Positions 1-64,000 of a stretch of 64,000 nucleotides of DNA are shown here, one piece after another. Position 1 is the first letter of the stretch, and every line of letters starts with the position of its first letter. The stretch is taken from contig NZ_CP121017.1 of assembly GCF_041468085.1 (NCBI RefSeq), positions 3,227,676-3,291,675 of the forward strand, read 5' to 3'. Under the pieces are notes generated by a model. It saw only the letters and a list, made by a program, of their open reading frames with translations. It searched no databases and was not told where the DNA came from. This stretch comes from Tistrella mobilis (lineage in GTDB: Bacteria > Pseudomonadota > Alphaproteobacteria > Tistrellales > Tistrellaceae). The translations under genes were made by a program, and so were the position numbers.

Positions 1-2
1 TG

Positions 3-791
3 GTGGTCGGGCGGCTGTCGCTGACGGAGATCTGCGCGCTCAATGCCGCAAGCTTCCTGGTGGCGGCACTGTGCTGGCGGGCATTGCCGGATGCGCGCGG
101 CGCGGCCGATGCAACCAAAGGAGGTAGTGGCGCACTACGGGATGCCTTTCGGCTGATGGCCCGCCATCCGGCGCTGCTGCGCCAGGCCGGCTATGTCGTG
201 CTGTCGACCGGCGTGTTTCAGGGCTTTCACAACGCCGCCCGCACCCTGTTGCCCATGCGCGGGCTGGGGCTGGACGACCGGGCGGTGATGCATCTGCAGG
301 TGGCAAGCGGGCTCGCGATCATCCTGGGGGCGGTGCTGGTGCCGCTGCTGGGCAGGCTCGCCCGCCGCCGCTGGCTGACGCCCTGCGCCTCGGTGCTTGC
401 CTGCCTGCTGCTGGCCGCCGCCAGCCGCGCCCCCGGGCTCGGCCTGCTCATCGCCGCCTATCTGGCCTTCCTGGTCGCCTTCGAACTGGCCTTCACCGCC
501 GCCCAGGCCGGGCTGATCCGGGCCGCGACCACCGGCCAGATGGCGACCATGCAGGCCGCCGCCAATGCCGGCGGCACGGCCCTGGTCATCCTGGTGACGC
601 TGGCGACCGGCGGCCTGGCCGATCTGATGCCGATGGCGGCCGTGGGCCCGGTGATCGGCGTTCTGGGGCTGATGCTGATCGCCGGGCTGGAGCTGGCCGC
701 GCGGCGGGCTCAGGCGATGCTATCGACCACGCCGCCATCCACCCGCAGGGCGGCGCCGGTGGTGGCGGACGACAGCGGCGAGGCCAGATAG
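3..791 (+). CDS. MFS transporter, C-terminal part (5' end outside window)
   Basis: The reading frame is open from the window edge, so the true start lies upstream. The visible 262 residues are dominated by about seven hydrophobic segments separated by short Arg-rich loops, the pattern of the C-terminal half of a 12-helix major facilitator. The substrate cannot be read from the sequence. The last 82 bases overlap the 3' end of the convergent SDR gene, which is unusual. The first visible GTG is probably internal. Family assignment is fairly safe; function is unknown. Confidence 0.7.
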   Translation: MVGRLSLTEICALNAASFLVAALCWRALPDARGAADATKGGSGALRDAFRLMARHPALLRQAGYVVLSTGVFQGFHNAARTLLPMRGLGLDDRAVMHLQVASGLAIILGAVLVPLLGRLARRRWLTPCASVLACLLLAAASRAPGLGLLIAAYLAFLVAFELAFTAAQAGLIRAATTGQMATMQAAANAGGTALVILVTLATGGLADLMPMAAVGPVIGVLGLMLIAGLELAARRAQAMLSTTPPSTRRAAPVVADDSGEAR

Positions 792-1507
792 ACCGCCAGA
801 TTGGCGACCTCGTCGACCGAGGCGGCGCGCCGGATGAGCGAGCCCGGCCGGTTGTCGGCCACGAAATTCGCGGCACTGTCTTCGATCACATCCCCGTCCA
901 CCGGCCGGCCATCCGCCTCCAGCATGCGCCGGAGCCCGCGGGAGAGGGTCGGGCCGGGCAGGATGGCATTGGCGGTGACGCCGGTACCGGCCAGCCGCTT
1001 GGCAAGCCCCCGCGACAGGGCCAGACAGGCGGTTTTGGTGACGCCGTAATGGATCATGTCGGCGGGGATGTTGAGCGCCGATTCCGAGGACAGGAAGATC
1101 ACCCGCCCCCAGCCGCGATCGACCATGCCCGGCACCAGCGCCCGCGACAGGCGCATGCCCGACAGGAAGTTGACCGCCAGGATCTGCTGCCAGAGATCGT
1201 CATCGGCCTCGAAGAAATCGGCCGGGCCGAAGACGCCGACATTGTTGACCAGAATGTCCGGCTGCGCGACCGCTCCGGCCAGGGTATCGCAGCCGGCCCC
1301 GGTGCCGAGATCGGCGGCGACACCGCGCACCTCCGCCCCGGGCACGGCCTGCTTCAGCGCCGCCACCGCCTGGTCGACATCCGGCTGATGCCGGCCATTC
1401 AGCACCACGGACGCCCCCGCCCCGGCCAGGCCGCGGGCGATGGCATGGCCGATGCCGGCGGTGGAACCGGTGACGACGGCCGAGCGGTCAGTGAGATCGA
1501 TCTTCAT
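710..1507 (-). CDS. SDR family NAD(P)-dependent oxidoreductase
   Basis: A 265-residue classical short-chain dehydrogenase/reductase. The N-terminal cofactor motif TGSTAGIG (about residues 14-21), the NNVG segment (about 89), a catalytic Ser in LSSES (about 143) and the YGVTK active-site Tyr/Lys pair (about 155-159) are all present, so an active cytosolic enzyme is expected. The substrate is unknown. The gene lies 78 bp downstream of a second SDR gene on the same strand, so the two are probably co-transcribed from the TetR-controlled region near 2.5 kb. Its 3' end overlaps the MFS gene by 82 bp. Confidence 0.88.
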   Translation of the reverse strand: MKIDLTDRSAVVTGSTAGIGHAIARGLAGAGASVVLNGRHQPDVDQAVAALKQAVPGAEVRGVAADLGTGAGCDTLAGAVAQPDILVNNVGVFGPADFFEADDDLWQQILAVNFLSGMRLSRALVPGMVDRGWGRVIFLSSESALNIPADMIHYGVTKTACLALSRGLAKRLAGTGVTANAILPGPTLSRGLRRMLEADGRPVDGDVIEDSAANFVADNRPGSLIRRAASVDEVANLAVYLASPLSSATTGAALRVDGGVVDSIA

Positions 1508-1585
1508 CGGATTTGCCTCCAGACGACTGCGGGATCGTCAGAGGTGCGAACGCCGTGGCAGGCGATGCGTTCCGGCCCCGATCGA

Positions 1586-2497
1586 TCAGCGATAGCCGGC
1601 AGGATCGGCCGGCAGGCCTGCCTCCTGAACCTCCACCAGATAGCGGAAGCAGTCGGGGCGCGAGCCGTCGAGATCGTCGACGCCATAGACCCGGGCCAGT
1701 TCGCCGCTGGAGGTCGAGGTACCGTTCCAGCGCATCCGCCGGGGGTCTGCCGCCAGCGCCGCAATGCCGCGGCCAAGGAAACGGGGGGTTTCCGAGATGC
1801 AGAAATGCGGCTCCCGCGCGATGGCATCGTGCCAGCCGGCCTCGGTGACGCCATAATGGTCGAGCATCATCTCGGACCGCATCCAGCCGGGCGTCACCGC
1901 GACCGAACAGCAGCCATAAGGCTCAAGATCGCGGGCATGGGCCCAGGCCATCCGGATCACCGACATCTTGGCCAGATCGTAGAAGGGCGACAGCCGGTAG
2001 CGGCCGGCATTGTACCCGGCGGTGCCGTCGGTCACCTCGACCAGAACCCCGCCGGGCCGGCGGATCATCAGCGGCAGCAGGTGATGGGCGGCGATCAGAT
2101 GGGTGTCGACCGCGTTGTGCAGCAGCCGCAACCCCTTGTCCAGGTCGTGCCCCCAGACCGGGACGTTCCATTCGGTGAGCAATTCGCCGCCCCAGACATC
2201 GTTGACCAGCAGGTCGAGCCGGCCATGGGCCGCGTCGATCCGGGCGGCCAGCGCGGCCACCGCCGCCCGGTCCAGATGGTCGAGCACGACCGGGATGCCG
2301 CAGCCGCCGGCCGCCGTGACCAGGGAAGCCGTTTCCTCGATCGTCTCGGGCCGGTTGTAATCCGAACGGCGACCGGCGGTGGAGCGGCCGGTGACGTAGA
2401 CCGTGGCTCCGGCGGCGCCCAGCTCGACCGCGATCCCGCGCCCGGCGCCGCGCGTGGCGCCGGCAACCACGGCAACCCTGTCCGAAAGAGCCGTCAT
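1586..2497 (-). CDS. SDR family oxidoreductase (divergent SDR subtype)
   Basis: A 303-residue Rossmann-fold reductase. It has a variant nucleotide motif (AGATRGAGRGIA, residues about 11-22) and the catalytic YDLAK pair; the usual catalytic Ser position reads TDGT, so Thr may substitute. The WGGE segment and long C-terminal region match the subgroup often labelled SDR family oxidoreductase of unknown substrate. It is transcribed divergently from the tetR gene and is the first gene after the palindromic operator, so it is the likely main target of that repressor. Confidence 0.85.
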   Translation of the reverse strand: MTALSDRVAVVAGATRGAGRGIAVELGAAGATVYVTGRSTAGRRSDYNRPETIEETASLVTAAGGCGIPVVLDHLDRAAVAALAARIDAAHGRLDLLVNDVWGGELLTEWNVPVWGHDLDKGLRLLHNAVDTHLIAAHHLLPLMIRRPGGVLVEVTDGTAGYNAGRYRLSPFYDLAKMSVIRMAWAHARDLEPYGCCSVAVTPGWMRSEMMLDHYGVTEAGWHDAIAREPHFCISETPRFLGRGIAALAADPRRMRWNGTSTSSGELARVYGVDDLDGSRPDCFRYLVEVQEAGLPADPAGYR

Positions 2498-2545
2498 GAA
2501 CCATGTCTCCCTGGGTATGGCGCTTCCATAAGCGTCTCGGATAAT

Positions 2546-2569
2546 TTATAAACGAATATTCGTTTATAA
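2546..2569. promoter_or_regulatory. Perfect 24-bp palindromic TetR-type operator
   Basis: The half-site TTATAAACGAAT is followed directly by its exact reverse complement, centred between 2557 and 2558. It lies midway between the divergent SDR gene (start 2497) and tetR (start 2602). It is much more AT-rich than its surroundings. Size, symmetry and position fit a TetR/AcrR dimer-pair site that would control both directions. Confidence 0.85.
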
Positions 2570-2601
2570 TGGAAGACCAGGGTTTACACTGGAAGGACGA
2601 T

Positions 2602-3183
2602 ATGGCCCGCCAGCGCAGCCTGCCCGATGAACGGGTTCTGGAGATCACCCTCGCCCTGATGCACCGGTTGGGGCCGCAGGCCGTCACCTTCGCGGCGGTG
2701 GCGGCCGAAACCGGCCTGTCCAGCGCCACCCTGGTCCAGCGCTTCGGCAGCAAACCGGCAATGGTCAGGGCGGCACTCGATCTTGCCTGGACGCGGCTGG
2801 AGACCGCGACGGCCGAGGCGATCGCCGCCTGCCCGCCGACGCCGGACGGCGCGGTCGCCCTGCTCGCCGGGCTCTCCCACGGCTATGGCGACATCGACAG
2901 CTATGCCGACGGGCTGATGGTGCTGCGCGAGGATCTGCGCGACCCGGAACTGCGCGCCCGCGGCGCCGCCTGGGGGGCCGGGCTGGCGACGGCGATCGAC
3001 CGCTGTTTTCCCGACCGCCCCGGCGCCGGCAGGCTGATGATCACCCAATGGCAGGGCGCACTGATCTGGTGGGGCTTTGCCCCCGACCGGCCGATCGACC
3101 GGGTGGTGGCGGAAAACCTCGGCAGTCTGGCGGGCCTGCTCGCCGGACGGCCGGTCCCGGCGGAACCGGCCGGGGGCGGCTGA
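2602..3183 (+). CDS. TetR/AcrR family transcriptional regulator
   Basis: A 193-residue regulator with an N-terminal TetR helix-turn-helix (VAAETGLSSATLVQRFGSK, about residues 33-51) and an all-helical ligand domain. I chose the ATG at 2602 because GGAAGGA sits 4 bp upstream; an in-frame ATG at 2569 overlaps the operator palindrome and would add 11 residues. It probably represses itself and the divergent SDR genes. The inducer is not predictable. The 3' end faces the iclR gene with a 23-bp gap. Confidence 0.88.
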   Translation: MARQRSLPDERVLEITLALMHRLGPQAVTFAAVAAETGLSSATLVQRFGSKPAMVRAALDLAWTRLETATAEAIAACPPTPDGAVALLAGLSHGYGDIDSYADGLMVLREDLRDPELRARGAAWGAGLATAIDRCFPDRPGAGRLMITQWQGALIWWGFAPDRPIDRVVAENLGSLAGLLAGRPVPAEPAGGG

Positions 3184-3206
3184 CCGCATCGCGCCCCCGG
3201 GCAGCG

Positions 3207-4004
3207 TCAGGCCGTGGCGCCCAGCTCTTCCGAGATGATCCGGCAGCGTTCCGCCAGCAGCAGGGCGGCCGGGTGATCGGGATCGGCAAGGGCGCGATCG
3301 GTGCCGATCAGGGTCAGCACGCATTGCGCCTCGTTCTGCCAGTCGAGCACGGGGCTGGACGCGGCGGCAAGGCCCGGCACCACCGAACCGTCGACGGTGG
3401 CGACCCGGCGGGCGCGGATCTCCGCGACCAGCGCATCGACATCGACCGGCGGCAGATCCCGGCCGGCGGCACGGGTTTCGGTGGCGAGCACCGGTGCAGT
3501 CACGCTTTCGGGCAGCCAGGCCAGAAAGGTGCGGCCGGTGGCCGACCGCAGCAGCGGCATCACCGATCCCAGGCTGAGCGCGCCCACGAAAGGCACCCGG
3601 CTGCGGTGCAGCCGGACGACGACCGCGCCGTGCAGGCTCCAGACCGCCAGATGGGCGGTGAAACCCGAAGCTTCGGCAAGCGACGGCAGTTCGGCCGCCG
3701 CCCGCGCCACCGGATCCAGCCGGCCCATGGCCGCCAGCCCCAGCTGCAGGGCGATCGGCCCCAGATCATAGCGGCCGCCATCGCCATCCTGCACCACCAG
3801 CCCGTCGCGGACATAGCTCGCCAGATAACGATGGGCATTGCTGGCCGAGATGCCGGCCGCCTGGGCGATGGCCTTCAGCGGCAACGGCCCGCCGGCGCGC
3901 ATCAGCACCATCAGCACGCGGTTGCCGATCTCCACCGACTGAATGCCGCGCGACCCGGCGGCTGCGCCGGCCGCTCCCCCCTCTTCCAGCTCGATCGCTG
4001 CCAT
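3207..4004 (-). CDS. IclR family transcriptional regulator of the gentisate operon
   Basis: An IclR-type regulator: winged helix-turn-helix (AIAQAAGISASNAHRYL, roughly residues 45-61) followed by the IclR effector domain. From ATG 4004 it is 265 residues, the usual family length; ATGs at 4025 and 4085 are in frame and would add 7 or 27 residues of low-complexity sequence. It is transcribed divergently from the gentisate dioxygenase gene and the half-sites at 4092-4115 lie between them, so it probably controls gentisate degradation in response to an aromatic acid. The effector and the sign of regulation are inference. Confidence 0.87.
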   Translation of the reverse strand: MAAIELEEGGAAGAAAGSRGIQSVEIGNRVLMVLMRAGGPLPLKAIAQAAGISASNAHRYLASYVRDGLVVQDGDGGRYDLGPIALQLGLAAMGRLDPVARAAAELPSLAEASGFTAHLAVWSLHGAVVVRLHRSRVPFVGALSLGSVMPLLRSATGRTFLAWLPESVTAPVLATETRAAGRDLPPVDVDALVAEIRARRVATVDGSVVPGLAAASSPVLDWQNEAQCVLTLIGTDRALADPDHPAALLLAERCRIISEELGATA

Positions 4005-4091
4005 GGCGGGGTCTTGTCCTCCCATCGTTTCCGACGCCTTGCGGCAGATCGCCGCCGCGGCGATCGACCGCATGGGCTTCTGCATTGGCGT

Positions 4092-4120
4092 TTGCTTCTG
4101 AGCAATCGTTTTGCTAATAG
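4092..4120 (+). promoter_or_regulatory. Candidate promoter and overlapping IclR operator
   Basis: Three TTGCT/AGCAA half-sites occur in a row: TTGCT (4092-4096), AGCAA (4101-4105) and TTGCT (4111-4115), giving two inverted repeats that share the middle arm. On the plus strand TTGCTT (4092) and TAATAG (4115) make a -35/-10 pair with a 17-bp spacer, so the operator would lie on the promoter of the gentisate operon. This leaves a leader of about 150 nt. Confidence 0.55.
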
Positions 4121-4280
4121 AGAATACAGAGCCCGAAGACGGGTGACAACATGTCGCACCGACGGCCGGCGATCTTCAGTATCGCGCCGGCCCAACGGTC
4201 GCACAGCAGAGGCCGGGTCATCAGCGGGTCGCGTGGGAAACGCCGCCGTCCTCCCGGCATGTGCCCATGGAGGAATTCCG

Positions 4281-5375
4281 ATGACCGCTCCCACCGCTTC
4301 AGGCCCCACCTCTTCCGGCCCCACCTCTTCAGGCCCCACCTCTTCAGGCCTCCCTGAAAGCTACGCCGCCGAACTCGACCGGCTGGACATGGCGCCGCTG
4401 TGGACGGTGCTGGCCGATCTGGTGCCCGAACATCCGCGACCGAAAGCCGTGCCCCATCTCTGGCCCTATGCGACCGCGCGTGCAGCCCTGCTGGAAAGCG
4501 GCCGGCTGATTTCGGCCGAAAAGGCCGAACGCCGCGTGCTGGTGCTGGAAAATCCCGGCCATCGCGGCGAGCACCGCGCCACCGCCTCGATCTATGCCGG
4601 GCTGCAGCTGATCCTGCCGGGGGAGCGGGCCCCCGAACACCGCCACACCCAGTCGGCGCTGCGCTTCGTGATCGAAAGCGACGGCGCCTATACCACCGTC
4701 GAAGGTGCCAGGGTCGACATGGCCCCCTTCGATCTGGTGCTGACCCCGCGCTGGCGCTGGCACGCCCATGGCCATGACGGCCGGGAGCCGGGCGTGTGGC
4801 TGGACGGGCTCGACATCCCGATGATCAGCCTGTTCCAGGGCGGTTTCGCCGAGCGGATCGGCGACAACGAAGCCCCCGCCCGCCGTCCCGACGTCTCGCC
4901 CGCCATGCATGCCGCGGGGCTGCGCCCGGCCGCCGGCACTGCCGCCGCCGCCCATGGCCTGCTGCACTATCCCTTCGCCAGCTGGCGGCCGGCGCTGGAT
5001 GCCGCACGTGCCGCAGGCGGCGTGGAACCCCATGACGGCGTGCGGCTGGAATTCACCGACCCGGCCACCGGCGGCCCGGTGCTGCCGACGCTGTCGGCCT
5101 TCGCGCAGCTGGTGCCCGCCGGCACCGCCACCCGGGCCGTGCGCCGCACCGAAAGCGCGATCGTGGTCGGTGTGGAAGGCCGCGGCACGCTGGCGATGAG
5201 CCGCGCCGACGGCAGCCGCGTGGCGCTTGCCATCGGCCCGCGCGACGTTGCCGTGATACCCTCCTGGTCCGATCTGTCGATCACCGCCGAAGCCGGCGAG
5301 GACCTGGTTCTGTTCAGCCTGTCGGACCGGGCGGCGCAGAGCGCGCTCGGCCTCTATCGCGAGGAACGTGCATGA
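4281..5375 (+). CDS. Gentisate 1,2-dioxygenase-like cupin protein
   Basis: A 364-residue bicupin. It cleaves gentisate (or a close 1-hydroxy-2-carboxy aromatic) to maleylpyruvate using Fe(II). The first cupin carries the metal-type motif HRHTQSALRFVIE (about residues 117-129) and a later WHAHGHDG segment; both match the gentisate/1-hydroxy-2-naphthoate dioxygenase family. ATG 4281 is preceded by GGAGGAATT. The N-terminus contains a SGPTS repeat made by three 15-bp DNA repeats. Its stop overlaps the start of the next gene (ATGA). Neighbouring fumarylpyruvate hydrolase and isomerase genes favour gentisate as substrate. Confidence 0.88.
   Translation: MTAPTASGPTSSGPTSSGPTSSGLPESYAAELDRLDMAPLWTVLADLVPEHPRPKAVPHLWPYATARAALLESGRLISAEKAERRVLVLENPGHRGEHRATASIYAGLQLILPGERAPEHRHTQSALRFVIESDGAYTTVEGARVDMAPFDLVLTPRWRWHAHGHDGREPGVWLDGLDIPMISLFQGGFAERIGDNEAPARRPDVSPAMHAAGLRPAAGTAAAAHGLLHYPFASWRPALDAARAAGGVEPHDGVRLEFTDPATGGPVLPTLSAFAQLVPAGTATRAVRRTESAIVVGVEGRGTLAMSRADGSRVALAIGPRDVAVIPSWSDLSITAEAGEDLVLFSLSDRAAQSALGLYREERA
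4301..4345 (+). repeat. Three 15-bp tandem repeats in the dioxygenase N-terminus
   Basis: The unit GGCCCCACCTCTTC plus one variable base is repeated three times and encodes SGPTS units. It lies before the conserved domain, so copy number can probably change without harming the enzyme. Confidence 0.85.
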
Positions 5376-6088
5376 CCACCGCTGCCACCAGCCCGGAGAT
5401 CACCGCCGGCGGCACCGCCCCCACCGTCGTCGTGCCCGTCGAGGGCGGCGGCGGCTTCGCGGTGCGCCGGGTGTTCTGCGTCGGCCGCAACTATGCCGCC
5501 CATGCCCGCGAGATGGGCCGCGACCCGGATCGCGAGCCGCCCTTCTTCTTCACCAAATGGGCCGAAAGCGTGGTGCCCGGCAGCGGCACCATCACCTATC
5601 CGCCGCGTACCGCCAATTATCACCACGAGGTGGAACTGGTGGTGGCGATCGCCGAAGGCGGTGCCAACATCCCGCAGGACCGGGCGCTGGATCATGTGTT
5701 CGGCTATGCGGTCGGCCTCGACATGACCCGCCGCGACCTGCAGCTGGCCGCCCGCGATCTGGGCCGGCCCTGGGACGAAGGCAAGAATGTCGAGCAGAGC
5801 TGCCCGATGGCGGCGCTGGTGCCGGCCACCCGCATCGGCCACCCCGATCGGGGCCGGATCGTGCTGATGGTGGATGGCGCCGTGCGCCAGGAGGCCGACC
5901 TCGCCGACCTGATCTGGAGCGTGCCCGAGATCGTGTCGATCCTGTCGGAGAGCTGGACCCTTCAGCCCGGCGACCTGATCTTCACCGGTACGCCCGCAGG
6001 CGTCGGCGCCGTGGTGCCGGGCGCGGTGATGCATGCCGAAATCGACGGCCTGCCGGCGCTGGACGTGACGGTGGTCAAGGCAGACTGA
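5372..6088 (+). CDS. Fumarylpyruvate hydrolase (FAA hydrolase family)
   Basis: A 238-residue enzyme of the fumarylacetoacetate hydrolase family, expected to split fumarylpyruvate into fumarate and pyruvate, the last step of gentisate breakdown. The family signatures are visible: VGRNYAAHAREMG (about 32-44), FFFTKW, the metal-binding HHEVELVV (about 86-93), GLDMTRRDLQ and FTGTPAGVG near the C-terminus. The length fits the single-domain fumarylpyruvate hydrolases. Its start codon overlaps the dioxygenase stop, so the two are translationally coupled. Confidence 0.9.
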   Translation: MTTAATSPEITAGGTAPTVVVPVEGGGGFAVRRVFCVGRNYAAHAREMGRDPDREPPFFFTKWAESVVPGSGTITYPPRTANYHHEVELVVAIAEGGANIPQDRALDHVFGYAVGLDMTRRDLQLAARDLGRPWDEGKNVEQSCPMAALVPATRIGHPDRGRIVLMVDGAVRQEADLADLIWSVPEIVSILSESWTLQPGDLIFTGTPAGVGAVVPGAVMHAEIDGLPALDVTVVKAD

Positions 6089-6166
6089 CGGGTACCGGAA
6101 GAAAGACGGGTGCGGCCGGCGGGGAATGACCGGCCGCCCCTCCATGACATTGGGGAGGAGACGACA

Positions 6167-7210
6167 ATGCGCGGTTTCATCGCGGCGGCTTTCGGTGCCG
6201 CCCTCACCATCGCAGGGCTGGGCGGCGGCGTGGCGCCGGCCGCAGCGCAGGAAACGGTGACGCTGAAGATCAGCCACTACCTGCCGGCCAGCCACGGCTT
6301 TCAGACCGATTTCCTGGGCCCCTGGGCCGAGGAACTGGCGCGGCGTACCAATGGCAAGGTGAAGGCCGAGATCTATCCCGGCACCAGCAGCTTCGGCAAT
6401 GCCGCCCGCCAGGCCGATCAGGTCCGCGCCGGGGTGATCGACATCGCTCTCGGCCTGCGCGGCATTCCGCGCGGCCGGTTCGAGCGCAGCTCGGTCTTCG
6501 AACTGCCCTTCGTCGTCAGCGAGGCCGGCGCCGGCACCAAGGCGATGTGGGAGATGTACAAATCGGGCGCGCTTGCCGACGACTACAAGGAATACAAGGT
6601 CCTGGCGCTGTTCGTGCACAATGGCGGCCTGTTCCACACCACCTCCACCCCCGTGCGCGAGCTGTCGGACCTGAAGGGGCTGCGCCTGCGCACGCCGAGC
6701 GAGGCGGTGTCGGTGATGCTGCAGTCGCTGGGCGCAAGCGCCGTGGGCCTGCCGCCGAGCGAAATCTACGAAAACCTGCAGAAGGGCACGCTGGACGGCC
6801 TGGTCACCACCTGGGATCTGGTCGGCGCCACCCGGCTGAACGAGGTGGTGAAGTACCACACCGACGGCCGGGTCTATACCGCGGCCTTCTATGTGCTGAT
6901 GAACCAGCGCAAATATGACAGCCTGCCGGCCGATGTGAAGCAGGCGATCGACGAGACCTCCGGCGATGCGCTGGTGGCGAAGTTCGGCGACTGGTGGGCG
7001 AAGTGGGACAAGGCCGGCCGCGAGGATGCGGTCGCCCGCGGCCACGAGATCATCGAGGTCGACGAGGCCACCCGCAACCGGTGGCGCCAGGAACTGACGC
7101 CGATGATCGATGCCTATATCGAGCGGCTGCAGAGCACCGGCGTCGCCGATGCCCGCGCGCTCTACGACCAGGCCCGCGACCTCACCGCCCGTTACGAGGC
7201 TGCGGAATGA
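6167..7210 (+). CDS. dctP: TRAP transporter substrate-binding protein (DctP family)
   Basis: A 347-residue periplasmic binding protein with a Sec signal peptide (cleavage probably after APAAAQ, about residue 28). The conserved LKGLRLRTPS segment, whose Arg binds the carboxylate of the ligand in DctP proteins, is present. GGGGAGGAG precedes ATG 6167. It is followed by the dctQ and dctM genes with an ATGA overlap. Its place inside a gentisate operon suggests that the cargo is an aromatic acid such as gentisate or a hydroxybenzoate; this is inference. Confidence 0.9.
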   Translation: MRGFIAAAFGAALTIAGLGGGVAPAAAQETVTLKISHYLPASHGFQTDFLGPWAEELARRTNGKVKAEIYPGTSSFGNAARQADQVRAGVIDIALGLRGIPRGRFERSSVFELPFVVSEAGAGTKAMWEMYKSGALADDYKEYKVLALFVHNGGLFHTTSTPVRELSDLKGLRLRTPSEAVSVMLQSLGASAVGLPPSEIYENLQKGTLDGLVTTWDLVGATRLNEVVKYHTDGRVYTAAFYVLMNQRKYDSLPADVKQAIDETSGDALVAKFGDWWAKWDKAGREDAVARGHEIIEVDEATRNRWRQELTPMIDAYIERLQSTGVADARALYDQARDLTARYEAAE

Positions 7211-7773
7211 CCAAAAGCCCTTCGGCATCGCCCCGGCCCGCTCGCGGCGGTGCCGTCCGGCTGGTCGACGGTGTGATCGAGGCGGCGGCGCTGCTGGGCG
7301 TCGCCTGCCTCGGCATCGGAATCGTCGCAACGGTGGCCGATGTCCTCGGCCGCCAGGTCCTCGGCTTCCAGGTGACCGGCACCGTCGATCTCACCCAGCT
7401 TGCCGTCGTCACCTGCGCCTTCCTGTCCCTGCCCTTCGGCTTCCGCCGCGGCGCCCATGTCGCGGTCGAACTGCTCGACGACCGGCTGCCGCCCGCGGCA
7501 CTGCGCGCGCTGGACCTGCTGGCGGGGCTCGCCGGGCTCGTGGTCATGTTCGTGATCGCCTGGCGCGGCTGGGGAGAGCTGGAACTGGCGCTCGATTACG
7601 GCTCGATCTCGCAGGATCTGGGCCTGCCGCTCTGGATCCATCGCGGCCTGGTCGTGGCCGGCGGGGCGCTGGGCGTGCTCGCCTGCCTGATGAACATGGC
7701 CGAGGCGCTCGGCCTCTGGTCACGTCCCGCGCCCGCCCCTGCCGGCGCCTCCGTCTCCGTCAACGAGGGCTGA
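7207..7773 (+). CDS. dctQ: TRAP transporter small permease (DctQ family)
   Basis: A 188-residue membrane protein with four predicted helices, the usual size for the small TRAP subunit. ATG 7207 overlaps the dctP stop as ATGA. The segment with Asp followed by GRQVLGF and the FRRGAHVAVELL loop are typical of DctQ. It pairs with the large permease encoded 6 bp downstream to form a sodium-driven secondary transporter in the inner membrane. Confidence 0.88.
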   Translation: MTKSPSASPRPARGGAVRLVDGVIEAAALLGVACLGIGIVATVADVLGRQVLGFQVTGTVDLTQLAVVTCAFLSLPFGFRRGAHVAVELLDDRLPPAALRALDLLAGLAGLVVMFVIAWRGWGELELALDYGSISQDLGLPLWIHRGLVVAGGALGVLACLMNMAEALGLWSRPAPAPAGASVSVNEG

Positions 7774-7779
7774 GTTCCC

Positions 7780-9087
7780 ATGGACCTGACGATCGGCGTG
7801 CTCGGCTTCGTGGCCGTGCTCGTGCTGGGCATCCTGCGCGTGCCCGTGGCCGTGGCGATGGCCGTGGTGGGCCTTGCCGGCGGTGCGGCTTTGGGCGGGC
7901 TCGACGGCATTCTCTATCTCTCGGGCACCCTGCCCTATGACGCCGTCTCGCCCTACGGCCTGTCGGTGGTGCCGCTCTTCGTGATGATGGGCGTGTTCGC
8001 CGGCCGGGCCGGGCTGTCGCGGGCGCTTTACGACGTGGCGGATCTTCTGGTCGGCCGTTTCCGCGGCGGCCTCGCCATGGCCACGATCGGCGCCAGCGCC
8101 GGCTTCGGCGCGATCTGCGGATCCAGCCTCGCCACCTGTGCGACCATCGGCAAGGTCGCCCTGCCCGAAATGCGCCGCCACGGCTATCCCGACGATCTGG
8201 CGGCGGGCGCGGTTGCGGCCGGCGGCACGCTGGGCGTGCTGATCCCGCCCTCGGTGATCATCGTGCTCTATGCGCTGATCACCGAACAGTCGATCGGCGC
8301 GCTGTTCGCCGCCGCCCTGATCCCCGGGCTGATCGCCACCCTCTATTACATGATCGCCGCCCGGATCTCGGCCCGCCGGCTGCCGCGGCGCGGAGAGCGG
8401 GGCGGCGAGACCGGCGAGCGCAGGCGCGGCGGGGGCCTCCGCCTGCTCGCCATCGCCGATATCGTGGTGCTGTTCGGTCTGGTGATCGGCGGCATCTATG
8501 CCGGCCTGTTCTCGCCCACCGAAGCGGCCGCGATCGGCGCCGGCGGTGCCGCCCTGCTCGCCTGGATGCGCGGCGGGCTGAAGGGTGGCGAACTGCGCGG
8601 CGCGATGGTGGAGACCGCACTCACCTCGGGCATGATCTTCCTGATCCTGATCGGGGCGGCGCTGTTCAATTACTTCGTCGAGACCTCGGGCCTGCCCCAG
8701 GCGCTGGTGGGCGCGATCGCCGCCGCGGGGCTCGGCCAGCTGGAAGTCATCATCCTGCTGGTGGTGTTCTATCTGGTGCTCGGCTGCTTCATGGACAGCA
8801 TGTCGATGGTGCTGCTGACGGTGCCCGCGGTCTTCCCGCTGATCGAGGCCAACGGCATCGATCCGATCTGGTTCGGCATTCTGCTGGTGACCGTGGTCGA
8901 ACTCGGGCTGATCACGCCGCCGATCGGCATGAATCTGTTCGTGCTGAAGGGCATCGATGCCCGTCTCGATCTTGGTGTGGTGATCCGGGGCGTGCTGCCC
9001 TTCATCGGCGCCGATGTGGTGCGGGTGGTGACGCTGATCGCCCTGCCCCAGGTCGTGCTGTTCCTGCCCCATCTGCTCGGCTTCTGA
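7780..9087 (+). CDS. dctM: TRAP transporter large permease (DctM family)
   Basis: A 435-residue very hydrophobic protein of the DctM/IT superfamily with about 12 helices. Typical segments are GFGAICGSSLATCATIGKVA (about 106-125), GGTLGVLIPPS and the C-terminal ITPPIGMNLFVLKG. It is the channel-forming subunit of the TRAP importer with DctPQ. The operon order dioxygenase, hydrolase, dctPQM, isomerase places the transporter inside the catabolic unit. Confidence 0.92.
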   Translation: MDLTIGVLGFVAVLVLGILRVPVAVAMAVVGLAGGAALGGLDGILYLSGTLPYDAVSPYGLSVVPLFVMMGVFAGRAGLSRALYDVADLLVGRFRGGLAMATIGASAGFGAICGSSLATCATIGKVALPEMRRHGYPDDLAAGAVAAGGTLGVLIPPSVIIVLYALITEQSIGALFAAALIPGLIATLYYMIAARISARRLPRRGERGGETGERRRGGGLRLLAIADIVVLFGLVIGGIYAGLFSPTEAAAIGAGGAALLAWMRGGLKGGELRGAMVETALTSGMIFLILIGAALFNYFVETSGLPQALVGAIAAAGLGQLEVIILLVVFYLVLGCFMDSMSMVLLTVPAVFPLIEANGIDPIWFGILLVTVVELGLITPPIGMNLFVLKGIDARLDLGVVIRGVLPFIGADVVRVVTLIALPQVVLFLPHLLGF

Positions 9088-9100
9088 GGACCCTGCCCCC

Positions 9101-9775
9101 ATGACCGTCGAACCCGATACCACCGGACCCGACACCGTCTTCCACGGCTATTTCCGCTCGTCTGCCGCCTATCGCTGCCGGATCGCCTTCAACCTGAAGG
9201 GCTTTACGCCCACGCAGCGCTTCGTGCATCTGCGCAAGGGCGAACAGAAGAGCGCGGCCTATAAGGCGCTCTCACCCGCAGGGCTGGTGCCGGCACTGGA
9301 AACGCCCCGGGGCGTGCTGACCCAGTCGCTCGCGATCATCGAATGGCTCGACGAGACCATGCCCGATCCGGCGCTGCTGCCGGCGGATGCCTGGACGCGC
9401 GCCAAGGCCCGCGCCTTCGCCCAGACCATCGCCTGCGACATCCACCCGGTGAACAATCTGCGGATCCTGGGCTATCTCAAAAACCCGCTCGGCCATGACC
9501 AGGCGACGGTCGACAGCTGGTACCGCCACTGGATCGCCGAGGGCCTGAGTGCCGCCGAGGCGCTGGCGCAGGATGCCGGCGGACGCGGTCCCTTCCTGTT
9601 CGGCGACAGGCCGGGCCTGGCCGACATCTGCCTGGTGCCCCAGCTCTACAATGCCCGCCGCTTCGCCTGCCCGCTGGACGCCTATCCGCGGCTGCTGGCG
9701 GTGGAAGCGGCCTGCAACGCCCTGCCCGCCTTCGCGGATGCCGCTCCCGATCTGCAGCCGGACGCCGAGGGCTGA
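9101..9775 (+). CDS. Maleylpyruvate (or maleylacetoacetate) isomerase, zeta-class GST
   Basis: A 224-residue glutathione S-transferase-fold enzyme. The zeta-class signature SSAAYRCRIA (about 21-30), SPAGLVPALE (the cis-Pro region) and QSLAIIEWLDE glutathione-binding segments are clear. In gentisate degradation it converts maleylpyruvate to fumarylpyruvate with glutathione as cofactor; related enzymes isomerise maleylacetoacetate in tyrosine degradation. It lies 13 bp after dctM and closes the operon. The homogentisate operon near 60 kb lacks such a gene, so this one might serve both routes. Confidence 0.88.
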   Translation: MTVEPDTTGPDTVFHGYFRSSAAYRCRIAFNLKGFTPTQRFVHLRKGEQKSAAYKALSPAGLVPALETPRGVLTQSLAIIEWLDETMPDPALLPADAWTRAKARAFAQTIACDIHPVNNLRILGYLKNPLGHDQATVDSWYRHWIAEGLSAAEALAQDAGGRGPFLFGDRPGLADICLVPQLYNARRFACPLDAYPRLLAVEAACNALPAFADAAPDLQPDAEG

Positions 9776-9798
9776 GGGCCAGGGACTGAGGCAACGTC

Positions 9799-11031
9799 TC
9801 AACCGGCACGGACGATCGCAAGCCCTGTGAGGTGTCTGTCGATGGCAGACACCACATGGCTCGCGACCGGCAGATGAGACTTTTCCGCCTGCCAGAGATC
9901 CAGGAAACGCCCGACCGTCTCCCGCGCGATCTGCTGGAGCTGGTGTGACGGCAGCCCCGCCTTTTCCGCCATTCTGTCGAGTTCTTCCCAGGTGAAGGCG
10001 TCGAAGCGCTTCACCCGGGCAAATTTCAGAGCAACATTTTCGTCCGGCATATACGGGATGGTGGACAGCATATCGTAGGCGGGGGCCAGTCGGGCGGTTC
10101 TTTTGTCCGCGTATATGACGGACCAGTTCTTCAGGTGCATGTCCGCATTTCCGATCAGGACACTGAAGACGAGCCGCCTGACAAAATCAGCCGCCACCTC
10201 GACGTCGCTCTCGGTCGCCAGAACCTGAAGGATGTTTCGCAGGCTGGCCGATTTGTACTTCGTCTCGGGGTACACACCGAAAATCTGGGCGAAGTCCTCG
10301 ATATGCACGGCCCCGGCGGCCGTGCGATCGAAGCGACGGATGGCGAAGCCCTGCCCCCGGATCCGACCGAGGTCCTGCGGCAGGCCATCGATCCCATCCA
10401 GATCGACGAGCCTGATTTCCGGCACGTCGATCCCGAGATCACGTGCCAGAGACATCATCGCAAACTCATTCTCCGGCACGCCTTCGAAGCGGGTCGACGG
10501 CAGTTTGACGATCCATTCCCCGCCGATCCCCCGGGCCGGGATGGCCAGGCCGCCATTCTTCCCGGCCCGATGCACCGCAGAAAATTTCAGCTGAACCCCC
10601 GCCAGCGAGAAGCGCAACACCCCGGCCGGATCCCGGCAGCCCGCGGCATCTTCCGCCTGCCCTGTCCATGGCTGCCCGGCATCGGGGTCGGCCGGCACAA
10701 TCGATACCGCACCGGCAAGATCCTGCCCCAAAGCCCGGAGCAGGAAAAATTCCCGATCCGGATGCACACCGGCGCGGCGGGCCAGATAGTCACGCAGCAC
10801 ACCTTCCGGCAGAAGATTTGCGAAGAACGGCGGCAGCCGCCGCTGCGTCGGCGGTATGTTGGTGATCAGGCTGCCGAACGCATCCTTGAAGGACAGGCTC
10901 AGCGTCGGCCGTGCCGGATCTGCGACATAGTCCTGATCGAAAGCGAAGATCGTGCGATCCCCGCCCAGCCGGGTGAGGGAGCCGATACGGCGCCCGTGCA
11001 GCCGGACGTCGAGGACCGCCAGATCAGACAT
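9799..11031 (-). CDS. hipA: HipA-type Ser/Thr kinase toxin
   Basis: A 410-residue kinase of the HipA family. In E. coli HipA phosphorylates glutamyl-tRNA synthetase and causes growth arrest. Visible elements are an N-terminal HipA domain (about 1-105), the Gly-rich SLAGVQLKFS loop, the Lys of WIVKLPS, the catalytic loop IGNADMHLKNWS and the metal-binding APAYDML. All key residues appear intact. ATG 11031 gives an 8-bp overlap with hipB and thus coupling. The gene lies between the gentisate operon and the cysteine desulfurase genes. Confidence 0.92.
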   Translation of the reverse strand: MSDLAVLDVRLHGRRIGSLTRLGGDRTIFAFDQDYVADPARPTLSLSFKDAFGSLITNIPPTQRRLPPFFANLLPEGVLRDYLARRAGVHPDREFFLLRALGQDLAGAVSIVPADPDAGQPWTGQAEDAAGCRDPAGVLRFSLAGVQLKFSAVHRAGKNGGLAIPARGIGGEWIVKLPSTRFEGVPENEFAMMSLARDLGIDVPEIRLVDLDGIDGLPQDLGRIRGQGFAIRRFDRTAAGAVHIEDFAQIFGVYPETKYKSASLRNILQVLATESDVEVAADFVRRLVFSVLIGNADMHLKNWSVIYADKRTARLAPAYDMLSTIPYMPDENVALKFARVKRFDAFTWEELDRMAEKAGLPSHQLQQIARETVGRFLDLWQAEKSHLPVASHVVSAIDRHLTGLAIVRAG

Positions 11032-11326
11032 CGTCCTTGTCCTCATCGAGCTGATAGACGGGGCGAGGTTCCGCCTGGCCGGATGTCAGGGATGCGATGA
11101 CGGCAAGAACGGCCGGTAATGCCTTGCGCGGCACGAGCACGGGTTCCAGATCGAGCACCCGGGCCAGTTCGATCAGGCTGGAGAGCTGCAGATCGACGGT
11201 GCCCGTCTCAATCTTCGAGATGTGACTCTGGGGCAGGCCGGTCAGCGAACCGAGGGCCCGCTGCGTCAGGCCCTTGCCCCGCCGCGCGGCCTTCAGCTCC
11301 TTAGCAATGTCGGGAATCTCGTACAT
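11024..11326 (-). CDS. hipB: HipB-like antitoxin, HTH Xre family
   Basis: A 100-residue (112 from the alternative ATG at 11362) DNA-binding protein with a Cro/C1-type helix-turn-helix (LTQRALGSLTGLPQSHISKIE) that should bind and neutralise the adjacent HipA and repress the operon. I favour ATG 11326 because the conserved domain starts at once and the inverted repeat then lies upstream. The order antitoxin then toxin with an 8-bp overlap is classical. It starts only about 30-70 bp after the iscS stop on the same strand. Confidence 0.88.
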   Translation of the reverse strand: MYEIPDIAKELKAARRGKGLTQRALGSLTGLPQSHISKIETGTVDLQLSSLIELARVLDLEPVLVPRKALPAVLAVIASLTSGQAEPRPVYQLDEDKDDV

Positions 11327-11380
11327 CTGATCTGCTTTCGCATATATCGATCTGCCCGACATATACTAAAACAGATCAGA
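11326..11380. promoter_or_regulatory. Candidate HipB operator (inverted repeat)
   Basis: TCTGATCTG (11326-11334) and its exact complement CAGATCAGA (11372-11380) are separated by 37 bp and frame the AT-rich segment before hipB. Spaced inverted repeats of this type are usual targets of autoregulating HipB proteins. The link to HipB is inference from position. Confidence 0.5.
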
Positions 11381-11393
11381 CTCTTCTGCGACC

Positions 11394-12623
11394 TCAACTC
11401 CGGCCACCGGCGGCCTTCGCGAGCATGGCCACCGCCCGGTCGACCTCCGCCTCGGTGGTGAAGCGGCCGAGGCCCAGGCGCAGCGCCGCCGTCACCCGCG
11501 CATCGGCGAGTTTCAGCGCCCGGAGCACGTAGGACGGCTCCACCGCCGCCGAGGAACAGGCCGAGCCGGCCGACATGGCGATGTCGGGCAGCGCCCGGAT
11601 GATCCGGTCGGCTTCCGTGCCGGGCAGCGACAGGTTCAGATTGTGCGGCACCCGCGGGGTATGGCCGGGGGCATCGGTGCCGGTGAAGGCGGCACCGTTG
11701 ATCTCGGGCCTGAGCCCGGCAGCACTCAACCCTTCCAGCAGACGCAGATGCAGCCGGCCGATGCGCTGCGTTTCTTCGGGCCCTTCCTGACGCGCCAGAC
11801 GGGCCGCCTCGCCCAGGCCGACGACCAGAGGGGTCGGCAGGGTGCCGGCCCGCAGGCCGCGTTCCTGGCGGCCGCCGTCGAAGAGCGGCTGGATGCGGTC
11901 TTCGATCCCCCGGCGCACGAACAATGCGCCCACGCCCTTGGGTCCGTAGATCTTGTGGCCCGACAGGCTGAGCATGTCGACGGGGGCACGGCGCAGGTCG
12001 AGCGGGATCCGCCCGGCCGCCTGGGCGGCGTCGGTATGGACCAGGGCGCCCCGCTCATGGGCGCGGGCGGCGATTTCGGCGACCGGCTGGACGGTGCCGA
12101 TCTCGTTGTTCACCGCCATCACCGAGACCAGCAGCGTGTCGTCGCGCAGCACCGCCGCGACCGCATCGGCCCGCACGATGCCGTCGGGGCCGGGCGGCAC
12201 CACGGTCACCTCGAAGCCATGGGCTGCGGCCATGCGCTCGGCCGCCGCCAGCACGCAGCGATGCTCGATCGCGCTCACCACCAGATGCCGGCGCGGATTG
12301 CCGGCCGCAACCGCCGCCAGCGCCGCCCCCTTGATGGCGAGGTTGTTGGATTCGGTGGCCCCCGAGGTGAAGACGATCTCGCCCTGATCGGCGCCGATCA
12401 GGGTTGCGACCTGCCGGCGCGCCTTCACCACCGCGGCTTCCGCGTCCCAGCCCCAGCGATGGGTGGCGGAATGGGGGTTGCCGAACTGGGTGGTGAGATA
12501 GGGCATCATCGCCTCAAGCACCCGCGGGTCCATGGGCGTGGTCGCCTGATTGTCCAGATAGATCGGCGCCGCCGGACAGTCGGTATCGTCGCTCATGCGG
12601 CCGGGAGCCTCCATAGCGGTCAT
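11394..12623 (-). CDS. iscS: Cysteine desulfurase, IscS/NifS type
   Basis: A 409-residue PLP enzyme that takes sulfur from cysteine for Fe-S cluster and tRNA thiolation pathways. It shows YLDNQATTP at the N-terminus, the PLP Lys in SLSGHKIYGPKG (about 222) and the active-site Cys in SAGSACSS (about 355). The length fits group I enzymes. It is the last of a run cysE-iscR-nifS-iscS read leftward. In related genomes sufB or iscU genes often follow; here hipBA follows instead. Confidence 0.92.
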   Translation of the reverse strand: MTAMEAPGRMSDDTDCPAAPIYLDNQATTPMDPRVLEAMMPYLTTQFGNPHSATHRWGWDAEAAVVKARRQVATLIGADQGEIVFTSGATESNNLAIKGAALAAVAAGNPRRHLVVSAIEHRCVLAAAERMAAAHGFEVTVVPPGPDGIVRADAVAAVLRDDTLLVSVMAVNNEIGTVQPVAEIAARAHERGALVHTDAAQAAGRIPLDLRRAPVDMLSLSGHKIYGPKGVGALFVRRGIEDRIQPLFDGGRQERGLRAGTLPTPLVVGLGEAARLARQEGPEETQRIGRLHLRLLEGLSAAGLRPEINGAAFTGTDAPGHTPRVPHNLNLSLPGTEADRIIRALPDIAMSAGSACSSAAVEPSYVLRALKLADARVTAALRLGLGRFTTEAEVDRAVAMLAKAAGGRS

Positions 12624-12711
12624 CGCATCACGTCTCCGTCACCGGCCCGATCGGGGCCCCCGGTTGTCGTCCCGTCGCGGGGCGCCCATGCACGGACGCG
12701 CCCCGCAGATC

Positions 12712-13845
12712 TCATTCGGCTGCCCTGGCGCGCCGGGCCGCCATGCGGCACCAGGCGGCGATGAAGGCCTCGGCATCATCGGCCGTGCTGCCGGCCCCCA
12801 GGCTGACCCGAAGCGCCTGGCCGGCCAGATCGCCCAGCCCCATCGCGGCCAGCACCGGGCTTGCCGTCACCTTGCCCGAGGAACAGGCAGAGCCGGCCGA
12901 GACCGCGATTCCGGCCAGATCCATCCGCATCACCTGGGTCTCGGCGGCGATGCCCGGCAGCACCACCGACAGGGTGTTGGCCACCCGGCCACAGGCCGCA
13001 TCCCGCCCCGGAAAGACGGCATCCGGCGCCGCTGCGGCCAGGGCCGCCTCGATCCGGTCGCGAAGCGCCGCCAGGCGCCGCCCTTCGGCGGCCAGATCCG
13101 TGGCGCCGAGCGCCGCGGCCGCCGCCCCGAAACCGGCAATGCCGGCCAGGTTCTCGGTGCCGCCGCGCCGGCGAAATTCCTGCCCGCCCGCGATCAGCGC
13201 CGCAGGTTCGACCTCCGGCCCCGCCACCAGTGCCCCCACACCCTTGGGGCCACCGATCTTATGGGCGGAGAGTGACAGGAAATCGACCGCGCCACACAAG
13301 GTTCCGAGGTCGAGCCGCCCGGCCGCCTGCACGGCATCGCAGGCGATCCGCCCGCCCCGGGCATGCACCAGCGCCGCGATCTCCGCCACCGGCTGAATGA
13401 CCCCGGTCTCGTTGTTGACCGCCATCACCGCGACCAGCGCGCCGGCGCCGCCATCCGGCAGACGGTCGAGCACGGCCGCCACTGCATCCGGGTGGACCAC
13501 GCCCTGGCCATCCACCGGAATGCGCGGGGCCTGGGGATCGGCCGCCAGCACGCTGTCATGCTCCACGGCCGAAACCGCACGCCGGCCGGGTTCCGCCTGA
13601 TGCAGCATCCAGGCATTGGATTCGGTGCCGCCCGAGGTGAACAGCACCCGGTCGGGCCGGGTGCCGCAAAGGGCCGCGATCTCGGCCCTGGCCTGCTCCA
13701 CCACCGCCCGGGCGGCGCGGCCCTCGGCATGAATCGAAGACGGGTTGCCGGCCAGATCCAGCACCTCGATCATCCGCGCCCGCGCCGCCGGCAGCAGCGG
13801 CGCGCCGGCATTGTGATCGAGGAAATGGCGCATGGTGCGCGTCAC
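12712..13845 (-). CDS. Second cysteine desulfurase (NifS-like)
   Basis: A 377-residue class V aminotransferase-fold enzyme, paralogous to the downstream one. LDHNAGAP at the start, the PLP Lys in SLSAHKIGGPKG and the catalytic Cys in SAGSACSSGK are present, so it should be active. It is shorter and more divergent than IscS. ATG 13845 overlaps the iscR stop as ATGA; an internal ATG at 13833 is possible. Paired desulfurase genes after an Rrf2 regulator are a known arrangement in alphaproteobacteria. Confidence 0.88.
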   Translation of the reverse strand: MTRTMRHFLDHNAGAPLLPAARARMIEVLDLAGNPSSIHAEGRAARAVVEQARAEIAALCGTRPDRVLFTSGGTESNAWMLHQAEPGRRAVSAVEHDSVLAADPQAPRIPVDGQGVVHPDAVAAVLDRLPDGGAGALVAVMAVNNETGVIQPVAEIAALVHARGGRIACDAVQAAGRLDLGTLCGAVDFLSLSAHKIGGPKGVGALVAGPEVEPAALIAGGQEFRRRGGTENLAGIAGFGAAAAALGATDLAAEGRRLAALRDRIEAALAAAAPDAVFPGRDAACGRVANTLSVVLPGIAAETQVMRMDLAGIAVSAGSACSSGKVTASPVLAAMGLGDLAGQALRVSLGAGSTADDAEAFIAAWCRMAARRARAAE

Positions 13846-14363
13846 GGGTGGTCATCCTTATGGCCTGTGGCCAGATCGGCGATGCTGACCTGGGCGAGCC
13901 GGGCGCGAACCCCGGCATCGACGGCCTGCCAGAGGGCGACCACGCCGCAGCCGAACCGGCCCTCCACCCCCCGCAGCCGGCCGTCCCCGCCCTCGACCGC
14001 GGCCACCACATCGGCGACGCTGATCGCCTCGGGCGCGCGGGTCAGGCAATAGCCGCCGGCGGCACCCCGGGCGCTGCGCACCAGGCCGCGCCGGCGCAGC
14101 TTGCGGAACAGCTGTTCCAGATAGGCCGGCGGGATGTCGGCACAGGTTGCGATGTCGGAAATACAGGTCGGCGTGGCACAGCGCCGCCGGGCCAGCTCCA
14201 CCATCGCCACCACGGCGTAATGCGCCCGCGCCCCCACCCGGACCACGCCCGATCCGCCCGCCGCCTCCCGCGGGGCCGGGCGGGCGCGCCGGGGCAGATC
14301 GGCGGTCCCGGAACAGTCGGGGTCGGCGGTGTCGATCGCGGCACTGTCGAAGCTGTCGGGCAT
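13842..14363 (-). CDS. iscR: Rrf2/IscR family regulator with reduced cysteine set
   Basis: A 173-residue winged-helix regulator. The Rrf2 domain is clear (HYAVVAMVELA, PPAYLEQLFRKLRRRGLV, GAAGGY). E. coli IscR binds its Fe-S cluster with three Cys; here the equivalent loop reads VEGGDGRLRGVEGRFGCG, keeping only the last Cys. Extra Cys occur earlier in the HTH region. A single-Cys IscR is known from Rhodobacter sphaeroides, so it may still sense iron or oxygen. The first 40 residues are an extension; a GTG at 14246 would give the usual N-terminus. It probably regulates the desulfurase genes it precedes. Confidence 0.82.
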   Translation of the reverse strand: MPDSFDSAAIDTADPDCSGTADLPRRARPAPREAAGGSGVVRVGARAHYAVVAMVELARRRCATPTCISDIATCADIPPAYLEQLFRKLRRRGLVRSARGAAGGYCLTRAPEAISVADVVAAVEGGDGRLRGVEGRFGCGVVALWQAVDAGVRARLAQVSIADLATGHKDDHP

Positions 14364-14413
14364 GGGGCGCAGCCTGGCGTTTGTGGGGCGGGTGGGGCGC
14401 AGATCAGGGACGC

Positions 14414-15184
14414 TCAGCGGCGGTCGCCGGCCCCAGGCAGGCGGTGAATCCGGGCCTCGGCATCGGTGACGGCACGGGCATGGCCCTCGGGGTCGAGCCC
14501 GGCCTCCAGCTCGCTCACGCGGGCGGACAGGCGCTGAACCTCGCTCAACAGCCCGTCGACGATCCGCGCCATCGGGTCCGGCAGGTCGGGGGTGCCGATC
14601 GCATAGGCATCGAAGCGGCGCATCTCTTCGTCCAGCCCGCCGCGGGCCTTGACGATCCGGCCCGGAATGCCGACCACCGTCGCCCCCGGGGGAACGTCTT
14701 TCACCACCACGGCGTTGGAGCCGATGCGGGCATCGGCGCCGACCGTGATCGGCCCCAGCACCTTGGCGCCGGCACCGACGATGGTGCCTTCCAGCACGGT
14801 GGGATGGCGCTTGCCCTTCTCCCAGCTGGTCCCGCCCAGGGTGACGCCCTGATAGAGAGTGACGTTGTCGGCGATCTCGGTCGTCTCACCGATCACCACG
14901 CCCATGCCGTGGTCGATGAAGAAGCCATGGCCGATGGTGGCGCCGGGATGGATTTCGATCGCGGTCAGGAAACGGCCCAGATGCGACACCCAGCGGCCGA
15001 GCAGCTTGAAATTCCGCCGCCACAGCCAGTTCGCGACGCGATAGATCATGATCGCGTGGAAGCCGGGATAGCAGAGAATCACCTCCAGCCGGCTGCGCAC
15101 TGCGGGGTCGCGATCGAACACCACGTCGATCTCGCGTTTCAGGCTCTTGAACATGGCCTCGCACCGTGTGATATCATCCGCCAC
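14414..15184 (-). CDS. cysE: Serine O-acetyltransferase
   Basis: A 256-residue left-handed beta-helix acetyltransferase that makes O-acetylserine for cysteine synthesis. The SAT N-terminal helical domain is followed by hexapeptide repeats with [17 protein letters not shown]-type active-site sequence (His and Asp visible in FFIDHGMG) and the [15 protein letters not shown] loop. An ATG at 15154 ([10 protein letters not shown]) is a possible shorter start. Placed before iscR and two cysteine desulfurases, it links cysteine supply to sulfur mobilisation. The C-terminal 30 residues are predicted helical. Confidence 0.93.
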
Positions 15185-15351
15185 CCTGCGTCCGGCGACG
15201 GACTCCGTTATGGCGCCCCGACCGCTGCGCGCGACCCGACGTCGTTTCCACGGACTCTACGGATATCCGACCGAAACAGTCAAGATTGTCCGTCATCACC
15301 GGCCCCCGCCCGGGCGCTTTGACGTCGGCAACGACAATACTGGGAGCAGCA

Positions 15352-15990
15352 ATGCCCGAAGTGATCATCAACGGACCCGAAGGACGCCTTGAAGGCCGGT
15401 ATCACCACGGGACGGCGAAAAACGCGCCGATCGCGCTGATCCTGCATCCGCATCCGCAGCATGGCGGCACGATGAACAACAAGGTGGCCTACACCTTGTT
15501 TCAGACGTTCAAGGCGCGCGGCTTCTCGGTGCTCCGCTTCAACTTCCGCGGTGTCGGCCGGTCCCAGGGCAGTTTCGACAACGGCCAGGGCGAGCTGTCG
15601 GATGCCGCATCGGCGCTCGACTGGATGCAGAACTACAACCCGAACGCCACCGGCTGCTGGATCGCCGGCTTCTCGTTCGGCGCCTGGATCGCCATGCAGC
15701 TGCTGATGCGCCGGCCCGAGATCGACGGCTTCATCTCGGTCGCGCCCCCGGCGAATATGTACGACTTCACCTTCCTCGCCCCCTGCCCGTCTTCGGGCCT
15801 GATCATCCATGGCGACCGCGACGACATCGTCTCGCCCGATTCGGTCACCAAGCTGGCGACGAAGCTGAACAGCCAGAAGGGCATCACCATCGAGCACAAG
15901 GTGGTGCCGGGCGCCGACCATTTCTTCGGCCAGCAGCTGGAAACGGTGGCGGCGCTCAGCGACGATTATCTGACCCGCGCGGGGCTTTGA
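15352..15990 (+). CDS. Alpha/beta hydrolase (conserved neighbour of isc/suf genes)
   Basis: A 212-residue serine hydrolase. The nucleophile motif GFSFGA (about 104-109), an acid in HGDRDDIV and the His in GADHFF form the catalytic triad. It matches the small cytosolic family often found next to iscR in alphaproteobacteria; its substrate is unknown. ATG 15352 follows GGGAG. It is divergent from cysE, with 167 bp between. Confidence 0.87.
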   Translation: MPEVIINGPEGRLEGRYHHGTAKNAPIALILHPHPQHGGTMNNKVAYTLFQTFKARGFSVLRFNFRGVGRSQGSFDNGQGELSDAASALDWMQNYNPNATGCWIAGFSFGAWIAMQLLMRRPEIDGFISVAPPANMYDFTFLAPCPSSGLIIHGDRDDIVSPDSVTKLATKLNSQKGITIEHKVVPGADHFFGQQLETVAALSDDYLTRAGL

Positions 15991-16144
15991 GGCGCGGAAA
16001 GCGGAACCCGGATGATGGGGATAAGCGGCAAAGAGCCACGGACGGATTAATTTCGGCCCAGGTATAACGTAGGGGTCCGATTTTGATTGTCGCCGTCCAC
16101 TATCTCAGCCACGATTCCCCGCATCTTTTCATGGGAGAAACATC

Positions 16145-16345
16145 ATGCATGCTACCGTTGCTCCCCCATTCGTTCCGGTCGGGAAGATCAAATGCTTCGG
16201 GCCTTTCGGGCCGAAATACGAGGTCGGCCATGTTCTTCGTCAGTTGGACGATGGCGATTGGATGGTCGAAGTCACAATGGTCGAGACTGGCGAGACGGCC
16301 GAGTACCGCTTGACGCACCTGTCGGATGATCCTGAGGCAAGCTGA
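16145..16345 (+). CDS. Small DUF5397-like protein, possible partner of VapD
   Basis: A 66-residue protein with the motif FGPFGPKYEVG and an acidic second half ending in LSDDPEAS. It resembles the DUF5397 family as I remember it (no search possible). ATG 16145 follows GGGAGAAACATC. Its stop TGA shares one base with the vapD start (TGATG), so translation is coupled. An acidic small protein directly before a VapD nuclease is in the position of an antitoxin; that role is inference. Base composition is lower in GC than the flanks. Confidence 0.7.
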   Translation: MHATVAPPFVPVGKIKCFGPFGPKYEVGHVLRQLDDGDWMVEVTMVETGETAEYRLTHLSDDPEAS

Positions 16346-16623
16346 TGTACGCGGCGGCTTTCGATCTGGTGGTCGCCGATACCGAGAAACATCATCCCAA
16401 GGGTGTCACCCAGGCATACACCGAAATTGGAGCGGCACTCGCAGATCACGGCTTCCGCCGTGTGCAAGGCAGCCTGTACGTTACCGACGACGAGAACATG
16501 GCAAACCTGTTCCTGGCAATACAGTCGCTGCGATCAAAAGCATGGTTTCCAAGATCTGTGCGAGACATCCGCGCATTCCGCATTGAACAGTGGTCCGACT
16601 TTACTTCGGTGGTGAAGGCATAA
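16345..16623 (+). CDS. vapD: VapD family endoribonuclease toxin
   Basis: A 92-residue protein very like VapD of Haemophilus and HP0315 of Helicobacter pylori, which are Cas2-fold ribonucleases. It starts MYAAAFDLVV with the conserved Asp7 and contains HPKGVTQAY, RVQGSLYVT, MANLFLAI, and the C-terminal RDIRAFRIEQWSDF. It is complete in length. Together with the preceding 66-residue gene it forms a two-gene unit that is probably a mobile toxin-antitoxin module. Confidence 0.9.
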   Translation: MYAAAFDLVVADTEKHHPKGVTQAYTEIGAALADHGFRRVQGSLYVTDDENMANLFLAIQSLRSKAWFPRSVRDIRAFRIEQWSDFTSVVKA

Positions 16624-16677
16624 ACACAGGGCCTGGCTGTTTCGGCCCCCACCTGCCTTCACAGAGAACACGCCCCC

Positions 16678-18873
<2,196 letters not shown>

Positions 18874-18916
18874 CGCGGGGCCTCGCAGGCAGGGAAAGAA
18901 GTCCTCGATGCGTCCG

Positions 18917-18947
18917 ATCCTGAGACCTACAGCGACTGTAGCTTCAA
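18917..18947 (-). promoter_or_regulatory. MerR-type promoter/operator of the metal ATPase gene
   Basis: Read on the minus strand: -35 TTGAAG (18947-18942), a 19-bp spacer, then -10 CAGGAT (18922-18917). The spacer carries the dyad CTACAG-N3-CTGTAG (18927-18941). A 19-bp spacer with a central dyad is the hallmark of MerR-activated promoters. It lies between the ATPase gene and the divergent regulator gene. Confidence 0.9.
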
Positions 18948-18977
18948 GCCCTTTTCTGCGAGCGGTTCGCACCCCAT

Positions 18978-19511
18978 ATGTCGGTCAGCTTTTCCCAGGG
19001 GAGACCCGGCATGACCGGCGGCAGGGCAACGGCCCTTTCCATCGGATCCCTGGCGCGCGAGACCGGCGCCAAGGTCCAGACCATCCGCTATTACGAGCAG
19101 ATCGGGCTGCTGCCGGAACCGGCGCGCACCGCCGGCAACCAGCGGGTCTATGGCAAGAGCCATCGCGACCGGCTGGCCTTCATCCGCCATGCCCGCGAAC
19201 TGGGCTTCCCGCTGGATGCGATCCGCGAACTGCTCTCGCTTTCCGACGATCCGGCCGCCCCCTGTGCGACCGCCGACCATATCGCCCGCAACCAGCTGGC
19301 GGCGGTCGAGGCGCGCATCCGACGGCTGGCGGCACTGAAAATCGAGCTGGAGCGCATGCTCTGCGATCATGCCCGCACCGGCACGATCGCCGATTGCCGG
19401 GTGATCGAGGTGCTGGCCGACCACAGCCACGGCCATTGCGTGGTCCATCACGCAGAGCCCGAAGCCGCCGCTGACCTGACCGACACACCCGCGGTCGTGA
19501 AAACGTCGTGA
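18978..19511 (+). CDS. MerR family regulator, CadR/PbrR/ZntR-like
   Basis: A 177-residue metal-responsive activator (166 from ATG 19011). HTH segment SLARETGAKVQTIRYYEQIGLL is canonical. Metal-binding cysteines are visible: one in APCATADHIA and two in the CDHARTGTIADCR loop, the CadR-type arrangement. The C-terminus is His-rich (HSHGHCVVHH), also typical of CadR. It should activate the divergent P-type ATPase gene through the 19-bp-spacer promoter on Cd, Zn or Pb binding. Confidence 0.92.
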   Translation: MSVSFSQGRPGMTGGRATALSIGSLARETGAKVQTIRYYEQIGLLPEPARTAGNQRVYGKSHRDRLAFIRHARELGFPLDAIRELLSLSDDPAAPCATADHIARNQLAAVEARIRRLAALKIELERMLCDHARTGTIADCRVIEVLADHSHGHCVVHHAEPEAAADLTDTPAVVKTS

Positions 19512-19629
19512 CGCCTCAGGAAGCCCGCGTCAGGGGCGTGGGAGTGTGCTATCCAAAAGCGTTCGGCCGGATGAAAGCGTCTGGCCGGATCAACAGGCCG
19601 ACACAGTCAGGCGGACGGGACGGACGGGC

Positions 19630-20280
19630 ATGGTGACGTTTTCGATGAAGCGGGCAGGCTGCGCGGAGCATCGCCGGACCGCGCGTGGCCGGGGCAGCGA
19701 TTTTGTCGCCTTCTTTCGGGCCTGGATGGGCGATCCGCTCCGGGTCGCCTCGGTCATGCCCTCGGGCGAGGGGCTCGCACGGCTGATCACATCCGAAGTG
19801 ACGCCCGCGACCGGCCCGGTTCTGGAACTCGGCCCCGGCACCGGCGTGTTCACCCGGGCGCTGCTCGCGCGCGGCGTGGCCGAACGCGACCTCACCCTGA
19901 TCGAATTCGGCGCCGAGTTCGCCGGCATGCTGACCCGGCGCTTCCCCGAGGCCCGCATCGTGCAGGCCGATGCGGCGAAGCTGAAACAGTGCCGGCTTTA
20001 TGACGCACCGATGGCCGGCGCCGTGATCAGCGGTCTGCCAGTGCTGTCGATGCCCGCCCGCAAGGTGATGGCGATCCTGACCGGCGCCTTCGGCTATCTG
20101 AAGCCGGGCGGCGCCTTCTATCAGTTCACCTACGGACCGCGCTGCCCGATCTCGCGCCGGATCCTGGACCGGCTGGGCCTGAAGGCGGTCAAGATCGGCT
20201 CCACCCGTCGCAACCTGCCGCCAGCCTCGGTCTATCGGATCACCCGGCGGCCGGTGCTGAAATCAGCGGTTGCGGTCTGA
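19630..20280 (+). CDS. Phospholipid N-methyltransferase (Pmt-like)
   Basis: A SAM-dependent methyltransferase of about 216 residues resembling the rhizobial-type phosphatidylethanolamine N-methyltransferase. Motif I is VLELGPGTGVFTRALL; FVAFFRAW near the start, the GAVISGLPVLSMP region and the C-terminal FTYGP segment match that family. It would make methylated phospholipids towards phosphatidylcholine. The start is uncertain (ATG 19546, 19630 or 19648). The last 18 bp overlap the 3' end of the convergent epimerase-AnmK gene. Confidence 0.75.
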   Translation: MVTFSMKRAGCAEHRRTARGRGSDFVAFFRAWMGDPLRVASVMPSGEGLARLITSEVTPATGPVLELGPGTGVFTRALLARGVAERDLTLIEFGAEFAGMLTRRFPEARIVQADAAKLKQCRLYDAPMAGAVISGLPVLSMPARKVMAILTGAFGYLKPGGAFYQFTYGPRCPISRRILDRLGLKAVKIGSTRRNLPPASVYRITRRPVLKSAVAV

Positions 20281-22407
20281 TACCTGCCCCGCCATCCGTG
20301 TCCCCGCCACCTGTGCCCGGTGCAGCGCCCCGCCGGTGACGGCACCACCGGTGGCGGTGGTCGAGGCATAGGAGAGGGCGAGCCCGTCGGCGGCCCGAAC
20401 CGCCAGCACCGCGAAGGCCTGGGCTTCCAGCGCATCCCCGTCGAGACCGACCTCGTCCACCGGCGCGACCGGCAGGTTCGACCGCGCGGCAATGGCGGCG
20501 CGCAAAGTGCGGTTGTGGCGGCCGCCACCGGCCAGCAGCACCCGTTCCGGCGGTTCGGCACCGGCGGCGACCGCCAGGCTGAGGCCGCGGGCGACCGCAC
20601 GGGCGGTGAACTGCGTCAGCGTTGCCGCCGCATCGGCCAGCGGCAGATCCGCCACCAGATCGAGTGCCAGGGCGAAACGGTCGCGATCGAGCGATTTGGG
20701 CGGCGGACGGTCGAAGAACGGATCGGCCAGAAGCCGGTCGAGGATGGCTTCGTCGGCGGTGCCCCCCGCCGCCGTACCGCCATCCTGATCGAAGGCATGG
20801 CCGGTCCGCCGGCGCATCAGATCGTCGATCAGCGCCCCGCCCGGCCCGCAATCGAAAGCGAGCAACCCGCCATCGACGCCGATGAAGGTGAGATTGGCGA
20901 CCCCGCCGATGTTCAGCACCGCAACCGGCGGCGCCACACCCGCCCAGGCCATCATCGCCCGGTGAACCACCGGCACCAGCGGCGCGCCCTCCCCGCCCCG
21001 GGCCATGTCGGCGCGGCGGAAATCGGAAACCGTGTCGATGCCGGTCAGGGCGGCGAGCCTTGCGCCGTCGGCCAGCTGCACGGTGATGCCCTCGTCCGGC
21101 AGATGCAGCACGGTCTGGCCGTGGAAGCCGATCAGCCGGACATGGGGGGCGATCTCCGGCACCGTTTTCAGCAGCGCGGTCACAGCTTCGGCCTGGGCGC
21201 GGGTCAACGCCGCCTCGGCCCGGGCCGCATCGACCAGCGGCGCACGGCCGCCCAGCAGCCGGGACAGCGCCTCGCGCAGATCCGCCGGATAGGGCCGGAA
21301 CAGGGTCGGCCCGAATCCGGTGATGTCGACCCCGTCGGTTTCGACCAGCGCGGCATCGATACCGTCGAGCGAGGTGCCGCTCATCAACCCCACCGCCCAA
21401 ACCGGCCGGCGGCGCGGCGCGCCGTCATCGGCGGATGCCGCGATGACGGTGGGTTCGGGATCGGCCGGAACCGGCCGGCCGGCCATGCCGGCTGCGATGG
21501 CGACCAGCGATGGCGGCGCGGGGAAGCCCAGCGCGCGGGCGCGTGACCAGTCCTGTGCCGCCGGCCAGCCGGTGACGGCGGCGGTGGGCGCCGCTTCGGG
21601 CGCAACGGTGATCAGGCCCGCCGCCTCTGGCCCGGCGACGCGGGCGACGGCGCCCACCAGATCCCCCGCCCTGATGGTGCGCGACGGCAAGGCCACCAGC
21701 GGGTCGCCATCCAGCGCCGCAGCCGGCAGACCCGCCAGGCGGATCAACCCGTCGACGGTGGAGGCGACATCGGAGACCGCGAGTTTCAGCCCCGCCGGCA
21801 GCGGCAGCACCACCGCCTCTCCGGCAGGTGCTGCCGACAGCACCCGCGCCAGGCGGGCCACCGCGCTGGTGCCGCCGGCGGCGGCCGGCCGGTCGATGAT
21901 GCTGGCGATGCGGGCGATGCGCGGATCGACCACGCCGCGGCGGCCGGCATCGGCGAGCAGCAGCTCGGCGGCGGCCTTGGTCGCGCCATAGGTGGTGGCC
22001 GGGCGCGGCGCATCGTCGTCGCCCGCGGTCGCCCGCGCCCGCCGCCCGCCATGCACCGAGATGGTCGAAGCGAAGACCAGCCGGGTCTGCCGGCCGCTCT
22101 CTGCAATCGCCGCGATCAGGTGGCGGACGGCATCGAGGTTGAGTGCGGCCGCGGCATCGGGATCGGCCTCACCCGCAGGCGTGTTGCCGGCGGCCAGATG
22201 GAAGATCAGATCGGCACCATCCCCGATCAGCGCCCGCACGGCATCGGCGCGGGTGAGATCGACGGCAGGCGTGCCACCGCGGGCCACCTCGTCCAGCCGG
22301 TCGATCGGCCGGGCGGTGCCGTCGATCAGGATCGTGCCCGCCGTCTTCAGCTGCCCGACCAGCGCCCGGCCGATGAAGCCGGTCGCCCCGGTCACGATGA
22401 TGCGCAT
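20263..22407 (-). CDS. Fusion: DenD-like NAD-dependent epimerase + anhydro-MurNAc kinase (AnmK)
   Basis: One uninterrupted 714-residue frame. Residues 1 to about 320 form an extended SDR like D-erythronate dehydrogenase/epimerases: TGATGFIGRAL at the N-terminus, FHLAAG, SSTIS-like ASTISVHG, and catalytic YGATK. Residues about 335-714 are AnmK: VGLMSGTSLDGID (Met at 342), GFHGQTVLH, LNIGGVANLT and FDCGPGGALIDD, which phosphorylates and opens 1,6-anhydro-MurNAc in peptidoglycan recycling. No ATG, GTG or TTG with a ribosome site was seen just before the kinase domain. A standalone anmK divergent from tyrS is the usual layout, so the fusion is unusual. Confidence 0.88.
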   Translation of the reverse strand: MRIIVTGATGFIGRALVGQLKTAGTILIDGTARPIDRLDEVARGGTPAVDLTRADAVRALIGDGADLIFHLAAGNTPAGEADPDAAAALNLDAVRHLIAAIAESGRQTRLVFASTISVHGGRRARATAGDDDAPRPATTYGATKAAAELLLADAGRRGVVDPRIARIASIIDRPAAAGGTSAVARLARVLSAAPAGEAVVLPLPAGLKLAVSDVASTVDGLIRLAGLPAAALDGDPLVALPSRTIRAGDLVGAVARVAGPEAAGLITVAPEAAPTAAVTGWPAAQDWSRARALGFPAPPSLVAIAAGMAGRPVPADPEPTVIAASADDGAPRRRPVWAVGLMSGTSLDGIDAALVETDGVDITGFGPTLFRPYPADLREALSRLLGGRAPLVDAARAEAALTRAQAEAVTALLKTVPEIAPHVRLIGFHGQTVLHLPDEGITVQLADGARLAALTGIDTVSDFRRADMARGGEGAPLVPVVHRAMMAWAGVAPPVAVLNIGGVANLTFIGVDGGLLAFDCGPGGALIDDLMRRRTGHAFDQDGGTAAGGTADEAILDRLLADPFFDRPPPKSLDRDRFALALDLVADLPLADAAATLTQFTARAVARGLSLAVAAGAEPPERVLLAGGGRHNRTLRAAIAARSNLPVAPVDEVGLDGDALEAQAFAVLAVRAADGLALSYASTTATGGAVTGGALHRAQVAGTRMAGQVSDRNR

Positions 22408-22468
22408 CGGTCACGTCCCCCTGAGACTGCGTTGATCTGCCTGACGATGGATCGTCATCCCGCGGCCG

Positions 22469-22513
22469 GTCATCTGGCGGCCCGTCATCTGGCGGCCCGT
22501 CATCTGGCGGTGC
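22469..22513 (+). repeat. Three 15-bp tandem repeats upstream of tyrS
   Basis: GTCATCTGGCGGCCC is repeated twice exactly and once with a changed end, between the divergent fusion gene and tyrS. It may lie in the 5' leader or promoter of tyrS. No function can be assigned. Confidence 0.85.
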
Positions 22514-22609
22514 GGGCGGTTTCATGCTACATCCGCCCGCGTATCCAAACCCGGTCGGCCCCCTGAACGATCCACGGCCGGCCGCTTTCGTGCAAGAGGA
22601 ACCCTGCCG

Positions 22610-23866
22610 ATGACCGATCGCCGCTACGTGTCCGACTTCGTGCGCGTAATGGTCGAGCGCGGCTATCTCCACCAGGCAACCGACCTGGAGGGGCTGGACG
22701 AGCGCTTGAACCAGGGCACGGTCGCCGGCTATATCGGCTTCGACTGCACGGCGAAGAGCCTGCATGTCGGCAGCCTGGTGCAGATCATGATGCTGCGCTG
22801 GCTGCAGAAGACCGGCCACAAGCCGATCGTGCTGCTGGGTGGTGGCACCACCCGGATCGGTGATCCGACCGGCCGCGACGAGGCCCGCAAGATGCTCGAC
22901 GATGCCGCCATCGCCGAGAACATGGCCGGCATCCGCCAGGTCTTCGACAAGTTCGTGCAGTTCGGCGACGGCGCCACCGATGCGGTGATGGTCAACAATG
23001 CCGACTGGCTGGACGGGCTGGGCTATATCTCGTTCCTGCGCGACTATGGCCGGCACTTCTCGGTCAACCGCATGCTGACCTTCGACTCGGTCAAGCTCCG
23101 GCTGGAGCGCGAGCAGCCGATGTCGTTCCTGGAATTCAATTACATGATCCTCCAGGCCTACGACTTCCTGGAACTGTCGCGCCGGCAGAACTGCCTGCTG
23201 CAGATGGGCGGCTCGGACCAGTGGGGCAACATCATCAACGGCGTGGAGCTGGGCCGGCGGGTGGACGAGCGCGGCCTGTTCGGCCTGACCTCGCCGCTGA
23301 TCACCCTGGCCTCGGGCCAGAAGATGGGCAAGACCGCGGGCGGCGCGGTCTGGCTGAATGCCGAGATGCTGTCGGCCTATGACTACTGGCAGTTCTGGCG
23401 CAACACCGCCGATGCCGATGTCGGCCGCTTCCTGAGGCTGTTCACCGAACTGCCGCTGGACGAGATCGCCCGGCTGGAAGCCTTGGGCGGCGCCGAGATC
23501 AACGAGGCCAAGAAGATCCTGGCCCACGAGGCGACCAGGATGGCGCATGGCGAAGAGGCGGCGCTCTCCGCCGCCGAAACCGCCCGCCGCACCTTTGAGG
23601 AAGGCGCCGCCGGCGAGGATCTGCCGGTGATCGTCATCCCCGCCGCGGAACTGGATGCCGGCATCCCGGCCTTCGAACTCTTCGCCCGCGCCGGCCTCGC
23701 CCCCAGCCGCAAGGAGGCCCGCCGCACCATCCAGGGCGGCGGCGCCCGCCTGAACGGCGAAAAGGTCGAGGACGAACAGCAGCCGATCACCACGGCCTGG
23801 CTCTCCGACGGCCAGATCAAGCTGTCGGCCGGCCGCAAGCGCCACGCGCTGGTGAAGATCGGCTGA
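22610..23866 (+). CDS. tyrS: Tyrosyl-tRNA synthetase
   Basis: A 418-residue class I synthetase. The HIGH-like motif is LHVGSL (about 52-57), tyrosine-pocket residues are in YMILQAYDF and GGSDQWGN, the KMSKS-like motif is KMGKT (about 239-243), and a C-terminal S4 RNA-binding domain ([21 protein letters not shown]) is present. Length is standard. It is divergent from the epimerase-AnmK fusion and is followed by a clear intrinsic terminator. Confidence 0.97.
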
Positions 23867-23894
23867 GCCGCACCGGACAAGCGGTCGGGACGAC

Positions 23895-23931
23895 ATGCGG
23901 GCGGCACCGGTCGGGGCCGCCCGCATTTATT
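23895..23931 (+). terminator. Intrinsic terminator of tyrS
   Basis: An 11-bp perfect stem ATGCGGGCGGC / GCCGCCCGCAT with a 10-nt loop, followed by TTATTG, 28 bp after the tyrS stop. Confidence 0.85.
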
Positions 23932-24052
23932 GTGTGTCGAGGTACGTTTGCCCACTCTTCCCATGAGCAACCGTTAATTTTAGATTTGAAGGTGCTTCAC
24001 CGGGTGGCGCCCCACCTTCTCCGGCGCCATATACTAAGCCAAAGAACTTCTG

Positions 24053-24226
24053 ATGAGGTTGGGCATGTCTAACGGCGTGACGGGAATAAAACGGGTTCAG
24101 TGCCCAAAACCTTCGGAAAACGAGGTGGTGGTGCGCGATTCCGGAGGCAACGAGTGGCAAGTGTCAGAGAGCCAATACAAGGCTCGGGGCTATCAACCGC
24201 CCCTATGCACTTTACAGTGGAGATGA
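24053..24226 (+). CDS. Hypothetical 57-residue protein, low-GC
   Basis: An open frame of 57 codons (MRLGMSNGVTG start; a second ATG at 24065) with WQVSESQYKARGYQPP in the middle. Codon use is much less GC-rich than in the flanking genes, which fits acquired DNA. No family is recognised and no strong ribosome site is seen. It lies in a scar region beside an IS remnant and may not be a gene. Confidence 0.3.
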   Translation: MRLGMSNGVTGIKRVQCPKPSENEVVVRDSGGNEWQVSESQYKARGYQPPLCTLQWR

Positions 24227-24277
24227 CGATACATTAAAGGGCCCCGAGGCCAGAGGTACCCAAGGCTCCAGACTCAA

Positions 24278-24480
24278 TCACACCCAGAACGCAATGATGG
24301 CCACAAGAGTCGCCACCGACAGAAAATTGGCCGTGAGCTTGTCGTAGCGGGTCACCACACGCCTGAAGTCCTTGAGGCGGCAAAACGCGTTCTCGACACG
24401 AATGGCGGCTGCGACGGCGCTTGCGGTAATACGCCACGTTGCGTTCTCGGTTGGTCCGGCCCGGGATCATGAGAACCCTA
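24278..24480 (-). pseudogene. IS5-family transposase C-terminal remnant
   Basis: On the minus strand the sequence starts with an IPGRTNRERNVAYYRKR-like segment, shifts frame near 24410-24420, and then continues as VENAFCRLKDFRRVVTRYDKLT and AIIAFWV followed by a stop. These are the C-terminal signatures of IS5-family (DDE) transposases. The N-terminal two thirds, the catalytic Asp residues and both inverted repeats are missing, so this is a dead fragment. Confidence 0.8.
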
Positions 24481-24573
24481 CCGCGGGTCCGGCAAGGGCG
24501 CGCAGCGCCTGTCGGCGGTGCTACACCACGGGTGGGACGGCACCAGCTGAAACACTACAGCGTAGCCTGTCAT
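24478..24573 (-). pseudogene. Possible 5' stub of a HicB-like gene cut by the IS remnant
   Basis: A 31-residue frame beginning MTGYAVVFQ overlaps the stop of the preceding 59-residue gene as ATGA and then runs into the transposase fragment. YAVVFQ resembles the first strand of HicB-type antitoxins (MxYAVVxE). Only nine residues support this, so it is a weak call. Confidence 0.25.
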
Positions 24574-24749
24574 ATCAACGACGGCCGCTCGCCGCGTTCA
24601 TATAGCTCGTCGCGCGTCCACCTGCCGGCATTGACGACGTCCTGTCGGGACAGGCGGTCGAGCAGGCGTCGGCGCGCTGCAGTCACCCGCACTTCTTCGT
24701 CCTGGTCATCGACCGGCAGAGAACTGCGGGTCGCGTCATCTTCCGTCAT
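24570..24749 (-). CDS. Small acidic/basic protein, antitoxin-like, unknown
   Basis: A 59-residue frame with GGGGAGG eight bases before ATG 24749, which argues for real translation. It begins MTEDDATRSSLPVDDQDE (acidic) and then turns basic (AARRRLLDRLSRQD), ending with RWTRDELYERGERPSLI. No family is recognised. Its stop overlaps the start of a truncated frame that was probably its operon partner before the IS event. Size, charge and overlap fit one half of a small TA-like pair, but this is inference. Confidence 0.45.
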   Translation of the reverse strand: MTEDDATRSSLPVDDQDEEVRVTAARRRLLDRLSRQDVVNAGRWTRDELYERGERPSLI

Positions 24750-24785
24750 CCTGATGGCCTCCCCGGCTGGTGCGTCGCGTCGAGT

Positions 24786-25409
24786 TTACGACGCCGCCTC
24801 AAACGCCGCACCGATCTCCAGCATCACCTCGTCCGAGACCATCGGCACGATATAGGTCATGCCGAAATCGCTGCGGCGGATGGTGGTCCCGGCCTCGAAG
24901 CCGATGGTGGCGGCCTGGTTCATGGGGTTGATGCCCGCGCCGGTGAAGCGGGCGTCGAGCACCACCGGTTTCGTAACGCCGCGGATGGTGAGGTCGCCGG
25001 TGATCTTCGCCGTCAGGCCGTCCACCTCGACCGCGGTGGAGCGGAAGGTGATGGTGGGGTGGGATGCCATGTCGAAGAAATCGGGGCTCCGGAGATGCTC
25101 GTCCAGCTCCGCGCTGGTGGTGACCAGGCCGTCGACCGGGATTTCCATCGCCACGCGGGCCTTCGACGGGTCGGCCGGATCGATCTGAAGCGTGCCGGTG
25201 GCGCCGCCGGCAATGCCGCGATAGGCGTTGAAGCCGAAATGGTCGACCGTGAAGGTGATCTGGGTGTGGGACGGGTCGGCAGTATAGCGGCCGGCCGCCA
25301 CCCGTGACGGATCGGCGGCGCCCGGCACCTCCTGCGCCGTGGCCGGGGCGGGCACGGCAGCGAGGCCCAGGCCCAGGCTCAGGATTGCGGCGGAGAGAAC
25401 GGTCTTCAT
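24786..25409 (-). CDS. YceI family periplasmic protein
   Basis: A 207-residue secreted lipocalin-like protein (211 from ATG 25421). A signal peptide ending near APATAQE is followed by the YceI beta-barrel: YTADPSHTQITFTVDHFGF, LRSPDFFDMASHPTITF, and TIRGVTKPVVLD. YceI proteins bind long polyisoprenoids such as ubiquinone precursors. It is divergent from the marR-efflux operon but no functional link is obvious. Confidence 0.92.
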   Translation of the reverse strand: MKTVLSAAILSLGLGLAAVPAPATAQEVPGAADPSRVAAGRYTADPSHTQITFTVDHFGFNAYRGIAGGATGTLQIDPADPSKARVAMEIPVDGLVTTSAELDEHLRSPDFFDMASHPTITFRSTAVEVDGLTAKITGDLTIRGVTKPVVLDARFTGAGINPMNQAATIGFEAGTTIRRSDFGMTYIVPMVSDEVMLEIGAAFEAAS

Positions 25410-25629
25410 CGTCGGCGTCATCTGATCATCCTTTCGCAGCGGTGGGCGGCATAATCGCCTCGCAGTCTTTCACAGTCATCGTGACCATTGCGTGTTCCCG
25501 ACGGCGTGATATCCCGCACAGCCCTGCCGCGATTGCAGGGCGGGTGCCCGCAGCGGCGGGCTTGCCCTTCCGGACGATCCGGCATAAATGTCGCCAGACA
25601 ATCATTAGCAGCCTATATATGTGATCCCT

Positions 25630-26097
25630 ATGAAAACCCGTCCCGCCACGCTTCGCTCGGACGTCACCAACGAACTGGCCACCGCCAGCCGCAAGATGCG
25701 CACCGGCTTCGATGCACTGGTCCGCACCCGCGGGCTGACGCTGGCCCGGGCACGGGCGCTGATGCTGCTGGCCCGCCATCCGGGGATCAGCCAGACCGAA
25801 CTGGCCGGGCTGCTGGAAATCGAGAACCCGACCGTGGTCCGCCTGCTCGACGGGCTGGAGAAACAGGGGCTGATCCGGCGGACGCCCGCCGAGACCGACC
25901 GGCGGGTGAAGCGGATCGATCTGACCGAAGAGGCCGAAGACCAGGTCGACGAAATCGAGGATCTGGCCGAGGTGATGCGCAGCACCATGGCGCGCGGCAT
26001 CCCCGAGGCCGATCTGACCGTCACCCTGAAGGTGCTGCGCCGGATGATCGCCAATCTGGAAAGCGGCGCCGCCGCCGATGACGGGGAGGCGGATTGA
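25630..26097 (+). CDS. MarR family repressor of the EmrAB-like operon
   Basis: A 155-residue winged-helix regulator (158 from an in-frame GTG at 25621). SQTELAGLLEIENPTVVRLLDGLEKQGLI is the recognition helix region and the wing ends with TDRRVKRIDLT. It is first in an operon with an MFS exporter and a membrane fusion protein, a standard mar/emr arrangement in which it represses its own operon and releases on binding a toxic phenolic or drug. Its promoter region contains TATATAT just before the start. Confidence 0.9.
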   Translation: MKTRPATLRSDVTNELATASRKMRTGFDALVRTRGLTLARARALMLLARHPGISQTELAGLLEIENPTVVRLLDGLEKQGLIRRTPAETDRRVKRIDLTEEAEDQVDEIEDLAEVMRSTMARGIPEADLTVTLKVLRRMIANLESGAAADDGEAD

Positions 26098-26098
26098 G

Positions 26099-27673
26099 GT
26101 GACCGAAGAGCCCGGCATCCCCACCCGGCGGATGATCGCCTGCATCGCGACCTCGGCGCTGCTCTGGTCGGCGCAGGGGCTGGGGATGAACCTGATCGCC
26201 GCCAACACCAGCCAGATCTCGGGCGCGCTCGGCGCCACCACCAACGAGACGATGTGGCTGGTGGCGGCCTATATGGCGCCCAATGTCAGCCTGACCATGC
26301 TGTTGACCAAGGTGCGCAACCAGTTCGGCCTCAGGCGCTTCACCGAGATCGGCATCGCCCTGTTCGTCGCGGTGTCGTGCCTGCACCTCTTCGTTCAGGA
26401 CCTGCATGCGGCCCTGGTGGTGCGGTTCCTGGCCGGGGTTGCCGCCTCGCCCATGTCGACGCTGGGCTTCCTCTACATGCTCGAAGCCTTCCCGCAATCG
26501 AAGAAGCTGTCCTGGGGGCTCAGCCTCGCGCTCACCTGCACCACGCTCGGCGCGCCGCTCGCCCGGATCATCTCACCCAGCCTGCTCGATCTCGGCCTCT
26601 GGCACGGGCTGTATCTGATGGAGGCGGGGCTTGCCCTGATCGCCATGGCTGCCGTGCACCGGCTGCCGCTGACGCCGATCCCGCATACCAGGATGCTCCA
26701 CCCGCTGGATGCGATCAGCTATCCGCTGGTCGCCGCCGGCTTCGGCCTGCTGGCGGTGGTGATGGTGCTGGGCCGCTATGACTGGTGGCTGGAAGCCCCC
26801 TGGATCGGGGTCTGTCTCGCCCTCTCGGTGCTGTGCATCGCAGGCGCGGCGGCGATCGAGATCCATCGCGAGACGCCGCTGCTCAACATCCGCTGGCTGA
26901 CCAGCCCCGAGATCCTGCATGTGGCGGCCATCCTACTGGTCTTCCGGCTGGTGCTGTCGGAACAGACCTCGGGCGCCTTCGGCCTGTTCCAGTCGCTGGG
27001 CCTGCTCAACGAGCAGAGCCGGTCCCTGCAGGTCGTCATCCTGCTGGCCTCGATCGCCGGCGGGCTCACCTGCGGCATGTTGCTGAAACCCGGCCGCGAC
27101 GCCGCCTTTCACGCCGTGGCCCTGGTCTGCATCATGACCGGCGCCTTCATGGATGCCCATGCGACCAGCCTGACCCGTCCGGCGCAGATGTATCTGAGCC
27201 AGGCGCTGATCGCCTTCGGCGGCATGCTGTTCCTGCCGCCGGCCATGCTCACCGGGCTGATGCACACCATGAAACAGGGGCCGAGCTTCATCACCAGCTT
27301 CATCGCCGTCTTCCTGTTCACCCAGAGCCTGGGCGGGCTGATGGGCTCGGCCCTGTTCGGCAGCTTCGTCACGCTCCGCGAGAAATTCCATTCGGCCCGG
27401 CTGGTCGAGGACGTGGTGCTGACCGATCCGCTGGTCGCGGCGCGGGTGAAGCAGCTGGGCGGTGCCTATGGTCATGTGCTGACCGATCCCGCCCTGACCA
27501 ATGCCGAAGGCATCGCCCTGCTCTCGAAACAGGCGACGCGGGAGGCGACGGTTCTGGCCTACAACGACGCATTCCTCGCCATTTCGGCCCTGGCAGCCCT
27601 GGCGCTTGCCGGGCTTGTCCTTCACCTGCTCGCCGCCCGGGTCCGACACCCGGCCGCGGCCACCGCCCCGTGA
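26099..27673 (+). CDS. DHA2-type MFS efflux transporter (EmrB-like)
   Basis: A 524-residue membrane protein with about 14 hydrophobic segments. The N-terminal region QISGALGATTNETMWLVAAY resembles the conserved EmrB/QacA helix 1-2 sequence with a Trp. I chose GTG 26099 since GGGGAGG lies 9 bp upstream; an ATG at 26078 lacks a ribosome site and would overlap marR. The large loop near residues 430-480 is polar. With the next gene product it would form a tripartite exporter reaching the outer membrane. Confidence 0.87.
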   Translation: MTEEPGIPTRRMIACIATSALLWSAQGLGMNLIAANTSQISGALGATTNETMWLVAAYMAPNVSLTMLLTKVRNQFGLRRFTEIGIALFVAVSCLHLFVQDLHAALVVRFLAGVAASPMSTLGFLYMLEAFPQSKKLSWGLSLALTCTTLGAPLARIISPSLLDLGLWHGLYLMEAGLALIAMAAVHRLPLTPIPHTRMLHPLDAISYPLVAAGFGLLAVVMVLGRYDWWLEAPWIGVCLALSVLCIAGAAAIEIHRETPLLNIRWLTSPEILHVAAILLVFRLVLSEQTSGAFGLFQSLGLLNEQSRSLQVVILLASIAGGLTCGMLLKPGRDAAFHAVALVCIMTGAFMDAHATSLTRPAQMYLSQALIAFGGMLFLPPAMLTGLMHTMKQGPSFITSFIAVFLFTQSLGGLMGSALFGSFVTLREKFHSARLVEDVVLTDPLVAARVKQLGGAYGHVLTDPALTNAEGIALLSKQATREATVLAYNDAFLAISALAALALAGLVLHLLAARVRHPAAATAP

Positions 27674-27680
27674 TGTTCCG

Positions 27681-28733
27681 ATGACCAGACAGATCTTCCG
27701 GTTCAAGACCCTGATCGTGCTTGCCGCCGGCCTCGCCGGCGCCCTGCTCATTCTTTATGCCTGGCGGCTGCCGCCCTTCGACAGCAGCGTCGAGACCACC
27801 GAGAACGCCTATGTCCGCGGCCGGGTCACCCTGCTCGCCCCCCAGCTTTCAGGCTATGTGACGGGCATCGCGGTGAAGGATTTCGAGACGGTCACGGCCG
27901 GCCAGGTGCTGGTGCGGATCGACGACCGGATCTATGCCCGCAGGCTTGAACAGGCCGAAGCAGACCTTACCGGCCGGCAGGCCGCCCTTGCCAATGCCGA
28001 TCAGGACCGCCACGCCGCCGAGGCGCGCATCGCCTCGGCCAAAGCGGCGGTCGAAAGCGCGCAGGCGGCCCTGACCCGCAGCCGCGCCGATGCGGGCCGG
28101 GTGGATGCGCTGATCACCCGCGGCGCCGCAACCCGCGCGGCGGCCGACGCCGCCCATGCGGCCCGCGATCAGGCGGCGGCGGCACTCGCCCAGGCGGAGG
28201 CCGCGGTCGAGGTGGCGAAGCAGGATCTCCAGAGCGTGATCGTCGGCCGCGGCACGCTGGAAGCGGCGGTGGACGCGGCGCGCGCGGCAGTGCGGCTGGC
28301 GCGGATCGATCTCGACAATACCCGGATCACGGCGCCGGTCGACGGACGGATGGGCGAGATCGGTGTCCGGCTCGGCCAGTATGTCACCGCCGGCACGCAG
28401 CTGGCCGCGATCGTGCCCGCCGATCGCTGGATCATCGCCAATTTCAAGGAAACCCAGCTCCACGGCATGCAGCCCGGCCAGCCGGTGTCGTTCACCGTCG
28501 ATGCCCTGCCCGGCCAGAGCTTCCGGGGGCGGATCGAGCGCTTCTCCCCCGCCACCGGCTCGGAATTCGCCGTGTTGAAGCCCGACAACGCCACCGGCAA
28601 CTTCACCAAGGTGGCACAGCGCCTGCCGGTCCGGATCGCGATCGACCATAACCAGCCGGCGCTGGACGGGCTGGCGCCGGGCATGTCGGTGGTGGTGCGG
28701 GTGGACACCGCCGGGAATGCCGTCCACGGCTGA
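27681..28733 (+). CDS. HlyD/EmrA-type membrane fusion protein
   Basis: A 350-residue periplasmic adaptor with one N-terminal membrane helix (about 8-28). ETTENAYVRGRVTLLAPQLSGYV starts the lipoyl half-motif; a long Ala/Arg-rich coiled coil (about 85-195) and the second lipoyl half (ARIDLDNTRITAPVDGRMG) follow. It begins 7 bp after the MFS stop. Its TGA directly abuts the stop of the convergent YhdP-like gene, sharing a TGATCA junction with no gap. Confidence 0.92.
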   Translation: MTRQIFRFKTLIVLAAGLAGALLILYAWRLPPFDSSVETTENAYVRGRVTLLAPQLSGYVTGIAVKDFETVTAGQVLVRIDDRIYARRLEQAEADLTGRQAALANADQDRHAAEARIASAKAAVESAQAALTRSRADAGRVDALITRGAATRAAADAAHAARDQAAAALAQAEAAVEVAKQDLQSVIVGRGTLEAAVDAARAAVRLARIDLDNTRITAPVDGRMGEIGVRLGQYVTAGTQLAAIVPADRWIIANFKETQLHGMQPGQPVSFTVDALPGQSFRGRIERFSPATGSEFAVLKPDNATGNFTKVAQRLPVRIAIDHNQPALDGLAPGMSVVVRVDTAGNAVHG

Positions 28734-31700
28734 TCAGCGGTCGAAATCGGGTTTCGGGTCGGCGCCCGTCGGCGGATTGCCGGCCCTGCCGGTGACGCCG
28801 TCGGTAATGGCGCTGAACAGGTTGCGCAGAAAGCCGGGCGCCAGGGCGGCCAGCGGGTTGACGCTGACATCCGGGTCGTCGAGCGGCCCGTCCAGCCGGT
28901 AGGTGGCGGCGAAAATGCCGCTGCCCTCTTCTCCCACCAGCAGGTCGCCGATCACCGGGATGCGGCCGATCGCACTGTTCAGGGTATAAAGCGGCACCAG
29001 TGTTCCGGCCAGATCGATGGTGCCGCCGTCGATGTCGATCCGGCCCGAGGCCGTGACCCCCACCTCGCTGCCATGGGCGCGGGCTTCGGACAGGGTGACC
29101 ACCCCGTTCTCGTAGACGAACGCGCCGTCGAGCACGTTGAAGGCGATGCCATCCCGCCCGCCGATCTTGTCGGAGACGCCGGACGGCGAGGCCGTCGCCA
29201 ATGCGCGGGCGATGGCCGGGGCGTTCTGAAGACGATAGTCGCGACCGATGATGTGGCCGCGCACCAGATCATGTGCGACGGTGTCGTCGATCACCCCCTC
29301 GATCACCATCGATCCGCCGGCGATGCGGCCGCGCAGCCCGGCAAAGGCGACGAGATCGTCCATCCGGTCGGTGTCGAGCCGGATGGTCCGCCCCCCGGCC
29401 GGCGCCGCCCCGCCGCCGATCGCGACCGTGACCGTCCCCGGCCCCCGATCGCCGGCAGCCGCTGCGGTTTCGGGTGCGACCGGCAGGGCTGCCTGCAAGC
29501 GGGCCTCGCGCCAGCGGCCGTTTTCGATCGCCACCGATCCGCGGGCGCGATCCAGATGCCGCAGATCGTCGATCCGCACCCGGTCGATCGCAAGTTCCAG
29601 ATCCACACGGGCAGGCGGGGAGGCCGGATCGCGCGGCCTGGTTTCCGCGTCGCCCCCGGTGCCGTCGATCAGCGGTTCGACATCGAGCATCCGGCCACCC
29701 AGGATCACCCGGTCGGATGCCCCGTCGCTGCCGGCGCTGTACTCGACCCGCAGCCGGTTGTCGCCCAGATCCAGCCGCTCGATCTTCGCCTCAAGCAGCC
29801 GCCCCGCCGCAACCCGGAGCGTGCCGAGCGCATAGAGATCACCCGCATCGACCCGCAGATCGCGGATGTCGATCACCTCTCCCCCCGGTCCCGGGCCTCC
29901 CGGCACGGCATGGGGATGGATGGTGGCCGAAAGCCCGCCGGCGGTGCCGGCGCGCTTGCTCCAGCCGATATCGGGAATGGCGAGGCGGGCCCGGGCCAGA
30001 TCGGCATCGACCCGGATCACCGGCTCATCGGGCTTGCCGCGCGGCACTTCAACCGCAAGCTTGAGCCCGACCGGACCGGTAAGATACGGCGCCGGATCGA
30101 AGCCGGCGCGCTTGCGGGCCGCCTCGTCCAGCGTGCCGGCGACATCGACCCGCCGCTCCCAACTGGTGCGGGCGGCGATCGCCTGCCGCCAGTCGATGTC
30201 GAGCGGCGCGCCCCCGACCTCCGCCCGGCCGGTCAGCCGCGCCTGGGCATTGTCGACCGCAACGGCAAAGCCGCCATCGGCCAGATCGAGCCCGAGCACC
30301 GCCTTGCGCAGGGCCAGCGCCTCGATCCGGCCCCGGGCGGTGTAGCGCACATCGGGTTTCTCCTGGCCGAGGGGCAGGCTGAGGGTCAGATCGATCGTGG
30401 TCTGCCCCTCCAGCCCGTCGGGACTGGACAGCGCCGGGTCGACGAATTCGATCGGCGGCATGGCGAGCACGGTGACCGCATCGGCCACCGGACCCGAAAT
30501 CGGGATCGCTGCATCGACGCGGGTGGGCTCGGTCTTGACGCCGAAGCCTTCGATCGCGACCCGGGCGGCACCGAGAGCGAGCCCGGTATCGCCGGCACGG
30601 CCACCGGCCGCCAGATTGAAGCGCAGGCCGCGGAGATCGAAGCTGCCGGTGCCGGCCAGATCGCGGGCCGGCGGCAGCGGCCGTTCGTAATCGACCGAAA
30701 TGCCCCGATAGGAGAAATCGCCCTGGATGGCCGAGGGCGCCAGATGCCCGTCGGGCCCCAGCATGCCCGGGCGAATGTCGACCACCACCGACACGCCGTC
30801 GACCCGGCCGCCGCGCACGCGCGAGATCACCCAGTCGCGCGCCGCCTCCTGCTGGCCGAGCGGCCAGTAGCGGTCGATATCGTCGACCGCAAGATCGCCG
30901 CCGATGACGCCCCCCGAAATGCCGAGGCCCTGAGCCGGGCCATTCAGGCCGGTGACGGTCACGCTGCCGCCAAGGGCCGCGCCGTCGCTGAGGCGGATAT
31001 CGGCACGGGTGACCTCCAGCCGGTTGCCATCCTCGGTGAGATCGGCCGCCAGCACGATCCGCTCTACGGGCAATGGCCGGGCGATGACGCCGGGCCAGTC
31101 GACTTCTCCCGCCCCGGCGGTCGCATGCAGCCGCAGCCGCTCGATCCGCCGCCGGGCCATCTGCATCTCGACCACGCCCTGCAGCGGCAGGGCGAGACCG
31201 TCGAAGGGCGCCGGCAGGCCGAGCACGGCGGCGACCCGGTCGATACGGGTGGGGTGGATGGTCAGGTCCAGATCGGCCGCCCCCTGATCGGGCGTCACCA
31301 GGCCGCCGAGAGAGGCGCCGACCGCCTCGCCCGCGACATTGCCGGCAAGATCGACCGCAACCCGGATCCGCTCCCCCTCGCGGATCAGCCTGAGATCGCG
31401 GCCTGAGACATGGCCCGAAAAGCCGGCGACGCCGTCCTGATAGGTAATGTCCACCGCCGCCACCCGGACCAGCTGCACCCGGGTCATGTCCAGCGCCCAG
31501 GCGCCGGGGTCGGCCATCTGATTGAGCCAGCCGCGCAGCCGGTCGACATCAGACAGGGGTTCGGCCGGCACCGGCGGGGCGGCGGGATCGGCGGCGCGGA
31601 GTTCCGGATCGGGCGCCACCGGCTCGGGCGGCGGCGCATCGGCATCGAACAGGGGCCTCAGCCGCGAGATCGGCAGCCCCTCTTCGGGCGCCCGGGCACG

Positions 31701-32132
31701 TTCGAGCGGTGCCGCATCCAGCAGGGCCAGCGAAACCTCGCCCGACGGCGCCCGCTGGACCGCAAGCTCGACACCGGTCACCTCCAGCACCGTGGGCACG
31801 ATCCGCTGGGCGATCAGATCGCCGACCGAGAGCCCGATGCGCAAGCCGGGCAGGCGTAGCACCGGCTGGTTGAAGCGATCGATGATCCGGACGTCGTCGA
31901 CGGCGAGGGTGAGCGCGACATTGGTGGCGTCGAGGGAGAGCCGGGCATCGCCCGCATCGATGCGGAAGCGGCCGTCAGCCAGTTCCAGCCGGTCGGCGAT
32001 CCAGGGTCCGGCCGGTCCCAGATCGACCGGCCCCGCGGCCAGACGGAAGCCCGCGGCCGCCAGCGCCAGAATGACGACCAGCAGCAGCCCGAGAAAGAGA
32101 CGGACGACCCAGGTCGAGATCCTGACGATCAT
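28734..32132 (-). CDS. YhdP/AsmA-like protein (DUF3971, AsmA_2 C-terminal)
   Basis: An 1132-residue protein anchored by one N-terminal helix (about 8-30), with the rest predicted as periplasmic beta-rich repeats. In E. coli YhdP, TamB and YdbH are large bridge-like proteins that carry phospholipids to the outer membrane; the C-terminal LDDPDVSVNPLAALAPGFLR is the typical AsmA-like ending. Ala/Gly/Asp-rich composition is usual. It stands alone, convergent with the efflux operon and divergent from glnE. Confidence 0.85.
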   Translation of the reverse strand: MIVRISTWVVRLFLGLLLVVILALAAAGFRLAAGPVDLGPAGPWIADRLELADGRFRIDAGDARLSLDATNVALTLAVDDVRIIDRFNQPVLRLPGLRIGLSVGDLIAQRIVPTVLEVTGVELAVQRAPSGEVSLALLDAAPLERARAPEEGLPISRLRPLFDADAPPPEPVAPDPELRAADPAAPPVPAEPLSDVDRLRGWLNQMADPGAWALDMTRVQLVRVAAVDITYQDGVAGFSGHVSGRDLRLIREGERIRVAVDLAGNVAGEAVGASLGGLVTPDQGAADLDLTIHPTRIDRVAAVLGLPAPFDGLALPLQGVVEMQMARRRIERLRLHATAGAGEVDWPGVIARPLPVERIVLAADLTEDGNRLEVTRADIRLSDGAALGGSVTVTGLNGPAQGLGISGGVIGGDLAVDDIDRYWPLGQQEAARDWVISRVRGGRVDGVSVVVDIRPGMLGPDGHLAPSAIQGDFSYRGISVDYERPLPPARDLAGTGSFDLRGLRFNLAAGGRAGDTGLALGAARVAIEGFGVKTEPTRVDAAIPISGPVADAVTVLAMPPIEFVDPALSSPDGLEGQTTIDLTLSLPLGQEKPDVRYTARGRIEALALRKAVLGLDLADGGFAVAVDNAQARLTGRAEVGGAPLDIDWRQAIAARTSWERRVDVAGTLDEAARKRAGFDPAPYLTGPVGLKLAVEVPRGKPDEPVIRVDADLARARLAIPDIGWSKRAGTAGGLSATIHPHAVPGGPGPGGEVIDIRDLRVDAGDLYALGTLRVAAGRLLEAKIERLDLGDNRLRVEYSAGSDGASDRVILGGRMLDVEPLIDGTGGDAETRPRDPASPPARVDLELAIDRVRIDDLRHLDRARGSVAIENGRWREARLQAALPVAPETAAAAGDRGPGTVTVAIGGGAAPAGGRTIRLDTDRMDDLVAFAGLRGRIAGGSMVIEGVIDDTVAHDLVRGHIIGRDYRLQNAPAIARALATASPSGVSDKIGGRDGIAFNVLDGAFVYENGVVTLSEARAHGSEVGVTASGRIDIDGGTIDLAGTLVPLYTLNSAIGRIPVIGDLLVGEEGSGIFAATYRLDGPLDDPDVSVNPLAALAPGFLRNLFSAITDGVTGRAGNPPTGADPKPDFDR

Positions 32133-32410
32133 GCGGGCGCGTCCTTACTGTCCTGATGGGCCGGCGGCAGGCGGCAATGGATGCGATGAGCCGGGCCTTG
32201 CGTCCCGACAGGGGTTATGATCCGGTGTCTAGCAGGTAATGACGATCGCGCGAAGCGCCAAGACGGTGTCCGTCGCATGGTCGCACGGCCTGCTTGCGTG
32301 ATCATTACGTGTCATCGCAGCCCGCCCCTCTGCGCCCCTGTCCCTGCACCTCGCCATCCTTGCCCCCATCCTTGCCCCCCATCCTCGCCCCTCGTATCGG
32401 AAGCCCCCGC

Positions 32411-35400
32411 ATGACCGCCGCTTCGCCCCTGCTCGACGCCGCCCCGGGCCATCGCCTGCCGGTCGTGGCCGACCCCGACCGCGCCGCGATCGCCCGCGAG
32501 CGCATCCTGGAACGGCTGGGCGAGGCGCAAGGCGATGCGGCAGACGACCTGGCCGCTTTTCGGGCGTTTCTGGAAGATCCGACCGGCCGGCGCCTGATCG
32601 ACGGCATGGCCTGCGGCAGCGCCTATCTGACCCAGCTTGCGGTGATCGAGGCACCGGTCCTGGCGCGCACCGTGCGCCTCGGCCCCGTGGCGGCCTTCGA
32701 CGAAATCCGCGCGGGCTTCGACGCGTTGAAACGCCGGGGCGGCACCGAGGCGCAGGTGATGGCGGAACTCCGCCGGCTGAAACGGCGGGCGGCGCTGGTG
32801 ATCGGGTTGGCCGATCTGGCCGGGATCTGGTCGCTGGCCGAGGTGACCGGCGCCGTCTCCGACACCGCCGAGGCGGCGCTTCAGGCGGCTTTCGCCCATC
32901 TGCTGCGCGATGCGGCCAGGCGCGGCGACATCCGGCTGGACAACCCCGAGGATCCGGGGCCGACGAGCGGGCTTTTCGCGCTGGGCATGGGCAAGTTCGG
33001 CGCCTGCGAGCTGAACTATTCCTCGGATATCGACCTGATCGTGCTCTACGAGCCCGAGCGGGTACAGATGGCCGACGACCGCCACCCCCAGCCGGTTTTC
33101 ACCCGCATCGCCCGCGATCTGGTGAAGCTGATGGAGGCGCGCACCGCCGAAGGCTATGTCTTCCGCACCGATCTGCGCCTGCGCCCGGACCCGGCCTCCA
33201 CGCCGCTCGCCCTTTCGGCAGAGGCCGCCGAAGTCTATTACGAAAGCGTCGGTCAGAACTGGGAACGGGCCGCGATGATCAAGGCGCGGGTGGTGGCCGG
33301 CGACGAGACCGCGGGCCAGCTGTTCCTGAAGCGGCTGACACCCTTCGTCTGGCGCAAGAGCCTGGATTTCTACGCCATCGCCGACATCCACTCGATCAAG
33401 CGTCAGATCAATGCCCATCGCTCGGGCGACGGGCTGGACCTGCCCGGCCACAATCTGAAGCTCGGCCGCGGCGGCATCCGCGAGATCGAGTTCTTCTGCC
33501 AGACCCAGCAGCTGATCTTCGGCGGCCGGTCGCCGGCGCTGAGAGCGCGGGCGACCGAGGCGGCGCTGGATGCGCTGGTAGCCGAACAGCGGGTCGAGGC
33601 GCCGGTTGCAGACCGGCTGAAGACCGCCTACCGGCTGCTGCGGACCATCGAGCACCGGCTGCAGATGGTCGACGACGCCCAGACCCATTCCCTGCCCAGA
33701 GACGAGGCCGCCTTTGCCCGCGTCGCGGCGTTTTCGGGCTTCGAGGACCCGGCCGAATTCGGCCGGATGCTGCTCGACACGCTGAAGGGGGTGGAGAAGG
33801 CCTATGCGGAACTGTTCGACGATGCGCCGGGGCTGGGCACCGCCGAGGGCAACCTGGTCTTCACCGGCACCGAGGACGACCCCGACACGATCGAGACCCT
33901 GGAACGGATGGGCTATCGCGAGCCGTCACGCGTGGTGGCCCGCGTGCGCGAATGGCATCGCGGCCGGGTCCGCGCCACCCGCAGCGGCCGCGCCCGTCAG
34001 ATCCTGACCGAGATCATGCCGGAACTGCTCTCGCGCCTGGGCGGCACCGGCGATCCCGATGCCGCCTTCATGCGCTTCGATGCCTTCCTGGGCGAACTGC
34101 CCTCGGGCGTGCAGATCTTCGCGCTGTTCCACAGCAATCCCGAACTGCTGGAACTGGTGGCCGAAGCCATGGGCACGGCGCCCAAACTGTCTGAACAGCT
34201 GGCCCGCCGGCCCTCTCTGCTCGAAGCCGTGCTCGACCCCGACTTCTTCTCGGGGCTGGCGACGCCCGAGGCGCTGGCCGCCGATCTGGATCGGGTGCTG
34301 TCCCGGGCGATCGATTACGAGGACACGCTGGATCTCACCCGCCGCTGGGCGGGGGAGCGGAAATTCCAGGTGGGGGTGCACATCCTGCGCGGGCTGACCG
34401 ATGCCGATGCCGCAGCCCCCGTGCTCACCGCCATCGCCGATGCCGTCATCTGCGCCCTGCTGCCGCGGGTGCTGGACGAATTCGCCCAGGCCCATGGCCG
34501 GATGCCCGGCGGACGGATCGCGATCCTGGCTCAGGGGCGGCTGGGATCGCGCGAGATGTCGATCGACAGCGACCTGGATCTGGTCGTCGTCTACGACGCC
34601 TCGGGCGAGGCCGGATCGGATGGCAGCCGGCCGCTGGGGCCATCGCACTATTATGCCCGCCTTGCCCAGCGTTTCATCTCGGCGATCTCGGCACTGACCG
34701 GAGAAGGCCGGCTTTACGAAATCGACACCCGGCTCAGGCCCTCGGGCTCGTCCGGGCCGGTGGCGAGCCATCTGGATGCCTTCCGCCGCTATCACCGCGA
34801 GGATGCCTGGACCTGGGAACATATGGCGCTGACCCGCGCCCGGGTGGTGGCCGCCAGCGACGACAGCCTGACACGGGATCTGGACCAGGTGGTGCGCGAG
34901 GTGCTGCTCACCCCCCGCGATGCCGACCGGGTGGTGATCGAGGTGGCGGATATGCGCCGCCGGATCGCCCAGGAGCACGGCACCGACGACTGCTGGCAGG
35001 TGAAGCATGTCCGCGGCGGGCTGGTCGATCTGGAATTCCTGGCCCAGCAGCTGCAGCTGATCCACGGGCCCGACATGCCCGATCTGCTGCTGGGCGACAC
35101 GGCCCTGGTGCTCGCCCGGGCGGGGGAGCTGGGGCTGATCGAGGATGGCGCGATGCTCGCCGATGCGGTAAGGCTTCAGCGGCGCATGCTGGGCCTGCTC
35201 CGGCTGACCGTCACCGGCCGTTTCGACGGCCGCACCGCCCCTCCGGGGCTGATCGCGGCCCTCGCCCGCGCCGCGCGCCTCGACGAGGGCGCGGATGCCG
35301 GGGCGATCGGTGATGTGCTCCGCTCTTGCCAGGCGCGTGTGCACGCCCATTTCGACCGCTACGTCACCGATGCCGCCGCCCGGGTGAAGGCCGAAGGTGC

Positions 35401-35449
35401 GGCGGATGCCGGGGCGGACCCCAAGACCGCGATGGAGACGAAACGATGA
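32411..35449 (+). CDS. glnE: Bifunctional glutamine synthetase adenylyltransferase/adenylyl-removing enzyme
   Basis: A 1012-residue enzyme that adds AMP to and removes it from glutamine synthetase according to nitrogen status. Two nucleotidyltransferase domains are visible: GMGKFGACELNYSSDIDL near residue 192 (adenylyl-removing half) and GRLGSREMSIDSDLDL near 708 (adenylylating half), each followed by a PII-uridylyltransferase-like helical region. ATG 32411 is the first Met before conserved sequence. The stop overlaps the bcp start (ATGA). Confidence 0.95.
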   Translation: MTAASPLLDAAPGHRLPVVADPDRAAIARERILERLGEAQGDAADDLAAFRAFLEDPTGRRLIDGMACGSAYLTQLAVIEAPVLARTVRLGPVAAFDEIRAGFDALKRRGGTEAQVMAELRRLKRRAALVIGLADLAGIWSLAEVTGAVSDTAEAALQAAFAHLLRDAARRGDIRLDNPEDPGPTSGLFALGMGKFGACELNYSSDIDLIVLYEPERVQMADDRHPQPVFTRIARDLVKLMEARTAEGYVFRTDLRLRPDPASTPLALSAEAAEVYYESVGQNWERAAMIKARVVAGDETAGQLFLKRLTPFVWRKSLDFYAIADIHSIKRQINAHRSGDGLDLPGHNLKLGRGGIREIEFFCQTQQLIFGGRSPALRARATEAALDALVAEQRVEAPVADRLKTAYRLLRTIEHRLQMVDDAQTHSLPRDEAAFARVAAFSGFEDPAEFGRMLLDTLKGVEKAYAELFDDAPGLGTAEGNLVFTGTEDDPDTIETLERMGYREPSRVVARVREWHRGRVRATRSGRARQILTEIMPELLSRLGGTGDPDAAFMRFDAFLGELPSGVQIFALFHSNPELLELVAEAMGTAPKLSEQLARRPSLLEAVLDPDFFSGLATPEALAADLDRVLSRAIDYEDTLDLTRRWAGERKFQVGVHILRGLTDADAAAPVLTAIADAVICALLPRVLDEFAQAHGRMPGGRIAILAQGRLGSREMSIDSDLDLVVVYDASGEAGSDGSRPLGPSHYYARLAQRFISAISALTGEGRLYEIDTRLRPSGSSGPVASHLDAFRRYHREDAWTWEHMALTRARVVAASDDSLTRDLDQVVREVLLTPRDADRVVIEVADMRRRIAQEHGTDDCWQVKHVRGGLVDLEFLAQQLQLIHGPDMPDLLLGDTALVLARAGELGLIEDGAMLADAVRLQRRMLGLLRLTVTGRFDGRTAPPGLIAALARAARLDEGADAGAIGDVLRSCQARVHAHFDRYVTDAAARVKAEGAADAGADPKTAMETKR

Positions 35450-35907
35450 TCGAGGAAGGCGCCAAGGCCCCGGATTTCACCATGCCCACCGATGGCGGCG
35501 GCGAGGTGTCGCTGGCCGCCCTCGCGGGCAAGACGGTGGTGCTCTATTTCTACCCGCGCGACGACACGCCCGGCTGCACCAAAGAGGCCTGCGCCTTCCG
35601 CGACCTGCATCCGGCGCTGGAAAAGCTGGATGCGGTGGTGATCGGCGTGTCGAAGGACAGCGTCGCCGCCCATGACAGGTTCAAGGCCAAATACGGTCTG
35701 AACTTCCCGCTGGCCGCCGATACCGACGGCGCGGTCTGCGACGCCTATGGCGTCTGGGTCGAGAAGAACATGTATGGCCGCAAATCGATGGGCATCGAGC
35801 GCAGCACCTTCCTGATCGACGGCACCGGCACCGTGCGGAAGATCTGGCGCAAGGTGAAGGTCGACGGCCATGCCGAGGCCGTGAAGGCGGCCATCGACGC
35901 GCTCTGA
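35446..35907 (+). CDS. bcp: Thioredoxin-dependent peroxiredoxin (Bcp/PrxQ)
   Basis: A 153-residue peroxiredoxin that reduces hydroperoxides. The peroxidatic Cys lies in DDTPGCTKEACAF with the resolving Cys five residues later, the atypical 2-Cys BCP arrangement. GKTVVLYFYPRD and ERSTFLIDGTG are also characteristic. It is translationally coupled to glnE by an ATGA overlap, an order seen in other alphaproteobacteria. Confidence 0.95.
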   Translation: MIEEGAKAPDFTMPTDGGGEVSLAALAGKTVVLYFYPRDDTPGCTKEACAFRDLHPALEKLDAVVIGVSKDSVAAHDRFKAKYGLNFPLAADTDGAVCDAYGVWVEKNMYGRKSMGIERSTFLIDGTGTVRKIWRKVKVDGHAEAVKAAIDAL

Positions 35908-35910
35908 CGG

Positions 35911-36798
35911 GTGACGCATCCCGTGACCACAACTGCCTTCATCCCCGCCGCCATCGGGGTTCTGCTGACCGCGGAGCCCCGCGCCAAGGCCGCCGCGGCG
36001 CGGGCGCTGGCGGCGGACTGGCGGGCCGGACGCCTGGCCGCCCCGACCATGGCCAGCCCGACGGACACCGGGGCGGCGGCATTGCCGCTGCGCCCGGCCC
36101 GGCCCGAGCGCCCGGTTCTGCTGCCACCTTCGCGCATGCCCAAGCGCGGCCGCGGCGGCAGCGTCGCCAGCCGGGTGCGGCTGCTGCATGCGCTGGCCCA
36201 TATCGAGTTCAACGCCATCGATCTTGCGGTCGACATGGCGGCACGCTTCGGGGCGGAAATCGACGCGGAGGAGGCGGTGTGCCGGCGCTTCGTCGACGAC
36301 TGGATCGGCATCGCCGACGACGAGGCCCGCCATTTCGGCCTGGTCGCCGACCGGCTGGAGGCGCTGGGCGCGACCTATGGCGACCTGCCCGCCCATGACG
36401 GGCTGTGGGAGGCGGCGATGGCAACCGCCCATGACATGACCGGCCGGCTGGCGGTGGTGCCGATGGTGCTGGAGGCCCGCGGCCTGGACGTGACCCCCGA
36501 CATGATCCGCCGGCTGGACGACGTCGGCGACACGGTCTCGGCCGATGCGCTGCGCGTGATCTATCGGGACGAGGTCGGCCATGTCGCCGCCGGGCTGCGC
36601 TGGCTGACCCATGTCGCGACCGCCCGCGGCACCACCGCCCGCGCCCTGTTCCACGACCGGGTCCGCCACCTGTTCCCCGGCCGGGTGAAGCCGCCCTTCA
36701 ACGCCGAAGCCCGCGCCCGCGCCGGCATGGTGCCGGAAGACTACGAGCCGCTGGCGGAGATGCGCGACCAGACGGCGCATGCCACACCCCTGCCCTGA
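35911..36798 (+). CDS. DUF455 ferritin-like protein
   Basis: A 295-residue protein starting at GTG 35911, 3 bp after bcp. Ferritin-like di-metal signatures are visible: ALAHIEFNAIDLA, DDEARHFGLV, VPMVLEARGLDVTP and YRDEVGHVAAGLRW supply Glu and His ligands. The family is widespread, predicted to be a di-iron protein, and its reaction is unknown. The N-terminal 70 residues are Ala/Arg/Pro-rich. Confidence 0.85.
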   Translation: MTHPVTTTAFIPAAIGVLLTAEPRAKAAAARALAADWRAGRLAAPTMASPTDTGAAALPLRPARPERPVLLPPSRMPKRGRGGSVASRVRLLHALAHIEFNAIDLAVDMAARFGAEIDAEEAVCRRFVDDWIGIADDEARHFGLVADRLEALGATYGDLPAHDGLWEAAMATAHDMTGRLAVVPMVLEARGLDVTPDMIRRLDDVGDTVSADALRVIYRDEVGHVAAGLRWLTHVATARGTTARALFHDRVRHLFPGRVKPPFNAEARARAGMVPEDYEPLAEMRDQTAHATPLP

Positions 36799-36833
36799 CG
36801 GCTGTTACATCACGACATCGGACGATCCGGACC

Positions 36834-37358
36834 ATGCTTATCCGCGACGCGGCTGCCGCCGACCTGCCCGGCATTCTTGTCATCTATAACGACGCCGTGG
36901 CCAACACCACCGCGATCTGGAACGAACGCCTGGCGACGCTCGACGATCGCGGCCTGTGGCTCGCCGCACGCCGCGACGCCGGCTATCCGGTTCTGGTGGT
37001 CGAAGACGACGCGATCGAGGGCGGGGTTGCCGGCTATGCGAGCTTCGGCGACTGGCGGCCCTTCGACGGCTATCGCCACACGGTCGAACATTCGGTCTAT
37101 GTTCACCCCGATGCCCGCGGCCGCGGGCTGGGCCGGGCGCTGATGGAAGCCCTGATCGACCGGGCGATTCAGGCCGGCAAGCATGTGATGGTGGCCGGCA
37201 TCGATGCCGGCAACACCGCTTCGCTGGATCTGCACCGCCGGCTGGGCTTCACGGAAACCGGCCGCCTGCCCCAGGTCGGCGCCAAATTCGGTCGCTGGCT
37301 GGACCTGGTGTTCATGCAGCGCCGGCTGTCGGAACGGGCGGTGCCGCCGGAGATGTGA
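36834..37358 (+). CDS. GNAT N-acetyltransferase, phosphinothricin/methionine sulfoximine type
   Basis: A 174-residue acetyltransferase. The acetyl-CoA motif is VHPDARGRGLGRALM (about 92-106), and the IYNDAVANTTAIWNE and GYASFGDWRPFDGYRHTVEHSVY segments are typical of the Pat/MddA family that acetylates methionine sulfone or phosphinothricin-like amino acids. It is probably a detoxification enzyme. Confidence 0.88.
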   Translation: MLIRDAAAADLPGILVIYNDAVANTTAIWNERLATLDDRGLWLAARRDAGYPVLVVEDDAIEGGVAGYASFGDWRPFDGYRHTVEHSVYVHPDARGRGLGRALMEALIDRAIQAGKHVMVAGIDAGNTASLDLHRRLGFTETGRLPQVGAKFGRWLDLVFMQRRLSERAVPPEM

Positions 37359-37393
37359 TCGGGCTTTCAAGCCCGTCTGCGGGCGTCCGAGCC

Positions 37394-38461
37394 CTATTTG
37401 ACCGGCGGCCCGGAGGGCGTGGCGCCGCTGCCTGCGAAGGCCGAGATCAGCATGGCCACCCGCGGATCCGGCCTGAGCCCCGGGGTGGTATAGGCGGCGA
37501 TGTTGGCCGCCCGTTCGGCCGGGGCCGGTTTCAGCACGTGGTTGAGGCCGGCCAGGATCTCGATCCGTGTGCCCCTGGGACGGCCGGCTGCCAGGCGTCG
37601 GGCATCGGCGGTGGTGACCTGAAGATCGCGATCGCCCTGCAGGATCAGCACCGGCCCGGCGAAGCCTTCCAGCACCGTCGCCGGGTCGATGCCCAGCCAC
37701 GAGATCAGATAGGGCTGAACCGAGGGGCGAAACAACGGCGCCAGTTCCAGCGGCACATCCGCCACGTTCCGGCCCGCGGTGAGTTGGGCGAGGATCCGGC
37801 CGGCCCGGCGGCGCAGATCGTCGGGCATCGGCGCCTGGGCGAGCTGACGTTCCAGCGTGCGGACCGCAGGCTCCCCCGGCGTCGCCGCCAGCACGATGGC
37901 ATCGGGTGCCTCGCGCCGTGCCGCCAGCAGGGCGATCAACCCGCCCTCGCTGTGGCCGAGCACGATCACCGGCGCATCGCCGGCCAGCTTGCGTGCGGCA
38001 CGGACCCATTGCGCGGCATCGGCCGCCAGCAGATCGATGGTCATCAGCGCCTCGTCGGCAATCGCCGTCCGGCTGGCGCCGATACCGCGCTTGTCGACGC
38101 GCAGGCTGGCAACGCCCCGCACGGCCAGATCCTCCGCCAGCATGCGCAGCAGATCGGTGCGCAGCCCCGGCTGGTTGCCGTCACGATCGGTGGGGCCGGA
38201 CCCGGCCAGCATCAGCACCACCGGCAGCACGGCATCGGCACCGGCGGCACAGGGAAAGCCGAAACTGCCGACCAGATCGGCCGGCCGGCCGGCCGGCTCC
38301 TTCGCCGCCGGAACCGGGGCCTTGATGGCGATCTGACGCTCACACAGGGCCTGGGCCGGCATCGCCGGCTGCGCCCGTGCCGGGGCCTGAAACGACACGA
38401 CCGCGGCGAGCAAAGCCGCCGCGGTCGCAAGGCGTCCGGTTGTCCGGAAGCGGGCCGTCAT
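37394..38461 (-). CDS. Exported alpha/beta hydrolase
   Basis: A 355-residue protein with a Sec signal peptide (cleavage near ARAQP, about 31). The nucleophile is in GHSEGG, the acid probably in LQGDRDLQV and the His in GLNHVL. An oxyanion-side motif AGSGPTDRDGN is typical of the family of secreted hydrolases annotated as esterase or peptidase S9-like. Substrate unknown. Its start codon touches the prfB stop (1-bp overlap at 38461), and both are on the minus strand. Confidence 0.85.
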   Translation of the reverse strand: MTARFRTTGRLATAAALLAAVVSFQAPARAQPAMPAQALCERQIAIKAPVPAAKEPAGRPADLVGSFGFPCAAGADAVLPVVLMLAGSGPTDRDGNQPGLRTDLLRMLAEDLAVRGVASLRVDKRGIGASRTAIADEALMTIDLLAADAAQWVRAARKLAGDAPVIVLGHSEGGLIALLAARREAPDAIVLAATPGEPAVRTLERQLAQAPMPDDLRRRAGRILAQLTAGRNVADVPLELAPLFRPSVQPYLISWLGIDPATVLEGFAGPVLILQGDRDLQVTTADARRLAAGRPRGTRIEILAGLNHVLKPAPAERAANIAAYTTPGLRPDPRVAMLISAFAGSGATPSGPPVK

Positions 38462-39589
38462 CAGTCGAGATCGCCGACATCGCCGGAGGTGCCCTCGACC
38501 CTGGCCGACAGCGCCGCCTGCATGAAGGCATCGAGGTCGCCGTTCAGCACCGCCTGGGTGTTGCCGGTCTCGACGCCGGTGCGCAGATCCTTGACCATCT
38601 GGTAGGGGTGCAGCACGTAGGAGCGGATCTGATGACCCCAGCCGATATCGGTCTTGGCATCCGCCTCGGCCTGGGCCTTTTCTTCCCGCATCCGGAGTTC
38701 ACGCTCGTAAAGGCGTGCCTTCAGCATGCCCATGGCGGTGGCGCGGTTCTTGTGCTGCGACCGGTCCTGCTGGCACTGCACCACGATACCGGTGGGCACA
38801 TGGGTGATGCGGATGGCGCTGTCCGTCCGGTTGACGTGCTGGCCACCGGCACCCGAGGCCCGGTAGGTATCGATGCGCAGATCCTTGTCCAGGATCTCGA
38901 TGTCGATCGAGTCGTCGATCACCGGATAGACATGGACGGCGGCAAAACTGGTCTGGCGCCGTGCCTGACTGTCGAAGGGCGAGATGCGCACCAGACGATG
39001 GACGCCGGTCTCGGTCTTGGTCCAGCCGAAGGCGTTCTGACCCTTGATCAGCAGGGTCGCCGATTTGATGCCCGCCTCTTCACCGTCGGTCTCTTCGACC
39101 AGCTCGGTCTTGTAGCCATGCGCTTCCGCCCAGCGCGTGTACATGCGCAGCAGCATCAGCGCCCAGTCCTGGCTTTCGGTACCGCCGGCGCCGGCATGAA
39201 CTTCCAGATAGGTGTCGTTGCCGTCCACCTCGCCCGAGAGCAGGCTTTCGACCTTGAGCTTCAGAAGCTCGTCGAGCAGGCGGGCAAGCGATGCCTGCGC
39301 CTCGTCGACGACACTGTCATCATCTTCCATCTCGCCCAGTTCGGCGAGTTCGAGATCGTCGCGGAACGCCTGTTCCAGCTTGCGGTAGCGATCGATGGCA
39401 CCTTCAAGCTGGGTGCGTTCGCGCATCACCTTCTGCGCGCGCGCCGGGTCATCCCAGAGCTTCGGATCTTCGGAGAGGGCGTTCAGCTCGTCGAGCCGGA
39501 TGAGCGCGTTCTCCCAGTCAAAGATACCTCCTCAGCAGACCAAAGGTCTGCTCGATCTCGTCGGCGAGCGACTTGATCTCGGCGCGCAT
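38461..39589 (-). CDS. prfB: Peptide chain release factor 2 (programmed +1 frameshift)
   Basis: RF2 releases peptides at UGA and UAA. The first 23 codons (ATG 39589, [14 protein letters not shown]) end at an in-frame TGA at 39520-39518; a +1 shift at CTT-TGA-C joins them to a 352-codon frame ending at 38461, for a product of 375 residues. The SPF anticodon-like motif (VRISPFDS) and the catalytic GGQ (GAGGQHVN) are intact. AGGAGG just upstream acts as the shift-promoting SD-like sequence. Regulation is autogenous: low RF2 favours frameshifting. A start at 39429 alone would truncate the protein. Confidence 0.97.
39518..39532 (-). other. prfB programmed frameshift site
   Basis: Read on the minus strand: AGGAGG (39532-39527), TAT, CTT (39523-39521), TGA (39520-39518), then C. 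Spacing and sequence match the conserved RF2 slip site AGGGGGTATCTTTGAC with one base changed in the SD-like part. Confidence 0.97.
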
Positions 39590-39658
39590 ACGCACGTCCT
39601 CCCGTTGATGATGATGGCGGCGCGAATGGCGCCGCCCTTGACGGTCTGGCGGCCCCGA

Positions 39659-42199
39659 TCAGTAGAGGCCGCCCGGTGCCGGCGCCGAGGCGCCGCCATA
39701 GGGGTTAGAGGGCCGTGCCGGCAGGTTGCCGCCGGTGCCCGCACCGGCGCCCGGATCGCCATAGGTGCCGTAGTCGTCCTGCATGCCCGAAACCATGGTC
39801 GGCTCGGTGCCGGGCTTGAACGCCTCGGTGATCACCGTCGCCGTATCGGCGCCCGGCAGCAGGCCGGTCTTGGCGTCGACGCGCACCAGACGGATGCCGC
39901 TGGGGGTGCGGAACGGCGTCGCCGGTGCATCGGCGAGGGCGCCCTTCATGAAGTCCACCCAGATCGGCAGCGCCGCAGAGGCACCCTGCTCGTTATCGCC
40001 GAGCGAACGCGGCGTGTCAAAGCCGACATAGACCCCCACCACCAGGTCGGGGCTGAAGCCCATGAACCAGGCGTCGAAGCTGTCATTGGTGGTGCCGGTC
40101 TTGCCGGCGAGCGGCTTGCCGATCGAGGCGGCCCGGCGGCCGGTGCCGCGCTGGATCACGCCTTCCATGACATGCACCAGCTGATAGGCGTCGAGCGGGT
40201 TCAGCACCTGCTCTCGCGTGTCGGGCAGCACCGGCGGCTGCAGGCCGGGCTGCCATTCCGGCACCGAGCAGTTCTCGCAGGGACGCTCGTCGCGGCGGAA
40301 GATGGTCCGGCCGTCGCGGTCCTGAATGCGCTCGATCAGCGCCGGATGGATCTGTTTGCCGCCGTTGACCACCATGGCATAGGCGGTGGCGAGGCGCATG
40401 AGCGTGGTTTCGCCGGCACCGAGTGCCGTGGAGAGATAGGGCGGCCAGTCGCCGATGCCGAGCCGGCGGGCGATTTCCGAGATCGACTCGGCGCCAAGAT
40501 CGCGGGCGAGACGCACGGTCATCAGATTGCGCGACTGTTCGACGCCGACGCGCAGCGTCGAGGGACCATAGAAACGGCCGCTGTAGTTCTTCGGCCGCCA
40601 GGTGTCGAGACCGGCCCCCTGTTCCAGCGCAAGCGGGGCATCCTGCACGATCGATGCCGGCGTCCAGCCATGTTCGAAAGCCGAAAGATAGACGAAGGGC
40701 TTGAACGCGGAGCCCGGCTGGCGCTGGGCCTGGGTGACGCGGTTGAACTCGCTGGCGGCAAAGTTGAAGCCGCCGGTCATCGCCAGCACCCGGCCGTTAT
40801 GCGGGTTCATCGCCACCAGACCACCCGAAACATCGGGCACCTGGGCCAGCTTGAGCGCATCGGCCGCCGCCTTCGGTGCCGGTGCCTCGCCATCCTCGGC
40901 GCGGCGGCCCGCCTCTGCCGCCACCTCGGTCGGGTCGTTGGCCGGGGCCACGACCACGATGTCGCCCGCGCTCACCACCTCGTCCACCGCGCGGATCGCC
41001 GGGCCGCGCCGGTCGACCGAGACGTATTTCCGTGCCCATTTGACCGCGTCGAGGTCGAGCGTACCGGCAGCACCATCGGCGAAGATCAGCTTCGCGGCCT
41101 TGGCGCCCGCCTCCGTGACCAGCGCATAGCGCCAGCCCGGCACCAGCGGCTTGTCGCGCCCCAGATCCTCCAGCCGCTTGCGGGCGGCCTCGATATCGCC
41201 GGTGGCGACGCCGCTCTGCACCGGGCCGCGATAGCCGTGGCGGCGGTCGTAAGAGACCAGCCCGTCGCGCAGCGTCTTGTCCGCCAGCGCCTGAAGCTTC
41301 GGATCGACGGTGGTCATCACCGTCAGACCGCCTTCATAAAGTTCATCCGAGCCGAAGCGCTGGGCGATCTCGCGGCGCACCTCCTCGACGAAATAATCGG
41401 CGCGGGCCTGGTCTTCGCCGCCGCGCGGCCGGGTGACCAGCGGCCGGGCTTCGGCCGCCCGGGCCTCGTCGGCCGAGAGATAGCCGTCCTCGGCCATGCG
41501 GCTCAGCACCCAGTCGCGACGGGCCTTGGCCGCATCGGCGCGGCGGACCGGATTGTAGTTGTTCGGGGCCTTGGGCAGGGCCGCGAGATAGGCCGCCTCT
41601 TCCGCCGTCAGCTCGTCGAGCGACTTGTCGAAATAGGCGAGCGCCGCCGCCGCGACGCCATAGGCGCCATAGCCCAGATAAATCTCGTTCAGATAGAGTT
41701 CGAGAATATGATCCTTGGTGAAGGCGCGCTCGATCCTGAGCGAGAGCAGCGCCTCCTTGACCTTGCGCTCGATCGACACCTCGTTGGTCAGCAGGAAATT
41801 CTTCGCCACCTGCTGGGTGATTGTCGAGGCGCCGATCGGCCGGCGGTCACTTGCCAGATTGTCGATATTGGTGACCGCAGCACGCAGGATCGCGACCACG
41901 TCGATGCCCGGATGGGTGTAGAAATTCTGGTCTTCTGCCGCGATGAAGGCATGTTTGACCACATCCGGAATCGCATCGATCGGCACGAAGACGCGCTTCT
42001 CGCGGGCATATTCATCCAGCAGACGGCCGTCACCGGCATAGATCCGGGTCACGGTCGGCGGCTTGTAATCGGCCAGCTGCTCGAAATCGGGCAGATCGCC
42101 GTCATACATGGTGACGCCGTAATACAGCGCCGCGCCGCCAGCGATGGCGAGCAGGACGATGCCGGTCAGGAGAAAACCGAGCAGACGGATCAGGCTCAT
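39659..42199 (-). CDS. mrcA: Penicillin-binding protein 1A, bifunctional
   Basis: An 846-residue peptidoglycan synthase with one N-terminal membrane helix (about 7-29). The GT51 glycosyltransferase domain has IAAEDQNFYTHPG and RKVKEALLSLRIE; the transpeptidase has SxxK in PGSAFKPF, SxN in EQSRNLM and KTGT in AGKTGTTND. An OB-like insert sits between the domains. The Gly/Pro-rich C-terminal 40 residues are disordered. amiC lies upstream and prfB downstream on the same strand, the conserved alphaproteobacterial order. Confidence 0.95.
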   Translation of the reverse strand: MSLIRLLGFLLTGIVLLAIAGGAALYYGVTMYDGDLPDFEQLADYKPPTVTRIYAGDGRLLDEYAREKRVFVPIDAIPDVVKHAFIAAEDQNFYTHPGIDVVAILRAAVTNIDNLASDRRPIGASTITQQVAKNFLLTNEVSIERKVKEALLSLRIERAFTKDHILELYLNEIYLGYGAYGVAAAALAYFDKSLDELTAEEAAYLAALPKAPNNYNPVRRADAAKARRDWVLSRMAEDGYLSADEARAAEARPLVTRPRGGEDQARADYFVEEVRREIAQRFGSDELYEGGLTVMTTVDPKLQALADKTLRDGLVSYDRRHGYRGPVQSGVATGDIEAARKRLEDLGRDKPLVPGWRYALVTEAGAKAAKLIFADGAAGTLDLDAVKWARKYVSVDRRGPAIRAVDEVVSAGDIVVVAPANDPTEVAAEAGRRAEDGEAPAPKAAADALKLAQVPDVSGGLVAMNPHNGRVLAMTGGFNFAASEFNRVTQAQRQPGSAFKPFVYLSAFEHGWTPASIVQDAPLALEQGAGLDTWRPKNYSGRFYGPSTLRVGVEQSRNLMTVRLARDLGAESISEIARRLGIGDWPPYLSTALGAGETTLMRLATAYAMVVNGGKQIHPALIERIQDRDGRTIFRRDERPCENCSVPEWQPGLQPPVLPDTREQVLNPLDAYQLVHVMEGVIQRGTGRRAASIGKPLAGKTGTTNDSFDAWFMGFSPDLVVGVYVGFDTPRSLGDNEQGASAALPIWVDFMKGALADAPATPFRTPSGIRLVRVDAKTGLLPGADTATVITEAFKPGTEPTMVSGMQDDYGTYGDPGAGAGTGGNLPARPSNPYGGASAPAPGGLY

Positions 42200-42404
42200 C
42201 GGCTGTGCAACGCCGCGGGCCAGGGCCGGCGGCTCCCATATGGTTGACGGGCGGGGCCAGCGGACGGAAACGCCCCTGGTCGCGGAGCCGGAGTGTGGCC
42301 GCGCAGGGCGCCCGCGTCAATCGCAGGGGCACCATGCCCGCCCTGCAAGCCACGCAAATGACACGGCATAAGACGGCTGGGGCACCGCGCGCGCTCGGGC
42401 GGGC

Positions 42405-43775
42405 TCAGAGGCGGCTCCAGGTCTGCTCGCCGGCAAAGAACTGGTCGATCGCCCCCGCGATGCCGCGGGCGAGCTTCGCGCGATGCGCGGGGTCCTGAAG
42501 CACTTTCTCGTCCTGACGGTTGGACAGGAAACCGGTCTCGATCAGCACCGACGGCATGTCCGGGGCCTTGAGCACGGCGAAGCCGGCCGACCGGACCGGC
42601 TTGGTCAGCAGTTCGGTATGCGGCTGAACCTGGCCGATGACATGGCCTGCAAAGCGCGCCGACAGGTTCATGGTCTCGCGCCGGGCCAGATCGATCAGGA
42701 TCGAGGTGACCTCGGCGCTCTCCGTCGAAAGATCGACGCCGGCGATCAGGTCGGACTTGTTTTCGCTGTCGGCCAGCTGGGCCGCAACGCCGTCGGACGC
42801 CCGTTCCGACAGGGTGTAGATCGACAGGCCGCGGGTGCGCGGATTCTGCACCGAGTCGGCATGGATCGAGATGAACAGCTCCGCCTGGGCGGCACGGGCG
42901 ATGGCAACCCGGTCGCGCAGCCGGATGAAGATGTCGCGGTCGCGGGTCAGCACGGCCTTGTAGCGGCCGGTCTTCTCAAGCTCCTGGGCCAGGGCCTTGG
43001 CCATGGCGAGCGTGATCGACTTCTCCTGCACGCCGGTGATGCCGATCGCGCCCGGATCGATGCCGCCATGGCCGGCATCGATGGCGACGATCCGCCGGCC
43101 GTCGGTCCGGGCGCGCGGCCGGGCCGCATCGGGCACGATCGGCGCTGCGGCAACGGCTGCCTGGCCCGCGGGCGGCTGCGGGGCGGCGGCGACCTTGGTG
43201 CCGTCGAACCGGTCTTCCGGTTCCCCCTTCAGCGTGGTCCGGGCGAAGGATTGCGCCGAGGTGCGCGACAGATCGACCACGAAACGCGGCGGCAGCCCGT
43301 CCTGGGCCGGCAGCACGAACATCGAATCGATCTGGGATGGCTGGGAAAGGTCGAGCACCATGCGGTAGACGCCGGGTTCGAACAGGCCGACGCGATAGCG
43401 CGCGATCAGCCCGGCCCCGGAATTCTCGCCCTTGTCGAGGATCTGCCAGTCCAGGTTGCGGAAATCGATCACCACCCGGTCGGGGCCCGACAGGGTGAAG
43501 GCGCGGAAATCCACCCGGCGATCCAGATCGATCACCAGCCGGGTCTTGTCGGGATGCATGCCGAAGCGCAGGCCGACCGCGCGGGCGGTTTCGGCGGCGG
43601 CCGCCTCTTCCGGACCGATGCCCGGCAGCGGCCCGGCAATCACCGAGACCAGCGCCAGCAGGCAGACCAGCATCCAGCCGACGACACGTTTCGCCATCCG
43701 GCCCGGCCGGGACGGCGGCGCAGCGGAGACGCGGCAAAAATGGTCGGCGGTCTGGCGAATGGCAGGCGCGGACAT
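42405..43775 (-). CDS. amiC: N-acetylmuramoyl-L-alanine amidase with AMIN domain
   Basis: A 456-residue periplasmic amidase that cleaves septal peptidoglycan. A hydrophobic signal segment (about 32-50) is followed by an AMIN domain (RFGMHPDKTRLVIDLD to VVDLS, about 68-170), an Ala/Pro linker and the Amidase_3 domain with zinc ligands in DAGHGGIDPGA, QEKSI, SIHADS and the catalytic Glu in LIETGFLSN. ATG 43775 has GGAG eight bases before; ATG 43697 is an alternative closer to the signal peptide. Confidence 0.93.
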   Translation of the reverse strand: MSAPAIRQTADHFCRVSAAPPSRPGRMAKRVVGWMLVCLLALVSVIAGPLPGIGPEEAAAAETARAVGLRFGMHPDKTRLVIDLDRRVDFRAFTLSGPDRVVIDFRNLDWQILDKGENSGAGLIARYRVGLFEPGVYRMVLDLSQPSQIDSMFVLPAQDGLPPRFVVDLSRTSAQSFARTTLKGEPEDRFDGTKVAAAPQPPAGQAAVAAAPIVPDAARPRARTDGRRIVAIDAGHGGIDPGAIGITGVQEKSITLAMAKALAQELEKTGRYKAVLTRDRDIFIRLRDRVAIARAAQAELFISIHADSVQNPRTRGLSIYTLSERASDGVAAQLADSENKSDLIAGVDLSTESAEVTSILIDLARRETMNLSARFAGHVIGQVQPHTELLTKPVRSAGFAVLKAPDMPSVLIETGFLSNRQDEKVLQDPAHRAKLARGIAGAIDQFFAGEQTWSRL

Positions 43776-43884
43776 GTGACGGCTCCAGGAGGCGTCGGCG
43801 GCTGATCCTCTGACCGGCCGCGCCGCCCGAAAACCGCCCGAAAACGGGCAGCTCCGATGACACCGCAACCAGCGACTCCTTCGT

Positions 43885-43914
43885 TTTATAGGCGGAAGTC
43901 GCCCAATCTTTCAA
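43885..43914 (-). promoter_or_regulatory. Candidate sigma-70 promoter of amiC
   Basis: On the minus strand TTGAAA (43914-43909) and TATAAA (43890-43885) are separated by 18 bp, about 110 bp before the amiC start. It is the best -35/-10 pair in the amiC-rne intergenic region. Confidence 0.65.
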
Positions 43915-44087
43915 TGCGTTTATCCATGTTGTTGGCACCGGGGGTGAACTCGGACAAATGGTTGTGTCCGCCGGGAGACTCCCGCCCCTCCGATCCCCGG
44001 CCGGATGCGGCTGCCGCAGGGCGCGTCCGTGTGGCCGCATGCGCGCGCAACACGCGCTTGCCCTGTCGCCGGATTGCAACAGCGCGA

Positions 44088-44117
44088 TTGTGGAAGGGCT
44101 CCGACCTGTTCTATAGT
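44088..44117 (+). promoter_or_regulatory. Candidate rne promoter
   Basis: TTGTGG (44088-44093) and TATAGT (44112-44117) with an 18-bp spacer, on the plus strand. It would give an rne leader of about 640 nt. Confidence 0.5.
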
Positions 44118-44765
44118 GCGGCCGCGCGTTCCGCTTCGGTCACCGGCACCTCTCGTATCAGAGAGAGGCCTTCTGCCGGACGGGTCGTGCCGGAATTCCG
44201 TATGGCCGGAGGCATCGGACCGAGTTTATCGGACCGCGCCGCTCCGGGAGGGAGCATCCCCCGGCCGACGGTTGAACCCGCCGCGAGGCAGGACGACGAC
44301 GACCCAGGGCATGCCGGCCTCGCATCATGCGTGGCCAGGCCGGCCGGCGGAGAGCGAAATCCTTGTGACGCGGTGGCGGAGCGGAGTGTGCGGCAATTAC
44401 GCGGTGCGCCCCCCCGACCAACAAGGAACGGTCATGAACGACGCGCGCGGTTTCGCGCAGAGCGTCGGTCGCGCGGACCCTGAGGCGTCTTCTGATGCCA
44501 CATCCGTCTGAGCGTCCGGTGCACAGCCTGAGAGGCTACAGCTGCCGCCGATCGCTCGGCGGTACGCGTTCCGTCGTCTTCGCGCCGTTTCCCTGCCATC
44601 CGACACCGGGCCTGACCGTGCCGCCTGCCGCCGCTGCCTTCACCGGCACCGGCGCAGCCGACGGCCGCAGCCCCGTGCGTCGTTCCTCCAAATCCTGCCC
44701 GACGGATCTGCGCCGCCTGACGATGGCCGGCGCCCGTTGCGGTCATATCCGGAGTTCCACGCTCG
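44118..44765 (+). other. Long 5' leader region of rne
   Basis: About 650 bp with no credible gene between the candidate promoter and the rne ATG. It contains short inverted repeats such as CCTCTC/GAGAGG (44149-44168). E. coli rne also has a long leader used for autoregulation by RNase E; the same role here is inference. Confidence 0.45.
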
Positions 44766-47700
44766 ATGACGAAGCGTATGCTGATCGACGCGAACCACCC
44801 CGAAGAGATGCGGGTGGTCGTCACCAACGGCAACCGGCTTGAAGAATTCGATTTCGAAACCTCGACCAAGAAGCAGCTGAAGGGGAACATCTATCTCGCC
44901 AAGGTGACCCGGGTCGAGCCGTCGCTCCAGGCCGCATTCGTCGATTATGGCGGAAACCGGAACGGCTTCCTGGCCTTCAGCGAGATCCACCCCGACTACT
45001 TCCAGATCCCGCTGGCGGATCGCGAGGCGCTGGTCCGCGAGGTCGAGAAGGCGGCACGAGAGGATGCCGAGCGCGAGGCGCGTGCCGATGCCGGCGAAGG
45101 CCCCGAGATCGAGGAAGTCGGCGGTTCCGACGTCGACGACATCGCGGCCGGCGGTGCCAGCCGGCGGCGGCTGCAGCCGCATCGCCAGTACAAGATCCAG
45201 GAAGTCATCAAGAAGCGGCAGCTGATCCTGGTTCAGGTGGCCAAGGAAGAGCGCGGCACCAAGGGTGCGGCCCTGACCAGCTATATTTCGCTGGCCGGCC
45301 GCTATTGCGTGCTGATGCCGAACACGCCCAATGGCGGTGGCATCTCGCGCAAGATTTCGGATGCCCGCACCCGCAAGAAGCTGCGCGAGACCCTGACCGA
45401 GCTGGGCACCCCCGCCGGCATGAGCGTGGTGCTGCGCACCGCCGGCGCCGAGCGCACCAAGACCGAGATCAAGCGCGACTATGAATACCTTTCGCGGCTG
45501 TGGGACGACATCCGCGAGCGCACCCTGTCGTCGCGCGCCCCGGCCCTGATCTATGAAGAGGCCGATATCATCAAGCGGTCGATCCGCGACATCTATTCCA
45601 ACGACATCGACGAACTGCTGGTCGAGGGCGGCGACGGCTATCGCGCCGCGAAGGAGTTCATGCGGATGCTGATGCCCAGCCGCGCGCGGCTGGTGAAGCA
45701 GTATGGCGACCGCATCCCCCTCTTCCACCGCTACCAGGTCGAAACCCAGCTCGCCTCGATGCACTCCCCCACCGTGCGCCTGCCCTCGGGCGGCTATGTG
45801 GTGATCAATCAGACCGAGGCGCTGGTCGCGATCGACGTCAATTCGGGCCGCTCCACCCGCGAGCGGAACATCGAGGAGACCGCGCTCAAGACCAATCTTG
45901 AGGCCGCCGACGAGGTCGCCCGCCAGCTGCGCCTGCGCGACCTGGCCGGGCTGATCGTCATCGACTTCATCGACATGGACGACCGCAAGAACAACCGTGC
46001 GGTCGAACGGCGCCTGAAGGAGGCGATGAAGGCCGATCGCGCCCGCATCCAGCTGGGCCGGATCAGCGGTTTCGGCCTGCTGGAACTGTCGCGCCAGCGG
46101 CTGCGCCCGTCGCTGATCGAGGCCAGCACCATGCAGTGCCCGCATTGCGGCGGCACCGGCCTGGTGCGGTCGGTGGAGAGCACGGCGCTTGCCGCCCTGC
46201 GTGCGGTGGAAGAGGAAGGCATCCGCGAACGTACCGAAGAGCTGGTGCTGCGCGTGCCGACCGAGGTTGCGCTCTACATCTTCAACCACAAGCGCGACAT
46301 GCTGGCGGATATCGAGGCCCGCTACGTCTTCCGCGTGGTGGTGGAGGCCGCCGACAATCTGACGCCGCCCATGCCTTATGAGCTGGAGCGCACCCGTCAG
46401 CGCAAGGAAGGTGAGATCCCCGAGCGGCCGGCAACCGCCGAGCGCCCGGTGACCGCCGAATCCTCCGCCGCCGCCGCCGATGCCGATGCCGCCCGCATCG
46501 CCGCCGAGGTCGCGGAAGCCGAGGCCGAGGAAGAGGCGATGGCCGAGGAAGAGGCCGCCGCCGAAGCCCGCAGCGAGGCCGCAGCCGAGCCCCGGCCCGA
46601 GGCCGACAGCCAGAGCGAGGAAGAGCGGAACCGCCGCAAGCGGCGCCGCCGGTCGCGCCGGCGCAAGCGGCGTGACGACGAGACCCTGTCGGCCGCCGAG
46701 GGCGACGATCAGACCGACGCCGAGGGCGATGATCAGGACGAGACCGACGGCGAGACCGACGCCTCGGACACTGACGCCTCGGACACTGGCGCCTCGGACA
46801 CTGGCGCCTCGGGCACGGAAGCCGTGGCCGGCGGCGAGAGCGCCGAAGAGGCCCGGACTGCCGAGGAGAATGGCCGCCGCCGTCGCCGGCGTCGCCGGCG
46901 CCGGCCGGGCAATGGCGAGGCCCGCACCGACGTCCAGGCTGCCGATGACGACAATGGGGACGCGGACGCGGCAGATGATGCGGTGACCGAAGCCGAGGCC
47001 GAGGCCCCGGTGGCGGCGGCCGAAATCGTCGAGCCGGTGACCGAAGATGCTGCGGCAGAGGCCCCGGTGGCGGAAGCCTCGGTGACCGAAGCTCCTGCGG
47101 CCGAAGCTGCCGAAGCCGAAGAGGGTCGCGGCCGTCGCCGTCGCCGTCGCCGGCGGCAGCCCGACGTCGATGCAGTGGCGGAGGTCGAGGCGGTGGCCGA
47201 GGCCGAAGCCGCCCCGGCACCGGTGAGCGACACGGCACCGGCCGAAGCCGCCGCGGATGAAGCGGCGGTCGACGAGGAACCGGTCGAGGCAGCCCGCGCT
47301 GACGAGGTGCCGGCTGAAGCGGCTCAGGCTGAAGACGTGGAGGCCGAAGACGGGCAGGCCGAAGACGGCGTGGTGGCGGAACAGGCGCCGGCTGAAGAGG
47401 CAGCGGCCACCGGGCATCCCGCTGCGGAGCCCGAGGCCGTCGGTGCCGATCTGGTGCCGGAAGCCGATGCCGTGGTCGTGGCCGATGCGGTGGTGGCCGA
47501 AGAGCCGGTCGCCGCGGCGCCCGAGAAGCCGAAGCGCCGCCGCAAGGTGAAGGCGGAGACCGAAGCCGAGGCACCCGCCGAGGCCGAGGCTGCGCCGAAG
47601 CCGAGCCGTCGCCGCAAGGTGGCCGGGACCGCCGCAGACGCCCCGGCCGATGCCGAGGTGGTTGCGGAAGAGGCCCCCGTCCGCAAGCGGGCGACGCGCG

Positions 47701-48236
47701 CCAAGGCGACGACGACCAAGGCTGCGACCACCAGAACCGCTGCGGCCAAGACCGCCAAGGCGGCAACCCCGGCCAAGACCACCCGCACCCGTAAGGCCAA
47801 GGCGGCCGAGCCGGTGGAGGGTGCGGCCGCCGAGGCACCGAAGCCGCGCCGCCGCCGCAAGGCGGAGCCTGCGGTGGAGGCGGCCGAGCCGGCCCTGGTC
47901 GTGACCGCCGTGGAAACCGGCGCCGAGCCGCCGGTGATCGACGGGCCGGCCGCCGCCGCGGTGGCCGAAGCCGCCGAGGCCCCGGCTGCCCCGCTGGAGC
48001 CGCCCTTCCGCGAGGACGCCACCACCGAACCGGCCACCGCCACCGAACCGACCACCGCCACCGAACCGACCACCGCCACCGAACCGACCACCGCCACCGA
48101 AACCGCGGCGGAAACCGGTACGGATGCCGCACCGCAGCCGGCCGGCGACGACGAGCCGGCGGTGACGGTGATCGAGGCCGAAGGTGCGCCCGCGCGCCCG
48201 CGCCGCGGCTGGTGGGCCTCTCGCGGCCGCAGCTGA
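44766..48236 (+). CDS. rne: Ribonuclease E
   Basis: An 1156-residue endoribonuclease, core of the RNA degradosome. The catalytic half (1 to about 545) has an S1 domain interrupted by a charged insert of about 50 residues (about 95-140), as in other alphaproteobacteria, the catalytic Asp residues in VAIDVNSG (about 357) and IDFIDMDD (about 400), and the zinc-link CPHCGGTG (about 457). The tail of about 600 residues alternates Glu/Ala-rich stretches with Arg/Lys clusters (RRRRSRRRKRR, RRRRRRR) likely to bind RNA and partner proteins. It contains TEPTTA and SDTGA repeats. A strong terminator follows. Confidence 0.97.
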   Translation: MTKRMLIDANHPEEMRVVVTNGNRLEEFDFETSTKKQLKGNIYLAKVTRVEPSLQAAFVDYGGNRNGFLAFSEIHPDYFQIPLADREALVREVEKAAREDAEREARADAGEGPEIEEVGGSDVDDIAAGGASRRRLQPHRQYKIQEVIKKRQLILVQVAKEERGTKGAALTSYISLAGRYCVLMPNTPNGGGISRKISDARTRKKLRETLTELGTPAGMSVVLRTAGAERTKTEIKRDYEYLSRLWDDIRERTLSSRAPALIYEEADIIKRSIRDIYSNDIDELLVEGGDGYRAAKEFMRMLMPSRARLVKQYGDRIPLFHRYQVETQLASMHSPTVRLPSGGYVVINQTEALVAIDVNSGRSTRERNIEETALKTNLEAADEVARQLRLRDLAGLIVIDFIDMDDRKNNRAVERRLKEAMKADRARIQLGRISGFGLLELSRQRLRPSLIEASTMQCPHCGGTGLVRSVESTALAALRAVEEEGIRERTEELVLRVPTEVALYIFNHKRDMLADIEARYVFRVVVEAADNLTPPMPYELERTRQRKEGEIPERPATAERPVTAESSAAAADADAARIAAEVAEAEAEEEAMAEEEAAAEARSEAAAEPRPEADSQSEEERNRRKRRRRSRRRKRRDDETLSAAEGDDQTDAEGDDQDETDGETDASDTDASDTGASDTGASGTEAVAGGESAEEARTAEENGRRRRRRRRRRPGNGEARTDVQAADDDNGDADAADDAVTEAEAEAPVAAAEIVEPVTEDAAAEAPVAEASVTEAPAAEAAEAEEGRGRRRRRRRRQPDVDAVAEVEAVAEAEAAPAPVSDTAPAEAAADEAAVDEEPVEAARADEVPAEAAQAEDVEAEDGQAEDGVVAEQAPAEEAAATGHPAAEPEAVGADLVPEADAVVVADAVVAEEPVAAAPEKPKRRRKVKAETEAEAPAEAEAAPKPSRRRKVAGTAADAPADAEVVAEEAPVRKRATRAKATTTKAATTRTAAAKTAKAATPAKTTRTRKAKAAEPVEGAAAEAPKPRRRRKAEPAVEAAEPALVVTAVETGAEPPVIDGPAAAAVAEAAEAPAAPLEPPFREDATTEPATATEPTTATEPTTATEPTTATETAAETGTDAAPQPAGDDEPAVTVIEAEGAPARPRRGWWASRGRS
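48024..48101 (+). repeat. 18-bp tandem repeats in the rne 3' end
   Basis: About four copies of ACCGAACCGACCACCGCC, the first slightly changed, encode TEPTTA hexapeptides near the C-terminus. They lie in the disordered tail and are probably variable in number. Confidence 0.85.
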
Positions 48237-48246
48237 CCACCCGGAT

Positions 48247-48273
48247 CCGGAGCCGGCCCCAGGCCGGCTCCGG
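48247..48273. terminator. GC-rich hairpin after rne
   Basis: A perfect 12-bp stem CCGGAGCCGGCC / GGCCGGCTCCGG with a 3-nt loop, 10 bp after the rne stop. No T-tract follows, so it may protect the 3' end or assist the adjacent terminator. Confidence 0.6.
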
Positions 48274-48281
48274 CCACGGAC

Positions 48282-48322
48282 AAAAACAGGGGCCGCCGGT
48301 CGAACCGGCGGCCCCTGTTTTT
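48282..48322. terminator. Bidirectional intrinsic terminator, rne / aminotransferase
   Basis: A perfect 19-bp stem AAAAACAGGGGCCGCCGGT and its complement with a 3-nt CGA loop. T-runs occur on both strands (TTTTTT after the right arm and, on the minus strand, TTTTT), so it can stop both rne and the convergent aminotransferase gene. Confidence 0.95.
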
Positions 48323-48348
48323 TGTCCGGGCAGCTGTCGTCCGTCTGG

Positions 48349-49518
48349 TCAGGCGACCTTGCCGACGCCGAAACTGCGGCGCATCCAGCCATCCAGCCGG
48401 TCGACCACCTGCACCATCTCTTCGGTCGCCCCGGCAAAGGCCATGCGCAGATAGTGATGGCCCTTGAACGGGTCGAAATCGACGCCGGGGGTGGCGGCGA
48501 TGCCGGCTTCGTGCAGCATGCGACGGCAGAAATCGATGCTGTCGGTGCTGTAGTCGGAAATGTCGGCCCAGACATAGAAGGCGCCGTCGATCGGCGCGAT
48601 CCGTCCGAGCCCGACCTTGGGCAGGCCGTCGAGCAGGATCCGGCGGTTTTCGGCATAGCGCTGTACCGCGATCCCGGCCTCTTCATAACCGTCGAAAGCG
48701 GCCGTGGCGGCGATCTGGGCAACGGCCGAGGGCGAGAGGAAGAAGTTCTGCGCCAGCTTTTCGGCCGTGCGGGCCATGTCTTCCGGCACCACCATCCAGC
48801 CCATGCGCCAGCCGGTCATGGCGAAATACTTCGAGAAGCTGTTCACCACGATCGGCGCCTGAGAGAAGTTCAGCGCGCTGCGGGTGGGCGCACCATAGGT
48901 CAGACCGTGATAGATCTCGTCCGAGATCAGCGTGATGCCCTTCGCTTCGCAATAGCGCACCAGAGCTTCCAGCTCTTCCGGCTTCAGCGTGGTGCTGGTC
49001 GGGTTGGAGGGGCTGGCGACGATCAGCCCGTCGATCGGCTTCTCCAGCGCCTCCAGATGGGCGATGGTCGGCTGAAAGCGGCTTTCGGGCCCGGTCTCGA
49101 TCGACACGACCTCGATATCGAGCGCCTTCAGCACATTGCGGTACGAGGTATAGCCCGGCTCCGCCATCGCCACCCGCGCCCCGGCATCGAAAGCCGCCAG
49201 GAAGGCGATGGTGAAGCAGCCCGAGGCACCATGGGTGATCAGGATGCGCTCGATCGGAATCTCAAGCCCGTACCACGACCGGTAATGCTCGGCGATCCGC
49301 CGGCGCAGCGCCGGCTGCCCGGCCCCCTCGGTATAGCCGAAGGCCGGACCGTCAAGCGCGGCGCGGGCTGCACGGATCGCCGGCGCAGGCGCGCCGGTCG
49401 ACGGCTGGCCGACTTCCATATGGATGATGTGACGGCCGGCGGCCTCAAGCGCATTCGCTTCAGCCAGCACCTCCAGCGCGTGGAACGGAGGGATCTGCGA
49501 GCGACGGGAAACGGGCAT
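48349..49518 (-). CDS. Class I/II aminotransferase (PLP-dependent)
   Basis: A 389-residue fold-type I aminotransferase, probably acting on aspartate or another amino acid. Visible signatures are HMEVGQPSTGAP near the N-terminus, YTEGAGQPALR, SPSNPTS (Asn of the NPT motif), SDEIYHGLTYG, the PLP Lys in NSFSKYFAMTGWRMGW and the carboxylate-binding Arg in YLRMAFAG. AAGGA lies upstream of ATG 49518. Exact substrate is uncertain. Confidence 0.9.
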   Translation of the reverse strand: MPVSRRSQIPPFHALEVLAEANALEAAGRHIIHMEVGQPSTGAPAPAIRAARAALDGPAFGYTEGAGQPALRRRIAEHYRSWYGLEIPIERILITHGASGCFTIAFLAAFDAGARVAMAEPGYTSYRNVLKALDIEVVSIETGPESRFQPTIAHLEALEKPIDGLIVASPSNPTSTTLKPEELEALVRYCEAKGITLISDEIYHGLTYGAPTRSALNFSQAPIVVNSFSKYFAMTGWRMGWMVVPEDMARTAEKLAQNFFLSPSAVAQIAATAAFDGYEEAGIAVQRYAENRRILLDGLPKVGLGRIAPIDGAFYVWADISDYSTDSIDFCRRMLHEAGIAATPGVDFDPFKGHHYLRMAFAGATEEMVQVVDRLDGWMRRSFGVGKVA

Positions 49519-49684
49519 GGAATGGGGTATCCTTCTGCAGGGGCCGTGCCCCCGGGGGGAAGACGACCTGCACGGGGCGCAACAGATATGACCGGGATTA
49601 TGAAACCATAAGTTCATAATCCCGGCCATACCAGGTGCGCGATACGATCAATCGCCGTCTGCGGCGCACCGCCCGAGCGACAGC

Positions 49685-51052
49685 TCAGCGGATGGCCAGC
49701 CCCGACGACGAGGGCGAGACGATCGCATTGCAGCGCTGATCGTCCGACGGAATGCCGTTGGTGCAGGCGGCGGCACCGATATCGGCACCGGCCGTGGCCG
49801 CGGCGGCAAGCGAGTCATCCAGCGGCTCGCCGCCATAGAAGCTGCCGATCAGCCGGCTCATCGCGGGCACCGCGCCCTCGCCGGTCGCCGTCGCGGCCAT
49901 ATAGGGCTTGTAGATGTTGGTGTTGACCGCCAGCACCGCGGCGCCCGAGGCGGTGGCCGCGGGATCCAGCGGCCGGGCAGCGATGATGCCGGTATCGTCC
50001 CCCATCCGGCCGGTGCCGAAGGGGGCGCCCTGGGTGAAGGTGCAGGCGACCGCCTGTCCATACTGGTCGATGGCCAGAATGCCCGACTGTACGGCATCCT
50101 GGCCGGCCACCGGCAGGGTCGTGCCGGTGCGCACGGTCGAAAGCGCATCCAGCGCCGCCGCACCGCCGGTGCCGGGAACGGTGACCATGTCGAAATTGCC
50201 GAGCGAGCGGGTCAGCGCATCGCCCTTGGCGGGCTGATAGGCGCGCAGCTCGTCGGCCCTGAGCGTGATGCCCGCCTGGGCGAAATCCTCGATCATCCGC
50301 CGGCCGAGCGGGCCCGCATAGAGCGTGCCCGGGCCTTCGGTGCGCAGGGAGCCCAGCGAGGAGGCGAGATCCGGCCGGGTCATCTGATTGCCCTGGGCCA
50401 GATTGCCGAAGCTGCGCGCCAGTGTCGGCGAGGCCGAAATCACCTCGCGATAGGCGGCGAGATCGGCCGCGAAGGCCGGCGAGACCTGCACGCCGAACCG
50501 GGCCAGCTGTTCGGCCGGCGACACCAGCTGCGGCAGGCGCAGCACGCCGTAATCGGCATGCATGGTGAAGAGCCCGCGGGCAAAACCCGGCAGCGCCACC
50601 GTCTCGCCGGGCACGGCCGCCTGCGGCAGGAAGGCATAGGCGCGCGGCGGCTCTGCCTCCTTAGGCTTGGTGCGGCGCGGCTGTGCCTTGTAGACCACGC
50701 AGGCCCCGCCGCCGCCAAGCCCCACGCGGCTCGGCAACGTGACGGTCTGGGTGAAGGCCATGGCCACCGCCGCATCGACCGCGCTGCCGCCGGCCGAGAG
50801 GATGTCGCGGCCGACCAGCGCCGAACGCGGCTCGTCGGCGGCAATCAGGCCGATGAAGCCGGTGACGGCATCCACCTGCCCCACTTCCACGCGCGGCCCG
50901 CAGCCCGCCAGCGCGGCGATGCTCACGATTGCGAGAGCCGCCGGCGCTTCACGGAGATGCCACGGTTGCCGAGATTGACGGGCGTGTCGTACGACCCTAC
51001 GTTCGGTGAAGACATCCGGGGTCTGCACCGTGCGCTCAAGCTTCCTCCGCAT
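49685..51052 (-). CDS. Gamma-glutamyltransferase-like lipoprotein, catalytic Thr apparently missing
   Basis: A protein of about 455 residues. A lipobox (AALAGC, about 50) predicts a lipid-anchored envelope protein. GLIAADEPRSALVGRDILSAGGSAVDAAVAMAF and LGGGGACVVY match the large subunit of gamma-glutamyltranspeptidase, but the region where GGT self-cleaves before a Thr (TTHxSV) reads AVQSGILAID, so no nucleophile is evident. It is also shorter than normal GGT (540-580). The start is uncertain: ATG 51052 (AAGGA upstream) overlaps the 5' end of the divergent M48 gene; GTG 51028 is possible. Confidence 0.72.
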   Translation of the reverse strand: MRRKLERTVQTPDVFTERRVVRHARQSRQPWHLREAPAALAIVSIAALAGCGPRVEVGQVDAVTGFIGLIAADEPRSALVGRDILSAGGSAVDAAVAMAFTQTVTLPSRVGLGGGGACVVYKAQPRRTKPKEAEPPRAYAFLPQAAVPGETVALPGFARGLFTMHADYGVLRLPQLVSPAEQLARFGVQVSPAFAADLAAYREVISASPTLARSFGNLAQGNQMTRPDLASSLGSLRTEGPGTLYAGPLGRRMIEDFAQAGITLRADELRAYQPAKGDALTRSLGNFDMVTVPGTGGAAALDALSTVRTGTTLPVAGQDAVQSGILAIDQYGQAVACTFTQGAPFGTGRMGDDTGIIAARPLDPAATASGAAVLAVNTNIYKPYMAATATGEGAVPAMSRLIGSFYGGEPLDDSLAAAATAGADIGAAACTNGIPSDDQRCNAIVSPSSSGLAIR

Positions 51053-52406
51053 CGCCGTCCTTATCTGCTTCCTGATCGTGTCGGGGATCGGTGCCGTGGG
51101 CCCCGCCTCGGCGCAGCAGCGAAGCCTGTCCTTCATCCGCGACGCCGAGGTGGAACATACCATCCGGCAGATAGCGACTCCACTGTTCAAGGCCGCGGAT
51201 CTGGATCCGGACGGGATCGACATCCACCTGATCCGCGACAACGCCATCAATGCCTTCGTCGGCGGCGGCATGCACCTGTTCATCTTCACGGGGCTGCTGA
51301 TGGCGAGCGATAACCCGAACCAGCTCGCGGGCGTGATCGCACATGAAACCGGCCATATCGCCGGCGGCCATCTGTCGCGGATCGGCGGCGCGGTCGAGAT
51401 GGCGACCGCCCAGGCCATCGCCTCGGCCCTGCTCGGCCTTGCGATCGGCGTTGCGGGCGGCAGCGCCGATGCCGGCATGGCGATCGCCATGGGCGGCCAG
51501 CAGATGGCCCAGCGCGGCATGCTGAGCTTCAGCCGCGCCCAGGAGAATTCGGCCGACCAGGCCGGCATCCGCTTCCTGCACCGGGCGGGCGAGTCGGCGC
51601 AGGGCATGCTCCAGTTCTTCGAAAAGCTCGACACCCAGAACGCGCTGATCGGCAGCCGGCAGAGCCCCTATCTTTCCACCCACCCCATGGCCGCAGACCG
51701 GGTCCGGGTGGTGCAGAACGTGGTGGCGCAGGAAAAGGGCGTCACCGCCGAGGCGACGCCCGCCGAGCAGATGGCCTATGACCGGATGATCGCCAAGCTG
51801 CGCGGCTTCCTGGATCCGCCGGGCCGCACTTTCGCCGCCTACAAGGCCGACGACACCTCGGTACCGGCGCGCTATGCCCGCGCCATCGCCTATTACCGCC
51901 AGGCCGATCTGGATAACGCCCTGCCGATCATCCGCGGGCTGATCGCCGAACAGCCCGACGACCCGTATTTCCACGAGCTGGAAGGCCAGATGCTGTTCGA
52001 GAACGGCCGGGTGGCCGAGGCGATCAAGCCCTACCGGCTGGCGGTGGAGAAGTCCGGCCGCGCGCCGCTGATCGCCGTCGGCCTTGCCCAGGCGCTGATC
52101 GAGACCGGCACCGATGCCGGCTATGCCGAAGCCCAGGGGCTGCTTGAGAACGCCACCGCGAAGGACCGCGACAATGCCACGGCCTGGCGGCTGCTCGGCA
52201 TCGCCTATGGCCGCGCCAACCGCATGCCGCAGGCGTCGCTCGCACTCGCCGAATACAACGCCCAGGTCGGCCGCTGGGACGAAGCCGAGGTCCAGGCCAC
52301 CCGCGCCCGCGACACCCTGCCGGTCGGCTCCCCCGGCCAGCTGCGCGCCGATGATCTGGCCGAATACGTCAAGCGCCAGCGCGAGGAAGCCCGCGCCAAC
52401 CGCTGA
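51030..52406 (+). CDS. M48 family metalloprotease with TPR domain (BepA-like)
   Basis: A 458-residue periplasmic protease starting at GTG 51030 (or GTG 51006). A signal peptide ends at ASAQQ (about 29). The zinc motif HETGH lies in GVIAHETGHIAGGHL (about 105-119) with the third ligand Glu in RAQENSADQAG. The C-terminal half has TPR-like repeats (YFHELEGQMLFENGRVAEAI). BepA/YfgC proteins check assembly of outer-membrane proteins. dsbA-like gene follows by 66 bp. Confidence 0.92.
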   Translation: MRSSFLRIAVLICFLIVSGIGAVGPASAQQRSLSFIRDAEVEHTIRQIATPLFKAADLDPDGIDIHLIRDNAINAFVGGGMHLFIFTGLLMASDNPNQLAGVIAHETGHIAGGHLSRIGGAVEMATAQAIASALLGLAIGVAGGSADAGMAIAMGGQQMAQRGMLSFSRAQENSADQAGIRFLHRAGESAQGMLQFFEKLDTQNALIGSRQSPYLSTHPMAADRVRVVQNVVAQEKGVTAEATPAEQMAYDRMIAKLRGFLDPPGRTFAAYKADDTSVPARYARAIAYYRQADLDNALPIIRGLIAEQPDDPYFHELEGQMLFENGRVAEAIKPYRLAVEKSGRAPLIAVGLAQALIETGTDAGYAEAQGLLENATAKDRDNATAWRLLGIAYGRANRMPQASLALAEYNAQVGRWDEAEVQATRARDTLPVGSPGQLRADDLAEYVKRQREEARANR

Positions 52407-52472
52407 GGCCGCGGGGTGCCCGTCCCCGCCGCCCTGAACCACCCCACTCCGTTCCGAAAGACACCAGACCCC

Positions 52473-53231
52473 ATGTCGAAACTCCTCGTCCCGGCCCTGG
52501 CCCTGATCCTGGGTGCTGCCGGCGGTGCCGCTGCGACCCTGGTCATCGACCGCGTTCACGCCGTGGACCCGGCGTCGGAAGCCCGTGCCGGCGAGGACAT
52601 GGTCCGGGCCCTGCTCGCCCGCGAGCCCGAACTGGTGGTGGAAAGCATCCGCGCCTGGCAGGCGAAGCAGGAAACGGCGGAACTGGAAGCCCAGGGCTCG
52701 GCCATCCGCGACAGCGAGGCCGCCCTCGTCGCAGACCGGCGCGACCCCGTCGTCGGCCCGGCCGATGCGGCGGTCACCGTGGTCCAGTTCTTCGACTATC
52801 GCTGCCCCTATTGCCGCCGCGCCATGGGCACCGTCGATCAGCTGATCGAGAAACGCGACGACATCCGCGTGGTCTACAAGGAATTCCCGATCCTGGGCCC
52901 GGATTCGCTGGTCGCCGCCCGCGCGGCCCTGGCCGTCAACCAGGTCGCGCCCAAGGCTTATCCCGAAATCCATGCCGCGCTGATGACCCAGCAGGGCGGG
53001 CTCAGCGAAGAGCGCGTGCTCGCCATCGTCGCCGATCGGGGCGTCGACGCCGAAGCGGTCAAGGCGCGCATGCACGCGCCCGAGACCGAGGCCCATATCC
53101 GCGATACCATGGATCTGGCCCGCAGGCTCGGCATCGGCGGCACCCCGGCCTTCGTGATCGGCGATACCCTGCTGCCGGGCGCCGTGGAACTCGACGCCCT
53201 GGACCGTGCGGTCGAGGCGGCGAAGGGCTGA
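52473..53231 (+). CDS. DsbA family thiol:disulfide oxidoreductase (Com1/ScsC-like)
   Basis: A 252-residue periplasmic thioredoxin-fold protein with an N-terminal signal or anchor (about 3-24), a charged helical region (about 35-85) and the catalytic CPYC in FDYRCPYCRRA (about 111-114); the cis-Pro loop is GGTPAFVIG. It belongs to the DsbA-like group with an N-terminal oligomerisation stalk that often acts as an isomerase. Adjacent M48 protease suggests a role in envelope protein folding quality control. Confidence 0.9.
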   Translation: MSKLLVPALALILGAAGGAAATLVIDRVHAVDPASEARAGEDMVRALLAREPELVVESIRAWQAKQETAELEAQGSAIRDSEAALVADRRDPVVGPADAAVTVVQFFDYRCPYCRRAMGTVDQLIEKRDDIRVVYKEFPILGPDSLVAARAALAVNQVAPKAYPEIHAALMTQQGGLSEERVLAIVADRGVDAEAVKARMHAPETEAHIRDTMDLARRLGIGGTPAFVIGDTLLPGAVELDALDRAVEAAKG

Positions 53232-53266
53232 CCTGCCACCACTCTCACGCCCGGGAGGTGCTCCTG

Positions 53267-54559
53267 ATGTTGACCGCCATCACGCTCGAAAACTTCAAGA
53301 GCTACCGGTCGGCGCGCCTCCCGCTGGCGCCGCTCACCGTGCTGATCGGCGCCAATGCCTCGGGCAAAAGCAATGCGGTCGAGGCGATGCGGCTGCTGTC
53401 GTGGCTGGCCCAGGGGCAGAAGCTGTCGGCCATCCGCTATGCCATTCATGACGGCGAGCAGGTGGTGCGGGGCAAGGTCCAGGATCTGGCCTACTGCGAA
53501 GGCGACAGCTTCAGTATCGGCTGCGAGACGGATCATGACGATTTCAACCGGCTGAGCATGACCGTCTCGCTCCGCGAGGACGGACTGCATCTCGCCGGGG
53601 AGCAGGTTGCCGGCATCCGCCTGCCGCTCTATGATCTGGACCAGCCCTCCACCGGCCGCAGCACCGATGTCCGCGTCGCCTATGACAATTTCAGCCGGGG
53701 CGGCAAGAAGCCGCATGTCGTGTGCAGCGACCAGATGGCGATCTTCACCCAGCTGACCAGCCCGGCCACCTTCGACGCCAAGCACAGGAAATCCCGCGAG
53801 ACCATTCCGAAGATCGCCCGCGCCTATGAAGCGAGCCTCGGGTCGATGCTGTTCCTGGATCCGGTCCCGGCACGCATGCGCGACTACAGCTTTCCCGGTG
53901 AGCACCGGCTAAATGGGGATGGCAGCAACATTTCCTCGGTTCTCTGGGACCTGACGGAAGGCGCGCGAAGTACGGACGAGGCCACAGCGGATGTGCTTGG
54001 CTTCGTCAAGAGCCTGCCTGAGCAGAACATCGCCGGCTTCGATTTCCTGAAGGAGCCCCGGGGCGGGGTCATGATCCAGCTGGAAGAGACGTTCGGCGCA
54101 CAGACGCGAAGGTATGATGCCTCGCTGCTGTCTGACGGCACATTGCGTGTTCTCGCCATCGCCGCCGCCATGCTGTCGGCGCAAAGTGGCAGTCTGGTGG
54201 TGATCGAAGAGATCGACAACGGCGTCCATCCGAGCCGCGCCCGCCACCTGCTGGACAGCATCCGCAACCTCGCCCGGCGGCGGAACCTGCGGGTTCTGCT
54301 GTCGACCCACAATCCCGCCCTGCTGGATGCCCTGCCGGACGAAGCCGTTCCCGATGTGGTGTTCTGCTATCGCGACCCCGAAGACGGATCGAGCCGGCTG
54401 GTCCGCCTGGACGATCTGCCGACCTATCCGGAACTCGTCGCACAGGGCAGCCTGGGTGATCTGGCCACCAGCGGAGCGCTGGAGCGGGCGGCGAAGATCC
54501 GGATCGACGAGGCCACCCGCAGAAGCTTGGCCCTCGCCTGGATGGATCGGCTGGGTTGA
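53267..54559 (+). CDS. AAA family ATPase (AAA_21/AAA_15 type), paired with a PIN nuclease
   Basis: A 430-residue SMC/RecF-like ATPase. Walker A is GANASGKSN (28-36), an ABC-signature-like segment is LLSDGTLRVLAIA (about 308), Walker B is LVVIEEIDNGVHPSR (about 336) and the His switch is STHNPALLD (about 365). No TOPRIM domain follows, unlike OLD nucleases. GGGAGGTG precedes ATG 53267. It is followed after 10 bp by a PIN-like gene, so it probably forms a two-gene toxin or defence unit. The C-terminal YPELVAQGSLGDLATSG is a conserved feature of such ATPases as far as I remember. Confidence 0.88.
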   Translation: MLTAITLENFKSYRSARLPLAPLTVLIGANASGKSNAVEAMRLLSWLAQGQKLSAIRYAIHDGEQVVRGKVQDLAYCEGDSFSIGCETDHDDFNRLSMTVSLREDGLHLAGEQVAGIRLPLYDLDQPSTGRSTDVRVAYDNFSRGGKKPHVVCSDQMAIFTQLTSPATFDAKHRKSRETIPKIARAYEASLGSMLFLDPVPARMRDYSFPGEHRLNGDGSNISSVLWDLTEGARSTDEATADVLGFVKSLPEQNIAGFDFLKEPRGGVMIQLEETFGAQTRRYDASLLSDGTLRVLAIAAAMLSAQSGSLVVIEEIDNGVHPSRARHLLDSIRNLARRRNLRVLLSTHNPALLDALPDEAVPDVVFCYRDPEDGSSRLVRLDDLPTYPELVAQGSLGDLATSGALERAAKIRIDEATRRSLALAWMDRLG

Positions 54560-54569
54560 GGGCCGGGCC

Positions 54570-54978
54570 ATGCGCACCGTCATCCTGATCGACACCTCCG
54601 TCTATCTCAACATCCTCAAGGTTCCGGGTTTCGACCAGCAGCAACAGACCGTCCACGCAGATTTCAGACAATACCTGTCCGGAAATGCCCGTTTCCTCCT
54701 GCCGATGGCCACGATCTGGGAGACAGGCAATCACATCGCCCATCTGGGCGACGGCCGGCTGCGGCGGCAACATGCTTTGCGTTTCATCGAAGCTGACGGA
54801 CTTCCCCGATCATGCCCAGCGGAACAAATCGGACGACAGGACCAGCGAAGGCACCAGCCTCGCCGATCTGTCCCTGATCAAGGAGTGGCAGCGGCTTTGC
54901 ACGCTGGATCCCAGGGCGCGTGTCGTCATCTGGTCGCTCGACCGCGACCTTCTGGGCTACGACCGGAAACCGGACTGA
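54570..54978 (+). pseudogene. PIN-domain nuclease, frameshifted
   Basis: The first frame begins MRTVILIDTSVYLN (Asp8) with WETGNHIAH and runs to about 54800. The sequence then continues one base out of frame as TDFPDHAQRNKS, GTSLADLSLIKEW and VIWSLDRDLLGYDRKPD, ending at 54978. Joined, the pieces contain the four acidic positions of PIN ribonucleases (Asp8, Glu of WETG, Asp of ADLS, Asp of SLDRD) in about 136 residues. A small deletion or single indel near 54795-54805 breaks the gene. It is the downstream partner of the AAA ATPase. A sequencing error cannot be excluded. Confidence 0.75.
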
Positions 54979-54982
54979 GGCC

Positions 54983-55669
54983 TCACACCCGCGGCACGGC
55001 CACAGCGATCCCCCGCGCCGCCAGCAGGCGCGGGGCGATGGTGGCCAGATCGGGGAAGCGGTCGGCGATGGCATCTGCGCCCTCGGCCATGGCGAGGGGG
55101 CCGTGGCCCCAGCCGGCGAAGACGACCGGCATGCCGGCGCCCCGGGCCGAAACGACGTCGTTGCGGTGGTCGCCCACCATCACCGCCGGGGCATGGTCGA
55201 GGCCGGCCGCCTGCAGCGTCAGGGTCAGGTGGCGCGGATCGGGTTTGGAGACCGGAAAGCTGTCGCCGGCGCCGATGCCGTCGAAACGCGACAGCAGGCC
55301 CAGCCCGTCGAGCAGGGTGCGGGTGGCGGCCGCCGGTTTCTTGGTGCACAGCAGCACCGCCCAGCCGGCAGCGCGGAAGGCATCCAGGGTTTCGGGCACA
55401 CCCGGAAAGGCCGTGGTCGCTTCGGCGGCATGGGCGGTGTAATCGGCGAGGAAGCGGTCATGCGCCGCCTCGTCCATCGGCCGGCCGCGGGCCGCCAGCA
55501 CCCGTTCCACCAGCTTGCGCGGCCCGTCGCCCAGATAGCCGGCGATTTCAGGACCCGACACCCCGGGCAACCCCAGCCCCGCCATCAGCCGGTTCATCGC
55601 CGCCGCGAAATCCGGCACGGCATCGACCACGGTGCCGTCGAGGTCGAGGAGAAGGGCGGGACGGGTCAT
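54983..55669 (-). CDS. gph: HAD hydrolase, phosphoglycolate phosphatase-like
   Basis: A 228-residue HAD-superfamily phosphatase. Motif I is LLDLDGTVVDAVPDF (both Asp present), motif II Thr is in LLCTKKP, motif III Lys in VSKPDPRH and motif IV in MVGDHRNDV. The helical cap after motif I fits Gph, which removes 2-phosphoglycolate formed during DNA repair. Its 3' end lies 4 bp from the PIN pseudogene stop, convergent. Confidence 0.9.
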   Translation of the reverse strand: MTRPALLLDLDGTVVDAVPDFAAAMNRLMAGLGLPGVSGPEIAGYLGDGPRKLVERVLAARGRPMDEAAHDRFLADYTAHAAEATTAFPGVPETLDAFRAAGWAVLLCTKKPAAATRTLLDGLGLLSRFDGIGAGDSFPVSKPDPRHLTLTLQAAGLDHAPAVMVGDHRNDVVSARGAGMPVVFAGWGHGPLAMAEGADAIADRFPDLATIAPRLLAARGIAVAVPRV

Positions 55670-55833
55670 CGGCTGAAAGCTCCGGGATGGGACAAAGCTC
55701 CGGGACGAGATGGGCCGCAGGATAGCAGCCGCCGCCCGATGCCGCGACAGGCGCCTTCGCCACCCTGCGACGGGCTGACGCAGGGCGCCGCGCCTTCTGT
55801 CCGCAGCCGGCTGCACCCGGCATACTCGGCGCC

Positions 55834-56367
55834 ATGGATCTGTATCGCCCGACCGCCCATCCTTTGCCCCAGGACTCGCGCCTCCGCCCGATGTTCGTCG
55901 GCGCGGATCTGGCCGATTGCTATGCCATCGGCCTGCCCGCCGGGGTGGATGGCGATCCGGAACGGCTGGCCCGGGTCCTGTTCGCGGGCCAGGCCGGCTG
56001 GGCCCGAAGCCTGCTGAAGCTGCGCGACCTGCTGGTCCGCCCCTTCGGGCTGAAGACCTCGGACCGCATGGCGGCCGCCGGGGATCGGGACGATCCCGAC
56101 AACCGCCGGATCGGCATCTTCCGGATCTACGAAATCCGGCCGGACGAGATCATCCTGGGCGAGGACGACCGCCATCTGGATTTCCGCCTGACGGTGCGCC
56201 TGGCCCCCGACCCCGACCGCCCGGGAGAACGGCTGGTGATGACCGCGACGGTGGTCCGCTGCCATAACGGCCTCGGCCGGCTGTACATCGCCCTGATCCG
56301 CCCCTTCCATGTGGCGGTGGTGCGTTCGGCGCTGGCGCGGGCGGCACGGGCGGGATGGCGGGGATAG
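55834..56367 (+). CDS. DUF2867 family protein
   Basis: A 177-residue protein. MFVGADLADCYAIGLP, a helical LLKLRDLLVRPFGLKT, RIGIFRIYEIRPDEIILGEDDRHLDFR and the C-terminal GRLYIALIRPFHVAVV are the conserved blocks of DUF2867, a family often found alone or fused to NmrA-like SDR proteins. Function is unknown. It is divergent from gph. Confidence 0.8.
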   Translation: MDLYRPTAHPLPQDSRLRPMFVGADLADCYAIGLPAGVDGDPERLARVLFAGQAGWARSLLKLRDLLVRPFGLKTSDRMAAAGDRDDPDNRRIGIFRIYEIRPDEIILGEDDRHLDFRLTVRLAPDPDRPGERLVMTATVVRCHNGLGRLYIALIRPFHVAVVRSALARAARAGWRG

Positions 56368-56424
56368 GTGTCGCGTCCACCCGGCACCATGATCCGGGCG
56401 GAAATTTGCCTCAGCTCCGTGAAA

Positions 56425-56447
56425 GGCATATGTTATGGCCATATGCC
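56425..56447. promoter_or_regulatory. Inverted repeat before the VapB-like relic
   Basis: GGCATATG (56425-56432) and CATATGCC (56440-56447) with a 7-nt spacer, just upstream of the antitoxin-like frame. Symmetric CATATG-type sites are typical autoregulatory targets of AbrB-type antitoxins; the link is inference. Confidence 0.6.
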
Positions 56448-56461
56448 TGAGATGCCGCCCC

Positions 56462-56659
56462 ATGAACGACACGCGCATCCGCCATGTTCGCCTGTTCCGC
56501 AACGGCCGCAATCAGGACACGCACAAACAGGGCCTTGTCGCACTGCTCGACAGCTGGGAGCCCATGGACGAGGCGTTGCCTGAGCCCAAGGACCAGCCGA
56601 CCGTGCCGGAGGATATGGTTCTGAGCCGGTTCGACCTGCGTGACACGGTCGGCCTCTGA
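56462..56659 (+). pseudogene. Internally deleted VapB/AbrB-type antitoxin relic
   Basis: A 65-residue frame (74 from ATG 56435). It starts HVRLFRNGRNQ, the swapped-hairpin entry of VapB antitoxins, but the rest of the AbrB fold (usually about 35 residues with a PxEF motif) is missing; it jumps to GLVALLDSWEPMDEALPEPKDQP, the usual C-terminal toxin-binding tail. No VapC toxin follows. It is probably a relic, though it could still be translated. Confidence 0.65.
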
Positions 56660-56699
56660 TCCCCATGTCGAGAGCCGGCGGATCAAGCCGCCCGCCGGC

Positions 56700-57182
56700 T
56701 CATGATCCGGCAGCCGGCTTCACGCCCGATGCCTGCAGCTGCATCACGATCAGCCCCAGAATGATCAGGCCCAGGCCGGCAAAGCGGGGCAGCGAGACCG
56801 GCTTCTGCGGGAGGCCGACCAGGCCCCAATGGTCGATGACGACCGAGGCCAGCATCTGCCCGGCGATGGCCGCGGTGATGAAGCCGGCGGCCCCCAGTTT
56901 CGGCGCCAGCACGAGCGCACCGGTGATATAGACCACGCCGACGATCCCGCCGATCCATATCCAGCGCGGCGCCTGGGCGAGATTGGACAGGGCCGGCATC
57001 TCGACGCGCGCCAGCAGCATGACCGGCAGGATGCAGGCAAAGCTGACGCACAGCGATATGGCCGTGCCCCAGAGAGGATGGCCGAGTGTCCGCCCGAGGG
57101 CCGCATTGGCGCCCGCCTGAAACGGAACGACCGCGCCCGAGACGACCGCGGCGAGGGTGAGAAGCAATGAGCTGGTGTGCAT
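56700..57182 (-). CDS. DMT family transporter, YdcZ/DUF606 type
   Basis: A 160-residue membrane protein with five predicted helices. The start VVSGAVVPFQAGANAALGRTLGHPLWGTAISLCVSF and the GQMLASVVIDHWGL segment are the DUF606 signatures. Members are half-size drug/metabolite transporters, usually acting as dimers; cargo unknown. It is divergent from a lysR gene that probably regulates it. Confidence 0.87.
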   Translation of the reverse strand: MHTSSLLLTLAAVVSGAVVPFQAGANAALGRTLGHPLWGTAISLCVSFACILPVMLLARVEMPALSNLAQAPRWIWIGGIVGVVYITGALVLAPKLGAAGFITAAIAGQMLASVVIDHWGLVGLPQKPVSLPRFAGLGLIILGLIVMQLQASGVKPAAGS

Positions 57183-57212
57183 GATGAACCTCCATGCTCA
57201 TCAGATGCGATA

Positions 57213-57228
57213 TCCACTTCATGAATGG
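57213..57228. promoter_or_regulatory. LysR-type box between DMT gene and lysR
   Basis: CCACTTCATGAATGG (57214-57228) is a near-perfect dyad centred on TCATGA, and T57213-N11-A57225 gives the LysR box. It lies in the 70-bp divergent gap. Confidence 0.55.
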
Positions 57229-57252
57229 AAATTCGGATGTAATATCTTCTAT

Positions 57253-58224
57253 ATGCAGCAGATGAATAATCTTCGCGGTATCGATCTGAACCTGCTGGTG
57301 GTGCTCGATGCGCTTCTGGCCGAACGGCATGTGTCGCGCGCGGCCGCCCGGCTGAATATGAGTCAGCCGGCGGTCAGCCACGCGCTCGGGCGTCTGCGGC
57401 ATCTGTTCGACGACCCGCTGTTGATCCGCCGCAACGGGCAGTTGACGCCGAGCGCCCGGGCGCTGGACATCGCCCCCGCACTGACCGAGGCCTTGCGACA
57501 GCTGCAGGAGGTTCTGGGGCCGGGAGGCTTCGACCCGGCGCAGGAAACGCGACGTTTCCGCCTGGCGATGTCGGATTACGGCTCTGCCGTCATTCTTCCC
57601 GACCTGCTGAACATGCTGCGCCGGGCGGCGCCGGGGATCGAGCTGGTGATCACCCAGGCGAGCCGTGAGGCGATGCTTCGGCAGGTGCTGGACGGGGACT
57701 GCGATCTGGCACTGGGCGTGTTTCCCGATCTTCACCCGCGAATCGAGGCCGAACGCCTTTTCGACGAGCAGTTCGCCTGCCTTGCGGATCGGCAGGGGCT
57801 GGACGGCCGTGATCGTCTGGATCTGGCTGCCTATCTCGCCCGGCCCCATGTGCTGGTTGCGATGCAGAACGACGCCGATACCGGGATCGATACGGCCCTG
57901 CGCGCCATCGGCCACACGCGCCGCATCGTGGTCACGCTGCCGCATTGGGGCACTGCGCCACGGCTGATCCGGGGGACTGACCTGGTTCTGACCGTCGCCC
58001 GCAAAACCCTGGCCCTCTGCGAAGATGATCCGGACCTCGCCGTCTTCGCGCCGCCCTTTGCGATCCCGCCCTTTCCCTTCGTTCAGGTCTGGCATGAACG
58101 GCGCACCGGCGATTCCGCACATCTGTGGTTACGCAGCGCCGTTGCGACCGCCGCGAGGTCCGTGTCGCAGCCTTCCGCATCCGACATGGAGGCAGCCGGC
58201 GGGGGCCCTGCCCGGCCGCTGTGA
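57253..58224 (+). CDS. LysR family transcriptional regulator
   Basis: A 323-residue regulator (alternative ATG 57262). The N-terminal winged helix contains RHVSRAAARLNMSQPAVSHALGRLRHLFDDPLLIR; a periplasmic-binding-like effector domain of the NodD/NahR/SyrM branch type follows (RRFRLAMSDYGSAVILPDL). The C-terminal 25 residues are low-complexity. It probably regulates the divergent DMT transporter gene. Confidence 0.9.
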   Translation: MQQMNNLRGIDLNLLVVLDALLAERHVSRAAARLNMSQPAVSHALGRLRHLFDDPLLIRRNGQLTPSARALDIAPALTEALRQLQEVLGPGGFDPAQETRRFRLAMSDYGSAVILPDLLNMLRRAAPGIELVITQASREAMLRQVLDGDCDLALGVFPDLHPRIEAERLFDEQFACLADRQGLDGRDRLDLAAYLARPHVLVAMQNDADTGIDTALRAIGHTRRIVVTLPHWGTAPRLIRGTDLVLTVARKTLALCEDDPDLAVFAPPFAIPPFPFVQVWHERRTGDSAHLWLRSAVATAARSVSQPSASDMEAAGGGPARPL

Positions 58225-58235
58225 CGTAAACATCA

Positions 58236-59414
58236 TTGCCAGATGACTGCGTCGGACTGCCGGATGCGAAGAGCCAGGATTATCGCAGCTTCTGGGCCGA
58301 TCTGAGGTCGACCCGGGCCAGGACGGCCGAATTCCGCCGCATCGCCAAAGGCGGACGCGAGGTCTGGATCCAGGCCACCTATACCCCCATTCTGGACCCG
58401 GCCGGCAAGCTGGTGAAGGTGGTGAAATACGCCACCGACATCACTGCGCAGAAGCTGATATCGGCCGACCACCAGGGGCAGATCAGCGCCATCGGCCGGA
58501 CCCACGGGGTGATCGAATTCGATCTGGACGGCAAAATCCTGCTGGCCAACGACAACTTCCTCGCTGCCACCGGCTACCGGCTCGACGAGATCAGCGGGCG
58601 GCATCACAGCATGTTCATGCCCGGCGACGAGGCGCGCAGCGACGCGTATCAGGCATTCTGGCAGAAGCTCCGGGCCGGCGATTTCGTGGCCGGCATTCAC
58701 AAGCGGGTCGGCAAAGGCGGACGGCCCGTCTGGCTGCGCGCCACTTACAATCCGATCTTCGATGCATCGGGCCGGATCTGCAAGGTGGTGAAATACGCGA
58801 CCGACATCACCCGGCTGATCACCTCGCATCTGGCGGCGGTCTCGTCGGCACAGGTGACGCTCGGCAATGTCGAGGCGGTGGCTGCCGCCTCTGAAGAGTT
58901 GACGGCATCGGTTTCCGAGATCACCCGCGCCGCCGACAGCGGCCACCGCTCTGCCGAGGTCATGCGCGACAACGTCACCCGCGGCGAGGCTGCCGTGGCC
59001 CGGCTGAAGGAAACCACCAGCGCGATGAACGGCGTGATCAAGCTGATCCAGGAGATCGCCTCGCAGATCAACCTGCTGTCGCTCAACGCCACCATCGAGG
59101 CCTCGCGTGCCGGCGAAGCCGGCCGCGGCTTCACCGTCGTCGCGTCCGAGATCAAGACCCTGTCGGGCCAGACGGCCACCGCCACCGAGAACATCGCCCG
59201 CCAGATCGCCGAACTGCAGGATGTGTCCCGCAGCGTGGACGCCACGATGACCGGCATCACCGGCGGCATATCGGCCCTGCACGAAGCAAGCGCCGTGCTT
59301 TCATCGGCAATCGAGGAACAGCTGGCCATGACGCGGAGCATTGCCGGCAACATGCATCAGGCAGTCGACGGCGTGACCGGAACGACCGACAGTCTGGCGA
59401 AGATGATGCAGTAA
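58236..59414 (+). pseudogene. 5'-truncated PAS-PAS methyl-accepting chemotaxis protein
   Basis: The remaining 392 codons start in the second half of a PAS domain ([19 protein letters not shown]), continue with a full PAS domain (about 80-200) and a complete MA signalling domain with the hairpin tip [26 protein letters not shown]. No membrane helices are present, so it is the soluble energy/redox-taxis type. Upstream in frame is only a TTG at 58236 and a stop at 58227; the first PAS half is missing and lysR ends 11 bp before. It is either a truncated pseudogene or uses a weak start. Confidence 0.75.
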
Positions 59415-59422
59415 CCCCCTGC

Positions 59423-59461
59423 GAAAACGGCCCGCAGGCTTATCCCCCGCGGGCCGTTTTC
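59423..59461. terminator. Bidirectional terminator, MCP / fah
   Basis: A perfect 13-bp stem GAAAACGGCCCGC / GCGGGCCGTTTTC with a 13-nt loop, between the convergent chemoreceptor and fumarylacetoacetase genes; TTTT at the end of each arm serves both strands. Confidence 0.85.
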
Positions 59462-59528
59462 ACGGTCTGAAAGGATCGGGCCGGCCAAAGGGCGGTCCCG
59501 CCCTCATGCCTTCAGCCCCCTCATGCCT

Positions 59529-60512
59529 TCAACCCCACTTCACGATCTTCTGGTCGATGGCGCCGAAGATCGACACATCCTCGCGGTCGGTCATCTCGAT
59601 GCGCACGCGATCGCCGAAAGACATGAACGGGGTCGCGGGCTTGCCGCTATCGATGGTCTCCAGCATGCGCCGCTCGGCGATGCAGCACGAGCCGCGGCTG
59701 CGGTCGAGATTGGAGACGGTGCCGGAGCCGACGATGGTGCCGGCGCCCAGATGGCGGGTACGGGCGGCATGGGCGACCAGGCGGCGGAAATCGAAGGTCA
59801 TGTCCTCGCCAGCCTCTGGCGCACCGAACAGCTGGTCGTTCAGCCAGACCTTGAGCGGCAGGTTGACCTTGCCGCCATCCCAGGCATCGCCCAGCTCGTC
59901 CGGGGTGACCGCGACCGGGGAGAAGCTGGAGGCGGGCTTGGACTGGAAGAAGCCGAAGCCCTTGGCCAGCTCGCCCGGGATCAGGTTGCGCAGGCTGACG
60001 TCGTTGACCAGCATGACCAGACGGATATAGCCGCCCGCCTGATCCGGTGCCGTGCCCATCGGCACGTCGTCGGTGACCACCGCGACCTCGGCCTCGAAAT
60101 CGATGCCGAAAGCCTCGTCGGCGCATTCCACCGGATCCATCGGGCCGATGAAGCGGTCGGAGACGCCCTGATACATCAGCGGGTCATGCCAGAAGTTCTG
60201 GGGCATTTCGGCGCCGCGCGCCTTGCGGACCAGTTCGACATGGTTCACATAGGCCGACCCGTCGGCCCATTGATAGGCGCGCGGCAGCGGCGCCATCGCC
60301 GCCACCGGATCGAAGCCGATCACGCCATCGGCCTCGCCCGCATTCAGCGCCTCGGACAGGGCCTGAAGCCGGGGGGCGGTTTCGGCCCAGCGGTCCAGAG
60401 CGGCCTGCAGGGTGGGGGCGATGCCCTCCGCCGGCACACAGCGCTTCAGGTCCCGCGAGACCACCACCAGCCGCCCGTCGCGGCTGCCGTCCTTGAGGGT
60501 CGCCAGCTTCAT
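59529..60512 (-). CDS. Fumarylacetoacetate hydrolase (FAA family)
   Basis: A 327-residue enzyme expected to split fumarylacetoacetate into fumarate and acetoacetate, the last step of tyrosine breakdown. Signatures: MKLATLKDGSRDGRL at the start, FEAEVAVVTDDVPMG with metal-binding Glu, GFGFFQSKPASSFSPV, and GTIVGSGTVSN near the C-terminus. It is the two-domain long form seen beside hmgA in alpha- and betaproteobacteria. It follows hmgA by 2 bp, so the two are co-translated. Confidence 0.9.
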   Translation of the reverse strand: MKLATLKDGSRDGRLVVVSRDLKRCVPAEGIAPTLQAALDRWAETAPRLQALSEALNAGEADGVIGFDPVAAMAPLPRAYQWADGSAYVNHVELVRKARGAEMPQNFWHDPLMYQGVSDRFIGPMDPVECADEAFGIDFEAEVAVVTDDVPMGTAPDQAGGYIRLVMLVNDVSLRNLIPGELAKGFGFFQSKPASSFSPVAVTPDELGDAWDGGKVNLPLKVWLNDQLFGAPEAGEDMTFDFRRLVAHAARTRHLGAGTIVGSGTVSNLDRSRGSCCIAERRMLETIDSGKPATPFMSFGDRVRIEMTDREDVSIFGAIDQKIVKWG

Positions 60513-60514
60513 CG

Positions 60515-61666
60515 TCACTCCGCTGCTTCGTTGGTCGCGGCCGGCTGCGTGCGCCAGCTGTCGACATAACCGGTCCATTCGACACTGGCCGCACCCGCCT
60601 GAACCTCCAGCGGGTCGCGGGTGTCGATCATCACCGCCACCTCGTCGGTTTCCTTGCGCGCCGCCTTCTGGCCGATGGCAAAGGCCTTGGGGTGCGGCCC
60701 ATGGGCGAAGCCCGCCGGGTGCAGGCTGATCATGCCGGGATGAATGTTGTCCCGGCTGAAGAACGAACCGCGGTGATAGAAGATGAACTCGTCATAGTCG
60801 ACGTTGGAATGGAAGAACGGCACCTTGAGCGCACCGGGATCGGTTTCGATCGGCCGGGGCACGAAGGTGCAGACCACGAAGCGCTCCCCCACGAAGGTGG
60901 TGTGGGCCGAGGGCGGCAGATGGTAGCGATGGCTCATCAGCGGCCGGATGTCGCGCCAGTTCACCTTCACCGGCGCCAGATCCCCATGCCAGCCCACCGC
61001 ATCCAGCGGGTTGTACGGGAAGACCATGGTCGAGACCTCGCCGAAGCGCTTCACCGCAACCCGGGTTTCGGTTTCCGACCGCTGGTCGTCGAAAGCCTCG
61101 TCGATCACCGGCACCGCCAGGATCGCCGGATCGAAGATCGCATGCGGCCCCACGATGCCCTTGTCCGGCAGCTTATAGGCGGAATCGGTCGCCTCGATCA
61201 TCAGCACCCGGGTCGGCGCCTCGGGCACCAGGCGCCACATCGTGCCGCGCGGCAGCAGGATGTAATCGCCTTCGGTATAGGTCAGGTGGCCGAAATCGCA
61301 GAACAGATGGCCGGCGCCGTCATGGATGAACAGCAGCTCGTCGCCATCGGCATTGCGCGCCAGATGGTCCATCGGCGCCTCGATCCGCCAGAAGCGCACG
61401 GCGCAGCGGCGGTTGCCGGCCAGCGCCTCGGCCGACCAGGGGCCGGCCGGCACGGCATCGAATTTCGTGGTGTCGAAGGCGCGCGGCCGGATCGGGCCTT
61501 CGAACCGCACCCAGCCGGTGGGGGCATGGGCATGGTGGATATGGGCGGCCGGGCCGAAGAAGCCCTCCCGCCCGATCTCGTGCTCGAAAGTGCCGTCGGG
61601 CAGGTCCGCATGGGCCTGCCGCGACGCCCGGCCTTCGACGCGCGGGATGTTGATCCAGTTACGCAT
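60515..61666 (-). CDS. hmgA: Homogentisate 1,2-dioxygenase (short form)
   Basis: A 383-residue cupin-type Fe(II) dioxygenase that opens homogentisate to maleylacetoacetate. FHSNVDYDEFIFYHRG contains the Glu and His of the iron site; HPGMISLHPAGFAHGPHP holds the second His group. Length and sequence fit the short bacterial homologues rather than the 430-residue classical HmgA. ATG 61666 overlaps the hppD stop by 8 bp. Operon hppD-hmgA-fah supports the assignment. Confidence 0.92.
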   Translation of the reverse strand: MRNWINIPRVEGRASRQAHADLPDGTFEHEIGREGFFGPAAHIHHAHAPTGWVRFEGPIRPRAFDTTKFDAVPAGPWSAEALAGNRRCAVRFWRIEAPMDHLARNADGDELLFIHDGAGHLFCDFGHLTYTEGDYILLPRGTMWRLVPEAPTRVLMIEATDSAYKLPDKGIVGPHAIFDPAILAVPVIDEAFDDQRSETETRVAVKRFGEVSTMVFPYNPLDAVGWHGDLAPVKVNWRDIRPLMSHRYHLPPSAHTTFVGERFVVCTFVPRPIETDPGALKVPFFHSNVDYDEFIFYHRGSFFSRDNIHPGMISLHPAGFAHGPHPKAFAIGQKAARKETDEVAVMIDTRDPLEVQAGAASVEWTGYVDSWRTQPAATNEAAE

Positions 61667-62759
61667 CGGCGCTCAACACTCCGCGCTTGATCTGGTCGAG
61701 TTCCATGGCCTCGAACAGCGCCTTGAAATTGCCTTCGCCGAAGCCCTCATTGCCCTTGCGCTGGATGATCTCGAAGAAGATCGGGCCGATGACGTTCTCG
61801 GTGAAGATCTGCAGCAGCATGCCGACATGATTGTCGGGCAGGCCGTCGATCAGGATATGGTCGCGGCGCATCCGCTCCAGATCCTCGCCATGGTCGGGCA
61901 CGCGGGTGTCGACCATGTCGTAATAGCTGGACGGCGTCTCAAGGAAGGCGACGCCGCGGTCGCGCATGCCCTCGACCGAGCGGAAGATCGCATCGGTGCC
62001 AAGCGCGATGTGCTGGATGCCCTCGCCGTTATAGGCCTGGAGATATTCCTCGATCTGCGACTTGTCGTCGGCCGATTCGTTGATCGGAATCCGGATCTTG
62101 CCGCAGGGGCTGGTCATCGCGCGCGAATGCAGGCCGGTCAGCTTGCCTTCGATGTCGAAATAGCGGATCTCACGGAAATTGAACAGCTTGGTGTAGAATT
62201 CCGCCCAGTGGTTCATCCGCCCGCGATGGACGTTGTGGGTCAGGTGATCGATATAGGTGAGACCCTGATCATTGGCGGCGGCCTCCGCCCCCTCGATCGG
62301 CTCGAAATCGATGTCGTAGATCGTGCCCCTGGGGCCGTAGCGGTCGACCAGATAGATCACGCTGCCGCCGATGCCCTGGATGGCCGGAATGTTCAGCTCC
62401 ATCGGGCCGATCTGGCCCAGATGCGGCTTGGCCCCCAGTTCCAGCGCGCGCTTATAGGCGAAGCGCGCATCCTTGACCCGGAAGGCCATGGCGCAGGCGC
62501 CGGGGCCGTGCACGCGGGCGAAGGACTGCGCAAAACTCTCGGGCTCGGCATTCACGATGAAATTGATGTCGCCCTGGCGGTAGAGGGTGACGTCCTTGCT
62601 GCGGTGACGCGCGACGGCGGTGAAGCCCATCCGCTCGAACAGCGCCCCCATCTCCACCGGGTCGGGGCTTGCAAACTCGACGAACTCGAAGCCGTCGGTG
62701 CCCATCGGGTTCTCGAAACCGAACGGCGTATCGCCGTCAATCCTGCTTTCCGCGCTCAT
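61659..62759 (-). CDS. hppD: 4-hydroxyphenylpyruvate dioxygenase
   Basis: A 366-residue vicinal-oxygen-chelate enzyme that converts 4-hydroxyphenylpyruvate to homogentisate. The Fe(II) ligands are visible in IDHLTHNV (His), GIQHIAL (His) and FFEIIQRKGNEGFG (Glu); the latter C-terminal block is diagnostic. An N-terminal glyoxalase-like half without ligands is normal. It is the first gene of the tyrosine catabolism operon, divergent from a marR gene. Confidence 0.97.
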   Translation of the reverse strand: MSAESRIDGDTPFGFENPMGTDGFEFVEFASPDPVEMGALFERMGFTAVARHRSKDVTLYRQGDINFIVNAEPESFAQSFARVHGPGACAMAFRVKDARFAYKRALELGAKPHLGQIGPMELNIPAIQGIGGSVIYLVDRYGPRGTIYDIDFEPIEGAEAAANDQGLTYIDHLTHNVHRGRMNHWAEFYTKLFNFREIRYFDIEGKLTGLHSRAMTSPCGKIRIPINESADDKSQIEEYLQAYNGEGIQHIALGTDAIFRSVEGMRDRGVAFLETPSSYYDMVDTRVPDHGEDLERMRRDHILIDGLPDNHVGMLLQIFTENVIGPIFFEIIQRKGNEGFGEGNFKALFEAMELDQIKRGVLSADA

Positions 62760-62885
62760 CGCTTTCCCCCTCGACGTGCCACGGCTACCATCCTGCCCCC
62801 GGGACGGCACGCGGACGACGCCCCGCATGGGATGCAGGGATCGGGAGACCGGGCCTTCCGGGGCTCGACGTCACCGCCGGCACCT

Positions 62886-62911
62886 GATAGTTTCATTTGT
62901 AACCAAGTTGC
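62886..62911. promoter_or_regulatory. AT-rich control region between hppD and marR
   Basis: A short AT-rich island around GATAGTTTCATTTGTAACC in the 190-bp divergent gap; GTT...AAC ends form a weak dyad. It probably carries one or both promoters and a MarR site. Weak evidence. Confidence 0.3.
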
Positions 62912-62950
62912 CCCCGGACCCGGGCAATGTCAAGCGGAGGCCATCATCCG

Positions 62951-63484
62951 GTGAGCGAAAGCGCCAGCCCTGCCCCCGGGGCCAATCCTGAGCCCGGTTC
63001 CAATCCGACGCGGCGGCCCAACCCGGCACGCGGCGAGGATGGCAAGAGCCTCCGGCTGGAGCGCTTCCTGCCCTACCGGCTGTCCATTCTGGCCAACCGC
63101 ATTTCCTCCACCCTGGCCCGCGCCTATGCCGAAACGTTCGATCTCACCATTCCCGAATGGCGGGTGATGGCGGTTCTGGGCCGGTTTGCCCCGCTCACCG
63201 CCAATGCGATCTGCGAAGCCACGCAGATGGACAAGGTGACGGTCAGCCGCGCCGTGCAGCGGCTGGAGCGCGCCGGGCGGATCGAACGCACCACCGACGA
63301 GACCGACCGCCGCCGGGTGCTGCTCCGGCTGTCGGCCGACGGGCTGGATGTCTATGGCCGGATTGCCCCCCTGGCACTGGATTACGAGGAACGGCTGATC
63401 GCCGATCTGACACCCGAGGAACGCGACGCGCTGGTGCTGCTGATCGATCGCCTGACCGAGATGGCCGCCCGCACCGAGATCTGA
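62951..63484 (+). CDS. MarR family regulator of the tyrosine catabolism operon
   Basis: A 177-residue winged-helix regulator. The conserved core starts at LPYRLSILANRISSTLARAYAETF; the HTH is ANAICEATQMDKVTVSRAVQRLERAGRI and the wing has TDETDRRRVLLRLS. The Pro-rich first 35 residues are unusual. GTG 62951 has GCGGAGG 10 bp upstream; ATG 62927 is an alternative without one. It is divergent from hppD and probably represses the homogentisate operon; inducer unknown. Confidence 0.85.
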   Translation: MSESASPAPGANPEPGSNPTRRPNPARGEDGKSLRLERFLPYRLSILANRISSTLARAYAETFDLTIPEWRVMAVLGRFAPLTANAICEATQMDKVTVSRAVQRLERAGRIERTTDETDRRRVLLRLSADGLDVYGRIAPLALDYEERLIADLTPEERDALVLLIDRLTEMAARTEI

Positions 63485-63919
63485 CGCGTGTCCGATCAGG
63501 CGATTAGCAACCATTGGTAGATAAAGTGGATATTTCTGTCGGGCGCCTGACGGGCAAGGTGGTGCCGGATGGCGCCGGAATGTGACGCGGCGCAGCACAT
63601 TCACGAAAATTGCCTTTTATTCGAACGGTATTTTATGCAGGCATCATCTGTAAAAACTGGCGGAATACAGCCGAATTCGATGCCGTGACAGCCTTCCCGC
63701 CCTCGGGTCCACGATGTGTGCACCGCACGATATATCCTCTTGTTGCGCCGCCGCATCCTGCTCTACAGTTAAAGCAGGGTGACATACAGGCGTGACACTT
63801 CGGCATCGCAGGATCGATGCAGCCCCCGGGTGACTCGCCTCCGACGCGTGACATACACAAGCAATACGCGGCCAACCGCGACCGGAGACGCCTGCTGCGA
63901 CCGGAAAATGATAGGGGGT
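63485..63919. other. Intergenic region before the last gene
   Basis: About 435 bp without a gene. It is partly AT-rich (promoter-like at 63600-63660) and holds two copies of GTGACATACA (63779-63788 and 63848-63857) spaced by 69 bp. No terminator with a clear T-tract was found. Confidence 0.5.
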
Positions 63920-64000
63920 ATGGTGATGACCAGTCAGATGCCACTCGCAGTGCGTGCCGCGGCCGATGCCGTTGCCGCCGAAGCCGTTTCGGCGCAGAAG
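63920..64000 (+). CDS. Start of an unidentified gene (3' end outside window)
   Basis: The frame starts at ATG 63920 or 63926 after GGGGG and runs off the window after 27 residues (MVMTSQMPLAVRAAADAV then Ala/Glu-rich). Too short to recognise. Confidence 0.5.
   Translation, partial: MVMTSQMPLAVRAAADAVAAEAVSAQK

Follow-up and report, generated by a model that had tools for sequence, protein, structure and literature searches.

The closest described counterparts of the protein treated here belong to two families. By sequence, and by fold through the uncharacterized Agrobacterium structure 2hrz, the SDR family nearest to its N-terminal half is D-erythronate dehydrogenase (DenD, NCBIfam model NF043036), with which it has the nucleotide-binding motif and YxxxK in common. 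DenD oxidizes D-erythronate to 2-oxo-tetronate (PMC10580937). The C-terminal half compares with AnmK, the family of Pfam model PF03702 and NCBIfam equivalog model NF007141, represented among solved structures by 3qbw and 3qbx of P. aeruginosa. In Caulobacter, as in the genome studied here, MurQ is missing; there the MurU route is used, which as given in PMC13046382 includes no redox step. In the window, by which we mean the whole stretch of 64,000 nucleotides of Tistrella mobilis DNA that was analysed, both kinds of domain are encoded by one gene (Table 1).

Table 1. Location of the fusion gene, its parts and adjoining features in the window
Feature	Coordinates	Strand	Remarks
Fused SDR-AnmK gene	20263..22407	minus	714 aa; ATG start; stop included
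Extended-SDR domain, residues 1-310	21478..22407	minus	GATGFIG at 7-13; T115, Y140, K144
Linker, residues 311-334	21406..21477	minus	pLDDT below 50 at 316-332
AnmK domain, residues 335-698	20314..21405	minus	GLMSGTSLDG; D519; GPGG in place of GPGN
Variable C-terminal tail, residues 699-714	20266..20313	minus	pLDDT below 50 from residue 679 onward
Shine-Dalgarno-like AGGGGG upstream of the full-length ATG	22417..22422	minus	GGAGGG in two other Tistrella
tyrS, divergent neighbour of the fusion gene	22610..23866	plus	Single match per Tistrella genome (three genomes)
15-bp tandem repeat	22453..22510		CGTCATCTGGCGGCC, 3.9 copies; in the intergenic stretch that separates tyrS from the fusion gene
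Methyltransferase-like ORF (named by eye)	19546..20280	plus	Shares 18 bp (20263..20280) with the 3' end of the fusion gene, the two genes meeting tail to tail

A confirmed in-frame fusion

The preliminary description of this locus had proposed that a single frame joins the SDR to AnmK, and had raised the concern of a stop or frameshift near the junction. The gene is exactly one open reading frame, no interruption occurs at the junction, and the frame is free of stops in all three Tistrella genomes, at 715, 715 and 710 codons. Because the same stop-free frame is found in three of three genomes, sequencing error is very unlikely, and the in-frame SDR-AnmK fusion is confirmed as real. Pfam model PF01370 (Epimerase) scores 77.7 bits on residues 3-170, with a cut-off of 20.9, and PF03702 scores 286.5 bits on residues 339-695, with a cut-off of 24. 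A search of the genome found the fusion to be its only AnmK match. The best named match, among the matches listed, is from plasmid pTM3 of Tistrella mobilis KA081020-065, with 96% identity over residues 1-714. In that strain tyrS (its only match) and the fusion gene lie on the 1.13-Mb pTM3, while in the genome of the window they lie on a 4.9-Mb contig; an essential gene therefore sits on a record named plasmid.

Comparison of the three Tistrella strains gives a dN/dS of 0.10-0.14 over residues 1-300 and of 0.05-0.08 over residues 335-700. For the linker it is 0.16 in two strain comparisons, with no change in the third. Purifying selection acts on both halves, as measured over the short time span that separates three close strains (dS 0.09-0.22). 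For the last 14 codons of the fusion, dN/dS is 2.5, 1.1 and 0.35, each calculated from 9-14 codons, and the tail-to-tail overlap with the methyltransferase-like ORF sits beside these weakly constrained codons. At the other end of the gene, the copy number of the upstream 15-bp repeat varies among the three Tistrella, as judged by eye.

The full-length ATG follows a Shine-Dalgarno-like stretch in all three Tistrella, with predicted pairing of -9.4, -10.4 and -10.4 kcal/mol; the background has a median of -4.6 to -4.7 kcal/mol and a 5% level of -8.6 to -8.8 kcal/mol. A start signal at the junction had been said to be absent, and this holds for production of an intact AnmK, but not absolutely. 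ATG 308 (-5.0 kcal/mol, about the background median), GTG 313 and GTG 339 (-4.0 to -5.2 kcal/mol) have no Shine-Dalgarno sequence. TTG 341, present in two of the three strains (that of the window and T. mobilis), pairs at -9.0 kcal/mol, and ATG 342, present in all three, at -10.0 kcal/mol. These two values lie beyond the 5% background level because both codons are directly preceded by a G-rich stretch able to pair with the anti-Shine-Dalgarno, and a start at either would delete AnmK strand 1 (residues 336-342 in the model), so the earlier statement is right for an intact AnmK only. The two pairings might be taken to mean that two proteins are made, with AnmK arising by internal initiation and the joined frame being a functionless accident. 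Against that account stand the placement of the G-rich stretch directly against the two codons, the loss of strand 1, the lack of a Shine-Dalgarno sequence at the other three candidate starts, and the retention of frame, linker and stop-free reading in every strain; we regard it as very improbable.

The whole-length structural model has a pTM of 0.48, and its confidence is low not only in the linker but also in parts of AnmK (437-441, 463-476, and 679 on). It was built from alignment A4, in which the rows are correctly aligned. Nine of the 23 rows are extra copies of the three Tistrella sequences, included as guides for the aligner; the model is therefore shallow, and the packing of the domains is unreadable from it. 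Mixed alignments A1 (as judged by its low SDR identities), A3 and A5 went unused, since SDR rows had been placed on the AnmK region. The low pLDDT of the linker and the low pTM suggest a flexible linker that tethers two separately folded halves. With the halves so tethered, the fusion would mainly couple their expression and position, rather than build one active site.

Taxonomic distribution and probable origin

AnmK is present in 300 of 385 alphaproteobacterial genomes, and an SDR of the fused kind is found in at least 93 of the 385 (E-value 1e-15 or better), a lower bound because at most five candidates were scored per genome. Among 101 AnmK-bearing loci, some of which share a genome and three of which have less than 1 kb upstream, nine also contain an SDR of this kind, and each of the nine comes from one of the three Tistrella; the other 92 have no SDR of this kind within the fetched stretch. 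Seventy of 96 relatives match the whole-protein query, with both halves covered in the three Tistrella only. Since the 96 included no genome marked as belonging to the same family or the same order as Tistrella, the fusion could predate the genus. A search of 398 genomes from across the phylum gave 145 matches at 1e-60, and both halves are matched in the fusion's own genome only; neither of the two other Tistrella appears in this set, and they are taken as not drawn. Plasmid records returned 422 matches, one of which, pTM3, has coverage of at least 80%. A scan of genome contigs confirmed at least 85 relatives, of which 80 were kept, and pTM3 alone has whole-length cover among the matches listed.

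Several candidates for additional fusions were rejected. Eight other long frames around AnmK (L092 to L099, among the matches listed) include none with an SDR match at 1e-10. In five (L092, L093, L096, L098 and L099) AnmK is preceded by a non-SDR stretch, which in L093 and L098 resembles, by eye, tyrS read on the wrong strand; for L094, L095 and L097 the motif pattern gave no match. One further match (G506), which contains four stops and extends to residue 161, is an unfused AnmK next to a divergent tyrS, with the SDR absent. No description of an SDR-AnmK fusion was found in titles and abstract openings of the open literature, and a word search of the main text of one gene-fusion survey (PMC4921024) found no occurrence of anhydro, murQ, muramic or epimerase. 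As judged from the sequences searched, the two-domain SDR-AnmK protein is known so far only from Tistrella.

The surroundings of anmK in 24 other alphaproteobacterial genomes suggest how the arrangement may have arisen. In 16 of them 65-365 bp separate a divergent tyrS from the first AnmK residue that aligns, and anmK stands by itself, unfused; the other eight have no tyrS in the fetched stretch. The corresponding tyrS-anmK gap in Tistrella measures 1187-1217 bp and is occupied by the SDR domain. Three of the nearest free-standing AnmK proteins among the matches listed (L002, L177 and L178, 57% identity) also adjoin tyrS, without an SDR. The SDR was probably inserted between tyrS and anmK in an ancestor of the three Tistrella. 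A phylogenetic tree groups the fused SDR with a free-standing Tistrella paralogue and with two other SDRs, L113 and L140, at only 93/71 support; duplication of the SDR within the genus is not claimed.

The AnmK half and its pathway

The AnmK half looks ordinary in sequence comparisons. Like members of the family, it scores above the curated cut-off (NF007141, 420.8 bits on the C-terminal half against 352), keeps GTSLDG and the Asp of FDxGPG, and has the family fold: structural matches to its model include 3qbx, 3qbw and 8bre, all of AnmK, as well as levoglucosan kinase, with a TMt of 0.87 for 3qbx_A. It departs from 89 relatives at five of 72 conserved columns, and the AnmK tree gives it a stem branch of 0.69 changes per column. 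D519 occupies the catalytic-Asp column and, counted along the alignment, corresponds to the catalytic Asp182 of P. aeruginosa AnmK. What sets the Tistrella protein apart from the family is its N-terminal SDR and Gly524, which turns GPGN into GPGG; 84 of the 89 relatives have Asn at this position, and five likewise do not. That the catalytic motifs of AnmK are kept, as had been proposed, is thus borne out, although GPGN reads GPGG.

The AnmK half would carry out the ordinary reaction, in which 1,6-anhydro-MurNAc, ATP and water yield MurNAc-6-phosphate, and its product would feed the AmgK/MurU route. No MurQ scores over the cut-off in the genome (best 34 bits of 302), and a NagZ-family protein passes its own (252.9 against 207). 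Relatives of AmgK and MurU are encoded side by side, adjoining TsaE, and each best matches its own family, with scores below the curated cut-offs (262.7 of 500 and 225.6 of 370, respectively). Because the MurU route has no redox step in the account cited above, no known reaction of the route needs an SDR. No sugar-pathway genes were recognized, by eye, among the ORFs neighbouring the fusion.

The SDR half and its relation to the kinase

The SDR half is nearest to the DenD model, at 168.9 bits with a cut-off of 325. Five free-standing SDRs were scanned with this model: L107 (362.7) and L074 (336.7) pass, while L113 (290.4), L140 (303.8) and a Tistrella paralogue (238.7) fall under the cut-off. 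Of 67 columns conserved in at least 85% of 59 free-standing relatives, the fused SDR deviates at 29; an earlier count against 21 relatives found deviations at 22 of 69, one of them a gap. Leave-one-out deviations for the free-standing SDRs have a median of 2; the two Tistrella paralogues reach 16 and 15, L113 also reaches 16, and the maximum is 30 for L170. The alignment shows that the RLP, RPGxPN and REPL stretches have been lost; these presumably have a role in substrate recognition. Unlike DenD, then, the fused SDR lies under the family cut-off, lacks these three stretches, and is joined to a different kinase family. By eye, no DenD-type cluster (DUF1537/OtnK kinase, OtnI/OtnC) was recognized among the ORFs at 15-28 kb of the window. 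The label DenD-like epimerase, in the functional sense of the preliminary description, finds no support in these comparisons.

The highest non-fusion identity to the fused SDR, 43% among at most five candidates per genome, belongs to the free-standing Tistrella paralogue L129:6030-7007, and by E-value L107 is the better match. The paralogue is unfused and retains more of the family signature than the fused SDR (16 deviations in 71 columns). It adjoins a flavin-monooxygenase-like ORF, named by eye, and not an acid-sugar cluster. The alphaproteobacterial SDR L170:180-1046 has moved as far from the family signature as has the fused SDR (30 of 69).

The modelled SDR domain has a pLDDT of 94.2, and its best solved match is 2hrz (Z 38.6, rmsd 1.6, 304 residues aligned, 30% identity). 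Next come L-threonine dehydrogenases, at Z 32-36; SDR-type L-threonine 3-dehydrogenase has only the fold in common with it, at 18-25% identity in the listed rows. Residues G7, G10 and G13 of GxxGxxG and Y140 and K144 of YxxxK are kept. Thr115 lies at a column with Ser in 55 of 57 relatives and Thr in two, which by analogy with GalE is the catalytic Ser/Thr position. The proposal that both domains keep their catalytic motifs therefore stands for the AnmK motifs, GxxGxxG and YxxxK, but in the SDR the Ser is replaced by Thr115 and the signature of the DenD family is gone. An acidic residue at the end of SDR strand 2 is typical of NAD users. This position holds Asp in 57 of 57 relatives and a gap in the fusion in the MAFFT alignment, while a phmmer alignment with 2hrz puts D36 nearby. 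With the strand-2 register uncertain, cofactor binding could be altered or lost, and a switch from NAD to NADP was dropped from consideration.

Such changes raise the alternative that the SDR half is a pseudoenzyme that stabilizes, dimerizes or regulates AnmK, perhaps as a sensor of the nicotinamide pool. The 29 lost positions, the possible loss of the strand-2 Asp, and a stem branch of 3.42 changes per column in the SDR tree, against 0.69 for AnmK, all speak for it. The SDR branch length, however, has reached saturation, and the composition check is failed by the fusion rows; free-standing L170 is equally divergent; and none of the three strains has lost Y140, K144, GxxGxxG or the hydroxyl residue at 115, under the low dN/dS given above for residues 1-300. 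We consider a pseudoenzyme unlikely, though a serious competing account. The SDR half is likely to be catalytically active, a folded and probably nicotinamide-dependent oxidoreductase whose substrate would have shifted away from D-erythronate-like acids. Activity of the AnmK half is the safer prediction of the two.

Gene fusions often unite steps of one pathway, so the SDR might instead act on the substrate or product of AnmK (anhydro-MurNAc, MurNAc-6-phosphate or a related lactyl sugar), opening a new branch of peptidoglycan recycling. The SDR family signature has changed, and the fold matches include 6dnt (Z 29.7), the structure of an extended SDR in the presence of UDP-MurNAc. Set against this are the MurU route, which needs no redox chemistry, the neighbourhood in which no sugar gene was recognized by eye, and the 92 AnmK loci without such an SDR in the fetched stretch. 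We judge it improbable that the SDR acts on these sugars, and slightly more so that the protein is a bifunctional enzyme whose SDR oxidizes, reduces or epimerizes anhydro-MurNAc, MurNAc-6-phosphate or a sibling lactyl sugar in an unrecognized branch of recycling. The new step on the anhydro-MurNAc route suggested earlier is possible but unsupported, and channelling along that route, the other earlier suggestion, may or may not take place.

The explanation we favour, and hold as a whole to be somewhat probable from sequence comparison and modelling, is a Tistrella-only fusion that arose by ancestral insertion of an SDR, in which an ordinary AnmK and an SDR of shifted substrate are tethered to each other. 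The fusion appears to be lineage-specific, with an altered oxidoreductase, and the best-hit label D-erythronate dehydrogenase can mislead. If both activities do share a pathway, the protein would bring to cell-wall sugar recycling a redox step that is absent from the MurQ and MurU routes, the two named in the literature consulted. Even if they do not, it is a natural case in which an enzyme domain was taken up into a fusion and altered greatly, next to a kinase half that has hardly changed.
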